Program-made: the position numbers and the translations under genes
Source of the DNA: Candidatus Rokuibacteriota bacterium
Lineage (GTDB): Bacteria > Methylomirabilota > Methylomirabilia > Rokubacteriales > CSP1-6
Direction of reading: 5' to 3'
Assembly (NCBI GenBank): GCA_016200085.1
Contig: JACQFL010000028.1
Coordinates: 62,001 to 126,000, forward strand
Length of the DNA: 64,000 bases
Notes under the pieces: generated by a model
The model's database searches: none
What the model was told of the DNA's origin: nothing
Seen by the model: the letters and a program-made list of their open reading frames with translations, nothing else
Shown here: piece after piece, positions 1-64,000 of the stretch
How positions within the stretch are numbered: the stretch's first letter is position 1
How the letters are laid out: every line of letters begins with the position of its first letter

Positions 1-1
1 C

Positions 2-157
2 GAGGCCGCCATCGGGCTGCTGCTCGACACCAACCGCCGGCGGGCGATGGGGGAGCGGGCGCGGGCGGTGGCGGAGCAGGAGTTCGGGGTCGGATTGCAG
101 ATCGAGCGCACGCTGGCGGTGTACGCCGAGGCCGCCGCGCGCCTCGGCCCGAGGTGA
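2..157 (+). CDS. C-terminal end of a glycosyltransferase-like protein (partial, runs off window start)
   Basis: Open frame from window edge: EAAIGLLLDTNRRRAMGERARAVAEQEFGVGLQIERTLAVYAEAAARLGPR*; resembles GT4 C-terminal helices. Confidence 0.45.
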   Translation, partial: EAAIGLLLDTNRRRAMGERARAVAEQEFGVGLQIERTLAVYAEAAARLGPR

Positions 158-414
158 CGGACCGCACGGACGCCCGCCGCGTCATCCGCGTCGCGTGCCG
201 CGGCGCCTGGGCGCTGCCGGAGGGCAAGGGGCTGCTCGACGGCGACGCGCGGGTGCGCACGCTGCGGCGTGTGCTCGTGACCTACCCCGGCGTCCGCTAC
301 ATCCTGCCCGATCGGATCGGGCTCCACGCGGGCGCCGAGGACCGCCTGCTCGAGACCCTGTCCACTCTCCTGACGCGCCAGCACTGGCTCGTCGAGACCG
401 TGAGCGTCGAGTGA
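154..414 (+). CDS. hypothetical protein, 86 aa
   Basis: GTG start overlapping previous stop; collinear with neighbours. Confidence 0.5.
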   Translation: MTDRTDARRVIRVACRGAWALPEGKGLLDGDARVRTLRRVLVTYPGVRYILPDRIGLHAGAEDRLLETLSTLLTRQHWLVETVSVE

Positions 415-427
415 GCGCGCCCAGCCC

Positions 428-757
428 ATGAGCGGCCCGATGCGCCAGCGCCAGCAGGCGCTCGACCGGGTGAACGAGGAGATCGCGCGGGAGAAGGCGG
501 CCTCGCTCGGCCGCGCCGGCGAGCGGCTGGAGGACGCCCTGGCGGAGGTCGCCGCGCTGGCCGCGCGGGTCGGCGCGGCGGCCGACGCCGCCGAGCGCGC
601 GCGTCTGGTCGCGCAGCACGAGGCGGCGCGGGTGCGCGCGGCGCAGCGGCGCCTGGCCCTCATCATCCAGCGCGAGGCCATGGGCCTGCGGAGCCATCGC
701 GTGCTCGACCAGCAGTTTCCCGAGCCGCGCCGTCTCGCCGGCGAGGCGGGCGCGTGA
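428..757 (+). CDS. hypothetical coiled-coil protein, 109 aa
   Basis: Ala/Arg/Glu-rich helical protein; stop overlaps the next GTG start. Confidence 0.5.
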   Translation: MSGPMRQRQQALDRVNEEIAREKAASLGRAGERLEDALAEVAALAARVGAAADAAERARLVAQHEAARVRAAQRRLALIIQREAMGLRSHRVLDQQFPEPRRLAGEAGA

Positions 758-2046
758 TCTGGAACCCCGCCGCCGAGTGCATGACGCGCGCCGAGCGCGA
801 GGCGCTGCAGCTCGCGCGGCTGCGCGAGACCGCGGCGTGGGCGGCGGCGCGCGTGCCGTTCTACCGCGGCCTCGCCGGCGCCCGCCTGGCGAGCCTCGAC
901 GACCTGCCCGCGCTGCCCTTCACGCGCAAGACGGACCTGCGCGAGCAGTATCCCTTCGGCCTGTTCGCGGTGCCGCAGGCCGAGGTCGCACGCGTGCACG
1001 CCTCGTCGGGCACCAAGGGCAAGCCGACCGTCGTGGGCTACACCGCCGCCGACCTCGACGTCTGGCGCGAGGTGATGGCGCGCGCGATGACCGCCGCCGG
1101 CGCCCGCCGCGGCGATCCGCTGCAGGTCGCCTTCGGCTACGGGCTCTTCACGGGCGGGCTCGGTTTCCACGACGGCGCGGAGCGGATCGGCATGACGGTG
1201 GTGCCGACGTCCTCCGGCAACACCGCGCGCCAGTGCCTGCTCCTGCGCGACTTGCGCCCCGCCGGGCTCTGCGCGACGCCGTCCTTCGCGCTCCACATCG
1301 CCGAGACCCTGGCCGACCAGGGGACCGCGCCCGCCGACCTCGGCCTGCGCTACGGCATGTACGGCGCCGAGCCGTGGACCGAGGGCATGCGACGGGCGCT
1401 GGAGCAGGGCCTCGGCTGCCCCGCGTTCGACGTCTACGGGCTGTCCGAGGTCACGGGCCCCGGCGTCTCGGGCGAGTGCGAGGCGCGCGACGGCCTGCAC
1501 CTCGCCGACGACCACTTCCTGCCGGAGATCATCGACCCGGCCACCGGCGAGGTGCTGCCGCCCGGGCGCGAGGGCGAGCTGGTCTTGACGACGCTGTCCA
1601 GGCGCGCCATGCCCGTCGTCCGCTACCGGACGGGCGACCTCACCGCGCTCACCTTCGAGCCCTGCCGGTGCGGCCGCACGAGCGCACGAATGGCGCGCAT
1701 CAAGGGCCGCTCCGACGATATGCTGATCATCAAGGGCGTGAACGTGTACCCGTCGGAGGTGGAGGCCGCGCTGCTGGACGTCGAGGAGCTGGTGCCGCAC
1801 TACCAGCTCGTCGTCGACCGCCGGGAGACGCTGGCGCGGCTGGAGATCCAGGTCGAGCCCTCGGCGGCGTTGCTGGGGCGGACCGGGGAGTCGCTGGCGG
1901 GGCATCCCGCGACCGAGGCGCTGCGCCAGCGCGTGGCGGCCCGGCTGCGGACGGCGCTCGGGCTGGGGGTCGAGGTCACGCTGGTGGCCCCCCGGACCAT
2001 CCCGAGGTCCGAAGGCAAGGCCGTGCGGGTCATCGAGCGGAGCTGA
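754..2046 (+). CDS. phenylacetate-CoA ligase family (PaaK-like AMP-binding enzyme)
   Basis: SSGTKGKPTVVGYT, YGLSEVTGPGVS, RTGDLT, KGRSDDMLIIKGVNVYPSEVE motifs. Confidence 0.9.
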   Translation: MIWNPAAECMTRAEREALQLARLRETAAWAAARVPFYRGLAGARLASLDDLPALPFTRKTDLREQYPFGLFAVPQAEVARVHASSGTKGKPTVVGYTAADLDVWREVMARAMTAAGARRGDPLQVAFGYGLFTGGLGFHDGAERIGMTVVPTSSGNTARQCLLLRDLRPAGLCATPSFALHIAETLADQGTAPADLGLRYGMYGAEPWTEGMRRALEQGLGCPAFDVYGLSEVTGPGVSGECEARDGLHLADDHFLPEIIDPATGEVLPPGREGELVLTTLSRRAMPVVRYRTGDLTALTFEPCRCGRTSARMARIKGRSDDMLIIKGVNVYPSEVEAALLDVEELVPHYQLVVDRRETLARLEIQVEPSAALLGRTGESLAGHPATEALRQRVAARLRTALGLGVEVTLVAPRTIPRSEGKAVRVIERS

Positions 2047-2067
2047 GCTTCAGGAGGGCCGTGAGCC

Positions 2068-2889
2068 ATGACGAGCCAAGTCACTGACATGATGGACAAG
2101 ATCTCCCGCGGCGCCCGCCTCGAGTCGGCCGAGGAGATGACGGCCGAGTACCGGGACGACCTCGTGCACCTGATGACGATGCAGGCCGACTCCGAGCTGG
2201 CCGGGGGCTACGGCTACGTGGCCTGGATCACCAAGGCGCCCACGGTCGAGGAGAAGCACGTCGTCGCCCAGATCGTGAAGGACGAGCTCCGCCACGCCAC
2301 GGTGATGTACGGCCTGCTCGCCGACCTCGGGGTGGACGTCGATCGTCACGTGCGCGAGCACGACGAGACCTTCACCATGCGCATCGGCGCCGACGCCGAC
2401 ATCGGCACCGCGCGCATCACGAGTGACAAGCGGGTCAACATCTTCTATTACCCGATCGACACCTGGACCGATTTCGTGTTCTTCAATTTCTGCATGGACC
2501 GCGGCGCCGGCCATCAGCTCGAGGACGTGCGACAGTGCTCCTACGGCCCCTGGGCGCGCACGATCGAGGGGATCTTCAAGGAGGAGAAGTTCCACATCCG
2601 CCACGGCGAGTACTGGGTCAAGCGTCTCGCCGAGGATCCGGCCACCCACGACGAGGCCCAGCGGACCTTCGAGCGCTGGTACATCCGCACCATGAACATC
2701 TTCGGCCGCCCGGGCTCGCCGAGGAACCAGCGCTACCGCCGCTTCCGCCTCAAGAGCCGCGACAACGACGTGGTCCGCCAGGCCTTCGCCACCGAGATCG
2801 CCGGGCTGTGCGAGAAGTTCGGGCTCACGGTGCCGCAGTGGAAGCCGCGCTGGGACCGGCTCCCCGAAGAAGGCCAGATCCCCGGATAG
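2068..2889 (+). CDS. Phenylacetic acid catabolic (PaaA/PaaC-like ferritin-fold) family protein
   Basis: ferritin-like diiron pattern (EEKHVVAQIVKDELRHA, EEKFHIRHGEYW). Confidence 0.75.
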   Translation: MTSQVTDMMDKISRGARLESAEEMTAEYRDDLVHLMTMQADSELAGGYGYVAWITKAPTVEEKHVVAQIVKDELRHATVMYGLLADLGVDVDRHVREHDETFTMRIGADADIGTARITSDKRVNIFYYPIDTWTDFVFFNFCMDRGAGHQLEDVRQCSYGPWARTIEGIFKEEKFHIRHGEYWVKRLAEDPATHDEAQRTFERWYIRTMNIFGRPGSPRNQRYRRFRLKSRDNDVVRQAFATEIAGLCEKFGLTVPQWKPRWDRLPEEGQIPG

Positions 2890-2896
2890 GTCGTGC

Positions 2897-2940
2897 TGGG
2901 GGGCTCCGGGCGCCCCCCGGACCCCCCCCACGCTCCCCAG
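2897..2940. repeat. G-rich palindromic intergenic repeat (copy a)
   Basis: ctGGGGGGCtCCGGgCGCCCCCCgg followed by acccccccacgctcccc. Confidence 0.65.
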
Positions 2941-2958
2941 TGTTCGATCTCTGGTCAG

Positions 2959-4323
2959 TTACACCAGGGCCCAGACGTCCGAGGGGCGGCGGGGGAAGAG
3001 CGCGTTGAGCAGCGCGCGCGCTTCCTGATCGCGCACGACGCAGTCGGGAAACGCGTGCTCGAGCTCCTCGACGCTGCGGAAGCCGAACAGGAGCTGCAGC
3101 ACGCTGAGCCCGGGAAAGAGCGCCGACGGCCGCCGCGGGTCCTTCGAGGGCGCGCCGGACTCCTGGCCCAGGACGTCGCGCGCCGGCGCCCAGGGCGCGA
3201 CCTTGACCATCCGTCCGCCCTCGAGGACCAGCTGAACCCCGCCGCGATCCCACGCCAGGCGCAATTCGCCGCTGTGGCCGGTGAGCGGGGAGTCCGCCAG
3301 GTGCCGCTCGAGCGCCGGCCTCACCGTCGTGAGCAGCGCCGCGACGTCGGGCGCGCGCAGGTACCACCACGACGGCCGCGGCGTGCCCGGCGCCTTGTAG
3401 ATGCGCTCGAGGGGATGCCCGGGCGCGATGAACCAGAAGCTGGCCGCCTGGCCGAACGGCCGCGCGTGGCGCGCGGCGTAGGCCTCGCCGGTGGCGCGCA
3501 GATACGCGAGCACGTCGGGCCAGACCGCGCGCCACGACACGCCGTCGATCACCTCGAGCTCGCCGACCGCCACCGCCGTGTTCCAGAGCACGGGCAGGTG
3601 CACGAGCATCCCCACCGGGCGAGCGGCTGGCGTCTCGATCACGCAGAAGGCGAGCGACTGGGCGCTGCCCGCCGACCGCTCCCCGAGGTCGTAGCGCCAG
3701 ACGCGCTCGTCGTGCGGCGCGGTGACGAGATAGCGCGCCCGCGACGCCGTGTGCGTCGCAGCGAGGAACCCGGCGTCGTCCGCGCGCGCGGGCCGGATAC
3801 GGAAGGGACCCGTGCCCGGCGCGGGGAGTTCGAGGTCGCCGAGGGGCACCCAGGGGCCGCCACCGCGCGCCAGCGCAGGCTCGTAGCCGAACTGGCGGTA
3901 GAAGACCGGGATGCCGGCGATCGCGAGGAGCTGGTGGCCCCGCGCCGCGGCCTCGGCGTGGATCGCCTCGAAGACGGCGCGCACCAGCCCGCGGCCCCGG
4001 TAGGCCGCGAGCGTGCCCACGAGCTCGGGCTGGCCAACCGAGACCAGCACGCCGCCGTACGTCCAGGTCTGCGAGATCAGGATCGTCGACGCCACGAGGG
4101 CGCCGCTCGCTCGATCTTCCACGAGCACGGCGTCCTGGGCACGCACGCGGTGGTGACGCCCGCCGAGCAGATCCTGCGTCCAGCGCCCGAAGATCTCGGC
4201 CGGCTCCTGGGAGTCCTGGAAGCGGAGGACGTCGGCGGTGAAGGTGACCAGGCGCTCGACGTCTGCCAGGGTCGCCGTGCGGAGCACGAGGCCGCCACCG
4301 AGGTCCCTGGGTAAAGTTGACAT
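2959..4323 (-). CDS. GNAT family N-acetyltransferase (Eis-like, two-domain)
   Basis: GTLAAYRGRGLVRAVFEAIHAEAAARGHQLLAIAGIPVFYRQFGYE; start chosen at MSTLPRD. Confidence 0.75.
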   Translation of the reverse strand: MSTLPRDLGGGLVLRTATLADVERLVTFTADVLRFQDSQEPAEIFGRWTQDLLGGRHHRVRAQDAVLVEDRASGALVASTILISQTWTYGGVLVSVGQPELVGTLAAYRGRGLVRAVFEAIHAEAAARGHQLLAIAGIPVFYRQFGYEPALARGGGPWVPLGDLELPAPGTGPFRIRPARADDAGFLAATHTASRARYLVTAPHDERVWRYDLGERSAGSAQSLAFCVIETPAARPVGMLVHLPVLWNTAVAVGELEVIDGVSWRAVWPDVLAYLRATGEAYAARHARPFGQAASFWFIAPGHPLERIYKAPGTPRPSWWYLRAPDVAALLTTVRPALERHLADSPLTGHSGELRLAWDRGGVQLVLEGGRMVKVAPWAPARDVLGQESGAPSKDPRRPSALFPGLSVLQLLFGFRSVEELEHAFPDCVVRDQEARALLNALFPRRPSDVWALV

Positions 4324-4366
4324 AATCCCTCTTATCGGAAGTACCAAGAAGCCGGAGGGCGCGGCC

Positions 4367-5005
4367 CTACGACGCGGCGCCGAGCGTGGCCAGCCGGCCG
4401 CGGACGTCCCCGGCGCGCGGACTGCCCGGACGCTCCTTGAGCAGGCGCTGGTAGGTCGCGATCGCCCGGTCCTTCTGGCCGGCCATCTCCTGGGAGCGGC
4501 CGAGGTCGATCAGAAGCTGCTCGTAGTAGAAGTCGCTGGGCTTGAGCCCGGCGAGCGCCGCCCGATAGGCCTCGCCCGCACGCGTGAAGTTCCGCTCGGC
4601 CTCCCACGTGTAGGCGATCCCCGCCTGGGCCAGGGTGCGCAGGGTGCCCTGCGCGCCCTTCGCCAGGGCGATCCGGTAGGCGCCGCGAGCGGCCTCCCAC
4701 TGGCGGGCGTCGGAGCGCGCGTTGCCCAGCTCGCAGGCGGCCTGCCCGGCGCGCCGCGAGCCGGGATACCGCGCGAGGAAGCCTTCGAGCGCTCCCGCGA
4801 CCGCCGCGCGGGCGGCGGGCGGCGCGTCGGGGGCGCGGGCCGTGGTCATCACCGTCATCACCTCGGCGTAGGCCTCGAGGGCGCGCCGCTCCTGGAGCGT
4901 GGACCAGAGCCAGAGCCCGGCGCCGGCGGCCACGACCACGGCCAGACCGGTCGCGATCCAGGCGGCGGTCCGCCACGAGATGTCCGGCCAGCTCACGCGG
5001 CGCAT
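4367..5005 (-). CDS. membrane-anchored tetratricopeptide (YfgM-like) protein
   Basis: N-terminal TM segment then TPR-like helices. Confidence 0.65.
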   Translation of the reverse strand: MRRVSWPDISWRTAAWIATGLAVVVAAGAGLWLWSTLQERRALEAYAEVMTVMTTARAPDAPPAARAAVAGALEGFLARYPGSRRAGQAACELGNARSDARQWEAARGAYRIALAKGAQGTLRTLAQAGIAYTWEAERNFTRAGEAYRAALAGLKPSDFYYEQLLIDLGRSQEMAGQKDRAIATYQRLLKERPGSPRAGDVRGRLATLGAAS

Positions 5006-5038
5006 CGAAGTCTCAGGCTCCCGGGTTGACGACGAGCA

Positions 5039-5224
5039 TCAGCGCACGCGCAGGCCCCGCCGGTACTGGCGGCCGCACGCCACGCAGCGGCGCCAGCCGC
5101 GCCAAGCGCGGCGCACGAGGTGGCCACAATGGGGGCAGCGCTGGTAGGACCGGCACCCGTAAAACAGGCCGATGCCCGCGGCCACGGCCACGCCGACGAG
5201 CCACGCCGAGGGTACGACTTCCAC
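5039..5224 (-). CDS. small zinc-ribbon protein with one TM segment
   Basis: CPHC...CVAC pattern; 61 aa. Confidence 0.45.
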   Translation of the reverse strand: MEVVPSAWLVGVAVAAGIGLFYGCRSYQRCPHCGHLVRRAWRGWRRCVACGRQYRRGLRVR

Positions 5225-5274
5225 CTGTGCATGCTAGGCAGCGCTCGACACCCTGTCAAGAATGCCCCTGATCG

Positions 5275-5574
5275 TCAGCGTTCCAGATAGAGATCCTCGC
5301 CCTCCACGATCACGGGCCAGCAGGCCAGCTTGACCGCCGGATTGTTGACGTTGGCGCCGGTCGTCACGTCCCAGCGCCAGGCATGCCAGGGGCAGATGAC
5401 CACGCGGCCCTCGAGATCGCCGTCCCCGAGCGGGCCGCCCCGATGGGGACACGTGTTGTCGATCGCGTAGAAGCGCCCCTCCACGTTGAAGAGCGCCACC
5501 GAGCCCTCGCCGGCCTCGATGACGCGGCCTTCACCCTCCGGCACGTCACTCACCGCCCCCAGCCTGATCCGCAT
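5275..5574 (-). CDS. Rieske (2Fe-2S) domain protein
   Basis: CPHRGGPLGDG...CPWHAWRWD; start at MRIRLGAV. Confidence 0.9.
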   Translation of the reverse strand: MRIRLGAVSDVPEGEGRVIEAGEGSVALFNVEGRFYAIDNTCPHRGGPLGDGDLEGRVVICPWHAWRWDVTTGANVNNPAVKLACWPVIVEGEDLYLER

Positions 5575-5685
5575 GGGTTCCCTCCCGCCCGTCATATCGA
5601 CGGGTTGACCCGCCTCTGTCAAGACGTCACCCGAATGGCCCCCGTCGTGGCAAGGACTCTGAGCCCGGGCGCGCGTCGGCTCGAC

Positions 5686-5832
5686 GGCGGGGCAGGCTGA
5701 GGGCGGGAGGGCTTCCGCGATCCGACTGACTGTGGTCTCGTAGGCCGTGTCCGCGCGCCGCGTGGCGGGCGCGGCGAGACCATCCCTACCCAACGGATCG
5801 CGGAAGCCCTCCCGCCCTCAGCCCGCCCCGCC
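5686..5832 (+). repeat. Structured inverted-repeat element copy 1: 39-nt arms (5686-5724 / 5794-5832) around 69-nt core (5725-5793)
   Basis: Arms complementary at 38/39 positions by eye; core matches copies 2 and 3. Confidence 0.85.
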
Positions 5833-5977
5833 TCGCTCGGCGTCCACCAGTCACGCGACGCTCGAGACGCCAGACCGATCCCGAACCTCTTCCCCCAAGG
5901 CGCTGGGGTTCCTTGGGAAGAATGAAACCTTTCCGCGTCGGTGCCGCGCCGATCGGTCTTCGCGGTTTGCCCCTCGT

Positions 5978-6134
5978 GAACCTCGCGCTCCGCGGGGCCG
6001 GGCCGGGGGGCCGCGATCCGTTCGGTACGGGTCGTCTCGCCGCGCGCGTCACGCGGCGCGCGGACACGACCTACGAGACCACAGTCGGTCGGATCGCGGC
6101 CCCCCCGGCCCGGCCCCGCGGAGAATCGGGGTTC
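5978..6134 (-). repeat. Structured inverted-repeat element copy 2 (core on minus strand): inner arms 5990-6020 / 6090-6121, core 6021-6089
   Basis: Arms complementary with a single 1-nt bulge; core reverse complement ~61/69 identical to copy 1 core. Confidence 0.85.
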
Positions 6135-6190
6135 CGCGCGCAGGGAGAAGCGCGGATAATGGGCAGGGTGGTCAGACGCGGAGGGCGGGG

Positions 6191-7564
6191 ATGATTTTTC
6201 AACAGCTGCTGAACGAGGAATCGGGGTGCCTGTCGTACCTGATCGGCTGCGGGCAGGCCGGCGAGGCCGTGGTCGTCGATCCCGGGCGCGATCGGGTCGA
6301 CGAGTACATCCGCCTCGCGCGCAAGAAGGGGCTGACGATCTCGCGCATCGTCGAGACCCACACCCACGCCGATCACATCTCCGGCAACCGCGACCTCGCC
6401 GCGGCCACGCGTGCGCCGATCTTCCTGCACCGGGCCGCCCAGGCCGCCTTCGAGCACGAGACGCTGGCCGACGGTGACATGATCCGCCTCGGCACCGTCG
6501 ACCTCGAGATCCTGCACACGCCCGGCCACACGGCCGACAGCCTCTGCCTGCTCGTCACCGATCGCTCGCGGGGCGAGGTGCCGTGGTTCGTGCTCACCGG
6601 TGACACCCTGTTCATCGGCGACGTCGGCCGGCCCGACTTCGGCGGTGCGCAGGCGGCGGCCTCGATGTGGGACAGCCTGCGGCAGGCGCTCCTGCCCCTC
6701 GACGACAGCGTCGAGGTCTACCCGGGCCACGGCTCGGGGTCGCTCTGCGGGCGCGCGATGTCGGCGAAGTCGGCCTCGACCATCGGCTTCGAGCGGCGCT
6801 TCAACCCCGCCCTGCAGGCGCGGAGCCGCGAGGAGTTCGTCGAGCGCCTCATGACGGGGCTGCCGCCCAAGCCACCGTCCTTCGAGACCATCGTCGCCAA
6901 GAACCGCGGCCTCATCCCGCTGCAGGCGAGCAAGCCGCGCCCGCTGTCCGCGCGCGAGACCCAGGACCTGCTCGCCCGCGGAGCCTGCGTCCTCGATCTC
7001 CGCGACCCGGGGAGCTTCGGCGAGGGCCACGTTCCGGGCGCGGTCAACGTCTGGATCGAGAGCCCGCAGTTCGCCGATCGCGCGGGCTGGCTCGCGCCCC
7101 CCGGCGCCGAGCTGATCCTCGTCGCGCAGGGGCCGTCCGATCTCGATCGCGCGCTCGCCGGGCTGGCCCGGGTCGGCGTGGACCAGGTCGTCGGCCACGT
7201 GCAGCACGGGATGGTCGGCTGGCGGAACGACGGCCTGCCCGTCGCCGCGGTGCCCCAGCTGTCCGTCTACGAGCTGGGCGAGTGGCTGGCCGAGGGACGT
7301 GACGTGCAGATCGTCGACGTGCGCGAGCCGTCGGAGTGGCGCGAGGGCCACGTGCCCGACGCGCTGCACGTGCCCATGCTGGAGGCGCTCGCGCGCCGCG
7401 CCGAGCTCGCTCCCGACCGTCCGAAGGCGGTGCTGTGCGCGGGCGGGCTCAGGTCGAGCGCGGTCATCAGCGTGCTCGCGCGCGCGGGCATGCACGGCTT
7501 CTACAACGTCACCGGCGGCATGGCCGCCTGGCAGAAGGCGGGCCTCCCGGTCGAGCGATCGTAG
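6191..7564 (+). CDS. MBL-fold metallohydrolase with two C-terminal rhodanese domains (persulfide dioxygenase-like)
   Basis: THTHADHISG, TGDTLFIGDVGRPDF, YPGHGSGSLCG; rhodanese motif VLCAGGLRSS. Confidence 0.9.
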   Translation: MIFQQLLNEESGCLSYLIGCGQAGEAVVVDPGRDRVDEYIRLARKKGLTISRIVETHTHADHISGNRDLAAATRAPIFLHRAAQAAFEHETLADGDMIRLGTVDLEILHTPGHTADSLCLLVTDRSRGEVPWFVLTGDTLFIGDVGRPDFGGAQAAASMWDSLRQALLPLDDSVEVYPGHGSGSLCGRAMSAKSASTIGFERRFNPALQARSREEFVERLMTGLPPKPPSFETIVAKNRGLIPLQASKPRPLSARETQDLLARGACVLDLRDPGSFGEGHVPGAVNVWIESPQFADRAGWLAPPGAELILVAQGPSDLDRALAGLARVGVDQVVGHVQHGMVGWRNDGLPVAAVPQLSVYELGEWLAEGRDVQIVDVREPSEWREGHVPDALHVPMLEALARRAELAPDRPKAVLCAGGLRSSAVISVLARAGMHGFYNVTGGMAAWQKAGLPVERS

Positions 7565-7588
7565 AGCCGGGGGCTCCTCGAGTCTGCG

Positions 7589-10500
7589 CTAGGCCCGCCG
7601 GCCCAGCGTCTCTTCGAAGAGGCCGCGGACTTCGTCGACGCCGAGCGGCTTGGTCAGCACCGGCCGGCCCGTGCGCGCGAGAAATGCCCGGGTGTCGCCG
7701 TCCAGCGCATCCCCGGTCATGAACACCACCCGCGCGGCCGTCCGGGGCTGGCGCTCGACGATCCAGGCCCACACGTCCTGGCCGCTGATGTCGGGCAGCC
7801 GGAGATCGAGCGCGACCAGATCGTAGGCCGCGCGCTCCAGGCACCCGATCGCTTCCAGCCCCGTGGCCGCGGCGGCCGCGGCGTGCCCCAGCCCCTCCAC
7901 GATCTCCGCGAGCAGCCCGCGCAGCCCGCTCTCGCTGTCCACCACGAGCACCCGCGCCGTGCCGGGGCGCCCCGCCGGAGGGCCGGCGGCGGGCTGCGCC
8001 ACGGCAGCGAGGGCGTCGGCGGCGGGCTCCGCCACCGCGCCGAGCGGCAGGCGTACGGTGAGCCGGGCCCCGCGCGCGGGCAGGGTCTCGGCCTTCATCC
8101 GCCCGCCGTGCGACTCGACGATCCCCAGCGCGAGGCTGAGCCCGAGCCCGGTTCCCTCGCCCACGCCCTTCGTCGTGAAGAATGGGTCGAAGACGCGGCC
8201 GAGGTGCTCGGGCGGAATCCCCGGGCCCTCGTCGTCGATCTGGGCCACGAGCTCCTCGCCGTCGCGGAAGACGCGCGCGGTCAGCGTGCCGCGCCCGCGC
8301 GCGCCGGCCATCGCGTGGCTCGCGTTGGCGACGAGGTTGACGAAGACCTGCTCGAGCTGCTGCGGGTCCGCGGCGATCGGGGGCAGCTCCGGCTCGACCT
8401 CGCGCACGACACGGATGCGCTGCCGCTCGAGCTCGGCGGCGTGCAGGTCGACGGCGCCGCCCACGACGGCCCCGAGGTCGATCATGCGGCGGACGGGTGG
8501 CTGGCGGCGGGAGAAGACCAGCAGGTCGCGGATGATCTTCGACGCCCGCCGGCACTCCGCTTCGACGGCGCGCAGGCGATGGAGCACGGCGGGCGGGAGC
8601 TCGGAGCGCTGGAGCAGCAGCTGGGCGGACATGAGGATGGTCGAGAGCGGGTTGTTCATCTCGTGGGCCATCCCCGAGAGCAGCGTGCCGAGGGCCGTGA
8701 GCTTGTCGGCCTGGATCAGCTGCGCCTGGGTTTCCTTCAGGGTGCGCAGATTCGCCTGCAGCTCGCCGTAGAGGCGCACCCGGTCGAGCGCGAGCGCGAC
8801 CTGCTGGGCCACCGTCGCCAGCACCCGCGTGTCCTCCTCGTCCAGCCGGTGCCGCTGGCGGTAGTGGGCGACGAGGACGCCGACGGGATCGTCGCGCACG
8901 CCGAGCGGCATCGCGAGCGCCGAGACCACCCCGTGCTCGGCCAGGTAGGCGGCGAAGGCGAAGCGGCGGTCGAGGGTGACGTCTTCGGCGTAGACCCACT
9001 CCCGGCGCGCGAAGGCGAAGCCGGCCACCGACTGGTTGGCCGTGAGGGTGACGGCGCCCACCACGCCGGGTCGCCAGCCGCTGCCGGCCACCAGCCGCAA
9101 CCTGCCGTCCGGCTCGGCGAGGAAGAGCCCGACGTCGTCCGCGCCGACCAGCGGGCCGGTGACCCCGACGGCCTCGTCGAGGAGCTTGCCTTCGTCGGTC
9201 GCCTCGAGCAGCCGCCGACAGAAATCCTGGAGCAGCTCATCGTGCCGCGCGCGGACGGCCAGACGGTCGAACGCCCGGCCATTCTCGATCGCCGCCGCGG
9301 CGAGCGCGCCGTAGGCGGCCAGCCGCTTGACTTCGGCCGCGGCGAAGCTGCGGGACGCCTCGAAGGAGACCTCGAGGGCGCCGAAGATCTCACCGGCCTT
9401 GATGCGCAGGGGCACCGCCAGCGCCGCGACGTAGCCCTGGCGCCCCGCGTGCTCACGCAGGCTCGTGGCCAGCGTGATGCGCGCGTCGTCGTGGATGTCC
9501 GGCGACCACACCGCGCGTCCCTTGGCGAGGGCCAGGCCCGCAACCCCCTGGCCCACCGGTCCGCCGAGGGCGGCGGCGAGCCGCTCGGCCATGCGCCCGG
9601 CGTGGCTGATCGCTCGCAGCGTGCGGGTGTCGGGATCGAGGCGGAAGAGCACGGCGCCGTCGGCGCCCGCGACCTCGAGCGCGCGCGTCGCGATGGCCTG
9701 GGCCACCGCGCCCAGATCGAGGGGACCCACGAGGGCGGCGCCCGCCGCGTGCAGGGCTTCGAGGTCCCGCTGGCGCGCGCGGGCCTGCTGGTAGAGCCAG
9801 ACCTGCTCGCGGATCACGGTGACGAAGATCACCGCGACGCCGAGCGGCTGCGCCAGGATGGCCAGGTACCACGGCACGCCGTACCGGTCGGGGCTCATGA
9901 GGAAGCCCGTGAGCCCGAGGATCCACAGGAATGCCGCGACGAAGAGCGCGCCCGCGAAGCGGTCCTCCCGGGCCCGCCGGTAGCGCCCGCGCGCCGCCCA
10001 CAGCGCCCACACCGACACGAGACCGTTCAGCACCGCGCCGGCCTCGATGGCCACCGGGCTCAGTCGTCCGTCTCCCGGCAGGACCAGCGGCGGCAACGTG
10101 CGCCACAGGGCGAGCACGGCGCCGGCCACGGTCGCGGCCGTCGCCACGATGACGGCCGCCATCGCGGCCCGGTCGCGATCCGTCAGCCGGTACGCACGAT
10201 CGCCCGCCCGGGCGGCGAGGGCGACCGCGGCGAAGCTCGCAAGATAGCTCAGCAGCAGGAAGTACGGGCTGACCGACGAGTCGAACCCGGGACCGGTGGG
10301 GTAGTCGGGCCGCGTCGCGATGTGCGCCATGGAGAGCAAGCCCGCCAGCCCGAGGACGGCGCCGAGGGCGGCCGAGCGCCGGTCGTTGCGGACCCGATGG
10401 CGCTCCAGGCAGGCGTACCCGATCACGAAGGCGAGCACGACGAACGGCGCGCCGAGGACGGGCACGGCGTAGGGCATCACGAGCCACGGCCCGTCGAGCC

Positions 10501-10621
10501 ACCGGGTGGCGAGCAGGACCACGAGGTACGCCAGGCCGAAGGCGAGGAGGGCCGCCAGCAGGAGCGCGAAGCCGACACCCGGCGTGCGGCGGGCCACCCC
10601 CGAGCCCTGGACGGTGGGCAT
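7589..10621 (-). CDS. hybrid sensor histidine kinase (TM region, two GAF domains, HisKA/HATPase, receiver)
   Basis: MAHEMNNPLSTIL H-box, GTGLGLSLALGIVESHGG G-box, C-terminal receiver (LVALDLRLPDISG); start uncertain. Confidence 0.9.
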   Translation of the reverse strand: MPTVQGSGVARRTPGVGFALLLAALLAFGLAYLVVLLATRWLDGPWLVMPYAVPVLGAPFVVLAFVIGYACLERHRVRNDRRSAALGAVLGLAGLLSMAHIATRPDYPTGPGFDSSVSPYFLLLSYLASFAAVALAARAGDRAYRLTDRDRAAMAAVIVATAATVAGAVLALWRTLPPLVLPGDGRLSPVAIEAGAVLNGLVSVWALWAARGRYRRAREDRFAGALFVAAFLWILGLTGFLMSPDRYGVPWYLAILAQPLGVAVIFVTVIREQVWLYQQARARQRDLEALHAAGAALVGPLDLGAVAQAIATRALEVAGADGAVLFRLDPDTRTLRAISHAGRMAERLAAALGGPVGQGVAGLALAKGRAVWSPDIHDDARITLATSLREHAGRQGYVAALAVPLRIKAGEIFGALEVSFEASRSFAAAEVKRLAAYGALAAAAIENGRAFDRLAVRARHDELLQDFCRRLLEATDEGKLLDEAVGVTGPLVGADDVGLFLAEPDGRLRLVAGSGWRPGVVGAVTLTANQSVAGFAFARREWVYAEDVTLDRRFAFAAYLAEHGVVSALAMPLGVRDDPVGVLVAHYRQRHRLDEEDTRVLATVAQQVALALDRVRLYGELQANLRTLKETQAQLIQADKLTALGTLLSGMAHEMNNPLSTILMSAQLLLQRSELPPAVLHRLRAVEAECRRASKIIRDLLVFSRRQPPVRRMIDLGAVVGGAVDLHAAELERQRIRVVREVEPELPPIAADPQQLEQVFVNLVANASHAMAGARGRGTLTARVFRDGEELVAQIDDEGPGIPPEHLGRVFDPFFTTKGVGEGTGLGLSLALGIVESHGGRMKAETLPARGARLTVRLPLGAVAEPAADALAAVAQPAAGPPAGRPGTARVLVVDSESGLRGLLAEIVEGLGHAAAAAATGLEAIGCLERAAYDLVALDLRLPDISGQDVWAWIVERQPRTAARVVFMTGDALDGDTRAFLARTGRPVLTKPLGVDEVRGLFEETLGRRA

Positions 10622-10750
10622 GCGCACTCCCCTTCCGCTGGCTGGCGTGACGGCCCCCCCGAGCGACGCGTCGGCCGGGCCCAGACCATAACACCGGGCG
10701 GGAGTGGACGCCATCTCCGGCCTGGAAGCCGGCCGGGGAACGCCGGTCGG

Positions 10751-11674
10751 TTACCTCCCGGGTCTCCGCCTGGTCGGCTCGGGTGGTTTCGGCGGCTCGG
10801 CGGGCGGCACCACGCTCCGGATCGGCGGCAGCGATTTCAGGTAGGCGACGAGCGCGCGCATGTCCCGGTCGGCGATCCTGCCCGCGTAGTACGGCCAGGG
10901 CATCGGCGCCCGTTCCGGCGAGCCGTCGCGCCGCAGGCCATTGATGCCGGCCACGATCTGGTCCGTCGTCCATTCCCCGAGGCCGGTCTCGCGATCGGTC
11001 GTGAGGTTGGCGCTGTACGTCACGCCCCAGGGCCCGGTGAACTTCCGACCCCCGGCGAAGAGCCGCCGCGCGTCGTCGCGCCGGCCGCCTGGGCCGGGCG
11101 GGGTGTGGCACTCCACGCAGTGGGCGATGGGGCCAGCGAGATAGGCGCCGTACTGGAGGATCTCCTGCGGCGGATCGGGCACCGACGTCACGGGTGGCCC
11201 CCACGATGGAGGCAGGGGCATCGTGTACCGGCTCTTCGCCACGCGGTTGCGCACCGGCTTCACCGACCTCAGATAGGCGACGATGGCGGTGACGTCGGTG
11301 TCGGAGAGCTGGCGATAGAGCTCGAAGGGCATCGGCGGCCCGAGTGTGCGCCCGCTCTTCGACTTGCCCTCGCGGATGGCGCGGACGATCTCGGCGTCCC
11401 TCCAGCCGCCGATCCCGGTCGTCCGATCGGGCGTGATGTTCGACGCGATCGCGGTCCCGAACTCCTCGGTGATGCTCCCTCCGCCCGCGAGGTGCTTGCC
11501 CGGCAGGTCCCCCGCCGGCCCCTTGGGGGTGTGGCAGTTCCCGCACGCGGCCAGGACCTCCACGAGATAGCGGCCGCGCTCGACGGGAGGCTCCGCCGCG
11601 GGCGCCGCGGGCGCGGCCAGGGCGAGCGTCACGAGCGCGGCGGCGAGCGCGGGCCCCAGGTTCCTCGTCGGCAT
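10751..11674 (-). CDS. exported diheme c-type cytochrome
   Basis: CGNCH and CVECH heme motifs, signal peptide. Confidence 0.85.
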   Translation of the reverse strand: MPTRNLGPALAAALVTLALAAPAAPAAEPPVERGRYLVEVLAACGNCHTPKGPAGDLPGKHLAGGGSITEEFGTAIASNITPDRTTGIGGWRDAEIVRAIREGKSKSGRTLGPPMPFELYRQLSDTDVTAIVAYLRSVKPVRNRVAKSRYTMPLPPSWGPPVTSVPDPPQEILQYGAYLAGPIAHCVECHTPPGPGGRRDDARRLFAGGRKFTGPWGVTYSANLTTDRETGLGEWTTDQIVAGINGLRRDGSPERAPMPWPYYAGRIADRDMRALVAYLKSLPPIRSVVPPAEPPKPPEPTRRRPGR

Positions 11675-11812
11675 GCCCGACAGTCTGGCGGCGTTCGCCG
11701 ACCGCGTCAACGCCGGGTCGGGCCACCCCCGCCGAGCAGCCGCAGGACCTCGCCGGACGCGGGCATGCGGCGCTGCACGTGCTTCGAAAAGACGAGTCGG
11801 CCATGATGTCCA

Positions 11813-12952
11813 TCACCGGTCTTGAGGTTGCGGGCGCTCGCGCAGCTCGGACAGGGTGACCTTGACGGTGCGGCGGCCATCGGCACGCGCCACGCCGAGC
11901 GAGACCGAGGTCCCCGGCGGGGTGCCCGCGATCCGCCGCGTCAGGTCGATCGGGGTCTGCAGCTCGCGGTCTTCGAGCGCGACGATCACGTCGCCGGGGC
12001 GCAGGCCCGCGGCGGCGGCGGGGGAGCGCGGCACGACGTCGGCCACGAGCGCGCCGCGCCGTCCGGGCAGGCGCAGCTCCCGCACGGCGTCCGGGGTGAC
12101 CGGACCGACGGCCACGCCGAGATAGCCGCGCGTGACGCTGCCGCGCTCCTTGAGCTGGGGCAGGACCTGCTTGGCCAGGTTGACGGGGATCGCGAAGCCG
12201 ATGCCGACCGACCCGCCCGTCTCGGAGAAGATCGCGGTGTTGATGCCGATCAGCCCGCCGTGCGCGTCGACGAGCGGCCCGCCGGAGTTGCCGGGGTTCA
12301 CGGAGGCGTCGGTCTGGATGAAGTCGTCGTACGGCCCGCTGCCGATGTAGCGCTCCTTGGCGCTCACGATCCCGGTGGTCACCGTCTGCTCGAGCCCGAA
12401 GGGATTGCCGATCGCCATCACGGGCGCGCCGACGTCGATCTGGTCCGAGTCGCCGAAGGGCAGCGGCGGCAGGCCGCGGGCGTCGATCTTCAGCAGCGCG
12501 ATGTCGGTCTTCGGATCGGTGCCGACGACCCTGGCGCGGTACTCGCTCTGATCGGCGAGGCGCACCACGATCTCGTCGGCCTCGCCCACCACGTGGTTGT
12601 TGGTCACCACGTAGCCGTCGGGGGACACGATGAAGCCCGAGCCCAGGCTCTGTCGGGCCCGGCCCTCCGGCAGCTCGAAGAAGCGGCGGAAGAACTCGTC
12701 CCCGCGCGGCGACCGCCGGATGCGCTGGGTGGTGCTGACGTTCACCACGCTGGGCCGGACCACCTTGGCGAGCTCGACCCAGACGGTCAGGGCCGGCGGC
12801 AGCGGCGCGTCGGTGCGGCTGTCCTGCCAGAAGGGCGTGGCCTCGACACGGGTGAAGCGCGGAGCGCGCACCTGCACCGAGACCACGCCCGTCGAGACGA
12901 GCCCCGCGACGACCGCCGCGGCGATGAGGACGACCAGCGCGAGGCGGCGCAC
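11813..12952 (-). CDS. S1C serine protease, DegP/HtrA-like with PDZ
   Basis: TNNHVV, DIALLKID, GNSGGPLVDAHG, PDZ GYLGVAVG. Confidence 0.92.
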   Translation of the reverse strand: MRRLALVVLIAAAVVAGLVSTGVVSVQVRAPRFTRVEATPFWQDSRTDAPLPPALTVWVELAKVVRPSVVNVSTTQRIRRSPRGDEFFRRFFELPEGRARQSLGSGFIVSPDGYVVTNNHVVGEADEIVVRLADQSEYRARVVGTDPKTDIALLKIDARGLPPLPFGDSDQIDVGAPVMAIGNPFGLEQTVTTGIVSAKERYIGSGPYDDFIQTDASVNPGNSGGPLVDAHGGLIGINTAIFSETGGSVGIGFAIPVNLAKQVLPQLKERGSVTRGYLGVAVGPVTPDAVRELRLPGRRGALVADVVPRSPAAAAGLRPGDVIVALEDRELQTPIDLTRRIAGTPPGTSVSLGVARADGRRTVKVTLSELRERPQPQDR

Positions 12953-12956
12953 AGAG

Positions 12957-13340
12957 CTACTTCGCCGCGGCCCGGAGCGTGACGATCAGGTCGCGGGCCA
13001 CCGTGCCGGTCGTGCCGCCGTCGGTCTCGAGCACCACGAAGTCTCCGGGCCGGACCTCCCCGAGCGCGATCATGGTGTCCGTGAAGTCCTCGCCCGCGCT
13101 GGTGAACGTGCCGGAAGGCTCGGAGACCACGACCCGCGCGCCGGCCGGCACGTGCACCCGCACCGTGCGCGGCTTCCCGTTCTCGACCAGCTCCTGGATC
13201 GTCACCGTGGCCGCCTGTGGATCGACCGCCATGACGGTGCCGGAGTGCCGCTCCGCCGCCCACCCGGGCGCGACGAGCGCGGCCGAGGCGACGAGCGCGG
13301 CGATCCCGATCACGCCGGCGATCGCGCGAGAGAAGCGCAC
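12957..13340 (-). CDS. hypothetical exported protein
   Basis: signal peptide and beta-rich domain; GTG start inferred. Confidence 0.5.
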   Translation of the reverse strand: MRFSRAIAGVIGIAALVASAALVAPGWAAERHSGTVMAVDPQAATVTIQELVENGKPRTVRVHVPAGARVVVSEPSGTFTSAGEDFTDTMIALGEVRPGDFVVLETDGGTTGTVARDLIVTLRAAAK

Positions 13341-13389
13341 GACGCTGTCCCCCCGCGGGGCGGCGCCCCGCGAGCGACGCACGGCGCAC

Positions 13390-13800
13390 TCACGGGAAGC
13401 GATGGCCGCCCCCTTCGAGCACGGTGTAGGACCAGACGCTGACGCGGTAATGATCGGCCGGCGGCAACGGCCCCACCTCGAAGTACGACCGCGAGAGTGC
13501 GGGAATGCCGCCCGGCACCCACGCCAGGCGCTGACCGACCAGTCGATTCGAGGCGTCGAGCGCCTGCGCGAGGACGCGGACATCGCCGACCGGACGCCCA
13601 TAGTTGTTGTAGACGTAGCCGCTGGCGCGGAGCGCCTCGCCCCTGGGCTCCACCGTGAAGTCGACCTTGAACCAGGTGTCGGTGAACCCGGGCAACGTGG
13701 TGGTCACCGTGGCCGAGGGCTCCATGCCTCCGGCCGCCCCGGCGGCGCAGCCGGTCAGCAGCAACGTCATCCCGAGCACGGCGCGGGCAAAGGCGCTCAT
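13390..13800 (-). CDS. hypothetical lipoprotein
   Basis: lipobox LLLTGCAAG. Confidence 0.6.
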   Translation of the reverse strand: MSAFARAVLGMTLLLTGCAAGAAGGMEPSATVTTTLPGFTDTWFKVDFTVEPRGEALRASGYVYNNYGRPVGDVRVLAQALDASNRLVGQRLAWVPGGIPALSRSYFEVGPLPPADHYRVSVWSYTVLEGGGHRFP

Positions 13801-14435
13801 CGACGGCCCCCCTCACCGCTGATTATCCCACCGCCCTCGCGGCGGGCCAGCCGTCGCACCGGTCGGTGGCGGAAGCACCCGACGAGGTGGTCGTTGACCA
13901 GCCCGGCGGCCTGCATGAACGCGTAACAGATCGTGGGCCCCACGAAGCGGAAGCCCCGCGTCCGGAGGTCACGGCTGAGGGCCTTCGAGACGGGGGTGGC
14001 CGCGGGCACCTGGCGCGGCGTCCGCCAGGCGTTCTGCACGGGCGTCCCGCCGACGAATTCCCAGACGTAGGCCGCGAAGCTGCCGTGCTCGCGCCGCACC
14101 TCCTGGAGCGCGCGCGCATTGGCGATGGCCGCCTCGATCTTCGCCCGGTTCCTGACGATGCCGGCGTCCGCGAGCAGGCGCCGCGCGTGGGCGGGCGTGA
14201 AGCGGGCGACGCGGCGGGGGTCGAAGCCGGCGAACGCGCGCCGGTAGGCCGCGCGCTTCCGGAGCACGATCGCCCAGCTGAGCCCGGCCTGAGCGCCCTC
14301 CAGCACGAGGAGCTCGAAGAGCCCACGGTCGTCCCGCACCGGGATCCCCCACTCCTCGTCGTGGTACCGGATGTCCAGCGCGCTGGTCGCCCAGTGGCAC
14401 CGCGAGCGATCGTCGGTGGGTGGCGGGGGCGGCAC
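13797..14435 (-). CDS. tag: DNA-3-methyladenine glycosylase I
   Basis: YHDEEWGIPVRDD, FVGPTICYAFMQAAGLVNDH; start inferred. Confidence 0.9.
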   Translation of the reverse strand: MPPPPPTDDRSRCHWATSALDIRYHDEEWGIPVRDDRGLFELLVLEGAQAGLSWAIVLRKRAAYRRAFAGFDPRRVARFTPAHARRLLADAGIVRNRAKIEAAIANARALQEVRREHGSFAAYVWEFVGGTPVQNAWRTPRQVPAATPVSKALSRDLRTRGFRFVGPTICYAFMQAAGLVNDHLVGCFRHRPVRRLARREGGGIISGEGGRR

Positions 14436-14571
14436 GACAGAACGGTACCATGCCCCGCGCCCGACGGCCCACCACGGGCGCCGCAAAGTGCCCCGATTCG
14501 CGGCGCGCTCGCTATACTCGATCCAGGCGGGCGGCGGCAGGCAGACGTTCACCACACGCGCGGGAGGCGCT

Positions 14572-15168
14572 GTGAGCAAGCACGGGCCCCACACCACCGG
14601 CACCACCCTGCGCCAGGCGGCATCGCTGGTGTTCGCGCTGACGTCGGTCGTGCCGCTCCTGATCTTCACGTATTCCCTGATCACCCTGGACGCGCTGGGC
14701 AAGGCGCGGTACCAGATCAATCTCGTGCTTGCCCTGGCGGTCTCGCTCCTCGGTTTTCATCTCTCGCGGATCATCATGGGACGGATGACCGAGCTGCTGC
14801 GATCCCTCAGCCACACGCCCGACACGCCCGATGTGCCGACCGTGCCGACGCGGGAGCAGCTGCAGGTGCCGGGTATCGGGGTGATCCAGGAGTTCCACGA
14901 GGTGCGCGGCGCCACCGACGTGCTCGCCGCGCTCTGGAAGAACGAGGCGCGCGCGCACGTGGGCCAACCCGTGCGGATCGCGGTGCGCAACGCGATCCGG
15001 CCCGTCACGGGGCTGCTCATCGAGGCGGGCGCCGAGGGCGTGCGCGTGGAGGTCGACGGCCAGGAGGTGGCGATCGCCTACGCGCGATTCTCGTCGATCA
15101 CCGCGCCGATCGGGGAGAGCGACACGCCACTGCCCCCGAAGGCCCCGCCCCGCGACGGCGGTCACTGA
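14572..15168 (+). CDS. hypothetical membrane protein, 198 aa
   Basis: two TM segments; GTG start. Confidence 0.6.
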   Translation: MSKHGPHTTGTTLRQAASLVFALTSVVPLLIFTYSLITLDALGKARYQINLVLALAVSLLGFHLSRIIMGRMTELLRSLSHTPDTPDVPTVPTREQLQVPGIGVIQEFHEVRGATDVLAALWKNEARAHVGQPVRIAVRNAIRPVTGLLIEAGAEGVRVEVDGQEVAIAYARFSSITAPIGESDTPLPPKAPPRDGGH

Positions 15169-15259
15169 TCCGGGGTGCCGGAAGAGCATGGCGCCGGCGA
15201 AGCCGGCGCTCGAGGATCGCGTGGGGCTGGGGACGCTCGGCGCCCCCGGCCCGACTCGA

Positions 15260-15628
15260 TCAGCTGCGCCAGGCGGCCCAGGCCAGGGTCAGCCAGCCGG
15301 CGATGAGGGCCAGGCCGCCGAGCGGCGTGATGGCCCCGAGCCAGCGCTGACCCGTCAGCGCGATCAGGTAGAGGCTGCCCGAGAAGACGACGGTGCCGGC
15401 CGCGAACAGCCAGCCCGCCGCCGACATCGTCGCGCCGGGCCAGCGCGCGGCAGCCCAGCCCACGGCGATCAGGGCGAGCGCGTGATACATCTGGTACCGC
15501 ACGCCGGTTTCGAACACGCTCAGCATCTCGGCGCCGAGGCGTGCGCGCAGGCCGTGAGCGCCGAACGCCCCGAGGGCCACCGCGATGGCGGCCGACAGCG
15601 CGCCCAGGGTCACGAACGTGCGGTCCAT
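15260..15628 (-). CDS. DUF423 family membrane protein
   Basis: GALSAAIAVALGAFGAHGL...MYHALALIAVG pattern. Confidence 0.85.
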   Translation of the reverse strand: MDRTFVTLGALSAAIAVALGAFGAHGLRARLGAEMLSVFETGVRYQMYHALALIAVGWAAARWPGATMSAAGWLFAAGTVVFSGSLYLIALTGQRWLGAITPLGGLALIAGWLTLAWAAWRS

Positions 15629-16137
15629 GCCGGTCTCGGCGAGGACGATACGCGCGCGGGCGCGGGCGTCAACGTGACGATGCGCGGCCGGAGCCCGGAG
15701 GCGACGACGTCGATCCGGGCGATGGTCACCGGCAACCGGAAGCGTCGCGGGCCGGCGCTGCCCGGGTTGACGAAGAGCACGCCGGCCCGGCGCTCGATCA
15801 CCGCCCGGTGGGAGTGGCCGCTCATGACGACGCTGACGCCCTCGCCGGCGCCGGCCCGGAACGCCGCGACGTCGTGGACGACGCGCACCACATGAGAGCC
15901 GAACCGGAACGTCTGGCGCTCGGGCAGCCTCCGGGCCCACGCGCCCACGTCGTTGTTGCCGCGCACCGCGATCACGGGCGCGAGCGCGCGCAGCGCGTCG
16001 AGCACGGCGGGATCGCCGACGTCGCCCGCGTGCACGATGAGGTCGCTGCCCGCCAGCGCGGCGAGGGCCTCGGGCCGCAGCAACCCGTGGGTGTCGGAGA
16101 TGAGGCCCAGGCGGCGCGGCGCGCGCGGCATCCTCAT
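15610..16137 (-). CDS. YfcE/MJ0936-type metallophosphoesterase
   Basis: LISDTHGLLRPEA, VHAGDVGD, VRGNND, SGHSH. Confidence 0.88.
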   Translation of the reverse strand: MRMPRAPRRLGLISDTHGLLRPEALAALAGSDLIVHAGDVGDPAVLDALRALAPVIAVRGNNDVGAWARRLPERQTFRFGSHVVRVVHDVAAFRAGAGEGVSVVMSGHSHRAVIERRAGVLFVNPGSAGPRRFRLPVTIARIDVVASGLRPRIVTLTPAPARVSSSPRPAWTARS

Positions 16138-16154
16138 GGCATGGAGGCGCGACG

Positions 16155-17162
16155 ATGAAGTTCGACGTTGGCATCCTGGGCAACCAGCCTGTCCCGATGA
16201 TCGTGCGGCAGGCGCAGCTCGCCGAATCGCTCGGCTACGACACGGTGTGGATCGCGGACACGCACCTCGTCTGCCGCGAGCTCTGGGTCACCCTCACCGC
16301 CTGCGTGCTGGCCACCTCGCGCATCCGGCTCGGGCCCGGGGTCACGGTGCCGCACACGCGGCACATCTCGGTGACGGCCAGCGCCATGGCGACGCTGCAC
16401 GAGATGGCCGAGGGGCGGCTCGTGCTCGGGATCGGCACCGGCGGCAGCTCGGCGGGGACGATGGGGCTCAGCGTGCAGCAGGTGGCGCGGGTCGCCACCC
16501 TGGAGGCCATGACGGGCTCGCTGCGCCGCTTGCTCGGACGCGGCACCATGCGCTTCGACAGCGGCTCCGAGGGCGGCATCGCGTGGCTCGACCGCCCGCG
16601 CCCGGTGCCGATCTACGTGGCGGGCTCCGGCCCCAGGATGCTCGCCGCCGCGGGCCGGCTCGGCGACGGCGCGATCGTGTATTCCAGCGTGTCGCCCTCG
16701 ATCCTCGGCCCCGCGCTCCGCTGCGTCGAGGAGGGCGCGCTCGCCAGCGGTCGGAGCCTCGACGATCTCGACGTCGCGGTGTGGGCGCCGACGTCGCTCG
16801 GCCGCGACCGCGCGCTCGCGCGCGACCACGTCCGCGGCCGCGTCGCCTCGGCGCTGCGCCACGCCTTTCCCGTCGAGTTCAGCGCCGAGGACCGGGCGGC
16901 GATCCAGCGCGTGCGCGAGCAGTACGACTCGTTCCAGCACGCCACCGCGGGCTCGACGCACCGCACGCTCGTCCCCGACCGCTTCGTCGACCTGATGGCG
17001 CTCGCGGGCACGCCGGGCGAGGTGGTCGAGCAGGTGCGGGGTATCGCCACGCTGCCCGCGATCGATCGCGTCATCGTCCTGCCCCAGGTGCCGGGCGAAG
17101 GTTTCATCGAGCGCGAGAGCATCCTGCAGCTGTTCGCGGAGGAGGTCATCGCCCGCGTGTGA
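16155..17162 (+). CDS. LLM class flavin-dependent oxidoreductase
   Basis: luciferase-like fold pattern. Confidence 0.85.
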   Translation: MKFDVGILGNQPVPMIVRQAQLAESLGYDTVWIADTHLVCRELWVTLTACVLATSRIRLGPGVTVPHTRHISVTASAMATLHEMAEGRLVLGIGTGGSSAGTMGLSVQQVARVATLEAMTGSLRRLLGRGTMRFDSGSEGGIAWLDRPRPVPIYVAGSGPRMLAAAGRLGDGAIVYSSVSPSILGPALRCVEEGALASGRSLDDLDVAVWAPTSLGRDRALARDHVRGRVASALRHAFPVEFSAEDRAAIQRVREQYDSFQHATAGSTHRTLVPDRFVDLMALAGTPGEVVEQVRGIATLPAIDRVIVLPQVPGEGFIERESILQLFAEEVIARV

Positions 17163-17203
17163 CGGCGCGGCGCGGACGGCGGCCGGCATGACCGGACGGG
17201 ACG

Positions 17204-19183
17204 TCACCTCGAGCGGCCGCGGTCCAGCGCGGCGATGATCGCGTCGACGTCGTAGACGCAACCGCCCCACGTGCCGCCGCCGACCTGCTGCAGCGCCGCC
17301 CAGAGCCGGGTCTCGGCCGGCAGCTCGGGATCGGGCGTGAGATCGGCCCGCGGCGGACGCGTGGCCAGCACGCGCGCGCCCTCCTCGGGCGTGAAGCGCG
17401 CGCCGCCCGCGCCGACGAGGTCCACCCGGCCCTCGAGCCGATCGCGGTCGACGACGATCTCGATCACGTCGCCCTCCACGACCCGGCCGATGGGACCGCC
17501 CGCCAGCGCTTCGGGTCCCACGTGGCCGATGCAGGCACCCGTGGAGACGCCCGAGAACCGCGCGTCGGTCACGACGGCGACGTGCTTGCCGAACGACAGG
17601 TGCCGCAGCGCCGCCGTGATCTGGAAGATCTCCTCCATCCCTGCGCCCAGCGGCCCGCGGCAGATGAGCACGAGGACGTCGCCGGACTTGATGCCCTGGG
17701 GCCCCTGGCTCTTGATGGCCGCGATGGCGTCCCGCTCGCGCGTGAAGACGCGCGCGGGGCCGACCTTGCGGTAGACGCCGTCGGGGTCGACGACCGACGG
17801 GTCGATCGCCGTGCTCTTGATCACCGAGCCCTCGGGCGCGAGGTTGCCGCGCGGGAAGGTCACCGTGCTGGTGAGCCCCCTCGCGCGGGCGGCGTCCGGG
17901 GACAGGATGACGTCGTCGGGATCGATGCCGTCGGCGCGCAGCCGGGCGCGCAGCGTGCGGCGGCGCTCGGAGGCTTCCCACCAGTCGAGCACGCGGCCCA
18001 CGGTGTCCCCCGCGACCGTGAGGCACGAGGTCTCGAGCAGGCCGAGGCGCCGCAGGTGCAGCATGACCTCGGGCACGCCGCCGGCCAGGAACACGCGGAC
18101 GGTGGGATGGCCGACCGGGCCGTTCGGCAGGACGTCGACGATGCGCGGCACGCGACGGTTGATGGCGCTCCAGTCCTCGATGCCGGGGCGACGCAGCCCG
18201 GCGGCGTGGGCGATCGCAGGCAGGTGTAGCAGGAGGTTCGTGGAGCCGCCGAACGCCGCGTGCACGACCATGGCGTTGCGCACGGCCGCGTCGGTGAGGA
18301 CGTCGCGGGTGGTGAGCCCGCGCGCCTCGAGGGCCACGAGCGCGCGGGCCGAGCGCCGCGCCATGTCCGTCCAGATCGGCTGTCCCGACGGAGCCAGCGC
18401 GCTGTGGACGAGGGCCAGGCCCAGCGCTTCACCGATCACCTGCGAGGTCGCCGCCGTGCCCAGGAACTGGCATCCGCCGCCCGGCGAGCCGCACGCGCGG
18501 CAGCCCAGCTCGGCGGCCGCCTCGAGCGTGAGCTCGCCGTGGGCGAAGCGCGCCCCGATCGACTGGACCTTGCCCGCGTCCTCGCCGTCCGTCGGGGGCA
18601 GCGTGACCCCGCCGGGCACCAGCACGCCCGGCAGATCGCGGGTCGCGCCTAGCGCCATCATCATCGCGGGCAGGCCCTTGTCGCAGGTCGCCACGCCCAG
18701 CACGCCCCGCCGCGTCGGAAGCGAGCGGATGAGCCGGCGGAACACCTGCGCGGCGTCGTTCCGGTACGCGAGGCTGTCCATCATCCCGACGGTGCCCTGG
18801 GTGCGGCCGTCGCACGGATCGGAGACGAAGCCCGCGAACGGCAGCCCGCCGAGGGCGCGGAACTCGTCCGCGGCGGCCCGGCAGAGCAGTCCGATCTCCC
18901 AGTGGCCGGTGTGATAGCCGAGCGCGATCGGGTGGCCGTCCTCGGCGCGGATGCCGCCCTGGGTGCTCAGCATCAGGAACTGCGGCCGCCCCAGCTCGCG
19001 CGGGTCCCAGCCCATGCCCGCGTTCTGGGTCATCCCGAAGATGTCGCCGCTCGGACGCTCGAGCAACATCTCGGCGGTGAGGGGCAGCCGCCCGCTCGGG
19101 CCTGCTCCGGACGTGGCGATCTCCCAGACGGCCTCGGTTCCCACGATGGCCTCGAAGGCGGGGGGCGCGCTCACCTGCTTCAC
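17204..19183 (-). CDS. IlvD/Edd family dehydratase (dihydroxy-acid dehydratase-like)
   Basis: [48 protein letters not shown] start inferred. Confidence 0.85.
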
Positions 19184-19324
19184 GGCTCTGGCTCCTTTGC
19201 GAAGATGAACGGCGAGGCCCAAGTGTCTCACGACGGCCGGCGGCCGCGCGCGTCAGGGGGTCAACGACGCGCGCGCCGAGCGCCGGGGGTCATCGAGGAG
19301 CGCCCCGGGGGACCCGGGGGCGCT

Positions 19325-19403
19325 TCCGAGCGTTGGGGGTATGGGGGCCATGTCGGGGCCCCCACGTCGATCAGTCGTCTGGGGGGCGCCCGGAGCCCCC
19401 CAG
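19325..19403. repeat. G-rich palindromic repeat (copy b, inverted relative to copy a), overlapping the 3' end of the esterase CDS
   Basis: 19379-19403 ctggggggcgcccggagccccccag is the reverse complement of the 2897 palindrome apart from the outer bases; gagcgt(t)ggggg also shared. Confidence 0.65.
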
Positions 19404-20336
19404 CTTCGGATGTCCCCGGAAGAAGTCCCAGATCACCTCGGTGGCGTCGACGTCCCGGCAGACGCGCCCGATGACGCGCTCGGGCAGGTATTGCCGCCCG
19501 CCCGGCCACGTGTGTCCCCCGCCCTCGAAGCGATACAGCACGACCTCGCTACCGTCGCGTCCGCCCGGGTAGACGTAGCGGCGGGCCCGACAGCCATCGT
19601 CCGGGTCGCGGTGGGCGACGTCCTCCACGACGGGGCTGAGCGCGCAGCCGTTGTGACGGACCCACAGCGCGACCACCGCGTCGGTGTCGAGGATACGGCC
19701 GCGGGGCCGGTTCATGAGGGTGATCGCGCCGCCGTGATACGGCACCAGCGGATCGTCGGTCCCCTGCATGATCAGGACGGACACCGCCGCGTCCGGCGTG
19801 AAGCGCACCGGCTCGCCGAGCCCGCCCGCGACTGGCGCGATCGCCGCGATCCGTGAGGCGCGGCGAACCGCGAGGTACTGGGAGAAGATCGCGCCGTTGG
19901 AGATGCCCGTGGCATAGATCCGGCGGGCGTCGATCGCCCGGTCGCGCCCGACGGCGGCCAGAAGCGCATCCACGAACGCGACGTCGTCGATGCCGTCGCG
20001 GTACGAGGGGATGACGGGATCGTCGCGACCGTCGTTCCAGCTGCGATTCAGGCCATCCGGATAGACCGCGATGAAGCCGTCGCGATCGGCGAGCCGGTCG
20101 AAGCCGATGGAGCGCTCGGTCGCGGCGCCCGTGGCGCCGCCCCCGTGGAAGACGAGCACGACGGGCAGGGGTCGATCCGCCCCGACGCCGGGAGGGACGT
20201 GGATCACGAAGGTGCGCTCCCGCCCGTCGACCTGCAGGGCTCTGGTCGACGACGCCGGCACCAGGGCGGCGATCCCCAGCGCGGCGAGCGCGACGGCCAC
20301 ACCGGTCACCCACATCGCCCGGCGGTCAGCGGTCAC
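19371..20336 (-). CDS. PHB depolymerase-family esterase (LpqC-like)
   Basis: VFHGGGATG, ATGISNGAIFSQYLA, GGHTWPGG. Confidence 0.85.
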   Translation of the reverse strand: MTADRRAMWVTGVAVALAALGIAALVPASSTRALQVDGRERTFVIHVPPGVGADRPLPVVLVFHGGGATGAATERSIGFDRLADRDGFIAVYPDGLNRSWNDGRDDPVIPSYRDGIDDVAFVDALLAAVGRDRAIDARRIYATGISNGAIFSQYLAVRRASRIAAIAPVAGGLGEPVRFTPDAAVSVLIMQGTDDPLVPYHGGAITLMNRPRGRILDTDAVVALWVRHNGCALSPVVEDVAHRDPDDGCRARRYVYPGGRDGSEVVLYRFEGGGHTWPGGRQYLPERVIGRVCRDVDATEVIWDFFRGHPKLGGSGRPPDD

Positions 20337-20394
20337 GGACGGTCCTCACCCCGCTCGCTCACGACCCCCGTGGGACGTGCACGGGGGGCGGACC

Positions 20395-20816
20395 GTTTAC
20401 GAGGTCGGCTCAGCGGCCGCGCGGCGACCTCGGGGCCGAAGCCCCGCCCGGCCGGCGCGCCGGCGCGGTACGACGGGCAGAACACGTCGGCCTCGCGGAC
20501 GAGCGCGCGCAGGCGCCCGGTGTCGTCCTCCTGGCGCAGATCCAGACGCGTGGAGAGTTTGCCGCGTCCCACGTCGATCACGTGGTTGTCGAAGTGGGGC
20601 ACGTGGCCAGCGCTCACCACATGACGTCGGCGCCCTGCTCGGCCAGCGTGCGGCCGCAGACCGGTCCCGCGATCACGGGCGTGAGGTCGAGCGTCCCGGC
20701 AGGACCGGATCGCTGCTCGAGAGATTGACCTGCTCGAGCGCGGCCGGATCACCGCCGGCGAGCGACCAGAGCCCGGCCAGCGCGGCGCGGGCTTCGATCG
20801 GGATCATGAGGTCCAT
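20395..20816 (-). pseudogene. CaiB/BaiF CoA-transferase family pseudogene (internal deletion plus frameshifts)
   Basis: Recognisable segments in different frames: IPIEARAALAGLWSLAGGDPAALEQVNLSSSDPVLP; LDLTPVIAGPVCGRTLAEQGADVMW; AGHVPHFDNHVIDVGRGKLSTRLDLRQEDDTGRLRALVREADVF. Confidence 0.75.
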
Positions 20817-20908
20817 GGCCCAGCGCCGGGCGGCGCGATCCGCAAGCCTGGTGCCACGCGCCCCGCCTACACGAGGCGCGCGCCGAGCGTGGGGGGGCTC
20901 CCGCTGGA

Positions 20909-22912
20909 TCACATCAGGCCCATCCAGCGCCAGAGCGGGACGCTGGCGAGCAGGGCGACCAGCGTGGCGATCGCGAAGGCCAGCGCACCCCGCCGGGCCT
21001 GCCGGTGGGTGAAGATGTGCGGCTCGGCGCCGTGATAGAGCGCCAGGTACTGCGTGTTCTGGTACGGCGTCAGGAACGTGCTACACGCCATCAGGGTCGT
21101 CATCGCCACCACCCACGGATCGATGCCCGCCGCCCGGGCGAACGGCATCATGGCCAGCACGAGCAGCGGCGCCGCGGCCTGCCAGCGCAGCACCAGCGTG
21201 ACGCCGACGGACAGGATCGCCAGCGCTCCGACGAAGAGGAGCGGCGTGTGGGCGAGCGGGCCCGCGATCCCCTTCACCATCGCCGTGAGCCAGCGGTCGA
21301 GGCCGGTCGTCTCGAAGACTCGCGCCATGCTGGCCAGGATCCCGAAGAGCAGCAGGAAGTCCCAGTCGATCGCCCGGAACACCTTCTTCTGGAGCACGCC
21401 GGCCACGCCCAGCACCCCGAGCGCAAGCGCGGCCAGCCATGCGGGATCGATCCCGTGCCACGGCTGGCTGGCGAAGCCGGCGAGCAGCACGATCGTCACC
21501 GCGAGCGTGACCTTCTCGCCCGGCGACGGACGGCCAAGCAGCGCCTGCTGGACGGCGAGGCGTTCGCGACGGTCGGTGCGGCTCGGGCGCGGGGCCGTGG
21601 CGGACGGCCGGTACAGCCACAGCAGCGCGACCAGGAAGGTCGCGAGGAGGATCGCGGTGGTCGGCGCCGCCCGCAGGCCCCACACCGTCCACGTGAGGCT
21701 CGCCCGCGTGGTCTCGGGCATGAGCGCGTAGACGAGCAGGGTCGTGCTCGAGCTCGTGAGGAAGGCGGCGACGGTCTGGCCGAAGCCGACGAGCACGGCC
21801 ATGGCCAGCCCCGTGGCCGCGCGCGTGCCGAGCCGATAGCCGAGCGCCTCGATCAGCTCGCCGACCGCGGGAGCGAGGAGGGCGACGCGGCCGGTGGCGT
21901 TGGGCATGGCGGGCCCGATCAGCACCCCGGCGAGACAGAGCGCGATGGCCTGGCCCGCGTACGTCCCCGGCACGCGCCGCACCGACCAGAGCGCGAAGCG
22001 GTAGAGCAAGCCCGAGGCGCTGACCGCGGCGCCCACGGCGAGCGTCGCCACCTGGAGCGCCCACGCCGTGGAGGTGAAGCCGCTGACCGCAACCGCCGGC
22101 AGGGTCACGCCGCCGATCACCCAGATCGACGCCAGGGTCAACGCCACCACGCCGTCGGGCAGCGCCTCGAACGCCAGGACGGCGACGAGGGCGACCAGGG
22201 TCCAGAGCGCGTGCCAGCCGCGGACCGGCAGGTCGGCGGGCGACGGCGTGAGCCAGCCCGCGGCGAGAGCGGCGGCGGCGAGCGCGACGCCGATCAGGGG
22301 ACGCCACGTGATGGCGACGCGCCGGGCCCGCCGCCTCGGAAGCTCGACGGCGGTCGCGTCGATGCGAAGCGCGGTGCGCGCCGGCTCGCTCTCCGCCAGC
22401 GCGCCGGCCTGGTGCGCAGCGAGCACCAAGCGGTTGGCCGCGGCGAGCCGGCGGCTCACGGTGGCGGCCATCGCGAGCACGACCGTCGGATCGTCGCCCA
22501 CCAGATCGAGAAAGCGCGCCCGCTCCAGGCGCACCGCCTCGACGGGGCCCTCGGCGCGTACGGTCGCCGAGCGCGGCTCGCCGGTCAGCAGGGCCATCTC
22601 GCCGATGGGATCGCCCGCGCGGGCCGTCGCGAGCCGCAGCGCGCCCGCCCCGTCCGTGCCCTGCTTGAAGACCCCGAGCTGGCCCCGCACGACGACGTAC
22701 AGCGCGTCGCCCGGGTCGTCCTGGCGGCAGAGCACCCCGCCGTCCTGGAACCGACACAGCTCGAGGTGCGCGGCAAGGCGGGCCAGGCGGAGACGATCGA
22801 GCCCGCTGAAGAGGTCCACCCGGGCCAGCAGCGCCGCGTAGTCCGCGGCGGAGAGGGCGGAGGGCGTGGGGACGGCAGCGGGCTCGCCCGGTCCGCCCGG
22901 TTCGATCGGCAT
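20909..22912 (-). CDS. SLC13/CitT-type permease with N-terminal cyclic nucleotide-binding domain
   Basis: cNMP domain (DALYVVVRGQLGVFKQG..GDPIGEMALLTGEPRSATVRA) followed by ~12 TM segments. Confidence 0.85.
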   Translation of the reverse strand: MPIEPGGPGEPAAVPTPSALSAADYAALLARVDLFSGLDRLRLARLAAHLELCRFQDGGVLCRQDDPGDALYVVVRGQLGVFKQGTDGAGALRLATARAGDPIGEMALLTGEPRSATVRAEGPVEAVRLERARFLDLVGDDPTVVLAMAATVSRRLAAANRLVLAAHQAGALAESEPARTALRIDATAVELPRRRARRVAITWRPLIGVALAAAALAAGWLTPSPADLPVRGWHALWTLVALVAVLAFEALPDGVVALTLASIWVIGGVTLPAVAVSGFTSTAWALQVATLAVGAAVSASGLLYRFALWSVRRVPGTYAGQAIALCLAGVLIGPAMPNATGRVALLAPAVGELIEALGYRLGTRAATGLAMAVLVGFGQTVAAFLTSSSTTLLVYALMPETTRASLTWTVWGLRAAPTTAILLATFLVALLWLYRPSATAPRPSRTDRRERLAVQQALLGRPSPGEKVTLAVTIVLLAGFASQPWHGIDPAWLAALALGVLGVAGVLQKKVFRAIDWDFLLLFGILASMARVFETTGLDRWLTAMVKGIAGPLAHTPLLFVGALAILSVGVTLVLRWQAAAPLLVLAMMPFARAAGIDPWVVAMTTLMACSTFLTPYQNTQYLALYHGAEPHIFTHRQARRGALAFAIATLVALLASVPLWRWMGLM

Positions 22913-22923
22913 CGATCGAGACT

Positions 22924-23310
22924 CTAGCGTCGAGACCCGGTCGTGTCGTGAGACGCCACGTCCCGCGGGAAGCCGTCGGCGCGAACGACGTCGTGCAGCC
23001 GCACCGGCGTATCGTCGCGCGAGGGCCGGCAGCCGTCACGCCGTGCCTCATCCTCGCACGCGTAACAGCGTTCCGGGCTTGCTTCCTCGTAGAAGCGGCT
23101 CGCCGGCACGTAGTAGACGCGCCGGCCAGGCTCGTACGACGCGTAGCCCTTGATGGGATGCGACGCGGGGCACGTCCAGGGATCCTCGGGCGGCACACCC
23201 GGCCGGTCGGTGGCGCGAGCCGATGCAACCCGGACGGTGCTGATCATGGCCAGGACCACGAGAGACGCAACGATGAAATCAGTCAGTGGCGCTCGCCGGT
23301 TCGACGTCAT
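22924..23310 (-). CDS. hypothetical exported protein (CPASHPIKGY...YACEDEARRDGCR Cys pattern)
   Basis: signal peptide and conserved-looking Cys motifs. Confidence 0.6.
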   Translation of the reverse strand: MTSNRRAPLTDFIVASLVVLAMISTVRVASARATDRPGVPPEDPWTCPASHPIKGYASYEPGRRVYYVPASRFYEEASPERCYACEDEARRDGCRPSRDDTPVRLHDVVRADGFPRDVASHDTTGSRR

Positions 23311-23346
23311 CGCTTCAGGTAGAGCCTCAGGGAATGGACGCCCCGG

Positions 23347-23787
23347 TCACATGATCGCCGACGTCCGCTCCCCGGCCGCCGGCCAGACGTTGAAGGCGGC
23401 GTCCCACTCGGCGATCATCCCGTCGCGCATGCGCCAGACCTCGAGCCCGTGCCCGGTCATCGCCACGCTCGTCCGGGCGTCCTCCCACGTGCCCTCCCAG
23501 AGGTTGGCGAGGACGTTGCCCTCCAGCGCGAGCAGGGTCTTGCGGAGCCGGTAGCCCTTCTGTCGCGCGAAGCGCGCCGCGAAGAACGCCCTGATGGCGT
23601 CGCGCCCGCGCTGCTCGGGCTGCTCGGCGAAGCGGAAGACACAATCGGGCGTGAAGCCGTGGACCAGGGCCTCGAGGTCACGACGGTGGAACATGTCCTC
23701 GACGATCCGCAGCAGGGCCTCGGCCTGGGCTCGGGTCCACCCTTCGGCACCTCTGGGAAGCACGACGGAGGCTGCGGCGACGGCCAT
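23347..23787 (-). CDS. nuclear transport factor 2-like (SnoaL-type) protein
   Basis: NTF2-like pattern. Confidence 0.75.
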   Translation of the reverse strand: MAVAAASVVLPRGAEGWTRAQAEALLRIVEDMFHRRDLEALVHGFTPDCVFRFAEQPEQRGRDAIRAFFAARFARQKGYRLRKTLLALEGNVLANLWEGTWEDARTSVAMTGHGLEVWRMRDGMIAEWDAAFNVWPAAGERTSAIM

Positions 23788-23813
23788 GGTGGCTCCCCTC
23801 AGCGACGCGGCGG

Positions 23814-24278
23814 CTAGAAGTACTGGATGCCCATGGTCTCGGCGACCAGCACGGGGCGCTCCTGCCCCTCGACCTCGACGGTCATCTGCGAGGTGATGCG
23901 CACGCCGTTGCCCTCGACATCCTCGACGTTGGCGATGCGCTGCCGGAGCCGGATCCGCGAGCCGGCGGGCACCGGGCCGGTGAAGCGCACCTTGTTGGAG
24001 CCGTAGTTGAGGCCCCGCGTGCGCTTCTCCACCCGGACGAGCGTGGCGGCCAGCCGCGGCACCAGCGAGAGCGTGAGATAGCCGTGGGCGATGGTCTTGC
24101 CGCCCGGCATCTCGCGCTTGGCGCGCTCGACGTCCACGTGGATCCACTGGTGATCGCCGGTGGCCTCGGCGAACTTGTCGATCATCGCCTGGTCCACGGT
24201 CATCCAGTCGGAGGGGCCCAGCTCGCGGCCGATGTGCTGCTTGAGATCCTGCGGCGTCTCGACGATGAGTGTGCTCAT
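23814..24278 (-). CDS. MaoC family dehydratase
   Basis: FAEATGDHQWIHVD...IAHGYLTLS hot-dog motif. Confidence 0.92.
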   Translation of the reverse strand: MSTLIVETPQDLKQHIGRELGPSDWMTVDQAMIDKFAEATGDHQWIHVDVERAKREMPGGKTIAHGYLTLSLVPRLAATLVRVEKRTRGLNYGSNKVRFTGPVPAGSRIRLRQRIANVEDVEGNGVRITSQMTVEVEGQERPVLVAETMGIQYF

Positions 24279-24337
24279 GGCCCCGCATGGTAGCCCACCC
24301 GGCCGCGCTCGTCGATACGGCCCCGGCCGACGGCCTC

Positions 24338-24841
24338 CTAGCCTCCGTAATAGATGTTGTCGCCGAGCTCCTTGAGCCAGAGCGTCGCGTCGTCCGCACG
24401 GCCCTGGGGCGCGGCGGCGAGACCGGCCTCGACCACCTCCCCCACGAAGACCGAATGGTCGCCGCGCTCGACGGTGTCGACCAGCCGGCACTCCACGAAG
24501 GCCGGGGCGCGCTCGAGCACGGGCGCGCCGGTGGCCCCCTTGCGGAAGGGCTCGCCGGAGATGGTCTGCCCCTCGCGCGTGGCCGGCTTGAAGAACGTGA
24601 AGGCGGCCTTCTGCTGGCCCTTGCCCAGCACGTTGAGCGCGAAGGCCCCCGAGTCCTTGATGATGGCGTGGATGTGGGAGTCGGCCTTCACGCCGACCAC
24701 GACGAGCGGTGGCGCGAACGAGGCCTGGGTCACCCAGTTCACCGTCGCAGCGCCGATGGCGCCGTCCTTGCCCTCGGCGGTGAGGACGTAGAGCCCGTAG
24801 GGGATCATTCGCAGCACGGTCTTCTTGGCGTTGGCATCCAT
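24338..24841 (-). CDS. flavin reductase family protein
   Basis: YGLYVLTAEGKDGAIGAATVNWVTQASFAPPLV. Confidence 0.85.
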   Translation of the reverse strand: MDANAKKTVLRMIPYGLYVLTAEGKDGAIGAATVNWVTQASFAPPLVVVGVKADSHIHAIIKDSGAFALNVLGKGQQKAAFTFFKPATREGQTISGEPFRKGATGAPVLERAPAFVECRLVDTVERGDHSVFVGEVVEAGLAAAPQGRADDATLWLKELGDNIYYGG

Positions 24842-24872
24842 GGCAGCCTCTCCGTTGGTTGGTGGTGTCGCC

Positions 24873-26387
24873 TCACCAGGGATCGATCCCCCGGCGATCC
24901 GCCCGCGGCGTCCGCGCCGCCGGTGCGACGGCCAGAGCGCGCGCGAGGATATCGCGGGTGTCGGCCGGGTCGATGACGTCGTCGAGGCGGAACCGGCCGG
25001 CGAGCGCCCGCGCCGTGTGGTCCTGCCGCAAGCGCTCGGTGTGCGCGCGCCGCACGTCGCGCGGCGCTCCCGTGGCCTCGATCTCGTCGCGGTGCAGGAT
25101 GTTCACGGCGCCCTCCAGCCCCATGCCGCCGAACTCCGCGCCGGGCCAGGCCACCGCGAGCACGGGATCGAAGGGCGGGGAGCCCATCGCGTAATAGCCG
25201 AGGCCGTAGGCCTTCCGCAGCACGACCGTGAGGATGGGTGCGCTCGCGCGCGCGAGAGCGTGGATCACGCGGGCGCTGTGACGGACGAGCGCCGTGGTCT
25301 CCACCTGCGGCCCCACCATGAATCCCGGCGTGTCCACGAGGAAGACCAGGGGCAGGCCGAACGCGTCGCACAGCTGGACGAAGCGCGCGATCTTGTCGGA
25401 CGCGTTCGCGTCGATGGCGCCCGCCATCACCATCGGCTGGCTGGCGACGAGCCCGACGGGCCGGCCGTCGATGCGCGCCAGCGCGGTGACGACGTTGCGA
25501 GCGAACTCCGCGCGCAGCTCCATGGCGCTGTCGGCGTCGGCCAGCGCGGTGATGACCTTGCGCACGTCGTACGCCTGGCGCGCCGCCCCGGGCACCAGCG
25601 TGCGCAGGGCGTCGCGGGGAACCGGCGGATCGACAGGGTGGCCGCGCCCCTCGAAGAAGGCGAGGTACGTGCGGAGCGCGTCCACCGCCCGGGCGTCGTC
25701 CTCGACGAGCAGGTCGACGGCGCCCGCCCGGGCGTGGACCTCGACGGGGCCGATCTGCTCGGGGCTCAGCCGCTCGCCCGTGGCGGACTCCACCAGGGGG
25801 GGCCCGGCCATGCCCATGGTGGCGCGGCGGGTCGCCACCACGAGATCGCAGAGCCCGGCGAGGTTGGCGTGACCGGCAAACGCGGGCCCCACCACCGCGC
25901 AGACGACCGGCACCTGACCGGAGAGGCGGGCGAGCGACACGAAGGTCCGCGCGCTGGTCCCGAAGCCGATGCCCAGCTCCTGGGCGCGCGCGCCGCCGCC
26001 CTCCGAGAAGATCGCCACCGGCCAGGCGCGGGAGGCGGCCAGCGCGAGGATCCGATCGATCTTGAGATGACTCACGTGCCCCTGGCTGGCGCCGAGCACG
26101 GTGTAGTCGTACGACACCACGGCGAGGGGCCGGCCGCGCAGGGTGCCGACGCCGGTCACGATGCCGTCCGCCGGTCCGTCGAGGTCGGGGTGGGCCGGGC
26201 GCGCCAGCAAGCCATATTCGACGAACGATGTCGCGTCGAGGAGCCGGGCGATCCGCTCGCGCGCGGTGAGCGCGCCGCGGCGGTGCTGGCGCTCGACCGC
26301 GTCGGGCCGGCCGGCGTCGAGGAGGCGGGCGCGCTCGTCGCCGAAGGCCTGCGGCGACGGCGGAGGCTCGGAGGGGCTCGACGTCAC
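24873..26387 (-). CDS. acyl-CoA carboxylase carboxyltransferase (beta) subunit
   Basis: ACC carboxyltransferase motifs (GMAGPPLVESATGE, FLVDTPGFMVGPQVE). Confidence 0.88.
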   Translation of the reverse strand: MTSSPSEPPPSPQAFGDERARLLDAGRPDAVERQHRRGALTARERIARLLDATSFVEYGLLARPAHPDLDGPADGIVTGVGTLRGRPLAVVSYDYTVLGASQGHVSHLKIDRILALAASRAWPVAIFSEGGGARAQELGIGFGTSARTFVSLARLSGQVPVVCAVVGPAFAGHANLAGLCDLVVATRRATMGMAGPPLVESATGERLSPEQIGPVEVHARAGAVDLLVEDDARAVDALRTYLAFFEGRGHPVDPPVPRDALRTLVPGAARQAYDVRKVITALADADSAMELRAEFARNVVTALARIDGRPVGLVASQPMVMAGAIDANASDKIARFVQLCDAFGLPLVFLVDTPGFMVGPQVETTALVRHSARVIHALARASAPILTVVLRKAYGLGYYAMGSPPFDPVLAVAWPGAEFGGMGLEGAVNILHRDEIEATGAPRDVRRAHTERLRQDHTARALAGRFRLDDVIDPADTRDILARALAVAPAARTPRADRRGIDPW

Positions 26388-26515
26388 GCCACCTTGTAGC
26401 CGTCCGGCGACGGCCCCGTCAAGGGCGCCGGCTCCTCGCCGGCCCGCGTGTTGACCGTCCCCGGAGCACGCCGTAGAGTCACGGCGCGGCCGACGATCGG
26501 CGGCGTGGGGAGGAC

Positions 26516-27523
26516 GTGATGGGTGGGGACTGCTGCGCTCAGGAGGGCCACGGGGCCGGGGACGCCCGCTTCGACATCAAGAAGGTCGCCGAGGGCGTGC
26601 ACCTGGCCTTCGCGGCGCCGGCCTACAAGGTGAACTCCAACACCGCGATCATCGAGAGCGACGACGGCGTGGTCATCGTGGACACGCACTCCAAGCCCTC
26701 GGCCGCGCGCGTCATCGTCGACCGCCTGCGGGAGCTGACCCCGAAGCCCGTACGGTATGTCATCAACACGCACTTCCACTGGGACCACTGGCACGGCAAC
26801 GAGGTCTACCCGGCGGCGTATCCGGGCGCCGAGATCGTGACCAACCAGATCACGCGCGAGGCCATGCTCCGGAAGGGGCTCAAGCGCATCCAGGATCACG
26901 TCCGCCAGGTCCCGGCCGAGATCGCGACGCTCGAGGCCGACCTCGCGGCGGCCACCGGCGCCGGGCAGCGCGCGAAGCTCGAGCACGATCTGCGCATGGC
27001 TCGGTCCTATCTCGCCGAGGTCAAGGGTCTCAAGCCGGCGCTGCCGACGATCGCCTTCGAGCAGACCATGAAGATCTACCGGCGCGACCGCGAGATCCAC
27101 CTGCTCCACCTGGGCCGCGCCCACACCGAGGGCGACGTGTTCGTCCATCTGCCGCGCGAGAAGGTGGTCATCACCGGGGATGCCCTCATCGGCTGGACGC
27201 CGTACATGGGCGACGGCTATCCGGAGGAGTGGGTCGGCACGCTCGATCGCCTGGCGCAGCTCGATTTCACCCACATCATCATGGGGCACGGGGACGTGGT
27301 GGGACGGGAATGGCTCGCCACCTTCCGCGGCTACGTCCACGATCTTGTCGAGGCCGTGCGTCGGGAGGCGGCGACCGGGGCCCCGCTCGACGAGGTCAAG
27401 CAGCGCGTGCCGGCCGCCCTGGCGCCCGCCTACGAGAAACCCTTCTCACGCTACGGGGATTACCGGCCCTGGCGGCAGCAGATCCTCGGCAACATCGAGC
27501 GGACGTTCGCGCAGGTCGGCTGA
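26516..27523 (+). CDS. MBL-fold metallohydrolase
   Basis: NTHFHWDHWHGN, LGRAHTEGDVFVHLP, GHGDVVG. Confidence 0.9.
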   Translation: MMGGDCCAQEGHGAGDARFDIKKVAEGVHLAFAAPAYKVNSNTAIIESDDGVVIVDTHSKPSAARVIVDRLRELTPKPVRYVINTHFHWDHWHGNEVYPAAYPGAEIVTNQITREAMLRKGLKRIQDHVRQVPAEIATLEADLAAATGAGQRAKLEHDLRMARSYLAEVKGLKPALPTIAFEQTMKIYRRDREIHLLHLGRAHTEGDVFVHLPREKVVITGDALIGWTPYMGDGYPEEWVGTLDRLAQLDFTHIIMGHGDVVGREWLATFRGYVHDLVEAVRREAATGAPLDEVKQRVPAALAPAYEKPFSRYGDYRPWRQQILGNIERTFAQVG

Positions 27524-27582
27524 GGCGGTGAGCAGCGCGCCGCCCGGGGGTGCGGTGTCTCCCCGGGCGGCGGGATCGGGCG

Positions 27583-28170
27583 CTACTTGTAGGGGCCCGG
27601 GGGCGGCGGAGGCGGCAGCCCTGGCGGCGGCAGCGGCATGTCCGGCGGAGGCGGCGGCGCGTTGCCGGGCGGCGGCGGGGGTGGTGGCGGCGGCGGCGCG
27701 CTGGACGAATACGCCGCGGGACGCGAGCCCCGCGCCACGGGGATCTGGTTGCCCTTGGCGTACATGCACTGCATGTAGGCGCTGTCGTAGCGCCGCTGGA
27801 CCGCGACGTACGACGTCTGGGCGTTGCTCGCGCCCACGGCGGTTCCGAACACCAGGCCGGTACCTCCGCCGATGGCCGCGCCAAGCCCCGGGTTGTGGGC
27901 GATGGCGCCCAGCGCCGCACCCGCGGCGGCTCCCAGGAGCGTGCCGATCGCTGCCCCTCCCACCGCGCTGTCGGTAGCGGCCTTGCCAGGGGTCGTGCCG
28001 GTCTGCTGTGCGGCGAACTGACGACACGCCGCGTCGTCGAACTGGAACTGCTCGAACGCCTTGCCGTTGCCGGGCAGCACCATCACGCTCGGGCCCTTCG
28101 GCACGGTCGCGCACGCCGTCACCGCAAGGCCGATCACCAGCGGGATGACCACCGACTTGAGGCGCATCAC
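27583..28170 (-). CDS. glycine-zipper lipoprotein with proline-rich C-terminus
   Basis: lipobox-like VTACAT; AVGGAAIGTLLGAAAGAALGAI; polyPro tail. Confidence 0.75.
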   Translation of the reverse strand: MMRLKSVVIPLVIGLAVTACATVPKGPSVMVLPGNGKAFEQFQFDDAACRQFAAQQTGTTPGKAATDSAVGGAAIGTLLGAAAGAALGAIAHNPGLGAAIGGGTGLVFGTAVGASNAQTSYVAVQRRYDSAYMQCMYAKGNQIPVARGSRPAAYSSSAPPPPPPPPPPGNAPPPPPDMPLPPPGLPPPPPPGPYK

Positions 28171-28198
28171 GCGATCCCCTTCCCTGGCTTCCCGATGG

Positions 28199-28603
28199 CT
28201 ATGGCCGCGGGGGAACCTTGATCCACGGCTCGGGGCAGCTCGGGACCGACGGGTAGTAGCCGCTGGCGCTCTGACAGAAGTACCAGAACATCTGCGCGGC
28301 CGCCGGCGGTGCGGGCAGCGGGGGCGCAGGGGCCGGCTGCTGCACGTACACCGGAGGCTCCTGGATGACCACGGGCGGCGGCGTATAGACGGGGGCGTAG
28401 ACGTACGGCGGCGGGTAGTACCAGTAGGGGTACGCGTAAGGGTACGGGTAGGGGTACGGATACGGCCCCCACCAACCCGGCCCGACCCCGATGAAGACGC
28501 GCGCCGCGGGCCGTCCGTGCCAGCGCGATGAGGCCTCGCCGTGCGGCGCCAGGGTGAGAAGCAGTGCGAGCGCGACGACGACGACCGCCACTGTTTTTCT
28601 CAT
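28199..28603 (-). CDS. exported Tyr/Pro-rich protein
   Basis: signal peptide; PYPYPYPYAYPYWYYPPP repeat. Confidence 0.65.
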   Translation of the reverse strand: MRKTVAVVVVALALLLTLAPHGEASSRWHGRPAARVFIGVGPGWWGPYPYPYPYPYAYPYWYYPPPYVYAPVYTPPPVVIQEPPVYVQQPAPAPPLPAPPAAAQMFWYFCQSASGYYPSVPSCPEPWIKVPPRP

Positions 28604-28649
28604 GCGCCACCTCACGTTCCCTACGACGGGCTTCTCCGCGAGTGTATTC

Positions 28650-28655
28650 ATTATA
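28650..28655 (-). promoter_or_regulatory. candidate -10 box (TATAAT) for the 28603 minus-strand gene
   Basis: exact TATAAT; TTGGCC at 28673-28678 with 17-nt spacing. Confidence 0.45.
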
Positions 28656-28713
28656 ACGCTGGCGCCTGTCAGGGCCAACTGGCCCGTGACCCGGACGGTT
28701 CCGGGCGTTGGCA

Positions 28714-28719
28714 TATAAT
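28714..28719 (+). promoter_or_regulatory. candidate -10 box (TATAAT) for the 28741 plus-strand gene
   Basis: exact TATAAT, then GGAGG and ATG at 28741. Confidence 0.45.
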
Positions 28720-28740
28720 GGCGGCCGACAGGAGGCAGGC

Positions 28741-29796
28741 ATGACAGCGAAGAAAGTCCTGTTCGTCGGCGCCGGGGCCATCGGCAGCTACCTGGGCTCG
28801 TTCCTGTGCCGGGCCGGCCACGACGTGACGCTCGTCGACCCGTGGGCCGAGCAGGTCGAGGCGATCCGGCAGCGCGGCATCTCCGTGACCGGGCCGCACG
28901 ATCCCTTCGAGGCGCGTCCCGCCGCGGTGCACCTGCACGAGGCCGCGCGCCTGCCGCGCGATTTCGAGATCGCCTTCGTCGCGATGAAGGTCTACGACAC
29001 CGCGTGGGCCACGCAGCTCGCGCTGCGGCACCTCCGCCCCGACGGCTACGTGGTGGCGTCCGAGAACTGCTGGCCCGATCCCATCGTCGCCGCGATCGCG
29101 GGGCCCGCGCGCTCCGTCGGCCTCGTGATGTCGAAGATCGGGGTCGCGCTCTGGAAGTCCGGCCAGGTCGAGCGCGGCATGGAGAAGGGGGGCAACCGGG
29201 GCCACGACGTGTTCCGCGCCGGCGAGCACGACGGGCGGATCACGCCCCGCACCGAGGCGCTCGCCGCGATGCTCTCGGTGATCGACGGCGCGCTGGCCAC
29301 CGACAACCTGTGGGGCGAGCGATGGTGCAAGCTCTGCGCGAACGCCATGGGCAACCCGGTCCAGGCGATGTCGGGTCTCGGCTCGCTCGAGATCGCCTCC
29401 AGCGAGGCCGGGCGCGCGATCACCATCCATCTCGCGGCGGAGGCCGCGCGCGTGGGGCTCGCGCAGGGCTACAAGATTCCCAAGTTCAACGGCGCGCCCG
29501 CCGAGCAGTGGGCCGACGCCGGCCGTCGGGAGACGCGGGAGGCGCTCGATCGCATGCTCACGCCGACGTCCAGCGACCGGCGTAACTGGCGCGCGTCGAT
29601 GGCCCAGGACGTCACCAAGGGGCGCCCGACGGAGATCGATCACATGAACGGGTACGTCGTGGCCAAGGGACGGGAGCACGGCGTGCCGACGCCGGTGTCC
29701 AGCGTCGTGGTCGACGTCATCCACGAGGTGGAGCAGGGCACTCGTAAGCCCGCGCCGCAGAACATCGAGCACGTCCTGCGACAGGCGGGAGTCTAG
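28741..29796 (+). CDS. ketopantoate reductase family (2-dehydropantoate 2-reductase-like)
   Basis: GAGAIGSYLGSFLCRAGHDVTLVD; C-terminal ApbA pattern. Confidence 0.85.
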   Translation: MTAKKVLFVGAGAIGSYLGSFLCRAGHDVTLVDPWAEQVEAIRQRGISVTGPHDPFEARPAAVHLHEAARLPRDFEIAFVAMKVYDTAWATQLALRHLRPDGYVVASENCWPDPIVAAIAGPARSVGLVMSKIGVALWKSGQVERGMEKGGNRGHDVFRAGEHDGRITPRTEALAAMLSVIDGALATDNLWGERWCKLCANAMGNPVQAMSGLGSLEIASSEAGRAITIHLAAEAARVGLAQGYKIPKFNGAPAEQWADAGRRETREALDRMLTPTSSDRRNWRASMAQDVTKGRPTEIDHMNGYVVAKGREHGVPTPVSSVVVDVIHEVEQGTRKPAPQNIEHVLRQAGV

Positions 29797-29807
29797 GAGG
29801 CGCGCGC

Positions 29808-30947
29808 ATGAAGTACACGAGGATCTCGGCCGACTGCCACATCGACATGCCCTGGATGCCGCCGGACCTGTTCACGTCCAACGCCACGCCGGCGATGAAG
29901 GATCGGATGCCCTTCGTCACCGACGGTCTCGACGGGCCGTACTGGACGTCCAGGAAGGGGGGCTCCTTCGGGCTGCTCAACGGCGTGGGGCCGGCCGGCC
30001 AGAAGTACATCCCCGGCCAGCACCATCGCGTGGACGTGATGGCGGCGACCGGGCTCTACGAGGACGGCAAGAAGGGGATCCAGCGCGTCTCGAACCCGCA
30101 CCTGCGCATCAAGGACATGGACCGTGACGGCGTCCAGGCCGAGGTCCTCTTCGGCATCCTCGGCGCGGCCACGCGCCTCGACGACCACGAGGCCGCCAAC
30201 GAGATGTTCCGGATCTACAACGACTGGCTCGTGGACTTCTGCAAGCCCTACCCCGGGCGGTACATCGGCCTGGCCTGCCTGCCCTATGGCGACATCGAGG
30301 CGGCCGTGAAAGAGGTCTACCGCGTGGCCGCCCTCGGACTTCGCGGGCTCGAGCTGTCGTGCTCGTGGGACATGGAGCCGATGTGGCATCCCGTCTGGGA
30401 GCCGCTGTGGAAGGCCGTCCACGACGTGAGCCTCCCGCTGCACTTCCACACGTTTCCGACCCTGCCCCCGGGCGTGTTCGAGAAGCAGCAGGGCCTCACC
30501 CGCCGCGCGGCGTTCTTCACCGTCGTCTCGCACTTCCAGCTCAACCTCGCCGCCATCCTGGCCGGCATCATCGGCGCCGCGGTCCTCGAGCGCTACCCGA
30601 ACGTGCGCATCTCCTTCGGCGAGAGCGGCATCGGCTGGATCCCGTACGTCCTCGACCGGATGGACTACGAGTGGGAGGACCGCTTCCGCGACCTCGGTCT
30701 CTCGATGCGGCCCAGTGATTACTGGAAGCGCCAGTGCAAGGGAACGTTCCAGTTCGACCGCATCGGCGCCAAGCTCCTCGACGACATGGGCGTCGAGACG
30801 GCGATGTGGGGCTCGGACTACCCGCACGGCGACGGCGTGTGGCCGGAGTCGGAGAAGTGGATCGCCGACCAGTTCGGCCACCTGCCCGCCGGCGTGGTCC
30901 ACAAGATCACGTGCGAGAACGCCGGCAAGTTCTACGGATTGATGTAA
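29808..30947 (+). CDS. amidohydrolase family protein (metal-dependent)
   Basis: ISADCHIDMP, SFGESGIGWIPY, GSDYPHGDGVWPES. Confidence 0.9.
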   Translation: MKYTRISADCHIDMPWMPPDLFTSNATPAMKDRMPFVTDGLDGPYWTSRKGGSFGLLNGVGPAGQKYIPGQHHRVDVMAATGLYEDGKKGIQRVSNPHLRIKDMDRDGVQAEVLFGILGAATRLDDHEAANEMFRIYNDWLVDFCKPYPGRYIGLACLPYGDIEAAVKEVYRVAALGLRGLELSCSWDMEPMWHPVWEPLWKAVHDVSLPLHFHTFPTLPPGVFEKQQGLTRRAAFFTVVSHFQLNLAAILAGIIGAAVLERYPNVRISFGESGIGWIPYVLDRMDYEWEDRFRDLGLSMRPSDYWKRQCKGTFQFDRIGAKLLDDMGVETAMWGSDYPHGDGVWPESEKWIADQFGHLPAGVVHKITCENAGKFYGLM

Positions 30948-30948
30948 T

Positions 30949-31045
30949 CGGGGGGAGCGAGCGCCGCTGATTCATCGCGATCCGGGGGGAGCGATGACGC
31001 CGCTGATTCACTGAACATCGAGAGGGGAGCGACGCCGCTCCCCCC
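30949..31045. repeat. short G-rich direct repeats ending in an inverted C-rich copy
   Basis: cGGGGGGAGCGAgCGCCGCTGATTCA / GGGGGGAGCGAtgaCGCCGCTGATTCA / aGGGGAGCGACGCCGCTCCCCCC. Confidence 0.7.
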
Positions 31046-31157
31046 GATGGCCTCCACCGGGTCCGCGGTGGCTTTCACGCGTGAGAAACGGGTTGCGCTG
31101 GCAAAGCCGGCGCGCGAACCTCGGCCGGCTTCGCGCGGCGGCTCTTGACGATTCTCC

Positions 31158-31751
31158 TTACGGGAGCCGCAGATCTCCGGACACGACGCGCGCGAGGGTC
31201 TCGACGAGGAAGGTGTGCTCGCGGGCGAGGACGCGGGTGGCGAGTGACGCCGCGGTGTCCCCGCCGAGCACGGGCACGCGGCACTGGGCGAGGATGGGGC
31301 CGTGGTCGTATTCCTCGTCGACGACGTGGATGCTCACGCCGGTCTCGCGCTCGCCCGCCGCCAGCACTGCCTCGTGGACCCGGGCGCCGTACATCCCCTG
31401 CCCGCCGAACCGTGGCAGCAGAGCGGGATGGATGTTGAGGACCCGCCCGCGGTAGCGAGCGAGCGTCCGGGGCCCGAGCTTCTTCATGTAGCCCGCGAGG
31501 ATCACCATCTCGGCGCCGGCCGCGACGAGCGCGTCGCGGATGGCCTTGTCGAGGCGGTCGGCGTCCGGATGGGTCGCGGCGCTGAGGTGATGGACCGCGA
31601 GGCCCGCGCGCCGCGCCCGCTCGAGGGCCTCGGCCTCGCGGTTGTTGCTGATCATCACGCACGCCGTCGCGCGCAGGCGGCCCTCACGGCAGGCGTCGAG
31701 CACCGCCTGCATGTTGGTGCCGGTGTGGGAGGCGAGGAAGCCGAGCCTCAC
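31158..31751 (-). CDS. purN: phosphoribosylglycinamide formyltransferase
   Basis: HPALLPRFGGQGMYGARVHEAVL, HVVDEEYDHGPIL. Confidence 0.92.
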   Translation of the reverse strand: MRLGFLASHTGTNMQAVLDACREGRLRATACVMISNNREAEALERARRAGLAVHHLSAATHPDADRLDKAIRDALVAAGAEMVILAGYMKKLGPRTLARYRGRVLNIHPALLPRFGGQGMYGARVHEAVLAAGERETGVSIHVVDEEYDHGPILAQCRVPVLGGDTAASLATRVLAREHTFLVETLARVVSGDLRLP

Positions 31752-31760
31752 GCGTCCGCG

Positions 31761-32834
31761 CTATCGGTTCGGCCCCCGCCCCATCGGGTACGGCTGCCAG
31801 CGGATGAGGCTGGTCTTCGGGAGCACGCCGGGGTTCACGGCAGAGCGCGGCCACTTGCCCTGCAGCACGGTGGCGATCTCCCGTCCGAGGCGGCGCCGGG
31901 TTTCCGGCGCCATGCGCGCGGTCGCGGACGCGATGTGAGGCGTGACGATGACGTTGGGCATCTGCAGTAGCGGGTTCTTGGTGTCCACCGGCTCCTGCTC
32001 GAAGACGTCCAGCGCCGCGCCGGCGATCCAGCCCTCGTCGAGGGCCTTGATGAGCGCCGCCTCATCGACCGCCGGGCCCCGGCCGTTGTTGACGAAGATG
32101 GCGGTCCGCTTCATGGCCTCGAACTCGCGCAGCCCCATCAGGTGGTGGGTCTCCGCGTTGAGCGGGGCGTGCATCGAGAGGAAGTCGGCCCGCCGGCAGA
32201 GATCGAGCAGGCTCGTCACCGGCTCGACGCCCACCGCCGTCATCTCGAGCTCCCCCAGGTCGGGGTCGTAGGCGATCACCCGGAGGCCGAAGGCGTGGCA
32301 GCGGCGCGCCACGGCCTTGGCGACGTTGCCGAACGAGATCAGGCCGATGGTCTGGCCGAAGAGCCGGGGGATGTCCTTGAAGTACGCCCGGCCCTCCGTC
32401 CACCGCCCTTCGACCGTCAGCTGGTGCATCAGGCGCAGGCGTCGATGGGCGGCGAGGAACATCGCCATCGTGTGGTCGGCCACCTCGTCGATGAACACGT
32501 CGGGCACGTTCGTCACCACGATGCCGGCCTCGGTGGCGGCGTCGACGTCCACGGTGTCGGCGCCCACGCTGCCGAGACCGATAACCCGGCACCGCGTGAG
32601 GCCCTTGATGATCGTCGCGGTGATCCGGCGGTTGCGCGCGATCACGGCGTCCGCATCCTTCGCGGCCGCGATGAACTCCTCCTCGCTCTTCGCCGGGACC
32701 TCGACGACCTCGGCACCGATGGGATCGAGCGCCTCGCGCTCGATCGCGTAGGCGGAGTCCGCGAGATCGTAGGTGATCCCGCCGGCGGGCTTCTGCACGA
32801 CGACCTTGAACCGCGGAGGCTTGCTCTCGGCCAT
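31761..32834 (-). CDS. D-2-hydroxyacid dehydrogenase (C-terminal binding protein type)
   Basis: NAD-binding and NNGRGPAVDEAALIKALDEGWIAGAALDVFEQEP motif. Confidence 0.9.
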   Translation of the reverse strand: MAESKPPRFKVVVQKPAGGITYDLADSAYAIEREALDPIGAEVVEVPAKSEEEFIAAAKDADAVIARNRRITATIIKGLTRCRVIGLGSVGADTVDVDAATEAGIVVTNVPDVFIDEVADHTMAMFLAAHRRLRLMHQLTVEGRWTEGRAYFKDIPRLFGQTIGLISFGNVAKAVARRCHAFGLRVIAYDPDLGELEMTAVGVEPVTSLLDLCRRADFLSMHAPLNAETHHLMGLREFEAMKRTAIFVNNGRGPAVDEAALIKALDEGWIAGAALDVFEQEPVDTKNPLLQMPNVIVTPHIASATARMAPETRRRLGREIATVLQGKWPRSAVNPGVLPKTSLIRWQPYPMGRGPNR

Positions 32835-32914
32835 CCCTCTCTCCTCTCGACGTCCGACGTCGGCGTCCTTTTGTACACGAACCGCCGGCCGCCGTCGAGG
32901 AGGGGGAAGGCGGG

Positions 32915-34927
32915 TCAGCCGCGCGGGCGGTCGTGCTCCGGGTGCCCGGTCGCCCCGGGCGCCGGGCTCGCCGCGCGCGGCGGGGCCGTCCCCGAGTGAC
33001 GCTCGACCCCCGCCCCGCCCGGCGCGAGGCGATTCGCCGGCTCGCCGGGGAGCCCGCGGACGCCCGCGTGCGGAGGCTCCGGGCGCGGGCCGGATGCCAT
33101 GGACGGACCGGGAACGCGCTGCGGCGTGGGTGGGGTCCAGCTCGCGGGCGGACCAGGCACGTCCCGTGGAGCGGCCGGGGCGCCCGCGTGCCCGCGATCG
33201 ACGCCCGCAGGCGCCTCACGCGCCGGGCTCCGCTCGCGGCCCGACGGCATCTCGGGTGCGAGCCCGCGGTTCTGCGCCGGGGGCGTCATCGCCTCGCGAG
33301 GCACGACGTCCGCGCGCAGGGGCGCGGGCACGGCCGCGGGCCGCGGCGTCGCTTCGACGTGTGGCGGGGCTGGACGTGGCGCGCGCTCCACGCCGCTCGG
33401 ACCGAGAGGCTGCTGCGGCGGCGCCGCGTTCGCTGACGGTGCGCGCGGCGCCGGAACGCTCCGCGCCGACGAAGTCGTGACCGGCGCGACGATGACCGGC
33501 GCGGTCGCGATCGCAGGGGCGGCCATCGCCGGGATCGGGCGTGCGGACTCTACCGGCCGTGCGGCGGGACGCGCCGCCGGCCGCGTCGCCACCACCGGCG
33601 GCGAGAGCGCGGCGGCGGTCGGGCGTGCGGCACGGCCAGTGGCGGCGACGAAGCTCGCGGGCTCGGGTGTCACGGGTAGCCGTCCGTGCACGGGCTCGAG
33701 CCGGTGCACGTCCACCCGGCTCATGCGCGCCTCGTGCACCGAGCGCGAGGCGAACTGCTCGCCACGCATGGCGACCACGGCGTGGCTGACCGGCACATTC
33801 GTGTAGCTGCTGACCGGGGTGCGAGGGCCGCCCCAGCCGCCCCACCACGGTCGACCGACCACGGTGGCGGAGCCCCACCACGGCCGCACGGGCTCCCCCC
33901 ATCCCAGGGCGACCCAGCTGACCACGGGGGCGTCGATGGTCGGCGTCCCGAAGAACGCCACCAGCGCGGGCGCGTAGGCGGGGCGGATCACGCGCGGGCC
34001 CGGCGCCCACCCCCAGAATCCGTCGACGAACACCCAGCGGCCGTAGTGGAACGGTGCCCAGCCCCACGGCGCCGCGTCCACCCACGTCCAGCCGTAGAAG
34101 GGATCCCAGATCCACTTGCCCGTGCTGTACGGAGCCCAGTCACCCGGCATGGCCCGGGGGACCCAGACCGAGCCGTAGGTCGGCATGGCACGCCAGGCGC
34201 CGTGCTGATCGAGATCGCTGACACCGTAGACGTCCGCCGACACGTAGCGGGCGCTCGTGGCCTCGAGCAGGTGAGCGGTGCGGGCATCGTTCCACCGATC
34301 CCACACGTCCGGCTCCGGAGCGGCGTAGGTCTCCACCCCCGGGGCGCCGGCGTCGAGCACGACGTCCTCGCTCGCCGCGATCGCGAGCGCTTGCCCTGAC
34401 GCCGTGGTGAGAGTCGCCTGCCCGCCACGCCGGGTGATGAACGAGGTCCGCCCGGAAATCACGTCCGCGCGGTAGTAGCCCGAGCGCGTCACCGTGAAGG
34501 CGCCCGACGGGGTGTCGATCTCGATGGTCCTCCCGGCATCGACCGCGCGCAGATCGAGGGCGGCGTGACCGCTGGTGAGCGTGAGCTGGAGGGAGCGGGC
34601 ATCGTCGTTGGCGAGCGCGATCTGCGTGTCGCCCCACGCGCGCACGAACGCGCGCGCGCCGACCTGGAGCTCGACGTTGCCGTCGTGACCCGTCGAGAGC
34701 GCGTCGCCGGGAGCGAGCGGCGTGTTGAGCTGGGCCGGCGACCAGTCCCCGGCCCCCGGCCGCCAGAACGACGCACCACCCGCGACGTAGCTGAGCCGGG
34801 GCGGCGTCGGTCCGCCCAGGCCGGCGGGATCGGGCGTCGGCGCCTGGGCCAGCGCGCCGGTCGCGGTCGCCGCCAGCAGGGCCACGGCGGCGAGCAGGAT
34901 CGTCGAGCGCTTCGTACAACTGACCAT
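32915..34927 (-). CDS. exported FecR-domain / DUF6600-like protein with long Pro/Ala-rich C-terminus
   Basis: signal peptide, FecR-like domain, repeated W/G/Y-rich (YGSVWVPR.., WGWAPFHYGRW) region. Confidence 0.8.
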   Translation of the reverse strand: MVSCTKRSTILLAAVALLAATATGALAQAPTPDPAGLGGPTPPRLSYVAGGASFWRPGAGDWSPAQLNTPLAPGDALSTGHDGNVELQVGARAFVRAWGDTQIALANDDARSLQLTLTSGHAALDLRAVDAGRTIEIDTPSGAFTVTRSGYYRADVISGRTSFITRRGGQATLTTASGQALAIAASEDVVLDAGAPGVETYAAPEPDVWDRWNDARTAHLLEATSARYVSADVYGVSDLDQHGAWRAMPTYGSVWVPRAMPGDWAPYSTGKWIWDPFYGWTWVDAAPWGWAPFHYGRWVFVDGFWGWAPGPRVIRPAYAPALVAFFGTPTIDAPVVSWVALGWGEPVRPWWGSATVVGRPWWGGWGGPRTPVSSYTNVPVSHAVVAMRGEQFASRSVHEARMSRVDVHRLEPVHGRLPVTPEPASFVAATGRAARPTAAALSPPVVATRPAARPAARPVESARPIPAMAAPAIATAPVIVAPVTTSSARSVPAPRAPSANAAPPQQPLGPSGVERAPRPAPPHVEATPRPAAVPAPLRADVVPREAMTPPAQNRGLAPEMPSGRERSPAREAPAGVDRGHAGAPAAPRDVPGPPASWTPPTPQRVPGPSMASGPRPEPPHAGVRGLPGEPANRLAPGGAGVERHSGTAPPRAASPAPGATGHPEHDRPRG

Positions 34928-35025
34928 CTCGAGCCCCCCGTCCGGTCTACCCACGGTCTGGGTGTGTGACGAAGCGAGGGACGCTCGGATTCGACGCGGG
35001 AGCGGATTCGACGCGGGGCGGAGAC

Positions 35026-36216
35026 TCAGCCCTTGGGCAGGCCCAGGACGCGCTCGCCGATGATGTTGCGCTGGATCTCGCTGGTGCCCGCGGAGATCGT
35101 GTACTGGCGCGCGGCCACGATGCGGTTGAACCAGCGCGGGGCATCCGGCACCAGCGCGGACGGCGCGTTGACGAGGGCGTGCACGCCGAGCAGCTCGCCG
35201 GCCGCCTCAGCGATCCGCACGCCGAGCTCCGAGCCGCTCAGCTTGAGGATCGAGCCCTCGGGCCCCGGCGGCTCGCCGCGCAGCTGCCGGGTCAGGCCGC
35301 GCAGGCGCGTGTAGGTGAAGGCCTCGCAGTCGATGGCGAGCTGGGCCAGGCGCTGGCGGACGAGCGGGTCGTCCCACGCCGTCCCCCCGTCGCGCGGCAG
35401 GGTCTTGGCCAGCGCGACGAGCGCGCGCACCTGCGCCACGTTGTTGCGGGCGCCGGCGGAGTGACGCTCGTGCATCAGGGTCGTGGTCGAGACCATCCAG
35501 CCCTGGTTCAGCGGCCCGAGCAGGCTCGACTTCGGCAGCCGGACCTCCTCGAAGAACACCTCGTTGAAGTGGCGATGCCCGGTCATGAGCACGAGGGGGC
35601 GCACCGTGATGCCCGGCGTGCTCATCGGCACGAGGAAGGCGCTGATGCCCTTGTGCTTCGGGGCATCAGGGTCCGTCCGGGCGAGCAGGATGATCCAGTG
35701 GGCAAAGTGCGCGCCCGACGTCCACACCTTCTGGCCGTTGACGAGGAAGTCATCGCCGCGGTCCTCGGCGCGCGTGCGGAGGCTGGCGAGATCGGAGCCG
35801 GCGCCCGGCTCCGAGAAGCCCTGGCACCACACCGCGTCGCCGCTCAGGATCGCGGGCAGGTGCTCGCGCTTCTGCACGTCCGTGCCCCAGTGGATGATCG
35901 TGGGGCCCACGAGGCTCAGGCCCATGGCCCCCGGCAGGACGGGCGCGCGCGCCGCCGCGTACTCCTCCTCCCAGATCACCCGCTCCATCAGGCCGGCGCC
36001 GCGGCCGCCGTACTCCTTGGGCCACGTGACACCGACCCAGCCGGCTGCGTGCATCTTCGCCTGCCAGGCGCGGCGGCGCTCGAACGTCTCGCGGTCGGAG
36101 GCGACGCGGTCGTCGGCCGCGTCGTCCAGGCAGAACTCTGGCGGCAGGTGCGCCGCCAGCCAGTCGCGGAACTCGTGCCGGAAGGCCTCGTGCTCCGGCG
36201 CCCACTCGAAGTCCAT
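35026..36216 (-). CDS. acyl-CoA dehydrogenase family protein
   Basis: CQGFSEPGAGSDLASLRTRAE; SAGTSEIQRNIIGERVLGLPKG. Confidence 0.93.
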   Translation of the reverse strand: MDFEWAPEHEAFRHEFRDWLAAHLPPEFCLDDAADDRVASDRETFERRRAWQAKMHAAGWVGVTWPKEYGGRGAGLMERVIWEEEYAAARAPVLPGAMGLSLVGPTIIHWGTDVQKREHLPAILSGDAVWCQGFSEPGAGSDLASLRTRAEDRGDDFLVNGQKVWTSGAHFAHWIILLARTDPDAPKHKGISAFLVPMSTPGITVRPLVLMTGHRHFNEVFFEEVRLPKSSLLGPLNQGWMVSTTTLMHERHSAGARNNVAQVRALVALAKTLPRDGGTAWDDPLVRQRLAQLAIDCEAFTYTRLRGLTRQLRGEPPGPEGSILKLSGSELGVRIAEAAGELLGVHALVNAPSALVPDAPRWFNRIVAARQYTISAGTSEIQRNIIGERVLGLPKG

Positions 36217-36231
36217 GCTCGCCGCCGGCCC

Positions 36232-37062
36232 TCAGGCCCGGTAGAACGGGCGATCGCCCTTCACGGTGACGCGATGGCCGTGGCGGCGCTGGGGGAAGTA
36301 GTCCCACATGGCGTGGTGCTGGACGCCGCGGTTGTCCCAGAAGGCGACCGAACGCTCTTGCCAGCGGAAGCGGCAGTGGAACTCGGGCGTCTCGACGTGG
36401 CGGAAGAGGAACTGCAGCAGCGCGTCGCTCTCGGGGCGCTTGAGCTGCACGATGCGGGTCGTGAACCCGCGATTGACGAAGAGGGCCCGGCGTCCGGACA
36501 CGGGGTGCGTCCGGATCACCGGGTGCTCGGCCTTGGGAAACACCCTGCCCTCGTCCTTGACCCCGTAGCGCCCGCGATAGACGTGCTCCCCCTCGTGCAT
36601 GGCGGTCATCCCCTCGAGCAGGCGCTTGAGCGGATCCGAGAGTGCCTCGTAGGCCGCGTACATGCTGGCGAAGAGCGTGTCGCCGCCCACGGGCGGCAGC
36701 TCGTGCATGTAGAGGATGCTGCCCATGGGCGGCTCGGGGTCGCAGGAGACGTCGGAATGCCACTCCTCGCCGGCCACACGCTTGGAGTGCTCGTCGGCGT
36801 GGATGACGAGGATCTCCGGATGGCCCTCGACGAGCCCGGGGGCCGCCGGGTGGAGATGGAGCTCGCCGAAGAGCCGCCCGAAGGCCTTCTGCTGCTCCGG
36901 CGTGAGGTGCTGGTCGCGGAAGAAGATCACGCCGTGCTCGACGAGCGCGTCGTGCACCAGCTTGAAGACGCGCTCGTCGAGCAGCTGCGAGAGGTCGACG
37001 CCGTGCAGCTCGGCGCCGACGTGCGGCGTGAGGCGCTCCACCTGGATGGGCACGTACACCAT
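36232..37062 (-). CDS. TauD/TfdA family Fe/2OG dioxygenase
   Basis: EWHSDVSCDPEPPMGS, NRGVQHHAMWDYFPQRRHGHRVTVKGD. Confidence 0.93.
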   Translation of the reverse strand: MVYVPIQVERLTPHVGAELHGVDLSQLLDERVFKLVHDALVEHGVIFFRDQHLTPEQQKAFGRLFGELHLHPAAPGLVEGHPEILVIHADEHSKRVAGEEWHSDVSCDPEPPMGSILYMHELPPVGGDTLFASMYAAYEALSDPLKRLLEGMTAMHEGEHVYRGRYGVKDEGRVFPKAEHPVIRTHPVSGRRALFVNRGFTTRIVQLKRPESDALLQFLFRHVETPEFHCRFRWQERSVAFWDNRGVQHHAMWDYFPQRRHGHRVTVKGDRPFYRA

Positions 37063-37079
37063 GGCTCCCCCTCCTGCCC

Positions 37080-38456
37080 TCATCGTTCGTAGATCCGGCG
37101 CATCTGGGTGTCGGCCCACCGGACGGCGTCCGCGGCGCTCATGCCTTGCACGGCCTTGGCGTACATGTCCGTGACGATGTACTTGGTGAAGACCTCGGTG
37201 GATCTTACCGTCGCAGGTCCAGCATATCCGAAGATACGGGTGTTGCGCGCCAGAGTGCGGAGAACCCGGAGGGGCTCGTCGAGTCGTCCCCACATCGGGT
37301 CCGTTTCCCACTTCTTCGTGGCGCTGACCGCGAATCCCTCCTGTGTTTGGAACCAGCGGCCGAAATTCTCGGGCCTGTGGAGCCAGCGGAGGAAGTCTTT
37401 GGCGAGCTTCTGGTTCTTCGAGTACTTCATGATGGCGTGGGATTCGTTGATGAAGAGGTGATAGGAGCCCGCCGGACCGGCTGGTAGGGGGGCGTGATCC
37501 GAATCCTGCCACAGCGGCCCGCCGCGGTCGTCCTTGATCCGGTCCTTTTGACGCCTGGCCACGATGTAAATCGACGGGCCGTTGAGGGTGGCGCTGATCT
37601 CGCCGGAGTGGAAGGCTCGGTTGTTGTTCGTGTCGTCCCACGCCAGACCGCCCTCGTCACAACACTCCTTCCAGAACGCCTGCATGAACTTGACGCTCTC
37701 AATCGCCTGCGTGCTGTTGAGGATGACGTTTCTCCCGCTCCGGTCCGTCTCCGCTCCCCCGAACGCCCAGAGCATCGGGTACGTGAAGCTTGGGGCGTCA
37801 CCGAACGTGTGGCCGAGGGTCTGGCCGTAGGGTTTCCCCCTGCGCTTCAAGGTGGCGAAGAGCCTTCGGGCGTCGTCCCACGTCTTCGGGTAGGACGCGA
37901 AGCCCGCCTCGCCGAGCCATGACTTGCGGTAGACGACCACGTTACCGGCGATCGCGTGGGGCACGGACATCCATCGCCCGCTCACTTGGCACGAGGCGAG
38001 GCAGCTATCGTAGAACCCATTTTCGGCGCTGGCGAGATCGTTCGCGACATCGCTCACATCCACCAGACCGTTGCTGTAGAGCTGCGCCCAATTGTGAAGC
38101 ATGAAGAAGATGTCCGGGCCCGCGCCGGACTGGATGGCCGAGGTGATGCGCGGCTGAAGATCGTTGGCGTTGATCGTCTCCAGGGTGATCTCGGCGCCAA
38201 TCGCCCTGCTGGCCTCCGCCATCTGGCGTCGCAGCTCGATGTCGGCCTCGGGGATAAAGTCCACCCAGCGCACGACGTGGAGCCGGGTGGCCGAGGTGAA
38301 AGCAGGCGGGCGCGTGCTGGGGGACGACGGCGAGCGGCGTTCGACGATCTCGCCGTTCTCGTCGGTGACCTGCGCATCCGCCCGGGACACGCCCAGCCCG
38401 CCTGTCAGCGCGCCAGCGCAGCTGACCAGAAAGGCTCGGCGGCCGAGCGAGGCCAT
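37080..38456 (-). CDS. extracellular solute-binding protein (ABC family 1), Tat/Sec-exported; no adjacent permease
   Basis: GRRAFLVSCAGALTGGLG signal; SBP_bac_1 pattern. Confidence 0.85.
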   Translation of the reverse strand: MASLGRRAFLVSCAGALTGGLGVSRADAQVTDENGEIVERRSPSSPSTRPPAFTSATRLHVVRWVDFIPEADIELRRQMAEASRAIGAEITLETINANDLQPRITSAIQSGAGPDIFFMLHNWAQLYSNGLVDVSDVANDLASAENGFYDSCLASCQVSGRWMSVPHAIAGNVVVYRKSWLGEAGFASYPKTWDDARRLFATLKRRGKPYGQTLGHTFGDAPSFTYPMLWAFGGAETDRSGRNVILNSTQAIESVKFMQAFWKECCDEGGLAWDDTNNNRAFHSGEISATLNGPSIYIVARRQKDRIKDDRGGPLWQDSDHAPLPAGPAGSYHLFINESHAIMKYSKNQKLAKDFLRWLHRPENFGRWFQTQEGFAVSATKKWETDPMWGRLDEPLRVLRTLARNTRIFGYAGPATVRSTEVFTKYIVTDMYAKAVQGMSAADAVRWADTQMRRIYER

Positions 38457-38466
38457 GGATCGCGCC

Positions 38467-39762
38467 CTACGGGACGCGCCGGAGGGTCAACCGCGCGTGC
38501 GGGACGTTGGCCTTCGTCCCGGAGATGACGTCACCGAGACTGCCCTCGAGACGATAGCGCTCCGTCGAAAACCCGCCGTTCCAGACGAGCACGAGTTGCC
38601 CGTCCTTGACGGACCACGAGTTCGGGCCACGCGCGCCGGTGGGTTTGAAAGTGCCAGGCCCGTCGTAGCTGAAGCCGAACGCCCCATCGCCATCGAGACG
38701 CACCCACGCCGTCTGCGTCACGGCGCAGCCGTCGCAGGTCCACCGCCACACGGTGTTCGTGAGCGCCTGCGCCAGTGCGCGCGCACCGGGCTCGTCCGGC
38801 GAAGTCCGCAGGGCCTGCAGGCGCTGCCGCTCCTCGGCCAGCCGGCGCCGCTCCTCAGCGATTCTCTGTTGCTCGGCCAGCGCGGCTCGCTCGGCGTCGA
38901 GGCGGCGACGCTCCTCCTCGAGCCGCACCCGCTCCTCTTGCAGCGCTGACGACCGCGCGGACCCCGGGCGGGCGGGCAAGCTGAAAATGAAGTCGCCGTA
39001 GACGGAGGACGCGATCCATGGCTGCTGTTCGCCCTTTGTCAGCCCGACCACGGCGCCGCCCACCTGCTTGAACACGCCTTCCAGGGTCACGTTCGGCGTG
39101 CGCATCGCCTTGAGCAGCTCGGTCGTGTAGAGGCTGTTTGACCCGGTCCCGTCGCTGGCGACGCGGCCGGGCGCCGTGGCATAGGCGATGAAGGTGCCGG
39201 TGGGAGCGTTCATCTGGGCCAGGCCGCCCCCGGCGGTGCTGCGCGACCACGATCGTTCGAACGGGTTGTTCCGGCACGCGTCGAGCACGAGGATGTTCAA
39301 GCGGTTGTTACCGCTCTCCATCTTGCTCAGCACCCGGCCCACGTCGACCGCCTGGTACTCGGTGTCGGTCTCGACCGCGAGCCGGGCGTCCACCGGCACC
39401 AGGTAGTTGCGCCCGCGGACCTGCAGGCCGTGGCCGGAGAAGTAGAAGAGGCCGACGCCGCTTCCGCGCAGCCTGTCACCGAAAGCCTCGATGGCCCGCA
39501 GCATGTCGGGCCACGCGAGATTTTCGTGTTGGAGCACTTCGAAGTTGAGGGCCTTCAGGGTTGTGGCCATTGCGCGCGAGTCATTGAGGGGGTTCTTGAG
39601 CGCCGCCGTCGGATACGCGGCATTGCCGATGACGAGAGCCACCCGGCGCTCAGTCCGCATCTGCTCGACGACGATCTCCTTCGACTGGCCGGGCGCGAGC
39701 GTGCCTGTGGCCAGGAGGACGCATCCGACGACGACGGCGACGGTTCGCGGCCGGGCCAGCAT
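38467..39762 (-). CDS. exported caspase-family (peptidase C14-like) protein with coiled-coil linker
   Basis: VALVIGNAAYP; YFSGHGLQVRG (His); LDACRNNPFE (Cys); signal peptide. Confidence 0.88.
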   Translation of the reverse strand: MLARPRTVAVVVGCVLLATGTLAPGQSKEIVVEQMRTERRVALVIGNAAYPTAALKNPLNDSRAMATTLKALNFEVLQHENLAWPDMLRAIEAFGDRLRGSGVGLFYFSGHGLQVRGRNYLVPVDARLAVETDTEYQAVDVGRVLSKMESGNNRLNILVLDACRNNPFERSWSRSTAGGGLAQMNAPTGTFIAYATAPGRVASDGTGSNSLYTTELLKAMRTPNVTLEGVFKQVGGAVVGLTKGEQQPWIASSVYGDFIFSLPARPGSARSSALQEERVRLEEERRRLDAERAALAEQQRIAEERRRLAEERQRLQALRTSPDEPGARALAQALTNTVWRWTCDGCAVTQTAWVRLDGDGAFGFSYDGPGTFKPTGARGPNSWSVKDGQLVLVWNGGFSTERYRLEGSLGDVISGTKANVPHARLTLRRVP

Positions 39763-39869
39763 CGCGCTCTCCTCTTCGGAAGAAGGGACGAACCGCGAGA
39801 AGTGTCGGGCGGGCGGAGGCGTAATGTCAAGCTGCTCGTCGAAGCCGCCGGCCTTGCTCCTGGGTCGGT

Positions 39870-39910
39870 GACGTGGTGGACTAGGCGGAGTTCTGATTCG
39901 CCACCACGTC
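39870..39910. promoter_or_regulatory. perfect 10-bp inverted repeat GACGTGGTGG-N21-CCACCACGTC in divergent intergenic region
   Basis: direct reading. Confidence 0.5.
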
Positions 39911-39931
39911 TCATCTCGAGGGAGACAGCGC

Positions 39932-40219
39932 ATGCTGGGAGTCGTCGCCACGCTGAAGGTCAAGCCGGGGATGGAGAGCCAGTTCGAGGCCGTGGCCAAG
40001 GAGCTCGTCGCCAAGGTCAACGCCAACGAGCCGGGGTGCACGCTCTATGCGCTGCACCACGGCGAGGCGCCCGCCACGTACGTGTTCATGGAGCGCTACG
40101 CGGACCAGGCGGCGGTGGACGCCCACCGCGCCACCGAGTACTTCAAGGCGCTCGGGCGCAAGATGGGCGAGTACATGGACGGCCGGCCGGAAGTCCTCCG
40201 GCTCCGGGAAGTGGAGTAG
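39932..40219 (+). CDS. putative quinol monooxygenase (ABM domain)
   Basis: LKVKPGMESQFEAVAKELV..NEPGCTLYALHH. Confidence 0.88.
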   Translation: MLGVVATLKVKPGMESQFEAVAKELVAKVNANEPGCTLYALHHGEAPATYVFMERYADQAAVDAHRATEYFKALGRKMGEYMDGRPEVLRLREVE

Positions 40220-40222
40220 CCC

Positions 40223-41290
40223 GTGCACGCCTCGGCCGACGCTCTGCGCCGCGTCGCCAGCGCGATCCTGGAATCAGGCGGCAGCGCCGTCGCCGAGGCC
40301 GACCTCGTGGCCGACCACCTGGTCCTGGCCAACCTGTCCGGTCACGACAGCCACGGCGTGGGGATGATTCCCGCGTACGTGCGACACCTCGAGGCGGGCC
40401 TCGTGGCGCCGAACACGCGCGCCAAGGTCGTCAAGGACGACGGGCCGATGCTGATGTTCGACGGCGGCCGCGGCTACGGCCGCGTCGTGGCCGGCGAGGC
40501 CATGGATGCGGCGATCGCGCGCTGCCGCCAGACGGGCGTGGTCGCGTTGACCCTGGCCAACGCCCACCACATCGGCCGGGTCGGCGCCTACGGGGAGCTG
40601 GCCAGCGGGGCCGGGCTGGTGTCGCTGCATTTCGTGAACGTCACCGATCACCGGGCGCTCGTCGCGCCGTTCCGCGGCAGCGACGGGCGCTTCTCCACGA
40701 ACCCGGTGTGCATCGCGCTGCCCGGGACCGAGCGCCATCCTCCCCTGCTCCTCGACATGGCGACGAGCGCGATCGCCATGGGCAAGGTGCGCGTCGCGCG
40801 GAACGAGGGCCACCTCGTCGCGGAGGGCATTCTCGTCGATCCGCAGGGCCAGCCGACGCGCGATCCCAACGTCATGTACCAGGAGCCGCACGGCGCGCTG
40901 CTCACGTTCGGTGGCCACAAGGGCTACGCCCTCGCCGTGATCACGGAGCTGCTGGCGGGCGCGCTGTCCGGCGGCCCGACGATCCAGCCCGGCAACCAGC
41001 GGCTGGGCGGCGTCGTCAACAACATGTTCGCGCTCCTGGTCGACCCCAGCCGGCTGGCGGGTGTGGACTGGCTCCGCCGCGAGATCGACGGCTTCGTCGA
41101 CTACGTCAAGGCCTCCCCGCCCGCCGACGCCGCGGCCCCCGTGCTCGTGCCCGGCGAGCCCGAGCGGATGGCACGCGCCACGCGCGAGCGCGAGGGCATC
41201 GACGTCGACGCCACGACGTGGGACGAGGTGCTGCAAGCCGCGGAGACGGTCGGCCTGGCTCGCGCGAAGGCCGAGGCCCTGGTCGCCTGA
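40223..41290 (+). CDS. Ldh family malate/lactate/ureidoglycolate dehydrogenase
   Basis: LDH2 family motifs (HDSHGVGMIPAYV, THHIG-like AHHIGRVG, GGHKGYALAV). Confidence 0.92.
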   Translation: MHASADALRRVASAILESGGSAVAEADLVADHLVLANLSGHDSHGVGMIPAYVRHLEAGLVAPNTRAKVVKDDGPMLMFDGGRGYGRVVAGEAMDAAIARCRQTGVVALTLANAHHIGRVGAYGELASGAGLVSLHFVNVTDHRALVAPFRGSDGRFSTNPVCIALPGTERHPPLLLDMATSAIAMGKVRVARNEGHLVAEGILVDPQGQPTRDPNVMYQEPHGALLTFGGHKGYALAVITELLAGALSGGPTIQPGNQRLGGVVNNMFALLVDPSRLAGVDWLRREIDGFVDYVKASPPADAAAPVLVPGEPERMARATREREGIDVDATTWDEVLQAAETVGLARAKAEALVA

Positions 41291-41310
41291 TCGCCCCCCG
41301 CGTCGGCGCG

Positions 41311-41925
41311 GTGCGCGGTCTGGCGCGGGTCGGCGCGGTGCTGCTGCTGGCCGTCGCGCCCGCCGCCGGCTCGGACGTGGATCTCTCGCGGCTCGAGGGG
41401 CATCCCCGCGGGCGGCTTCCTCTGACCGTTCACCTCGCCTCGCTCGGCGATCCCGTTCTCGACGCCGCCGCGCACCGGACGATCGGCGACTGGAACGCGG
41501 TCGCCCGCGGAGTGCTCGGCCGCGAGGTCTTCACGGAGATCAGTGACGTTGCGACTGCCCAGGTGCGGCTCATCGTCGAGCCCGCCGACGGCACCCGGCT
41601 CATGGGCCAGACCTTCCTGGAGGCCGACGCCGGGGGGGTGATCAGCCTGCCCGTGCGCATCGTGGTCTTCCAGCCGCGCGCGCGGGGCGCCACCGCCGTC
41701 GACGTCGTCGCGTACGCCGTGGTGGCGCACGAGCTCGGCCACGCCCTCGGCCTGCCGCACACCACCGAGGTCCGATCCCTCATGTGCTGCGTCGCGGGCA
41801 GCGTGGACTTCCGCGACCCCGCCCAGCGCGACGCCTACGTCGAGGCGCGGCGCCATCCCGAGGTGCGGTCCGTGGAGCGCCAGCTCGGCGAGCACTATCG
41901 ACGGTTCTGGAGCGGAGCGCCGTGA
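41311..41925 (+). CDS. exported matrixin-like zinc metalloprotease
   Basis: HELGHALGLPHTTEVRSLMCC zincin motif; signal peptide; GTG start inferred. Confidence 0.8.
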   Translation: MRGLARVGAVLLLAVAPAAGSDVDLSRLEGHPRGRLPLTVHLASLGDPVLDAAAHRTIGDWNAVARGVLGREVFTEISDVATAQVRLIVEPADGTRLMGQTFLEADAGGVISLPVRIVVFQPRARGATAVDVVAYAVVAHELGHALGLPHTTEVRSLMCCVAGSVDFRDPAQRDAYVEARRHPEVRSVERQLGEHYRRFWSGAP

Positions 41926-42001
41926 CCGGTGTACACTGCCGTCAGCCGTCCGGGCCTCGGCCGACGGCGCTCGTGAGGCCGTCACGGCCAAGGAGGATCC
42001 C

Positions 42002-42577
42002 ATGGCAGGCAGCGCCCAGACCCCCCGTGGCGTCAACCACCTCGTCCTGAACGTCCGCGACCTCGAAGCGTCGCACCGGTTCTGGACGGAGATCATCGGC
42101 TTCCGCTGCGTGGCCGAGCTCAAGCCCAGGCCGGACCGGACGATCAAGATGCGCTTCTACAGCGGCGTCGACGAGCGCGGCGACGTCAACCATCACGACC
42201 TCGCCCTCATGCAGGTGAGCGGTGATCCCGCCGCGCCGCCGGAGCCGTGGACCCTCGAGGCCAGGCGCCCGGGCGTGAACCACGTCGCCATCCAGTATCC
42301 CGACCGCGAGACCTGGCTCAAGCAGGTCGAGTTCCTCCAGGCCAAGGGCGTCACGTTCCATCGCCGCATCAACCACGGCATGACCCACAGCGTGTACGTC
42401 TCCGACCCCGACGGCCACGGCATCGAGGTCCTCTACGAGCTGCCGCGCGAGGTCTGGGGCGACGACATCGACGGGGCGCAGAACTACGCGGAGCGCCTGC
42501 CCACCGAGGGCCCGGAAGCCCTCGTGGACGCCACCGACTACCCGGTGTTCGGCAAGGAGAAAGCGCATGCCGTTTGA
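42002..42577 (+). CDS. VOC family (glyoxalase/dioxygenase-like) protein
   Basis: LNVRDLEASHRFWTEIIGF; DPDGHGIEVLYE. Confidence 0.92.
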   Translation: MAGSAQTPRGVNHLVLNVRDLEASHRFWTEIIGFRCVAELKPRPDRTIKMRFYSGVDERGDVNHHDLALMQVSGDPAAPPEPWTLEARRPGVNHVAIQYPDRETWLKQVEFLQAKGVTFHRRINHGMTHSVYVSDPDGHGIEVLYELPREVWGDDIDGAQNYAERLPTEGPEALVDATDYPVFGKEKAHAV

Positions 42578-44282
42578 TCTGATAATCAAAAACGGCACGG
42601 TGATCGACGGCTCCGGCCTGCCCCGCTACCGGGCCGACGTCGCCGTCCGTCACGGACGGATCGCGGCCATCGGCCGCATCCGCGAGCGCGCGCGCGAGGT
42701 GCTGGACGCCGAGGGCCGGGTCGTCGCCCCAGGCTTTGTGGACGCCCACACCCACATGGATGCCCAGGTCTTCTGGGACCCGATGGGGACCTGCTCGTGC
42801 TGGCACGGAGTGACCAGCGTGGTCATGGGCAACTGCGGCTTCACCCTCGCGCCCTGCGGCAAGCCCGAGCGGCACCTGGTGGTGCGCAACCTCGAGCGCG
42901 CCGAGGACATCGCGGCCGAGGCGATGGACGCGGGCATCGACTGGACCTGGACGACCTTTCCCGAGTTCCTCGACCGGATCGAGGCCCTGCCCAAGGGCAT
43001 CAACTACGCGGGCTACGTCGGCCACTCCGCGCTGCGCACCTACGCGATGGGCGAGCGCGCGTTCGAGAAGGAGGCGAGCGAGGACGACCTGCGCGCGATG
43101 GAGCGCGAGCTGCGCGACGCGCTGCGCGCCGGCGCCATCGGCTTCACCACCTCGCGCTCGCCGAGCCACGAGACCCCCGATCGCCGCCCGGTGGCCAGCC
43201 GCGTGGCCACGTGGGACGAGATCCGCCGCCTCGTCGGGGTCATGGGCGACATGAACGCCGGCATCTTCGAGATCGCCGGCGAGGCCGCCGGCCGCACCGC
43301 CAGCGATCCGGACGGCCTACGCGACTATCACACTCGCCTGCGCGATCTCGCTGTCGAGACGGGCCGCCCGATCACCTGGGGGTTGTTCAGCCGGCGCGAG
43401 GCGCCGAACATCTGGCGCAAGTACGTCGACCTGCTCGAGGAGACGGCCGCCACGGGCGGCCGCATGTTCGCCCAGGTGCACAGCCGCGCCCTCAGCGTGG
43501 TGCTCTCGTTCCGCACCAACCTGCCCTTCGATCGCCTGCCCGTGTGGAAGGACCTCCGCGCGCTGCCGCTGGCCGAGCAGAAGGTGCGGCTGCGCGACCC
43601 CGAGCTGCGCCGCCGCCTGGTCGAGGCCGCCCGCGAGCGCGACCAGCGTCGCCCCATCGGCGCCGAGCCGCGGCAGGCGTCCTACGACTGGATCTTCGTG
43701 ATGGATTCCGTCGAGGGGCCGCATCGCTCCCTGGCCGAGGTGGCCCGCGAGCGCGGGGTCGACCCCGTCGAGGCCATGATCGACCTCGCCCTCGAGCGCG
43801 ACCTCGAGCGCTTCTTCCTGCAGCCGATCGCCAACGAGGACCAGGACCACGCGCTGGAGCTGATGAAGCACCCGCGCACGGTCGTGACCTTCTCGGACTC
43901 GGGCGCCCACGTCTCGCAGATCATGGACGCCTCGCTCCAGACCCACGTGCTCAGCCACTGGGTGCGGGCCAAGCAGGCCCTCACGCTCGAGCAGGCCGTG
44001 CGCATGCTCAGCTTCGACGTGGCGACCCAGTGGGGCTTTGCCGATCGCGGGCTGATCCGCGAGGGCTTCGCCGCCGATCTCGTGGTGTTCGATCCGGACA
44101 CCGTGGCCGCCGAGATGCCCGAGGTGGCCTACGACCTGCCCGCGGGCGCCCGCCGGCTCCTGCAGCGCTCGCGCGGCTATGCCGCGACGGTGGTCAACGG
44201 TGAGGTGGTGCTCCGCGACGGCAAGCCGACCGGGGCGCTGCCCGGGCAGCTGCTGCGCGGGCCGCTGGCGCGCCGGGGCTGA
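42567..44282 (+). CDS. N-acyl-D-amino-acid deacylase-like amidohydrolase
   Basis: IKNGTVIDGSGLPRYRADVAV; PGFVDAHTHMDAQVFWDP; SDSGAHVSQIMD. Confidence 0.92.
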   Translation: MPFDLIIKNGTVIDGSGLPRYRADVAVRHGRIAAIGRIRERAREVLDAEGRVVAPGFVDAHTHMDAQVFWDPMGTCSCWHGVTSVVMGNCGFTLAPCGKPERHLVVRNLERAEDIAAEAMDAGIDWTWTTFPEFLDRIEALPKGINYAGYVGHSALRTYAMGERAFEKEASEDDLRAMERELRDALRAGAIGFTTSRSPSHETPDRRPVASRVATWDEIRRLVGVMGDMNAGIFEIAGEAAGRTASDPDGLRDYHTRLRDLAVETGRPITWGLFSRREAPNIWRKYVDLLEETAATGGRMFAQVHSRALSVVLSFRTNLPFDRLPVWKDLRALPLAEQKVRLRDPELRRRLVEAARERDQRRPIGAEPRQASYDWIFVMDSVEGPHRSLAEVARERGVDPVEAMIDLALERDLERFFLQPIANEDQDHALELMKHPRTVVTFSDSGAHVSQIMDASLQTHVLSHWVRAKQALTLEQAVRMLSFDVATQWGFADRGLIREGFAADLVVFDPDTVAAEMPEVAYDLPAGARRLLQRSRGYAATVVNGEVVLRDGKPTGALPGQLLRGPLARRG

Positions 44283-44413
44283 GGTCGCCGACCGGCTCGT
44301 CGCCGACGCACGGGAGCGGATGAAGCGCGCCGTCCTCGCGCTGCCGGGCGGGCTCGCTCTGGCCACCGCCGCCTCCGCGCAGGCGCCGCCACGGGACAGA
44401 GAGGCGTGACGTC

Positions 44414-45259
44414 ATGCCCAAGGTGTTGACGGAGGCCCAGGTCCGCGCCTTCGAGCGCGACGGCTGCCTGTTCCCGGTCCGCGCGATGAGCCCGGAGCGC
44501 GCCCGGCAGTACCGGGAGCGCTTCGAGGCGCTGGAGGCGCGCGTCCCGGACATCAAGAAGATGAAGACGAAGTCCCACCTGCTGTGCCCGTGGGTCCTCG
44601 AGATCGCGGAGGACCCGCACATCCTGGACGTCTTCGAGGACCTGATCGGGCCCAACCTCCGCTGCTGGAGCATGGCCTGGCGGGTGAAGAAGGCCGATGG
44701 CGAGACCTTCGCGGGCTGGCACCAGGACTCGTACTACGGCGCCGCGATGCCGGTGGTCCTGGGCGCCCTCGCGCTGTCCGACTGCGGCCCCACCCAGGGC
44801 TGCCTGCGCGCGATTCCGGGCTCGCACCGGTGGGGCATCCTGAAGCACGGCGAGAGCGACGACCCGAAGAGCATCCTGGCGCGCGGCCAGTTCATCACCG
44901 AGCCCTTCGACGAGTCGAAGGCGGTGGACTTCGCGCTCCGTCCCGGCGAGATGGCGATGTTCGACAACTCGCTGGTCCACGGCTCGGGCACCAACCTCGG
45001 CCCCGACCGCCGCTTCCTCCTGCTCGTGGAGATGCTGCCGACCTGGGCGAAGCCCCCGCGGGTCCGCCAGCCGGCCATGCTCATGCGCGGGACCGACAGC
45101 TCGGGGAACTTCGACGACGAGCCGCGCCCGGATGCCGAATACAGCCCGACCGCGCTGGCGAACTGGTCGCGCGTCGTCGAATCGCGCTCAAAGCTGATCT
45201 TCGAGGACAGCGTGATCGGCCCCAGCGAGGCCTACGGCGGCACGCGCCGCGCGACGTGA
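44414..45259 (+). CDS. phytanoyl-CoA dioxygenase family protein
   Basis: WHQDSYYGAAMPVV, LVHGSGTNLGPDRRF. Confidence 0.9.
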   Translation: MPKVLTEAQVRAFERDGCLFPVRAMSPERARQYRERFEALEARVPDIKKMKTKSHLLCPWVLEIAEDPHILDVFEDLIGPNLRCWSMAWRVKKADGETFAGWHQDSYYGAAMPVVLGALALSDCGPTQGCLRAIPGSHRWGILKHGESDDPKSILARGQFITEPFDESKAVDFALRPGEMAMFDNSLVHGSGTNLGPDRRFLLLVEMLPTWAKPPRVRQPAMLMRGTDSSGNFDDEPRPDAEYSPTALANWSRVVESRSKLIFEDSVIGPSEAYGGTRRAT

Positions 45260-45518
45260 GCGGGCACCGCATGCACATCCTCAACCGGCGCTCTGCCGTC
45301 TACGGCCCGGCCGACCGGATGTCCCGCGGCGATATCTCGCAGGGCCACGCAGTGTATCCCGACACCGCGGGCCTTGACTGGTGCGCAACCTCACAGGATC
45401 TGTGAGGGCGCGTCCCTGCGTACGACGCCGGCGTCCTGGATATCCCGAACCCGGTCATCACGTATCGCAGTTCAAGATAGATCACGTTGGGCGACACGGT
45501 ATAGCGAGGTGTAGTGCG

Positions 45519-45902
45519 ATGGCAGGGTTCGGGCGGTTTTCGGCTCTTCGAGACAAGGCACGACGCGGCTTCCGCGGCTACCCGGTCGCGACGGTAGCGT
45601 ATTACGGGCCGGACGCCAGCAGGGCTACGAAGGTGGCAGTGGGCGTCGTTCTGAGAGAGGGCGATGAGCCCGACGCGCTCGAGCGCTGGTACTCCACCGA
45701 GTCCGACGTTCGGTTCGACCAGGAGATCTGCGGCGCCGCCCTTGAGTTCATGGCCGCCCACCACGTAAAGACCGTTGTGCTTAGCGCTGGGATCATGGGA
45801 TGCCCACACGAAGAAGGCGTCGACTATCCGAAGGGACAGAAGTGCGGAGCGTGCCCATACTGGGCGGATCGCGACCGATGGACCGGAAAGGTCATTCGGT
45901 GA
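45519..45902 (+). CDS. uncharacterised conserved-looking protein, 127 aa, C-terminal Cys cluster
   Basis: GCPHEEGVDYPKGQKCGACPYWADRDRWTG; distinct composition; start MAGFGRF. Confidence 0.65.
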   Translation: MAGFGRFSALRDKARRGFRGYPVATVAYYGPDASRATKVAVGVVLREGDEPDALERWYSTESDVRFDQEICGAALEFMAAHHVKTVVLSAGIMGCPHEEGVDYPKGQKCGACPYWADRDRWTGKVIR

Positions 45903-46021
45903 GCGGCGCGTCGTCCAACTTCGCAGTCCACCGGACCGGGGCTCGCGTTGCTCGCTCCGGCCGGTGACCGTGAGCGTTGGCCCGACGAGTTGTGGTGACA
46001 GCCGGTGGTAGAATCTCCCGG

Positions 46022-46246
46022 ATGAGCATCGACGAAATCGAGGCTGAAGCCCTCAAGCTGGATCCGCAGGCGCGGGCACGCTTGGCCAAGAAACTCCTCG
46101 AGAGCCTGGAGACGCTCTCGGACCAGGAGAATGAGCGCCTTTGGGTGGAGGAGGCCGATCGGCGCGATGCCGACTGGGACTCAGCGCCCGGCTCTGCTCG
46201 TCCGGCTGCCGATGTGCTCCGGGACGCCCGGGCCAAGCGGCAATGA
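46022..46246 (+). CDS. addiction module antitoxin (Unstab_antitox-like)
   Basis: MSIDEIEAEALKLDPQARARLAKKLLESLETLSDQENERLWVEEADRRDAD. Confidence 0.85.
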   Translation: MSIDEIEAEALKLDPQARARLAKKLLESLETLSDQENERLWVEEADRRDADWDSAPGSARPAADVLRDARAKRQ

Positions 46247-46483
46247 ATGGACCGGCCCGAGTTTCACCGGCTCGCCGATCGAGAACTGAACGAGGCGGCG
46301 CAGTGCTTGCAATCCATTCAGGACCACCCCGAAGCCGGGATGATCCTCCGTGGGTTCGTCCGTCGCCGCCTCCTTCGCCGATTCCCGTACGCTCTTCTCT
46401 ACAAGATCAAGCCGAGTGGCATCCGGATTCTTGCCGTCATGAACCTCAAGCTGCGGCCTGCATACTGGATCGGGCGCGAGTGA
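46247..46483 (+). CDS. RelE/ParE-family toxin
   Basis: ADRELNEAAQ...RRRLLRRFPYALLYKIKPSGIRILAVMNLKLRPAYW; immediately follows antitoxin. Confidence 0.85.
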   Translation: MDRPEFHRLADRELNEAAQCLQSIQDHPEAGMILRGFVRRRLLRRFPYALLYKIKPSGIRILAVMNLKLRPAYWIGRE

Positions 46484-46635
46484 CTCTGCCACGGCGCCCA
46501 ACTTCTCCTTTCCGCCGACCGGCTACGCCGGCGGCTGAAGCATGCGTTGAGAGACGACGACCGCGACCGCAGAACGAGGGTTGACCGGCGGACTTCACGC
46601 GGTGTGCTCAGTGTATATCCGGCAGAGAGGGCCCT

Positions 46636-46878
46636 ATGCAGACGAAGATCCACAAGTGGGGTAATAGCCTTGGATTGCGGATTCCGCGGTCAATCGCCGT
46701 CGAGGCCCAGGTGGAGGAGGGGGCTACCGTGGATCTGTCGGTGGAGAACGGTCGCCTCTTGGTCCGCCCGCTCCGGGTTCGCAAGTATTCGTTGAACGTA
46801 CTTCTGCGAAGAGTAGGCCGCCGGAACCTGCACGGTGAAGTCTGGACGGGTAGGGCGGTTGGCCGCGAGGCTTGGTAA
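46636..46878 (+). CDS. mazE: MazE/AbrB-type antitoxin
   Basis: MQTKIHKWGNSLGLRIPRSIAVEAQVEEGATVDLSVENGRLLVRP. Confidence 0.9.
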   Translation: MQTKIHKWGNSLGLRIPRSIAVEAQVEEGATVDLSVENGRLLVRPLRVRKYSLNVLLRRVGRRNLHGEVWTGRAVGREAW

Positions 46879-46975
46879 TGGCAGGCTATGTGCCCGCGCA
46901 GCAATCTGCCCGGAGATGTGCTGCAGGAGACAGTCGGCAAGATCCTTGCCCTCGTCGATCCAGACGGGACTCGCT
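46878..46975 (+). pseudogene. mazF remnant: N-terminal MAGYVPA and C-terminal DVLQETVGKILALVDPDGTR* joined by internal deletion/frameshift
   Basis: ATG overlaps mazE stop (TAATG); both ends look like MazF termini but middle ~80 aa absent and frame changes. Confidence 0.65.
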
Positions 46976-47033
46976 GACATCACGATGAACCCGACGGCGA
47001 CTTCGCTTCGCTCAGCCGCCCGGTGACAGAGGC

Positions 47034-48368
47034 TCAGTCCTTCTCGAGCGCGGCGAGGCTGTCGGCCACGATGCCGACGAGCTTGTCGACCTCCTGCCCG
47101 GTGATGCAGAGGGGCGGCGCCAGGCGCAGCACGCTGCCGCGCGCGTAGACGATCGCCCCCCGCTCCCAGGCCTTGCGGTCCAGCTCGGCTACCCGCTTGG
47201 CGTCCAGCGCGCGCGCGGAGCCGTCGGGCTCGACGAGGTCGACGCAGACCAGCAGGCCGCGCCCGCGCACCTCGCCGACGATCGCGCGCTTCCCCACCGC
47301 GGCCTGCAGCCCCGCGAGCAGCCGCGCGCCCATGGCCGCCGCGTTCTCCACCAAGCGGTCCTTCTCCATGATGTCGAGGTTGGCGAGGGCCGCCGCGCAG
47401 GCCACGGGATGGGCCGCGTACGTGTTGGGGTGGACGTTCTCCTGCGTGGTGTGGGCGTCGAAGGCCTCGGCGAGGTGGCGGCGCGCGATGCTGGCCGACA
47501 GTGGGATGTACCCCGAGGTGATCCCCTTCGCGGTCGACATGAGGTCGGGGATCACGTCCTCGTGCTCGACGGCGAACCACCGGCCGGTGCGCCCGAAGCC
47601 GGTGATGACCTCGTCGGCGATCATCAGCACCTCGAGCTCGTCGCAGACCGCGCGCACCGCGCGCAGCCATCCCAGCGGCGGGATGATGAAGCCGCCGGAG
47701 GACAGGATCGGCTCCAGGATCACGGCGGAGACCGTCTCGGGTCCCTCGGCGAGGATCGCCTGCCGAAGCTCCTCGGCGCGGCGCTCGACGAGCTCGGTGT
47801 CGGTGCCCGTGCCGCGGTCGCGAAAGGGGTGCGGAGGCGTCACCTTGGCGAAGCCGGGGTACTGCAGCGGCGCGTAGGCCTGCACCATGTGCGGCAATCC
47901 GCACACCGCGTAGGTGCCGCTGGTGGCGCCGTGGTAGCCGCCCTGCAGCGAGATCACCTTGTGCTTGGCCTCGCGCCCGCGCGCGAGCCAGTAGTGGCGC
48001 GCGATCTGCATCGAGCGCTCGTTGGCCTCCGAGCCGCTCACCGCGAACATCGTGTACGTGAGATCGCCCGGGGTCAGCCGGGCCAGCCGCGTCGCCAGCT
48101 CGGCGGCGGGCCGGTTGGAGAACTGGCGCGTGGTCGGGTAGTACGCCAGGCGCACGGTCTGCTCGGCGATCGCCTCGGCGATCTCGCGCCGTCCGTGGCC
48201 GACGTTGACCACGGCGAGCCCGGCGAAGGCGTCCATGAGCTTCGTGCCCCGCTCGGTCCAGACCCACACGCCCTCGGCGCGATCGATCACGAGCTCCTCG
48301 TCGGCAAGCCAGGGGTGGTCCTGCGTCCGGTGCGTCCAGAGATGGTTGATCGAGGCGGCGTCAGTCAT
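47034..48368 (-). CDS. class III aminotransferase (aspartate aminotransferase family)
   Basis: PLP-dependent class III motifs (LMIADEVITGFGRTGRWFA, STAKGITSGYIPL). Confidence 0.92.
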   Translation of the reverse strand: MTDAASINHLWTHRTQDHPWLADEELVIDRAEGVWVWTERGTKLMDAFAGLAVVNVGHGRREIAEAIAEQTVRLAYYPTTRQFSNRPAAELATRLARLTPGDLTYTMFAVSGSEANERSMQIARHYWLARGREAKHKVISLQGGYHGATSGTYAVCGLPHMVQAYAPLQYPGFAKVTPPHPFRDRGTGTDTELVERRAEELRQAILAEGPETVSAVILEPILSSGGFIIPPLGWLRAVRAVCDELEVLMIADEVITGFGRTGRWFAVEHEDVIPDLMSTAKGITSGYIPLSASIARRHLAEAFDAHTTQENVHPNTYAAHPVACAAALANLDIMEKDRLVENAAAMGARLLAGLQAAVGKRAIVGEVRGRGLLVCVDLVEPDGSARALDAKRVAELDRKAWERGAIVYARGSVLRLAPPLCITGQEVDKLVGIVADSLAALEKD

Positions 48369-48391
48369 GCCCGGGAGTATACTGCGCTCCG

Positions 48392-49381
48392 ATGCGCTTC
48401 GGGGTGCTGCTCCCGAGCTATTCCTTCCCCACCCTCGACGAGCGCGCCGGCGCCCGCCTCCGCGAGGTCTGCGTACGTGCGGAGGGGCTCGGCTACGACG
48501 CCCTCTGGACGGCCGAGCACCTGCTCACCGCGCGCGGCCTCTACGGGACGGCCTGGCTCTCCCCGCTCGAGACGCTCGCCTTCGCCGCCGGGTGCACCTC
48601 GCGGATCCATCTCGCCACCGGCATCCTGATCGTCGCGCTCCGGAACCCCGTCTTCGTCGCCAAGGAGATCGCCAGCCTGCACGTCCTGTCCGGCGGGCGC
48701 TTCGAGCTCGGCGTGGGCGCCGGGTGGGACGCGCACGAGTTCGACGTGGCGGGCGTGCCGCTGAAGGAGCGCGGCGCCCGGACGGACGAGATCCTCGACG
48801 TCTTCGCGAAACTCTGGACCGGGCGCGAGACCACGCACCGCGGTCGGTACTACGCGTTCGAGAGCGTCACCATCGACCCGCCGCTGCGCACGCCCCCGCG
48901 GCTCTGGGTGGCGGGCGGGGGCAAGCTGAAGACCTCGCTCTCGCCCGACCCGGAGACGATCGCCCCGAGCGTGCTGGAGCGGATCTGCCGCCGCGCCGAC
49001 GGCTGGCTCGCCCGCGCGGCGGGCTCGAACGCCACGATCCTGGCCGACTGGGCGCAGATCGCCGGGCGTCTGGAGGCGCTGGGCCGCCCGCGGTCGAGTC
49101 TCACCTTCGGGCACCTGAACTTCACCCACGTCGTGCCCACCGACGACGACGCGGTGGCGCTGCGCGAGCAGCGCTCTCGCATGGAGCGCGTGATGGGCAC
49201 GCACCGCTCGTTCGAGCAGCTCCAGACCTGTTACCTGCTGGGCAGCCCCAGGCGGATTCGCGAGCGCATCGCCGAGCTGGCGGCGGCGGGGCTCGAGTAC
49301 CTCGTCCTGTCGCCCCTGGACGACGATCCGGATCAGCTGGCGCTCTGGCAGGACGAGATCGTGCGACACTTCCCCAACTGA
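48392..49381 (+). CDS. LLM class flavin-dependent oxidoreductase
   Basis: luciferase-like pattern; EIASLHVLSGGRFELGVGAGW. Confidence 0.9.
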   Translation: MRFGVLLPSYSFPTLDERAGARLREVCVRAEGLGYDALWTAEHLLTARGLYGTAWLSPLETLAFAAGCTSRIHLATGILIVALRNPVFVAKEIASLHVLSGGRFELGVGAGWDAHEFDVAGVPLKERGARTDEILDVFAKLWTGRETTHRGRYYAFESVTIDPPLRTPPRLWVAGGGKLKTSLSPDPETIAPSVLERICRRADGWLARAAGSNATILADWAQIAGRLEALGRPRSSLTFGHLNFTHVVPTDDDAVALREQRSRMERVMGTHRSFEQLQTCYLLGSPRRIRERIAELAAAGLEYLVLSPLDDDPDQLALWQDEIVRHFPN

Positions 49382-49400
49382 GCGAGAGACGAAGGAGAAC

Positions 49401-50381
49401 GTGATGGCACAGGGCCTGGGCTACGACGTCGTCGAGGGATGGGAGCAGCTGCCGAAGGGCTACGCGCACCGGGACGTGGCGGGCGTCGCCGTGGATGGCG
49501 AGGACCGCGTCTTCTTGATCTGCCGGGGCGACCATCCGATCATCGCCTACGACCGCAAGGGCAACTTCCTCCACTCGTGGGGCGAGGGCCTGTTCACCCT
49601 TCGCACCCACGGCATCAGCATCGCGTCCGACGGCACGCTATGGTGCAGCGACGACGGCAACCACACCGTGCGTCAGTTCACCCCGCAGGGCAAGCTGCTG
49701 CGCACGCTCGGGACGCTGAACACGCCCTCGGACACGGGCTACGACGGCAAGGACACCATGACGGTCAGCCGTCCCGGCGGGCCGTTCAACCGCCCGACCA
49801 ATCTCGCCATCGGACCGAGTGGGGACCTGTACGTATCGGACGGCTACGGCAACTGCCGCGTCCACCAGTTCTCGCCGACGGGGACGCTCAAGCGGTCGTG
49901 GGGCGTGCCCGGCACCGGCCCCGGCCAGTTCATCCTGCCCCACGGCATCGCCGTCGCCGCCGACGGCCGCGTGTTCGTGTGCGACCGCGAGAACGATCGC
50001 ATCCAGATCTTCAGCCCCGACGGCGAGTACCTGACGGAGTGGACGGACACCCAGCGCCCCACCCACCTCGTGTTCGATGGCCAGGGACGCGCCCACGTCT
50101 CCGAGCTCTGGTGGCACAAGGGCCAGACCTCGCGGCGCCACGGCCCGATCACCGAGCCGCGCTACGGCCGGGTCAGCGTGCTCGACCGGGATGGCCGCGT
50201 GCTGGCCCGATGGGGCAGCCCGGACGCCGTGGCGGCCGGAAGCTTCGCAGCGCCGCACGGGATCGCGGTGGACTCCAAGGGGGATCTCTACGTGGCCGAG
50301 GTGACGTGGACGTTCGCGGTCAGCCGCGGTCTCGCTCCCGACGGCACCCACACGTTCCAGAAGTTCGCCCTCAAGGCCTGA
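49401..50381 (+). CDS. NHL-repeat / peptidylglycine alpha-amidating lyase-like beta-propeller
   Basis: repeated LPHGIAVAADGRVFVCDREND-type NHL repeats. Confidence 0.85.
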   Translation: MMAQGLGYDVVEGWEQLPKGYAHRDVAGVAVDGEDRVFLICRGDHPIIAYDRKGNFLHSWGEGLFTLRTHGISIASDGTLWCSDDGNHTVRQFTPQGKLLRTLGTLNTPSDTGYDGKDTMTVSRPGGPFNRPTNLAIGPSGDLYVSDGYGNCRVHQFSPTGTLKRSWGVPGTGPGQFILPHGIAVAADGRVFVCDRENDRIQIFSPDGEYLTEWTDTQRPTHLVFDGQGRAHVSELWWHKGQTSRRHGPITEPRYGRVSVLDRDGRVLARWGSPDAVAAGSFAAPHGIAVDSKGDLYVAEVTWTFAVSRGLAPDGTHTFQKFALKA

Positions 50382-50389
50382 GCCGGTCG

Positions 50390-50644
50390 GTGGCGACGCA
50401 GGCAGCGCTCGACCACGCGCTCGACGAGCTCCGTCCCGGCTTCCAGGCCGACGGCTTCGAGATCCACGTCGCGTCCATCGAGGCCGGCGACGTGGTGGTC
50501 GTCCGGATCCAGCACCGGCCCGATGCCTGCGAGGAGTGCCTGATCCCCGATGACATGCTGACGGCCATGCTCGAGACGGTCATGCGCCGGGTCGCGCCGG
50601 AGGTGGCGGCCGTCGCGCTCGAGCACGAGACGATCGACGGATGA
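50390..50644 (+). CDS. hypothetical protein, NifU C-domain-like, 84 aa
   Basis: GTG start; [23 protein letters not shown]. Confidence 0.5.
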
Positions 50645-50687
50645 CGTCACGCCGCTCCATCACCACCGAGCCGCAGGAGGAGAAGTC

Positions 50688-51446
50688 ATGGCCCCAGCCG
50701 AGAAGGTCGCCGTCGTCACGGGCGCGGGAACGGGCATTGGCAAGCACGCCGCGCTGGCCCTGATGCGGGAAGGCTACGCCGTGGTCCTCGCCGGCCGCCG
50801 CAAGGAGTTGCTGGAGGCGACGGCCAACGAGGGCAAGCCTTCGGGATCGCGCAGCCTCGTCGTGCCCACCGACGTCGCCGACCCCGCCGCCATCCGCGCG
50901 CTCTTCGCCCGCACGAAGGACACGTTCGGCCGCCTCGACCTGCTCTTCAACAACGCGGGCACGGGCGCGCCGCCCGTCAACCTCGAGGATCTCACGCTCG
51001 AGCAGTGGAAGGCCGTCGTCGACCTCAACCTGACCGGCGTGTTCCTCTGCACCCAGGAAGCCATCAAGATCATGAAGAGCCAGCAGCCGCGGGGCGGCCG
51101 CATCATCAACAACGGCTCGATCTCGGCCCACGCCCCGCGCCCGAACTCGGCGCCCTACACCTCGACCAAGCACGCGATCACGGGCCTCACCAAGTCGACC
51201 TCGCTCGACGGGCGCAAGTACGACATCGCGTGCGGGCAGATCGACATCGGCAACGCCGACACCCCGATGACCCAGCGCATGAAGAAGGGCGTGCTCCAGC
51301 CCAACGGCTCGATCGAGGTGGAGCCGACGATGGACGTGGACAACGTGGCCCGCGCCATCGTCTACATGGCCAGCCTGCCCCTGGACGCCAACGTCCAGTT
51401 CCTCACGGTGATGGCGACCAAGATGCCGTTCGTCGGCCGCGGCTGA
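50688..51446 (+). CDS. SDR family oxidoreductase
   Basis: [24 protein letters not shown]. Confidence 0.93.
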
Positions 51447-51459
51447 CGGGGGCACGGCC

Positions 51460-51792
51460 GTGGTCAAGAGTGTCTCGCTGCTGACCCGCCGCCCGGGCAC
51501 GACGCACGAGGAGTTCATGCGGCACTGGGTGGAGGTGCACGCGCCGCTCGCCCACGCCGTGCCCGGGATCCGGCGCTACGTGCAGTCGCACATCCTCGAG
51601 GAGCGCGCGCGGCCGGACATTCCCACCACGGATATCGCGATCGACGGCATCGCCGAGCTCTGGTATGACGATCGCGAGACGATGGCCCGCGCCCTCGCCA
51701 CGCCCGAGGCCAGGGCGCTCCACGCCGACGGCGCCCTCTTCATCGGACGGATCAAGAGCTACACCGTCGAGGAGAAGGTCGTCATCGGCTGA
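51460..51792 (+). CDS. EthD domain protein
   Basis: LLTRRPGTTHEEFMRHWVEVHAPLAHAVPGIRRYVQ. Confidence 0.88.
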   Translation: MVKSVSLLTRRPGTTHEEFMRHWVEVHAPLAHAVPGIRRYVQSHILEERARPDIPTTDIAIDGIAELWYDDRETMARALATPEARALHADGALFIGRIKSYTVEEKVVIG

Positions 51793-52168
51793 GCGGAGGC
51801 GGCGCGGGTGGCGCGCCCGGCGGCGGCGGAGGCGGCGTCGGGGTGGGCAGCCACACCCACTGGTAGGCCGTGGTCACGCCGTCGCCGTAGAGCACGTAGC
51901 GGCCGTGGGGATACACGACCTCCCGCCGGACCGCGACGGGAGCCGGCGCCGCCGCGTACGTGGAGGCGGGGATCGCGTAGACCGGCGCCGGATACACGAC
52001 CGGGTACCCGGACGAGGTCACCGCGGCGCCGATCACGAGGGTGCTCCACAGCGCGAAGGCGCCGAGCGCGACGGCCGCGGCCGCCCCACCGTGAGCGTCA
52101 GCCGGTGCTGGCGCCGCGCTCGGACCGACCAGGATGACCACCAGCACGAGGGCGGCGATCCTCTTCAT
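51782..52168 (-). CDS. exported Ala/Tyr/Pro-rich hypothetical protein
   Basis: signal peptide; YPxx and polyPro. Confidence 0.6.
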   Translation of the reverse strand: MKRIAALVLVVILVGPSAAPAPADAHGGAAAAVALGAFALWSTLVIGAAVTSSGYPVVYPAPVYAIPASTYAAAPAPVAVRREVVYPHGRYVLYGDGVTTAYQWVWLPTPTPPPPPPGAPPAPPPLSR

Positions 52169-52355
52169 GGCGTGCCCGACCTCCTGCCCGACAGTGTAGC
52201 GCACGCCGCCGGGCGGTCCGGCAATTGTCGCCTGCGGGCGGCCGAATCTGCCGCCCGATGATCGGGCGCGCTCGTGAACGGTCGGTTTCCCTGGCTTTCT
52301 CACGCGTCGGACGTGCTGGGTCTGGCACACGGATTGAAGCCTCTCGGACCCGGTC

Positions 52356-53345
52356 ATGATCGACGTCATCGCCGGCGACGTCACCATCGGCGGCTTCACC
52401 AGCCCGCTGCTCAGCTGGCTCGGGTCCGCCGCCCTCCTCGCGTTCTTCGGCTGGCAGGTCGCCCGGCTGTTCGCCGACGTCCTCCGCGTCTCCGCCCCGT
52501 ACCTCCAGCTGGAGCCCGTGCTGGCGCCCCTCGCCGAGGAGATCGAGTCGACCGACCTGGGGCGGGCCGTGCGGCGCGCGTTCTCCGACGGGCGCGAGGC
52601 GGCGCCCGCCACGACGGTGAGCGCGGGCGTCACCGACATCGACCGGCTCACCGCGCTCGACCAGGCGATGCGCGAGGCCGGCGCGTTCCGGCGCCCCTGG
52701 GTGCAGTTCCGCAAGACCCTCCTGATCGAGCACGTGCCGTGGACCAGCGAGCCGCGGATCTTCAGCACCCGCCGTGCCGAGGACTTCTTCACCGAGGACG
52801 CGGTCCTGGGCGGCGCGATCGACCTCGCCTTCTACCGTCAGCTGCCCTCGCTGATCACCGGCTTCGGCCTGCTGTTGACCTTCGTCGCCATCTGCACGGG
52901 GCTCGGGCGGCTGCACGCCGACGGCGAGACCGTGAAAGGCATCCAGGGCCTGATCAACGGTCTGGCGGGCAAGTTCCTGACGTCGATCATCGGCCTGGTG
53001 TGCGCGAACGTCTTCGTCCTGGTGGAGCGCCCTGCCGTCCGCCGGCTGCTCGGCCTGCACGAGGAGCTCGTGACCCTGCTCGACGAGTCCTTCCCCCGCC
53101 GGACCGCCGAGGACCTGCTCGACGCCCTCGCCCGCCAGCGCAGCGCCCACGAGGCCGTCGCGCGCGCGGCCCGCGGGGAGGACGGCGAGCCGGGACCGCC
53201 CGCGCCCCAGACGCGGCTGGACGAGTCCATCGAGGCGCTCACGTCGGCGGTTCACGCGCTGGCCGAGCAGGTCGCGGCGGCGGGCGCGGACCGCGAGGTC
53301 GTCGTCCCGCTCGCGCCGCGGCAGCGGAGCCGCCGGCTTGGCTGA
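52356..53345 (+). CDS. ZorA-like MotA/TolQ/ExbB-type membrane protein
   Basis: TM segment near N-terminus; FFTEDAVLGGAIDLAFYRQLPSLITGFGLLLTFVAICTGL and second TM pair LTSIIGLVCANVFVLVERPAVRRL resemble ZorA/MotA channel subunits. Confidence 0.7.
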   Translation: MIDVIAGDVTIGGFTSPLLSWLGSAALLAFFGWQVARLFADVLRVSAPYLQLEPVLAPLAEEIESTDLGRAVRRAFSDGREAAPATTVSAGVTDIDRLTALDQAMREAGAFRRPWVQFRKTLLIEHVPWTSEPRIFSTRRAEDFFTEDAVLGGAIDLAFYRQLPSLITGFGLLLTFVAICTGLGRLHADGETVKGIQGLINGLAGKFLTSIIGLVCANVFVLVERPAVRRLLGLHEELVTLLDESFPRRTAEDLLDALARQRSAHEAVARAARGEDGEPGPPAPQTRLDESIEALTSAVHALAEQVAAAGADREVVVPLAPRQRSRRLG

Positions 53346-53997
53346 TCGCCGCCTCGCGGCCGAGAGCGACGCGCGCAGCGTCGCCCTCGGCGTCACCGAC
53401 CTCATGACCTCCCTGGCCGTGATCTTCGTGCTCCTGCTCGTCGTCTTCGTGGGCGCCTCGCGCCCTGCCGCGAGCCGCGTCGACCCGCGCGCGCCGGTGG
53501 GCGTCGCCGACGTCCGCGCCGCGCTCGGGCGGTCCTCGCCCGACGGGGTCGGGCTCGAGCAGGATCCCCGGGACCCGCACGTGCTCCGGGTGCTGATCCC
53601 GGAGGCCCTGCTGACGTTCGAGTTCGCCCGCAGCACCCTCGCCCCCGCGGGCGAGCGCTTTCTCGCCCGCGTGATGCCGGCCTACGCCACGGTGCTCTGC
53701 GGCGATCTGGCCGACCGCGTCGCGGGGATCGTGATCGAGGGCCACACCGACGACCTCGGCGACGACGCGCTCAACTTCCGCCTGAGCCAGGACCGGTCGT
53801 TCCGGGTTCTCGTGCGGGGCCTCGACGCCATCCGTGTCTCCGCGCCCGAGGCCCACGACTGCTTCGCGGCGCTCGCCTCGGCGAGCGGGCGCGGCAAGCA
53901 CGACCTCGTGTACGACGGCGCCCGCCGGCCCGACCGCGCGCTGAGCCGCCGCGTCGTCCTCAAGATCCTGCTCCGCGAGCCCCCCGAGCGCTCCTGA
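53338..53997 (+). CDS. ZorB-like (MotB/OmpA-type) stator protein
   Basis: TM with Asp: VTDLMTSLAVIFVLLLVVFV; OmpA-type GIVIEGHTDDLGDDALNFRLSQDRSFRVL; TTG start overlapping upstream stop. Confidence 0.75.
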   Translation: MADRRLAAESDARSVALGVTDLMTSLAVIFVLLLVVFVGASRPAASRVDPRAPVGVADVRAALGRSSPDGVGLEQDPRDPHVLRVLIPEALLTFEFARSTLAPAGERFLARVMPAYATVLCGDLADRVAGIVIEGHTDDLGDDALNFRLSQDRSFRVLVRGLDAIRVSAPEAHDCFAALASASGRGKHDLVYDGARRPDRALSRRVVLKILLREPPERS

Positions 53998-54053
53998 GGT
54001 CCTGACCCGGCGCGCATTGCGCCGAGGGCTGGCATTCATGTGATGATCGGGAC

Positions 54054-56534
54054 GTGACACCGGGGCGCCTGATCGCCGCCGCGCTGGCCGGGGCGGTGCT
54101 CGTCGCCGTGCACGCCTGGCCCGCGGATGCGCAGGGTCCGGGCGGCGGACGCGGCCCGGGCATGGGTCGCCGGCCGCCACCTCCCCGGGGCGAGCGTGAG
54201 CCGCCCCCCGCGCCGGTCGAGGAATCCCCGCCCGGGCGCTACCCGTTCGAGTTCGACAAGATTCTCGAGGTCGTCAACCGGGGCGAGGGCCGCCAGGCGC
54301 TGGCCTGGTACGAGGAGACGGTCGCCGAGGCCGTGCAGCAGGGTGATCGTCTGCGCGCGGCCCGCGCGAGCTTCGGCGTCGCGGTGGTCGCCCTGCGCGT
54401 GGGACTGTTCCAGAAGGCGATCCAGGCGGGCCAGAAGGCCGTCGAGATCTTCAAGGCGTCGGACACCCTCGGTCCCGCCGACGCGGGGCGCTGGTCCTCC
54501 ACGTACATCCAGCTCGGCGCCGCCTACCGTCACGTCGGTGACCTCGCGCAGGCGCGCAAGACGCTCGAGGAAGCCCTCACGTTCGCGGAGAGCCACTTCC
54601 GGGGACGGCGCGAGATGGTCAACGTCGGCATGATCCTGATCGCGCTCGCGAGGGTCGCCAACGCCCAGCAGGACTACCAGGCGGCCCGGGAGCGGGCCAC
54701 CCAGGCCGCGGAGTTCTTCGAGAAGGCCGCCGCCAACATGCCGCCCAGCGCCCCCGAGCGCGCGCGCACCGCGATCCGCCGCCACGCGGCGACCGCGCTG
54801 GCCGAGATGGGTCGCGCGGAGCTCGGCCTCGGCCGGCGTGACGAGGCCGAGGCGGCCTTCGACCGCGCGCTGAAGTTCGCGCGCCTGGTGGGCCTGCGCG
54901 AGGCCGAGCTCGAGATCGTGCAGGCCCAGGCCACCCTCGCGGTCGCGCGGCAGGACTGGGCCAAGGCGGAAGCGCTCTACCGGCAGGGCCTCGCGCTCGC
55001 CGGCGAGATCAAGCAGCCGGGCGCGCTCATGTGGCTCAACCAGGGGCTCGCCCGAGCGCTCAAGGAGCTCGGACGCCCCGACGAGGCGTTCCCCGCCGCG
55101 CGCGAAGCGGTGCGCCACGTCGAGGAGGTCCGCGCCGAGCTCGGCGAGTCCGGGCTGCGGAGCCAGTTCCTCGAGGACAAGCAACGGATCTATCAGCTGG
55201 CCATTCGCCTGGCCCTGGACATCAAGAAGCCCGACGAGGCGTTCGCGCTGGTCGAGCGCAGCCGGGCCCGCGCCTTCCTCGACATCCTCGGCAACCAGAC
55301 CACGGTGTCCAAGGGCCGCACGCGCGCGCTCGTCGAGGAAGAGGTGCGCCTCCGGGCGCGGCTGGGCGAAGCCCGGGCCACCGTGCAGGAATCCGACGAT
55401 GACGCGGAATCGGCGAAAGCCCGGGCGCGCGTCGACGCGCTCGACCGCGATTACCGGGCCTTTCTCGACCGCGTCCGCAAGGAGAACGTCGAGCAAGCGT
55501 CGCTCATGACGGTCGAGCCCGTGACCCTCTCGGAGATCCAGGCCCTCCTGCCGGAGGGCACGACCCTGCTCGAATACCTGGTCGGTGACAACGACGTGGT
55601 CGTGTGGGCCATCGATCGTCACGGCGTCAAGGTCGCGAAGATCGACGGCGATCGCCCGTCGCTCGTCGGCATGGTCCGCGGGCTCCGCGCCGCGATCGCC
55701 AGCCAGGCGTCCCTCGACGACGTCCAGCGACGAGCCGCTGGACTGCACGCCCGCCTGCTCGGCGCCTTGCGCCGCGAGCTCGGCGGCGGCCGGCGCCTGC
55801 TCATCGTGCCGCACGGCGTGCTGCACTACCTTCCGTTCGCCGCCCTGCGCTCCCCGGGCGGGCGCTGGCTCGTGGATGACTTCGCCATCGCGACGCTGCC
55901 GAGCGCCAGCGTGCTGCGATATCTCACCGACAAGGGCGTGAACACTTCCGGCCGCACGCTCGCCGTCGGCAACCCCGACGTGGGCGCCGGGCTGGCGCTG
56001 CGCTGGGCCGAGCGCGAGGCGCGGATGGTGGGCCAGCGCGAGCCCGGCGCGACGGTGCTCGTGCGCGCCGACGCCACCGAGGCCCAGGTCAAGAAGCTCG
56101 CGGAGGGCGCCGGTCTGCTGCACTTCGCCACCCACGGCGAGCTGAGCGAGACCGATCCCCTGTCCTCGGCCCTGCTGCTCGTGCCGGGCGGCGGCGAGGA
56201 CGGCCGGCTCGAGGTGCGCGAGCTGTTCGGGCTCGACCTGCACGCCCGGCTGGTGGTCCTCTCCGCGTGCCAGACGGGGCTCGGCAAGATCTCCAGCGGT
56301 GACGAGATCGTGGGGCTGCAGCGCGCGTTCCTCTACGCCGGCACGCCCGCCGTGGTGACGACGCTGTGGAAGGTGGACGACCGGGCCAGCTACGAGCTGA
56401 TCCGGGCCTTCTACGACCGCCTCGCGCAGGCCGGCGCGATGGAGGCACTGCGCCAGGCGCAGATCGAGACGATGCGCGCGTTTCCTCATCCCTACGCCTG
56501 GGCCGCGTTCGGCCTGACCGGCGCGCCGCGCTGA
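54054..56534 (+). CDS. exported TPR + CHAT domain (caspase-fold) protein
   Basis: signal peptide; TPR array; LHFATHGELSETDPLSSALLL (His) and VVLSACQTGLGKISSGDEIVGLQRAFLYAGTPAVVTTLWKVDD (Cys). Confidence 0.92.
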   Translation: MTPGRLIAAALAGAVLVAVHAWPADAQGPGGGRGPGMGRRPPPPRGEREPPPAPVEESPPGRYPFEFDKILEVVNRGEGRQALAWYEETVAEAVQQGDRLRAARASFGVAVVALRVGLFQKAIQAGQKAVEIFKASDTLGPADAGRWSSTYIQLGAAYRHVGDLAQARKTLEEALTFAESHFRGRREMVNVGMILIALARVANAQQDYQAARERATQAAEFFEKAAANMPPSAPERARTAIRRHAATALAEMGRAELGLGRRDEAEAAFDRALKFARLVGLREAELEIVQAQATLAVARQDWAKAEALYRQGLALAGEIKQPGALMWLNQGLARALKELGRPDEAFPAAREAVRHVEEVRAELGESGLRSQFLEDKQRIYQLAIRLALDIKKPDEAFALVERSRARAFLDILGNQTTVSKGRTRALVEEEVRLRARLGEARATVQESDDDAESAKARARVDALDRDYRAFLDRVRKENVEQASLMTVEPVTLSEIQALLPEGTTLLEYLVGDNDVVVWAIDRHGVKVAKIDGDRPSLVGMVRGLRAAIASQASLDDVQRRAAGLHARLLGALRRELGGGRRLLIVPHGVLHYLPFAALRSPGGRWLVDDFAIATLPSASVLRYLTDKGVNTSGRTLAVGNPDVGAGLALRWAEREARMVGQREPGATVLVRADATEAQVKKLAEGAGLLHFATHGELSETDPLSSALLLVPGGGEDGRLEVRELFGLDLHARLVVLSACQTGLGKISSGDEIVGLQRAFLYAGTPAVVTTLWKVDDRASYELIRAFYDRLAQAGAMEALRQAQIETMRAFPHPYAWAAFGLTGAPR

Positions 56535-58375
56535 AGCTGACGCTGCCTCTCAGCCCGGCCGCACGCCGCCTCGCGCGGGCGCTCGTGCTGGGGATCGCGA
56601 TGAGCATCGGCGTCACCATCCTCTCGCGCGTGGGCGTGCTCGCGGGCTGGGAGACGCGCGCGGTCGACACGTTTCTCTTCTTCCGCGATCGCCGGCCAGC
56701 GCCGGAGATCGCCCTGGTCACGATCGACGAGGACACCTTCGCGAGCCTGGGCGAGCGCCAGCCCCTGCCCCGGGCCTATCTGGCGGAGCTGGCGGACTTC
56801 CTGCTGAGGAGCGGCGCCCGCGTGGTCGCCTTCGACCTGATCGTGCGGACCCCGACGGAGTCCGCCGCCGACGCCGCGCTCATCCGGGTCTCCCGGCGCG
56901 CCGGCGACCGCCTGGTGTTCGCCGCGGTCGCCCGTCCGGTGCAGGGCGAGGAGCGCTACGAGATGAGCGGCGCATTCTCTCCCGCCCTGCGCGCGCGGCT
57001 GGGCTTCGCGAACACCCCGCTGGGCAGCGACGGCATCATCCGCCGGATGGCCCCCGTCCTGGCGGACGCCCACGGCGGCTTCCTGCCGTCGCTCGCGCTG
57101 GTCACGGTGGCGGCCTGGGATGGAGCACTGCCGGCCCTGGACGCCGCGCTGCGGGCCGGCGGCCACGACACGCTGGCGCTCCCGGTCCGCGGGGACGACG
57201 GCCGCATCACCCGGGCGCCGGTCACGCGGGCGGCGCTCGCCGAGCGGCCCTGGCGCGTGGACTTCGCGGGGCCGCCGGGCACGTTCGTCGCGTTCCCGAG
57301 CCTGCCGCTCGTGCAGATGGCCCGCAGCGGCGTCGAGCCTCCGGCCGACAACCCGTTCCGGGACCGCCTCGTCCTGGTGGGCGCGACCTTCGCCGAGAGC
57401 CGCGATTTCTACCCCACGCCGGTCGGGCTCATGGCGGGCGTCGAGATCCAGGCTCACATGATCAACACGGTGCTGACCCGTCGCCTCACCGCGCCGCCCC
57501 ACTGGGCCGTCAACCTGGCTCTCCTGGCCGTGGTCTGCGTGGTCATCGCCGTGCTGGCGCTCTGGCTCTCGACGCTGTGGCTCACCGTGGCGTCCGCCGG
57601 GATCGTCGGCGGGCTGGCGGTCGCGAGCTACGCGGTGTACGTGCGCGGCGGGTACTGGCTCGACTTCGTCGCCCCGCTGGCGGCGATGCGGGTCTACTTC
57701 CAGGTCTCGAAGCTGGTGGCCCGGCGCCGCCTCCGCGCGGCCTTCGGCCAGTACACGAGCCCCGAGGTGCTCGAGCGCGTGGTCCGCGAGGGCAGCCAGC
57801 TCGGCGGCGAGGTGCGCACGGTCTCCGTGCTGATGTCCGACGTGCGCGGCTTCACCACGCTCTCGGAGGGGCGGCCGCCGGCCGAGGTGTCGGCGATCAT
57901 GAACGAGTACTTCACGGCCATGGTCGATGTCATCATGGGCCAGCAGGGCATGGTGAGCGACTTCATCGGCGACGGCATCCTCGCGATCTTCGGCGCGCCC
58001 CTCGACGACCCCGAGCACGCCTGGCATGCGGTGCAGACCGCGCTCGGCATGCAGGCGGCCACCGCGCGGCTCAACGAGGGCTGGACGGCGGCGGGCCGGC
58101 CCTCGCTGGCGATGGGAGTCGCCGTGAACACGGGCGACGTGTTCGCCGGCAACCTCGGGTCGCCGCGCAAGAAGAAGTACGGCGCGATCGGCGACACCGT
58201 GAACACCACGGCGCGCATGGAGGGCCTGAACCGCGAGCTGGGCACGGGCATCCTGATCTCCGCGGCGACGCTGGCGCTGGTGAAGGACCGCGTGGTGGCC
58301 CGCGACCGCGGCGAGGTCCAGGTCAAGGGCAAGGCGGAAGCAGTCGCGATCTTCGAGCTGGAGGGTCTTCGATGA
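56531..58375 (+). CDS. CHASE2-domain class III adenylate/guanylate cyclase
   Basis: CHASE2 pattern (ALVTIDEDTF...GARVVAFDLIV), 3 TM, cyclase VLMSDVRGFTTLSEG..FIGDGILAIFGAP..YGAIGDTVNTTARMEG; start uncertain (CTG overlap or ATG 56600). Confidence 0.88.
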   Translation: MKLTLPLSPAARRLARALVLGIAMSIGVTILSRVGVLAGWETRAVDTFLFFRDRRPAPEIALVTIDEDTFASLGERQPLPRAYLAELADFLLRSGARVVAFDLIVRTPTESAADAALIRVSRRAGDRLVFAAVARPVQGEERYEMSGAFSPALRARLGFANTPLGSDGIIRRMAPVLADAHGGFLPSLALVTVAAWDGALPALDAALRAGGHDTLALPVRGDDGRITRAPVTRAALAERPWRVDFAGPPGTFVAFPSLPLVQMARSGVEPPADNPFRDRLVLVGATFAESRDFYPTPVGLMAGVEIQAHMINTVLTRRLTAPPHWAVNLALLAVVCVVIAVLALWLSTLWLTVASAGIVGGLAVASYAVYVRGGYWLDFVAPLAAMRVYFQVSKLVARRRLRAAFGQYTSPEVLERVVREGSQLGGEVRTVSVLMSDVRGFTTLSEGRPPAEVSAIMNEYFTAMVDVIMGQQGMVSDFIGDGILAIFGAPLDDPEHAWHAVQTALGMQAATARLNEGWTAAGRPSLAMGVAVNTGDVFAGNLGSPRKKKYGAIGDTVNTTARMEGLNRELGTGILISAATLALVKDRVVARDRGEVQVKGKAEAVAIFELEGLR

Positions 58376-59346
58376 CGGGCTGGCGGTGGAGGACTCGGGC
58401 GGCGGCGATGGCGCTCGCGATCGGGGCCCTGTTGGGATCTCCCGGCGCAGCGGGAGCGCAGGGTGCCGAGACGGCGGGGATGCTCACGGAGATCAAGGTG
58501 GGGCGTGGCCGCGTGGAGATGAAGACGGGCGGCGCCGACTGGCGGCCGGCCACGCCGCTCAGCGCGCTGCGCGCCGGCGATCAGGTGCGCGCCAGCGGCG
58601 ACGCCATCGCGGTGGTCCTGCTCACCGGGGGTCGCGGCACGGTGAAGGTCGACACGGCCGCCTCGCCCTACACGGTGGCGGCGCCATCTGGTGACGGCAA
58701 GGTCGACAAGGCCAAGAGCCTGCTCACGTCCAGCCTCGGCTTCCTGTCGGCGGGCAGCAAGGAGCCGCCGAAGGCGGTGCTGTCCACCCGCGCGGCCACC
58801 CGGCCCCCCGAGGTCCTCACCCCTCGGAACGGACCGGTCCTGCCCGACTCGCTCGTGTTCGAGTGGCAGGGCAGCCAGTTCTCGCGCTACACCGTGCGCA
58901 TCGTCGATCCTTCCGGGGTGGTCCTCGAGCGCAAGGGCGTGGTGGGCGCGCGCTTCCCCTACCCGGCCGACGCGCCCGTGCTCAAGCCCGCCGTGCGCTA
59001 CCGGTTCCAGGTGGAGGCGCTGAACCATCCTGCGTACGAGACGTGGTTCGAGGTCGTCGATCCCGGACGGGCCGCGGCGGTGCGCCAGAGCCTGGAGCAG
59101 CTCGAGGCCTCGCTCGGGCCGGGCGTGTCGCCGAACTCGCTCGCCGCCGTGAGGATCGGGGCGCTCGCCGCCGACGGCTACCTGCACGACGCGCGGCTGC
59201 TCGCCCTGGCCGCGCTCGCGCGCGATCCCGACGAGCCGGCCCTGCACATGCTGCTCGGCAACGTGTACCTCAAGACGGGCCTGCCGCGGCTCGCCGCGGA
59301 GTCACTCGACGAGGCCCAGTTCCTCCTGTCCCGCGGGGGCAAGTAA
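58372..59346 (+). CDS. exported FecR-domain protein
   Basis: ATGA overlap with cyclase stop; signal peptide; FecR-like domain; C-terminal TPR-like helices. Confidence 0.82.
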   Translation: MTGWRWRTRAAAMALAIGALLGSPGAAGAQGAETAGMLTEIKVGRGRVEMKTGGADWRPATPLSALRAGDQVRASGDAIAVVLLTGGRGTVKVDTAASPYTVAAPSGDGKVDKAKSLLTSSLGFLSAGSKEPPKAVLSTRAATRPPEVLTPRNGPVLPDSLVFEWQGSQFSRYTVRIVDPSGVVLERKGVVGARFPYPADAPVLKPAVRYRFQVEALNHPAYETWFEVVDPGRAAAVRQSLEQLEASLGPGVSPNSLAAVRIGALAADGYLHDARLLALAALARDPDEPALHMLLGNVYLKTGLPRLAAESLDEAQFLLSRGGK

Positions 59347-59358
59347 GCGGGCGTCCAC

Positions 59359-59588
59359 GTTGGTGTGCTGAGTCTGAAGTTCGTCGTCACGTCCGACCGA
59401 GGTGGGGCGGGCTGGGGCCGGGGTCGGTTGAGATAAGCCGTGGAGTAGGCGTGGTCTCGCCGAAGACGATCACGATGCGAGGCGCACCGCTCGGTAACGA
59501 CAGTCAGTCGGCTTGTCCAACCGACCCCGGCCCCTGCCCGCCCCACCTCACGCCACGCGATGACGAACGTCGGACTCAGGACACTAAC
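59359..59588 (-). repeat. Structured inverted-repeat element copy 3 (core on minus strand): arms 59359-59440 / 59509-59588, core 59441-59508
   Basis: ~80-nt imperfect complementary arms; core ends match copies 1 and 2 (ACTGACTGT...CGGCGAGACCA..CCTAC). Confidence 0.85.
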
Positions 59589-60114
59589 GGACGGCGGCGG
59601 GCTTCACCTTCCCACGGCTCTTCTCGTAGGCCTCGATGGCCTTCTTGAGGTCGCGGTACTCCTCGCAGGAGAAGAAGCAGAGGGAGTCGAGACGCGTCAG
59701 GTGCTCGCGGGCCTTGGCCGGGTTGTCGAGGGCGAGATAGGCCTCGCCGATGTACTCGTGGGCGCCGCGGTGCTTCGGATCGAGGGCGAGCGCCTTCTCG
59801 TAGAGCGGCAGGGCGCGGGCGGGGTCGCCGTTGCGCCGGATCGCATAGGCGAGCCAGTTGTAGGCGTCCGCGTTGGCGGCGTCCCGCGCCACCACGCCCT
59901 CGAGCAGCGGGATGGCCTGGGCGAAGCTCCCCGCCTTGATCGCCTTCACGCCGGCCCCGTAGTCCGGGTCCTCCGGCTTGCCCGGAGCCGCGCGCCGCGG
60001 CTCGTCCCCACCCCCGCCCGCGGCGTGGGTGGCCGCCGGTATGCTCGCGGCGATCGCCGCGCACGCCAGAACGAGAACGATCCCTCGCCGGAAGCTCATG
60101 ATGTCCTCCCTCAC
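59584..60114 (-). CDS. exported TPR-repeat protein
   Basis: signal peptide; tandem TPR motifs. Confidence 0.8.
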   Translation of the reverse strand: MREDIMSFRRGIVLVLACAAIAASIPAATHAAGGGGDEPRRAAPGKPEDPDYGAGVKAIKAGSFAQAIPLLEGVVARDAANADAYNWLAYAIRRNGDPARALPLYEKALALDPKHRGAHEYIGEAYLALDNPAKAREHLTRLDSLCFFSCEEYRDLKKAIEAYEKSRGKVKPAAVR

Positions 60115-60359
60115 GCCGGTCGCCGTCGCGGTCTCACCACCGCCTCGCGAGAGACCGTCATCCCTGACCTGGACGGTTCATGGGCGCTCCCTGGGCGCGG
60201 TACCCGGGATCCGGGGGGTCCGCCTTCGGCCCGATCCTGCCGATCGTACCTCGTGATGTCTCTCGACACACCCTCTCCCGTGCCAGCCGCGGGGCCTCAC
60301 GCCGGAACCCGTCACGGAAGCGCTCGACATCCCACCGATCTGTCTGGAGGAGCCCGTCG

Positions 60360-62744
<2,385 letters not shown>

Positions 62745-62816
62745 TCACCGCGCGCGCCGGCTGGTTCCCGCGCCCGGTCTGATCCGCCGGGTGCGGGCGT
62801 GTAGAATCACCCCGCG

Positions 62817-62873
62817 ATGCTCCTGCCGGCCGCCATCGTTCCTGGCACTCACCCGCTCCCGCCGGTGGCGTGA
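62817..62873 (+). CDS. possible 18-aa leader ORF translationally coupled to the kinase gene
   Basis: ATG...MLLPAAIVPGTHPLPPVA TGA; stop overlaps GTG start at 62870 (GTGA). Confidence 0.3.
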   Translation: MLLPAAIVPGTHPLPPVA

Positions 62874-63835
62874 GCGCGCCGTTCGAAGCGCTCACCCCCG
62901 ATCGCGTGCTCGACGCGGTCGAGGTCGGCGGCCTGCGCTGCACCGGGCGCTGCCTGCCGCTCCGGGCCTTCGAGAACCGGGTGTACGAGGTCGAGCTCGA
63001 CGACGAGCGGCGGCTGGTCGTGAAGTTCTACCGGCCTGGCCGCTGGTCGCGCGCGGCCATCCTGGACGAGCACGCCTTCCTCGGCGAGCTCGCGGCGGCC
63101 GAGATCTCCGCGGTCGCGCCCCTCGACCTCGGCCGGGGCTCCACCCTCGAGGAGATCGACGGCATTCTCTACGCCGCGTTCCCCCGCGTGCGCGGGCGCA
63201 CCCTCGACGAGCTCGACGAGGAGGGCCTGCGCCGGATCGGACGATTGATCGGCCGCGCCCACGCGGTCGGCTCGACGCGGACGGCGCCCCACCGCCCGCG
63301 TCTCACCGTCGACCGGTACGTCCGCCAGCCGGTCGAGTTGCTGCTGGCCGGGGACTGCATCCCCGGCCCGCTGGCCTCGCGGTACCGCGACGTCGCGCTG
63401 CGCATCGCCGACGCCGTGGAGCCGGCGCTCGCCCGCGCGCTCGCGCAGCGCATCCACGGTGACCTGCACCTGGGCAACATCCTCTGGGCCGCGGACGGCC
63501 CGGTCCTCGTGGACTTCGACGATTTTCTCACCGGCCCGCCCGTCCAGGACCTCTGGCTGCTCGCACGCGGCGACACCGAGGAGGCGCGGCGCGCACGGGA
63601 GCACCTCCTGGCGGGGTACGAGGTCTTCCGCGAGTTCGACCGCTCCACGCTGGCGCTGTGCGAGCCGCTGCGCGCGCTGCGCATCGTCTACATGTCCGGG
63701 TGGATCGCCCAGCGCTGGGAGGACGCGTCCTTTCGCGCCGGGTTTCCCGCGTTCCGCACGGACCAGTACTGGATGGCGGAGTACGAGGTCCTGTACCAGA
63801 TCTTCGAGTCCCTCACGCCTGGCAGTGTGAGGTGA
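62870..63835 (+). CDS. srkA: stress response serine/threonine kinase (YihE/RdoA/SrkA family)
   Basis: ENRVYEVELDDERRLVVKFYRPGRWS; RIHGDLHLGNILW; VDFDDFLTGPPVQDLWLL. Confidence 0.92.
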   Translation: MSAPFEALTPDRVLDAVEVGGLRCTGRCLPLRAFENRVYEVELDDERRLVVKFYRPGRWSRAAILDEHAFLGELAAAEISAVAPLDLGRGSTLEEIDGILYAAFPRVRGRTLDELDEEGLRRIGRLIGRAHAVGSTRTAPHRPRLTVDRYVRQPVELLLAGDCIPGPLASRYRDVALRIADAVEPALARALAQRIHGDLHLGNILWAADGPVLVDFDDFLTGPPVQDLWLLARGDTEEARRAREHLLAGYEVFREFDRSTLALCEPLRALRIVYMSGWIAQRWEDASFRAGFPAFRTDQYWMAEYEVLYQIFESLTPGSVR

Positions 63836-63856
63836 GAGCTTCTGAAAGGAGGGGCC

Positions 63857-64000
63857 ATGAGCGAGGACGTCCTGCGAAGCCTGGCGCTTCAGGTGCGAAA
63901 CTGGGGCCGCTGGGGGCCCGACGACGAGATCGGCACGCTGAACCACATCACCCCCGAGGCGATCGCCGGGGCCTGCCGGCTGGCCACGGCGGGCAAGGTG
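63857..64000 (+). CDS. cyclase family protein (kynurenine formamidase-like), N-terminal fragment truncated by window end
   Basis: NWGRWGPDDEIGTLNHITPEAIAGACRLATAGKV. Confidence 0.8.
   Translation, partial: MSEDVLRSLALQVRNWGRWGPDDEIGTLNHITPEAIAGACRLATAGKV

What the first reader, a model, noticed from the sequence alone, without database searches (positions are those of the whole stretch)
5686..6134. Paired hairpin elements with a conserved 69-nt core and copy-specific complementary arms
Seen directly: two adjacent elements in the Rieske/MBL divergent intergenic region. Copy 1 has 39-nt arms that match at 38/39. Copy 2 has ~31-nt arms with one bulge. Each encloses exactly 69 nt. The copy 1 core (ACTGACTGTGGTCTCGTAGGCCGTGTCCGCGCGCCGCGTGGCGGGCGCGGCGAGACCATCCCTACCCAA) and the reverse complement of the copy 2 core agree at about 61/69 positions by eye. 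The arm sequences differ much more between copies than they do within a copy. That pattern is expected if long base-pairing (RNA or single-stranded DNA) is under selection, or if arms are created by a copying mechanism. The core also holds an internal stem (GGTCTCG...CGAGACC). I recognise no described family with this architecture.
Basis: seen in the sequence. Interest (0 to 1): 0.82.

Follow-up and report, generated by a model that had tools for sequence, protein, structure and literature searches.

The report
Rokubacterial hairpin repeats with re-templated arms
Soil bacteria of the group Rokubacteria carry dozens of copies of a small, apparently undescribed DNA repeat, found mostly just behind genes, that keeps a fixed middle sequence while its two long mirror-image flanks change completely from copy to copy yet stay complementary, probably because DNA replication copies one flank onto the other.

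Summary
Copy 1 has 39-nt arms (38/39), copy 2 about 31-nt arms with one bulge; both enclose 69 nt and the cores agree at 61/69. A third copy lies at window 59399-59549. The pair belongs to a repeat family ("D") with about 40 copies in this genome. A sister family ("T", core motif GGCTGGGCTCCATC) has the same architecture and up to 44 motif copies per genome in 29 of 58 genomes of the same taxonomic family. The pattern scan that carried organism names returned Candidatus Rokubacteria plus two chance hits. No Rfam family matches and no paper was found.

Arms are about 96% Watson-Crick paired although arm sequences differ almost completely between copies. Between orthologous T copies, 57 stem pairs changed on both sides and stayed paired, and four of five inspected alignments show mirrored indels in both arms. 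G.U pairs are rarer than A.C mismatches. This fits re-templating of one arm from the other during replication, not selection on sense RNA.

Elements sit just downstream of stop codons in a preferred orientation, with TAG strongly over-represented. At the reported locus relatives have 52-90 nt and no hairpin where this genome has 616 nt with two. Best reading: a new family of non-autonomous interspersed palindromic repeats, formerly mobile; enzyme and cellular role unknown.

The parts
5686..5724 (+). Copy 1, left (G-rich) arm
   Evidence: pairs 38/39 with 5794-5832
5725..5793 (+). Copy 1, conserved core (family D, subtype A), sense orientation ACTGACTGTGG...CTACCCAA
5794..5832 (+). Copy 1, right (C-rich) arm
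5988..6020 (-). Copy 2, arm on the Rieske side (arms are copy-specific; one bulged base between them)
6021..6089 (-). Copy 2, conserved core, inverted relative to copy 1; 61/69 identical
6090..6123 (-). Copy 2, arm on the MBL side
59363..59586 (-). Third copy in the window (subtype B): longer element whose outer inverted ends are shared with other subtype B copies; gapless inner arms 59399-59430 and 59518-59549, core about 59438-59511. TAG stop of the upstream gene at its left border (in core orientation)
5275..5574 (-). Flanking gene: Rieske [2Fe-2S] protein, divergent (context, not part of the repeat)
   Evidence: Pfam PF00355
6191..7564 (+). Flanking gene: metallo-beta-lactamase fold plus rhodanese domains (context, not part of the repeat)
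   Evidence: Pfam PF00753 and PF00581

Best explanation
The two elements are members of a class of small, non-coding, interspersed palindromic repeats of Rokubacteria. SHOWN: (1) about 40 copies of family D in this genome and a sister family T in related genera, each built as G-rich arm (about 38 nt) + conserved 70-95 nt core + complementary C-rich arm; (2) arms diverge between copies but stay about 96% Watson-Crick paired within a copy; (3) at orthologous loci arms change by double substitutions and by mirrored indels; (4) copies lie mostly just behind stop codons, preferentially TAG, with a preferred orientation, sometimes as inverted pairs; (5) presence/absence at orthologous sites, recent dispersed copies (subtype B), and loss by deletion. 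INFERRED: the repeat spread as a non-autonomous mobile DNA element whose core (loop) and palindromic shape, not arm sequence, are what a protein recognises; insertion is directional next to TAG; the arms are kept complementary mainly by template switching during replication (a mutation in one arm is copied into the other), which lets the arm sequence drift while the hairpin survives. The mobilising enzyme and any benefit to the host are unknown.
For: Copies: D; T. Pairing: 1291/1341 arm positions WC in D, 4146/4341 in T; covariation 0.719 vs 0.10-0.17 slid. Orthologs: 57 double WC-to-WC changes, 64 single, 13 double non-WC over 16 pairs; mirrored indels in both arms of L246/L219, L250/L225, L240/L236, L200/L235. 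G.U 62 vs A.C 120 in all. Placement: left vs right stop 27:5 (D) and 70:25 (T), TAG 20/27 and 37/70 against 23% and 21% background. Mobility: subtype B copies 80-94% identical in unrelated flanks; L236 has a whole element that L240 lacks; the reported locus has 52-90 nt and no hairpin in four genomes of other genera. Core more conserved than the sequence just downstream at orthologous loci, 0.855 vs 0.63. Template switching as a cause of double and multibase stem changes: PMC8794818.
Against: No transposase or recombinase has been linked to the repeats, no autonomous parent was found and no clear target-site duplication is visible. Insertion and deletion cannot be told apart at most presence/absence sites. 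Many T loci are shared between species, so recent movement is rare and some selective retention is possible. Core conservation at orthologous loci suggests constraint that a purely selfish, immobile copy would not need. The arm-copying step rests on a few mirrored indels and on pattern, not on an observed event. The given pair is itself an exception to the behind-a-stop-codon rule.
Confidence: 0.68

Rival explanations
1. Functional RNA elements of the 3' untranslated region (terminators or mRNA 3'-end protectors): the hairpin is transcribed with the upstream gene and base pairing in the RNA is selected, so arms change by compensatory mutation.
For: Position just behind stop codons and preferred orientation; many orthologous copies retained across species, with core 0.855 identical against 0.63 downstream.
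Against: G.U is not favoured over A.C in the sense strand (51 vs 101 in T, 11 vs 19 in D); mirrored indels are hard to reach by independent mutation; only 5 of 119 T hairpins have a T-rich stretch after the right arm; only some tens of copies per genome; the TAG preference has no place in this model.
Confidence: 0.15
2. DNA-level structure under selection: a cruciform or single-strand hairpin is recognised by a host protein (chromosome organisation, replication or recombination), and selection alone keeps the arms Watson-Crick paired.
For: Strand-symmetric strict Watson-Crick pairing; conserved loop termini; constrained core.
Against: Selection alone does not easily give mirrored indels; families are patchy between genera and copy numbers vary from 0 to 44; position is tied to stop codons rather than spread through intergenic DNA.
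Confidence: 0.12
3. Conventional MITE: a DDE transposon derivative with terminal inverted repeats and target duplication (CTAG or TA).
For: Subtype B has outer inverted ends (about TAGTGTCCTGAGTC) and CTAG at both borders in two of five copies.
Against: Right borders are CTGG, CTCG and CCAA in the other three copies; fixed orientation relative to TAG is not expected from symmetric ends; arm sequence is not conserved between copies as a transposase site would be; no full-length element with these ends was found.
Confidence: 0.04
4. The elements inserted into the loops of palindromes that were already in the genome, so arms are target sequence.
For: Arms differ between copies while cores are alike.
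Against: No core-free hairpin of this length occurs in the window; recent subtype B copies at different loci share nearly the same arms; arms have a constant composition (58-59% G in the left arm).
Confidence: 0.01

Closest known systems
REP / BIME / REPIN elements (PMC3116915, PMC3733652)
   Same: Short interspersed extragenic palindromes, mostly behind genes and between tandem or convergent genes, often as inverted doublets; non-autonomous; GTAG-class REPs carry a GTAG tag, here many copies lie next to a TAG (GTAG or CTAG).
   Different: REPs have a conserved 20-40 bp stem; here the stem is free and the 70-95 nt loop is conserved. No RAYT in this genome or in the T-rich genus g9. TAG lies 0-40 nt from the stem and usually is the gene's own stop codon.
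Integron attC sites (PMC2727003; details beyond its abstract from own knowledge)
   Same: Hairpin sites behind a gene's stop codon, fixed orientation, arm sequence not conserved between copies; here the mismatch asymmetry (A.C above G.U on the sense strand) would fit a hairpin on the bottom strand.
   Different: attC has its conserved boxes at the base of the stem and lies in cassette arrays; here the conserved part is the loop and copies are scattered through the chromosome.
MITEs of bacteria (own knowledge; reviews such as PMC2229807)
   Same: Small, non-coding, dispersed, with inverted repeats; subtype B shows outer inverted ends.
   Different: In MITEs the terminal repeats are conserved between copies and a parent transposon shares them; neither holds here.
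Template-switch-maintained hairpins (PMC8794818)
   Same: Stems whose two sides change together without wobble intermediates, explained by copying of one side from the other.
   Different: Described there for RNA genes; here it would act on dispersed long DNA palindromes with 70-95 nt loops.
Repetitive hairpin-forming elements of sponge mitochondria (PMC2800124)
   Same: Lineage-specific invasions of intergenic regions by hairpin-forming repeats of diverse sequence.
   Different: Organelle genomes; no relation to bacterial stop codons, and no conserved 70-95 nt loop with free arms known to me.

Membership tests
REP/REPIN (RAYT-associated) | Stem sequence conserved between copies | tested here: not met
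   Arms of different D copies agree at 50% (shuffled 42%) against about 96% pairing within a copy; the core is the conserved part
REP/REPIN (RAYT-associated) | GTAG (or CGTC) tag at the foot of the palindrome | tested here: inconclusive
   TAG over-represented near the left foot, preceded by G or C, at variable distance and usually as the gene's stop codon
REP/REPIN (RAYT-associated) | Y1 transposase (RAYT, PF01797) in the genome | tested here: not met
   None in the own genome, 94.6% complete, nor in any of the ten g9 genomes that are rich in T elements
REP/REPIN (RAYT-associated) | Inverted doublets, extragenic, behind genes | tested here: met
MITE | Terminal inverted repeats conserved between copies | tested here: inconclusive
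   Only in five subtype B copies; arms of subtype A and of T are not conserved
MITE | Target site duplication | tested here: inconclusive
   CTAG at both borders in two of five subtype B copies; no exact junction elsewhere
MITE | Autonomous parent sharing the ends | tested here: not met
   no other site with these ends or core motif, except one isolated motif at C41:45957
Integron attC | Arm sequence free, structure conserved, behind a stop codon in fixed orientation | tested here: met
Integron attC | R/L core sites at the stem base and an integrase (IntI) in the genome | not tested
   No systematic search for R boxes or for IntI was made
Integron attC | Clustered gene cassettes | tested here: not met
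   40 D copies scattered over more than 20 contigs
Intrinsic (Rho-independent) terminator | Run of T directly after the stem | tested here: not met
   Only 5 of 119 T hairpins have 6 or more T in the 15 nt after the right arm
Described structured RNA (Rfam) | Match to a family model | tested here: not met
   no match
Template-switch-maintained palindrome | Paired changes and mirrored indels without wobble intermediates | tested here: met

The most novel reading that the evidence does not exclude
A new kind of small mobile DNA that inserts directionally next to TAG stop codons using an unidentified enzyme that reads a conserved loop on a folded strand, while the stem carries no sequence information and is rewritten continually by template switching: a genetic element inherited partly as a shape.
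Probability: 0.3. Interest if true: 0.85.

Novelty: new variant of a known kind. Interest (0 to 1): 0.72.

Why it matters
How stems keep their pairing - by compensatory mutation under selection or by template switching - is debated (PMC8794818). Here are hundreds of long stems, many at orthologous loci of several sequenced species, with double substitutions and mirrored indels and without wobble intermediates: a natural test set. It also adds an apparently undescribed class of bacterial palindromic repeat with reversed architecture (fixed loop, free arms), a stop-codon-linked placement, and no known mobilising enzyme. Practically, covariation in such elements should not be read as proof of a functional RNA.

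Tried and rejected
RAYT/IS200 mobilisation: no Y1 transposase in the own genome or in the T-rich g9 genomes. Autonomous parent with the same core or ends: none found. Conserved internal core helix: not supported in D; the internal pairs predicted in T are nearly invariant and so uninformative. Arms as pre-existing target palindromes: contradicted by subtype B. Sense-RNA selection: G.U not favoured. Intrinsic terminators: no T-tails. Plasmids and phages: no blastn match to the copy 1 core with inner arms. One viral-contig hit to the D pattern lies in a sequence with no hairpin of score 15 or more and was taken as chance. Hits of the copy 1 core region in relatives are its GC-rich middle only, i.e. 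chance; among those loci only one short-loop hairpin was found. D pattern in GTDB contigs: none, but records near the own genome may be left out there.

Full report
CHECK. Copy 1 arms pair at 38/39; copy 2 has a one-base bulge; each encloses 69 nt; the cores agree at 61/69 with every difference inside the core. A third copy lies at 59399-59549. A gapless hairpin scan of the whole window finds no other hairpin with arms of 18 nt or more and a loop up to 160 nt.

FAMILY D. In the window's genome (a Candidatus Rokubacteria genome, judged by the names attached to hits of the sister family T; 3.57 Mb, 94.6% complete) blastn with the copy 1 core and inner arms gives 28 places, a few of them partial or weak. 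The terminal motifs GACTGACTG...TACNCNACGG give 32 exact hits with 0 for the reversed pattern. 40 copies were compiled. The ends of the core are nearly fixed; interiors fall into subtypes A, B, C and others. None of 57 other genomes of the taxonomic family and no GTDB contig searched has the D pattern.

FAMILY T. Scanning stretches of relatives' contigs (34 of 20 kb) for hairpins showed the same architecture with another core. The motif GGCTGGGCTCCATC occurs in 29 of 58 genomes of the family, up to 44 times each and 12 times in the own genome, against at most 1 for the reversed motif; a few of those hits are chance hits in genes, without a hairpin. The longer T pattern is found in 23 of 58 genomes of the family and in 0 of 38 other genomes of the phylum. 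119 unique T hairpins were read.

ARMS. In D, 1291 of 1341 arm positions are Watson-Crick, with 11 G.U, 19 A.C and 20 other, while arms of different copies agree at 50% (42% for shuffled arms). In T: 4146 WC, 51 G.U, 101 A.C, 43 other. The covariation score on 24 D copies is 0.719, against 0.10-0.17 for slid partners, and no shuffle reaches it. A sense RNA under selection should tolerate G.U; G.U is instead rarer than A.C (combined p=2e-5). In rRNA, two-step compensations run mostly through G.U (78.5%; PMC8794818). Recent subtype B copies share their arms, so arms travel with the element and drift later.

ORTHOLOGS. Species of genus g9 share many T loci. Over 16 ortholog pairs, 57 stem positions changed on both sides and stayed Watson-Crick, 64 changed on one side (G.U 16, A.C 21, other 27) and 13 changed on both sides without pairing. 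Identity is 0.80-0.82 in arms, 0.855 in the core, and 0.63 just downstream. Four of five inspected alignments show an indel mirrored in both arms (L246/L219, L250/L225, L240/L236, L200/L235; my reading of the alignments). Independent matching indels are improbable; copying of one arm from the other explains them. This is the template-switch mechanism studied in microbes and proposed for RNA genes (PMC8794818).

PLACEMENT. With the core in sense orientation, the gene on its left usually points into the element. D: a left stop codon within 100 nt of the core in 27 cases, a right one in 5 (p=1e-4); left stops are TAG in 20/27 against 22/94 background (p=4e-6). T: 70 left against 25 right within 60 nt of the arms (p=4e-6), TAG 37/70 against 38/184 (p=1e-6), median stop-to-arm distance 9 nt. 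Gene ends come from my own codon-usage caller. T copies include orthologs, so those p values overstate independence; the D copies come from one genome. In five subtype B copies TAG is the left border of the shared sequence and the sequence before it is gene-specific. The pair in the finding is an exception: it lies between divergent genes.

MOBILITY. Subtype B: five copies 80-94% identical to the best conserved one over about 224 bp in unrelated surroundings. L236 (G066) has a whole extra element against L240 (G063) behind the same stop codon. At the reported locus, four genomes of other genera (L392, L393, L395, L403) keep the divergent Rieske/MBL pair with 52-90 nt and no hairpin, against 616 nt and two hairpins here. 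Copies are also lost by deletion (L279 vs L268). Inverted pairs and short tandem arrays recur. No mobilising gene was identified.

VERDICT. A real, apparently undescribed class of interspersed palindromic repeats of Rokubacteria. It resembles REP/BIME-type repeats in distribution but fails two of their defining features (conserved stem, RAYT). How the arms stay paired is best explained by template switching; what moved the elements, why TAG, and whether the host uses them are open.

Noticed in passing
L094 (G000:C52, just outside the right end of the subtype B element) and about 30 other places, e.g. G000:C11:22300-22335, C51:10791-10826, C17:60226-60261: A different dispersed GC-rich repeat (about 36 nt, CGCGCCGAGCGTTGGGGGG-like) is found many times in the own genome; found only because it lay inside the blast query.
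   Followed up: no
G000:C41:45957-45969 (L171): The only exact CCGACTGACTGTS motif that is not inside a detected hairpin element; possibly a decayed copy.
   Followed up: partly
arms of families D and T: Mismatches are asymmetric: A.C exceeds G.U (120 vs 62) on the strand that carries the upstream gene's sense, as if the opposite strand's hairpin mattered or G-to-A changes were more frequent. Unexplained.
   Followed up: partly
G000:C17:176153-176360 (L011, L019): Inverted duplication of an element with a truncated second core: all three arms are alike while the two core pieces differ, which again looks like arm homogenisation.
   Followed up: partly
L144:5897-6046 (G029:C68): 20-nt perfect inverted repeat TCTAGGGGTCAGGTCTTGCA between convergent genes, both ending in CTAG at its borders, 110-nt loop: perhaps another family that uses TAG stop codons.
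   Followed up: no
G000:C6:50940-51158, G000:C9:92366-92605, G064:C60:59919-60331: Head-to-tail tandem copies of the repeats (periods about 141, 164 and 181 nt), one array at a contig end.
   Followed up: no
L174 (G000:C40:53400-56400), around 1290-1400: Tandem array of a roughly 90-nt unit containing GAGCGGTGAAATTCSGGATCAGTGTGAGGGGAGC, unrelated to the hairpins.
   Followed up: no

Follow-up and report, generated by a model that had tools for sequence, protein, structure and literature searches.

The five genes studied here, which lie together on one strand of the window (the whole 64,000-nucleotide stretch that was analysed, part of contig C51 of a 3.57 Mb genome in 57 contigs, whose relatives suggest a Rokubacteria-like member of Methylomirabilota), are probably best read as an envelope-signalling operon that is conserved and, added upstream of it in one lineage, a ZorAB-like motor without a tail. 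Two elements of this reading are well supported, namely that genes A and B are a ZorAB-like pair lacking the ZorA tail, and, through its conservation, that the genes for a CHAT protease, a CHASE2 cyclase and gene 5 make up a three-gene module. What unites the two is a single junction, seen in a single genome. That ZorAB feeds the three-gene module, or is functionally coupled to it, is doubtful.

Layout of the locus

The five frames are all present, in the order and on the strand given by a preliminary description of this DNA (Table 1). The overlap of A and B that it reported is of 8 bp, its 56 bp between B and CHAT is exact, and the ATGA overlap of the cyclase and gene 5 is formed by the gene 5 start at 58372 and the cyclase end at 58375. 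It also had the CHAT and cyclase genes abutting or overlapping, which depends on the choice of start codon. No ATG, GTG or TTG start for the cyclase is found from the CHAT stop to 56585. The CTG at 56531, which would generate a CTGA overlap, is the likeliest start.

Table 1. Genes and junction of the locus, in positions of the window
Feature	Position	Strand	Remarks
Gene A, ZorA-like motor subunit, tailless	52356..53345	+	329 aa
Gene B, ZorB-like subunit	53338..53997	+	219 aa, TTG start
B-CHAT gap, 56 bp	53998..54053	+	junction found in the window genome only
TPR-CHAT peptidase	54054..56534	+	826 aa, GTG start
CHASE2 class III nucleotide cyclase	56531..58375	+	CTG start at 56531 inferred
Gene 5, N terminus resembling a signal peptide, TPR-like in the C half	58372..59346	+	no FecR profile match

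The coding signal of A and B is strong, with GC3 of 0.98 and 0.96, respectively, against a GC2 of 0.50. The composition shift of the pair is slight and not diagnostic (GC 0.75–0.76, with about 0.69–0.75 around it). At the B/CHAT junction, promoter and terminator signals did not exceed what chance would give, and the same-strand spacing there is compatible with one transcript. Other neighbouring proteins are an S8 protease, an EthD protein and an SDR. The window also encodes, on the minus strand, a DUF6600 protein (32918–34954) and a caspase-domain protein (38470–40041).

A ZorAB-like pair without the ZorA tail

The likeness of A and B to ZorA and ZorB, proposed in the preliminary description, is seen alike in the PADLOC profiles, phmmer, the tree and Foldseek. 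A matches the PADLOC profile ZorA1 at 2.2e-23 and B matches ZorB1 at 2.3e-30, and A matches ZorA of the PDB by phmmer at 1.9e-8. In the Foldseek search with the model of A, ZorA entries (6.5e-9) are the sole matches at E<=0.001, and the entry that follows them, TolQ, has an E value of 0.017. The NCBIfam curated cut-offs are missed, the best ZorA score being 57.4 bits against 100 and that for ZorB1 18.2 against 400. In the AlphaFold model of A (pLDDT 64.5, from a five-sequence alignment), the cytoplasmic portion contains two beta strands. Extra cytoplasmic beta structure is described as a trait of Zorya (PMC12505986). B has an OmpA-like peptidoglycan-binding domain (OmpA 3e-6, Pfam), and its invariant residues are D21, which is Asp21 of the transmembrane helix, N146, L149, S150 and R153.

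Grouping of the pair with ordinary stators was checked and is not found. A has no match in Pfam, including MotA_ExbB, and the only MotA_ExbB locus genome-wide is on another contig and encodes a protein that groups with E. coli TolQ and not with A. In the tree, E. coli MotA, TolQ and ExbB and the host TolQ are on one side (98/93). A is among the ZorA-like proteins on a long branch, in a sampling that used A as the query and therefore favours ZorA. The identification of A as a stator of the MotAB, TolQR or ExbBD kind was rejected on the profile, the tree and the poor Foldseek value of TolQ.

Close relatives of A are absent from the IMG/VR and GTDB contigs. A two-sequence ZorA alignment as query found four full-length ZorAs only. 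In plasmids, ZorA gave distant matches only, whose neighbours were ZorC/ZorD-like where full-length regions were opened, and ZorB gave two weak matches.

A continues for about 59 residues past the head, compared with about 380–550 in ZorA proteins accompanied by ZorC/D. The absence of the tail was missing from the preliminary description. PMC11890865, in which deletion of residues 237–696 of the type I ZorA was tested, reports that the structured ZorA tail matters for defence, and Zorya I defence requires it. Neither ZorC, ZorD, ZorE nor another effector gene was found alongside A and B with Pfam and PADLOC. With no tail and no ZorC/D/E, the locus is not a member of Zorya, and from its sequence the pair would not be expected to defend in the manner of Zorya. 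The type I ZorAB (PDB 8qyd, 8vvn; PMC11890865) shares with the window pair the fold of the ZorA head, the A-B gene order, and a ZorB with a transmembrane Asp and a peptidoglycan-binding domain, but the window pair is without the cytoplasmic tail, ZorC/ZorD and defence partners.

Two other intact tailless pairs were found, both without defence partners and in envelope-related neighbourhoods. The pair at L098 (324 + 249 aa, 8166–9914) has a GNAT acetyltransferase on one side and pilin/O-antigen-ligase-like genes on the other. The pair at L100 (277 + 247 aa, 8580–10153) is beside dTDP-rhamnose genes, and its B protein has diverged too far to be matched by the ZorB profile. In the tree, L088, which is the same gene as L098, nests within full-length ZorAs, and A and L100 are placed elsewhere. 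It therefore seems that the tail was lost on more than one occasion, although the place of A is uncertain. A further candidate, L219 (G807; 8475–10921), was not counted as tailless because its tail was found downstream in another frame. Here zorA is split by a frame change in an otherwise ZorABCD-like locus, so that either the gene is broken or the sequence contains an error.

Other ZorA-like genes have unusual sizes or neighbours. Genomes G100, G104, G108 and similar (e.g. L195, L201, L202) have two or three ZorA-like frames each, and many of the frames in this group are giant-tailed at 1000–4600 aa. At L099:6986–12549 (G279), a ParA-like gene, a ZorA-like gene (426 aa), a gene for a 230-aa protein, YcjX (DUF463) and a further gene lie in a row.

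The CHAT-cyclase-gene 5 module

The CHAT peptidase of the preliminary description has a Pfam match of 1.2e-69 and carries both motifs of the His/Cys dyad, HFATHG and LSACQTG, aligned with those of its relatives. Its TPR array is also matched and its N terminus, read by eye, is signal-peptide-like. The CHAT part matches NCBIfam NF041237 (Csx29) at 6.8e-14, which is below the cut-off. Csx29 and other TPR-CHAT proteases share the TPR and CHAT peptidase combination; Csx29 is CRISPR-associated, whereas the window CHAT, with its signal-peptide-like N terminus, is encoded next to a cyclase. The description of the next gene as a CHASE2 nucleotide cyclase is likewise confirmed, with both domains matched in Pfam (CHASE2 7.7e-43, Guanylate_cyc 1.9e-21) and conservation of the two metal Asp motifs (SDVRGF, FIGDG). 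At the position where ATP cyclases carry Lys, an Asp is found in 15 of 15 aligned sequences. A protein elsewhere in the window (20912–22912, minus strand), a cyclic-nucleotide-binding domain fused to a sodium:sulfate symporter, is a candidate target for a cyclic nucleotide.

The label of 'FecR protein' for gene 5 is not borne out by the profile. Pfam FecR (PF04773) has no match in the window, in eight homologues, or genome-wide at E up to 10. Gene 5 belongs to a conserved family, homologues of which have weak DUF928 matches (best 0.004, below the cut-off). The N half of its single-sequence structure model is poor.

CHAT, cyclase and gene 5 occur together in four loci of relatives (L044, L150, L151 and L154), and CHAT precedes the cyclase in these and in L149, which is cut by a contig end. 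In L042 (G007; 1505–2380), CHAT is reduced to its last 50 residues before the cyclase, fused behind an unrelated frame. Nearly all of the relatives' cyclase loci that were read have the cyclase and gene 5 adjacent; the exceptions among close relatives are L043 and the contig-cut L149. More distant CHAT-cyclase pairs are found at L161–L163. The window's own genome has a second CHASE2 cyclase with a gene 5 homologue and no ZorAB (L051, C50:8084–15670); CHAT is matched weakly at a distance of about 5 kb. CHAT genes can be in tandem, with three in G006 (L152) and two in G027 (L150).

The profiles used for co-occurrence recover the window's genes and the genes of relatives. With these, neither ZorA nor ZorB was found in the CHAT/cyclase loci of relatives, and ZorA is absent by sequence from 59 relatives. 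Among 95 phylum genomes, the ZorA profile covers a head in the window only, other phylum genomes having four weak ZorA matches at tail positions (317–560) only. Likewise, there is no CHAT or CHASE2 in the flanks of about 100 further distinct ZorA-like loci, almost all of them in genomes and plasmids of Pseudomonadota, these flanks being usually about 7 kb per side and shorter at contig ends. The survey in depth covers one phylum and Pseudomonadota. Within it the conserved co-occurrence of all five families, whose absence the preliminary description named as refuting its system, fails, with ZorA in 0 other of the 95 phylum genomes, and no linkage to CHAT or CHASE2 is seen at the other ZorA-like loci. 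Of the envelope module in the preliminary description, what stands is CHAT, the CHASE2 cyclase and gene 5, conserved together; ZorAB as a member of it lacks support.

The position of CHASE2 beside an exported accessory protein is already known from the BiofilmReg operon of Burkholderiales (PMC5192318), and is shared with the window. BiofilmReg has a LysM-FecR protein, a CHASE2 histidine kinase and a response regulator, whereas in the window CHAT stands with a CHASE2 cyclase and with a TPR protein that the FecR profile does not match. The CyaD1/CyaD2/CyaK cyclases of Sinorhizobium meliloti with NsrA (PMC13001267) are also CHASE2 class III cyclases with an envelope partner. The partner that they need is an outer-membrane beta-barrel, however, and no CHAT protease or TPR gene is described with them (PMC13001267).

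ZorAB beside cyclases and the probable function of the locus

ZorAB genes are found beside other class III cyclases. Four Burkholderiales loci, L243, L247, L250 and L253 (G1097, G1012, G978 and G1175), form a coherent family of ZorA, ZorB and ZorC-like genes with an FHA-class III cyclase. Their ZorA heads are 59–65% identical to one another and 31–44% identical to the canonical ZorAs compared, and their FHA-cyclases have 50–66% mutual identity. Each has a ZorC-like gene (EH_Signature by Pfam in L243 and L247), three of the four have a Ser/Thr kinase (L243, L250 and L253), and the FHA-cyclase is about 80–170 bp from ZorA, divergent in three of the four. ZorD was not found in the fetched stretches, that of L250 ending just after ZorC. 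As in the window, a ZorAB-type motor is beside a class III cyclase with no ZorD seen, but these loci differ in having a full-length ZorA with its tail, a cyclase of the FHA type and no CHAT. In the alphaproteobacterial L232:724–10236 (G526), a CheA-like gene, a GAF-PAS-class III cyclase, ZorA (507 aa), ZorB and EH_Signature are in a row on a single strand, with the cyclase about 50 bp upstream of ZorA.

These five loci mean that the window is not alone in having ZorAB next to a class III cyclase, although the cyclases near ZorAB elsewhere are of the FHA or GAF-PAS types, without CHASE2. Cyclases are common in such genomes, so a few such neighbours are expected by chance. The four Burkholderiales loci are notable for their conserved arrangement. 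No paper on Zorya with an FHA-domain cyclase was found in a literature search that had most subscription journals outside it. The Burkholderiales ZorABC with FHA-cyclase may possibly be a signalling version of Zorya. It can be suggested, tentatively, that the window pair, the Burkholderiales FHA loci and L232 represent a non-defence branch of ZorAB wired to cyclic-nucleotide signalling, a ZorD helicase having been seen at none of them.

In the preferred reading, that of an operon and a motor joined to it, the first unit encodes a probably exported TPR-CHAT protease, a class III cyclase of the inner membrane with a CHASE2 domain, and a TPR protein whose location is probably periplasmic. The families, catalytic motifs and conserved linkage of this unit are observed. 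It most likely senses the state of the envelope. The CHAT protease and/or gene 5 would target the periplasmic CHASE2 domain, by acting on it or by binding it, and a cytoplasmic cyclic nucleotide would then be altered by the cyclase; the export (from signal peptides seen by eye), the direction of signalling and the nucleotide are presumed here. The second unit, tailless ZorA/ZorB, is most likely a 5:2 rotary motor, driven by ions and anchored to peptidoglycan. Its homology to ZorAB and its conserved transmembrane Asp are directly seen, and motor activity would be in keeping with them. The joining of this second unit upstream of the first would have occurred in this lineage only.

Other explanations are less favoured by these data. 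It is unlikely that ZorAB, CHAT, the CHASE2 cyclase and gene 5 form a five-part system, acting as one envelope sensor in which the motor supplies or senses peptidoglycan force. The tight same-strand packing would fit this, as would the prediction that all parts except A and the cyclase domain face the periplasm and the presence of ZorAB beside other class III cyclases in the four Burkholderiales loci and L232. However, the parts do not co-occur in relatives or in the about 100 other ZorA-like loci, and no CHASE2 is present in the other ZorAB-adjacent cyclases. Improbable, too, is that A and B are what is left of a full Zorya locus in decay, its ZorA tail and effector genes lost. Against such decay, the A and B frames are intact and overlapping, Asp21 and the OmpA-like motif are kept, coding composition is strong and other intact tailless pairs exist at L098 and L100, even though ZorC/D/E are missing and L219 has a broken zorA whose tail is in a different frame. 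An anti-phage system, whether a variant of Zorya or a cyclase system like Pycsar with CHAT as its effector, is very unlikely. PADLOC profiles for ZorA, ZorB and PycC do match, but the PycC match (1.8e-18) spans the shared cyclase domain only and no Pycsar effector profile matches any of the five proteins. In addition, A is without the ZorA tail, the N termini of CHAT and gene 5 are signal-peptide-like, and among ten upstream proteins scanned the sole defence match is a caspase-domain protein about 12 kb off.

Defence calls made from ZorA/ZorB profile matches alone would miscall the window locus. The CHAT-CHASE2 cyclase-TPR operon is apparently an undescribed route from a probably periplasmic caspase-fold protease to a cyclic-nucleotide output; no paper naming the CHAT domain and CHASE2 together was found, most subscription journals being outside the search. 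If the tailless ZorAB conducts ions and binds peptidoglycan, then the ZorA tail would be a detachable part, and the motor could serve beyond DNA-targeting defence.

Follow-up and report, generated by a model that had tools for sequence, protein, structure and literature searches.

The hairpin that lies between two convergent genes near the right end of the window (the whole 64,000-nucleotide stretch of DNA analysed here) is probably a copy of a non-autonomous, MITE-like mobile element with a TA/CTAG target. The genome that contains it (G000) is a Rokubacteria MAG of 3.57 Mb in 57 contigs, about 95% complete and with 72% GC. The reading is carried by a dispersed family of copies, by unit boundaries visible in copy comparisons, by an association with CTAG and TAG, and by the presence or absence of a sister family at matching sites of related genomes. 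The family to which the window copy belongs, family 1, is a short non-coding unit with many dispersed copies and definable ends, as expected of a MITE.

Positions 59359-59588 fold as a single hairpin of -90.4 kcal/mol, against a shuffled mean of -47.1 +/- 3.4 (z = -12.8; 0 of 200 shuffles folded as well), and with a stop codon at each side the hairpin fills the convergent gap, as the sequence-only reading had proposed. Its left end lies 12 nt past the TAA stop (59344-59346) of the left neighbour gene, and at the right it runs into the TAG stop (59584-59586) with which the convergent TPR gene ends. The imperfect arms of about 80 nt described earlier are borne out by 80 aligned pairs with 7 mismatches; the inner arms at 59399-59430 and 59518-59549, 32 nt each, are 97% complementary, and the core between them, read on the minus strand, runs CGACTGACTGTCG...CGGCGAGACCACGCCTACTCCACGG. 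The protein of the right neighbour matches Pfam TPR_16 (E = 2e-16). The left neighbour had been taken for a FecR protein; its protein has no FecR match and no firm family in Pfam, only weak TPR and fn3 matches. Neither end of the window copy carries a T-run, so the combination of hairpin and U-run that marks an intrinsic terminator is absent, in agreement with the earlier view that the element is not simply a terminator. Rfam gave no match in the window at the gathering score, and at a loose E-value only generic long microRNA hairpins. Copies 1 and 2, relatives of the window copy with a different core subtype, form an inverted pair in the divergent gap between a Rieske gene (-) and a metallo-beta-lactamase-rhodanese gene (+).

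Table 1. Coordinates of the window copy, its neighbours and the two other copies in the window.
Feature	Positions	Strand	Basis or remark
Mobile unit, 222 nt, family-1 A-type hairpin element	59363..59584	-	core in sense on the minus strand; copy comparison
Flanking TA, target dinucleotide	59585..59586	.	with 59584 forms the TAG stop of the TPR gene; sequence
Opposite flanking dinucleotide, now TG, presumed TA originally	59361..59362	.	inferred from L081 and L084, where CTAG is kept on both sides
Left outer terminal inverted repeat, GTGTGCTGAGTCTGAAG..., imperfect	59363..59398	.	
Left inner arm, about 40 nt, near-perfect pairing	59399..59437	.	
Conserved core, CGACTGACTGT...CCTACTCCACGG	59438..59510	-	core alignment
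Right inner arm	59511..59549	.	
Right outer terminal inverted repeat, ...GTCGGACTCAGGACAC	59550..59584	.	
Left neighbour gene, 3' part, TAA stop	58480..59346	+	open reading frame may begin at 57577
Right neighbour gene, TPR protein, TAG stop at element border	59584..60114	-	
Copy 1, B-type, core 5723-5796	5686..5832	+	
Copy 2, B-type, core 6018-6091	5994..6116	-	

With the window copy as the sole query, blastn recovered copy 1 at E = 2e-5, which upholds the kinship claimed before, and four dispersed copies at E <= 2e-47, the best of which is 94% identical over 224 nt within the same genome. A covariance model of family 1 (R1) was built from 16 copies; its scores for the three window copies (109.3, 109.0 and 84.0 bits) amount to consistency only, because all three are in the model. 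In G000 the model gives 58 rows at E <= 0.1, corresponding to about 57 copies since at least one row is the reverse strand of another copy, and it has no match in 59 relatives, 35 of them of the same taxonomic family. The sequence-only reading had suggested a dispersed, mobile-looking family and had named, as the result that would speak against it, an element with the same arms at every orthologous locus and nowhere else in the genome; these counts leave that suggestion standing. The exact core-end pattern occurs 27 times in G000, is absent from 95 other genomes of the phylum, and has no match in viral_contigs or in genome_contigs, from which records of the genome itself may be left out. Neither family 1 nor its build, in which a conserved loop sits on arms that keep changing yet match each other, seems to have been described: a literature search found no paper naming such repeats in Rokubacteria, which is not proof of absence.

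Several family-1 copies are located at contig ends. At one of these ends (L069, G000:C9:92356-92614) two B-type copies stand in tandem with a 164-nt period, and tandem copies are present at L063 and L077 as well. Two loci, L066 (C3:575) and L101 (C18:67422), comprise two gene 3' ends plus hairpins and are 94% identical, the similarity stopping near the hairpin end as if the hairpin bounded a duplication. Half-element fragments lie a few tens of nucleotides beyond complete copies in the downstream flanks of L095 and L104, and likewise of L064 and L085.

The boundaries of the unit emerge from comparison with copies at unrelated loci. The window copy resembles both L081 and L079 from 59363 onward, as far as 59591 and 59586, respectively, and identities of 94% and 83% to such copies are confined to the unit. 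Because similarity stops there, the true ends of the window copy are its outer terminal inverted repeats. The place assigned to the element earlier is therefore kept, with the exact mobile unit corrected to 59363-59584, and the suggestion that the core borders are recognised gives way to movement, in this copy and those closest to it, at the outer terminal inverted repeats beside TA/CTAG. A-type copies end in TA-G(T/G)GTCCTGAG...CTCAGGACAC-TA, ends that can also be written GTGTCCTGAG...CTCAGGACAC. Only L081 and L084 have CTAG at both ends, L079 and L086 having it at the stop-side end, and this tetranucleotide is scarce in the genome (0.17 per kb). Of the two TA flanks of the window copy, one now reads TG and the other lies within the TAG stop of the TPR gene. 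Outer terminal inverted repeats are seen in the window copy and the A-type copies and none is visible in the B-, C- and D-type copies, which have no TA or CTAG on the far side and a TAG at a variable distance (0-48 nt) from the arms.

The family-1 core measures 73-81 nt, starts with CCGACTGACTGT (in one subtype CCGGACCGCGTAGGCTCTCG) and finishes with STACYCMACGG, the four subtypes A, B, C and D differing in the core middle; the earlier description of conserved core ends with a variable centre and variable arms thus holds across the family. The core caps a stem of about 40 bp, in which mismatches are rare up to 35 nt from the core, except for 12% at 5-10 nt, and increase past 35-40 nt. About a dozen copies carry a motif like CGCGAGGT just beyond the 3' arm, at a distance of 42-44 nt from the core. 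In the alignments many stem pairs have changed in both partners, in the B set 19 of the 28 that were predicted. Between different non-A copies the arms have 51-55% identity, where base composition alone predicts about 41%; the two arms within one copy match each other at a median of 95%. The arms may be kept matched by copying of one arm from the other.

Placement relative to genes, as called with a simple codon-usage caller, depends strongly on gene direction. Of the single family-1 copies with known neighbours, 14 lie between convergent genes and 2 between divergent ones, and tandem gaps hold 16 in the sense orientation and 3 in antisense; the tandem-gap ratio of 16:3 has a two-sided binomial probability of about 0.004 and becomes 13:1 without the A-type copies. 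All 8 inverted pairs have a core on the plus strand followed by one on the minus strand, at a spacing of 250-400 nt. Among the 41 genes lying 5'-adjacent to a copy, 27 end in TAG, a stop used by 24% of all genes in G000 and by 22-28% of genes with various downstream gaps; the P values of this excess (6e-7 to 3e-9, depending on the control) are optimistic because the copies are mutually related. Family-1 copies are thus located at gene 3' ends, mostly in sense and beside TAG, and the divergent copies 1 and 2 are exceptional. From the presence of the element in both divergent and convergent gaps an indifference to gene orientation might have been expected, and the orientation check proposed with the earlier reading argues the opposite.

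When 400 kb of G000 were scanned for long inverted repeats, a second family with a 79-nt core emerged, family 2, which is also present in three other genomes (G031, G013 and G003). The family is widespread in Rokubacteria: its core pattern matches at least 117 stretches of GTDB genomes, and among the 80 of these that were listed, all but one record are labelled Rokubacteria/Rokuibacteriota. In G031 and G013 the units are 239-263 nt long, with ends CTAGTGTTCCGTC...GACGGAACACTAG and TA/CTAG flanks; the ends, CTAGTGTYC, are similar to those of family 1. These two genomes, members of one genus, share three family-2 sites with flanks about 93% identical. A site filled in G013 (L223) is empty in G031 (L233); one filled in G031 (L213) is empty in G013 (L250), where it reads CACTGCTAG at the stop; and one filled in G031 (L221) is without the element in G013 (L242). 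Such filled and empty sites show mobility of family 2, and not directly that of family 1. Stops beside family-2 copies are TAG in 33 of 71 cases, against 176 of 546 in the background. In a further genome (G002) a third family has variable arms and core ends, GACCCGTTCC...CGTGGTC, that match family 2, and 6 of its 8 distinct copies adjoin a TAG stop. Its copies at L133 (18932-19129) and L202-L205 have highly variable arms, and in the copies examined the orientation to the adjacent gene 3' end is always the same. Dozens of sites in G031 carry a separate repeat some 95 nt long, CTAGTGCCGTTCCAAC...GTTGGAACGGCACTAG, which directly adjoins family-2 copies in the left flanks of L221 and L213.

The search for a transposase partner found no DDE_3 (PF13358) transposase in G000, about 95% complete, or in G031, and no Y1 (PF01797) transposase in G000. 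The candidates considered did not hold up as partners. An IS630-type element beside a family-2 copy in G013 (L226, ~1300-2425) has its own terminal repeats, ATGAATCTCGCAGAAT..., and is merely situated at the TA of the family-2 element. A 1.4-kb unit in the same genome (L228), considered as an autonomous element, proved to be an IS110-type transposase inserted within a family-2 core, the gene at 1251-2624 matching DEDD_Tnp_IS110 and Transposase_20; in other cases REP palindromes are known targets of IS110 elements (PMC1525189). A second apparent long pair, at L324, arose from one end motif matching by chance, and the stand-alone Y1 transposase of G002 adjoins no hairpin element.

IS630-type elements insert at TA, which is duplicated (PMC2170065), and work by Tenzen cited in that paper reports in its title that TA within CTAG is preferred. 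The element described here would insert at TA, by preference within CTAG. A C before a TAG stop would create such a landing site, and insertion there would restore the TAG and leave the host gene unharmed, because the first base of the element is G. Judging only by ends and target, the element is most likely mobilised in trans by a Tc1/mariner-IS630-type transposase. The B-, C- and D-type copies with their hypervariable arms may descend from the same kind of insertion, the arms of old copies presumably staying matched through a DNA-level process, e.g., one arm serving as template for the other, and selection may have kept a single orientation relative to the gene.

RUP of pneumococcus and the Correia elements are MITEs of the Tc1/mariner-IS630 type. 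Family 1 resembles such MITEs in being short, gene-less, intergenic and present in many copies, and its A-type copies have terminal inverted repeats and apparently TA flanks with a CTAG preference; presence or absence between relatives, a further trait of MITEs, is observed here for the sister family 2. Family 1 differs from them in its CTAGTGTYC ends, for which no partner transposase was found, in carrying a conserved core of some 70 nt atop a 40-bp inner stem, in older copies whose arms are self-complementary and mutually unrelated, and in lying in sense behind the gene. A review covers Correia, RUP and other MITEs (PMC10969869). With REP, BIME and REPIN sequences the family shares its location downstream of genes, its inverted pairs, its character as a small palindrome and its species-restricted copies, whereas its stem is about 40 bp long (5-13 bp in REPs), conservation falls on the loop core instead of the stem ends, no RAYT was found, and young copies have terminal inverted repeats. 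Integron attC sites are hairpins of conserved structure and variable sequence that lie just past a stop codon and are oriented with the gene. Family 1 is similar in all these respects; unlike attC, it forms no cassette arrays at the loci read, and its conserved part is apical, while that of attC is at the outer ends.

An alternative is that these are REP/BIME-like palindromes that a REP-associated tyrosine transposase mobilises in single-stranded form and whose tag is the neighbouring GTAG or CTAG. REPs occur downstream of genes and in pairs, with stems of 5-13 bp and a GTAG or CGTC tag (PMC3733652), so that the downstream placement, the inverted pairs and the lack of a local transposase would all fit, as would the single arrangement shared by the eight inverted pairs and the GTAG found at many adjacent stops. 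This origin is nevertheless unlikely, given that GTAG REPs have stems of 5-13 bp (Table 1 of PMC3733652) against about 40 bp here, that the base before the adjacent TAG is G in 16 of 27 cases against 56 of 104 in the genome (no excess), that the distance from TAG to arm is not fixed and CTAG occurs as well as GTAG, that G000 has no Y1 transposase, and that A-type and family-2 units have true terminal inverted repeats with TA flanks.

Slightly less credible still is a structured RNA of gene 3' ends (a terminator, mRNA 3'-end protector or RNase III site) maintained by selection, mobility being its mere means of spread. The sense bias of single tandem-gap copies, the strong covariation of the stem and the long conserved blocks inside the core would speak for it. 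However, G.T and A.C stem mismatches number 15 and 27 in total, 5 and 13 of them in non-A copies, a comparison that is weak because the counts are small and mutation possibly strand-biased; the inner stem thus shows no sign of G.U tolerance on the sense RNA strand, and the match of the arms reads as a DNA-level property. Single pairs in a 40-bp G+C-rich stem would also be hardly visible to selection on RNA stability, the window copy lacks both a T-run and an Rfam family at the gathering score, and family 1 is absent from all relatives examined. That the hairpin is a vertically inherited, locus-specific terminator resembling other copies by chance is highly improbable: it does fill a convergent gap and fold stably, but its 94% identity to a copy at an unrelated locus is confined to the unit, no family member occurs in other genera, and the copy family itself contradicts this origin.

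Starting from a mobile element with a TA/CTAG target, it is tempting, if speculative, to suppose that mobile hairpins of Rokubacteria use TAG stops as landing sites and then become fixed 3'-end elements, with the core conserved, the arms repeatedly rewritten one from the other and one orientation kept, at least family 2 and the G002 family, which share core ends, being of the same kind. We regard this broader scheme as possible and rather doubtful. If true, a parasitic repeat would spread with little harm by entering stop codons that its insertion restores, and would later settle as a 3'-end element, whose arms, near-random between copies and self-matching within each, would form a natural record of DNA-level arm correction. 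It would also add a class of repeats to a phylum known mainly from metagenomes and explain some of the contig breaks in its genomes.
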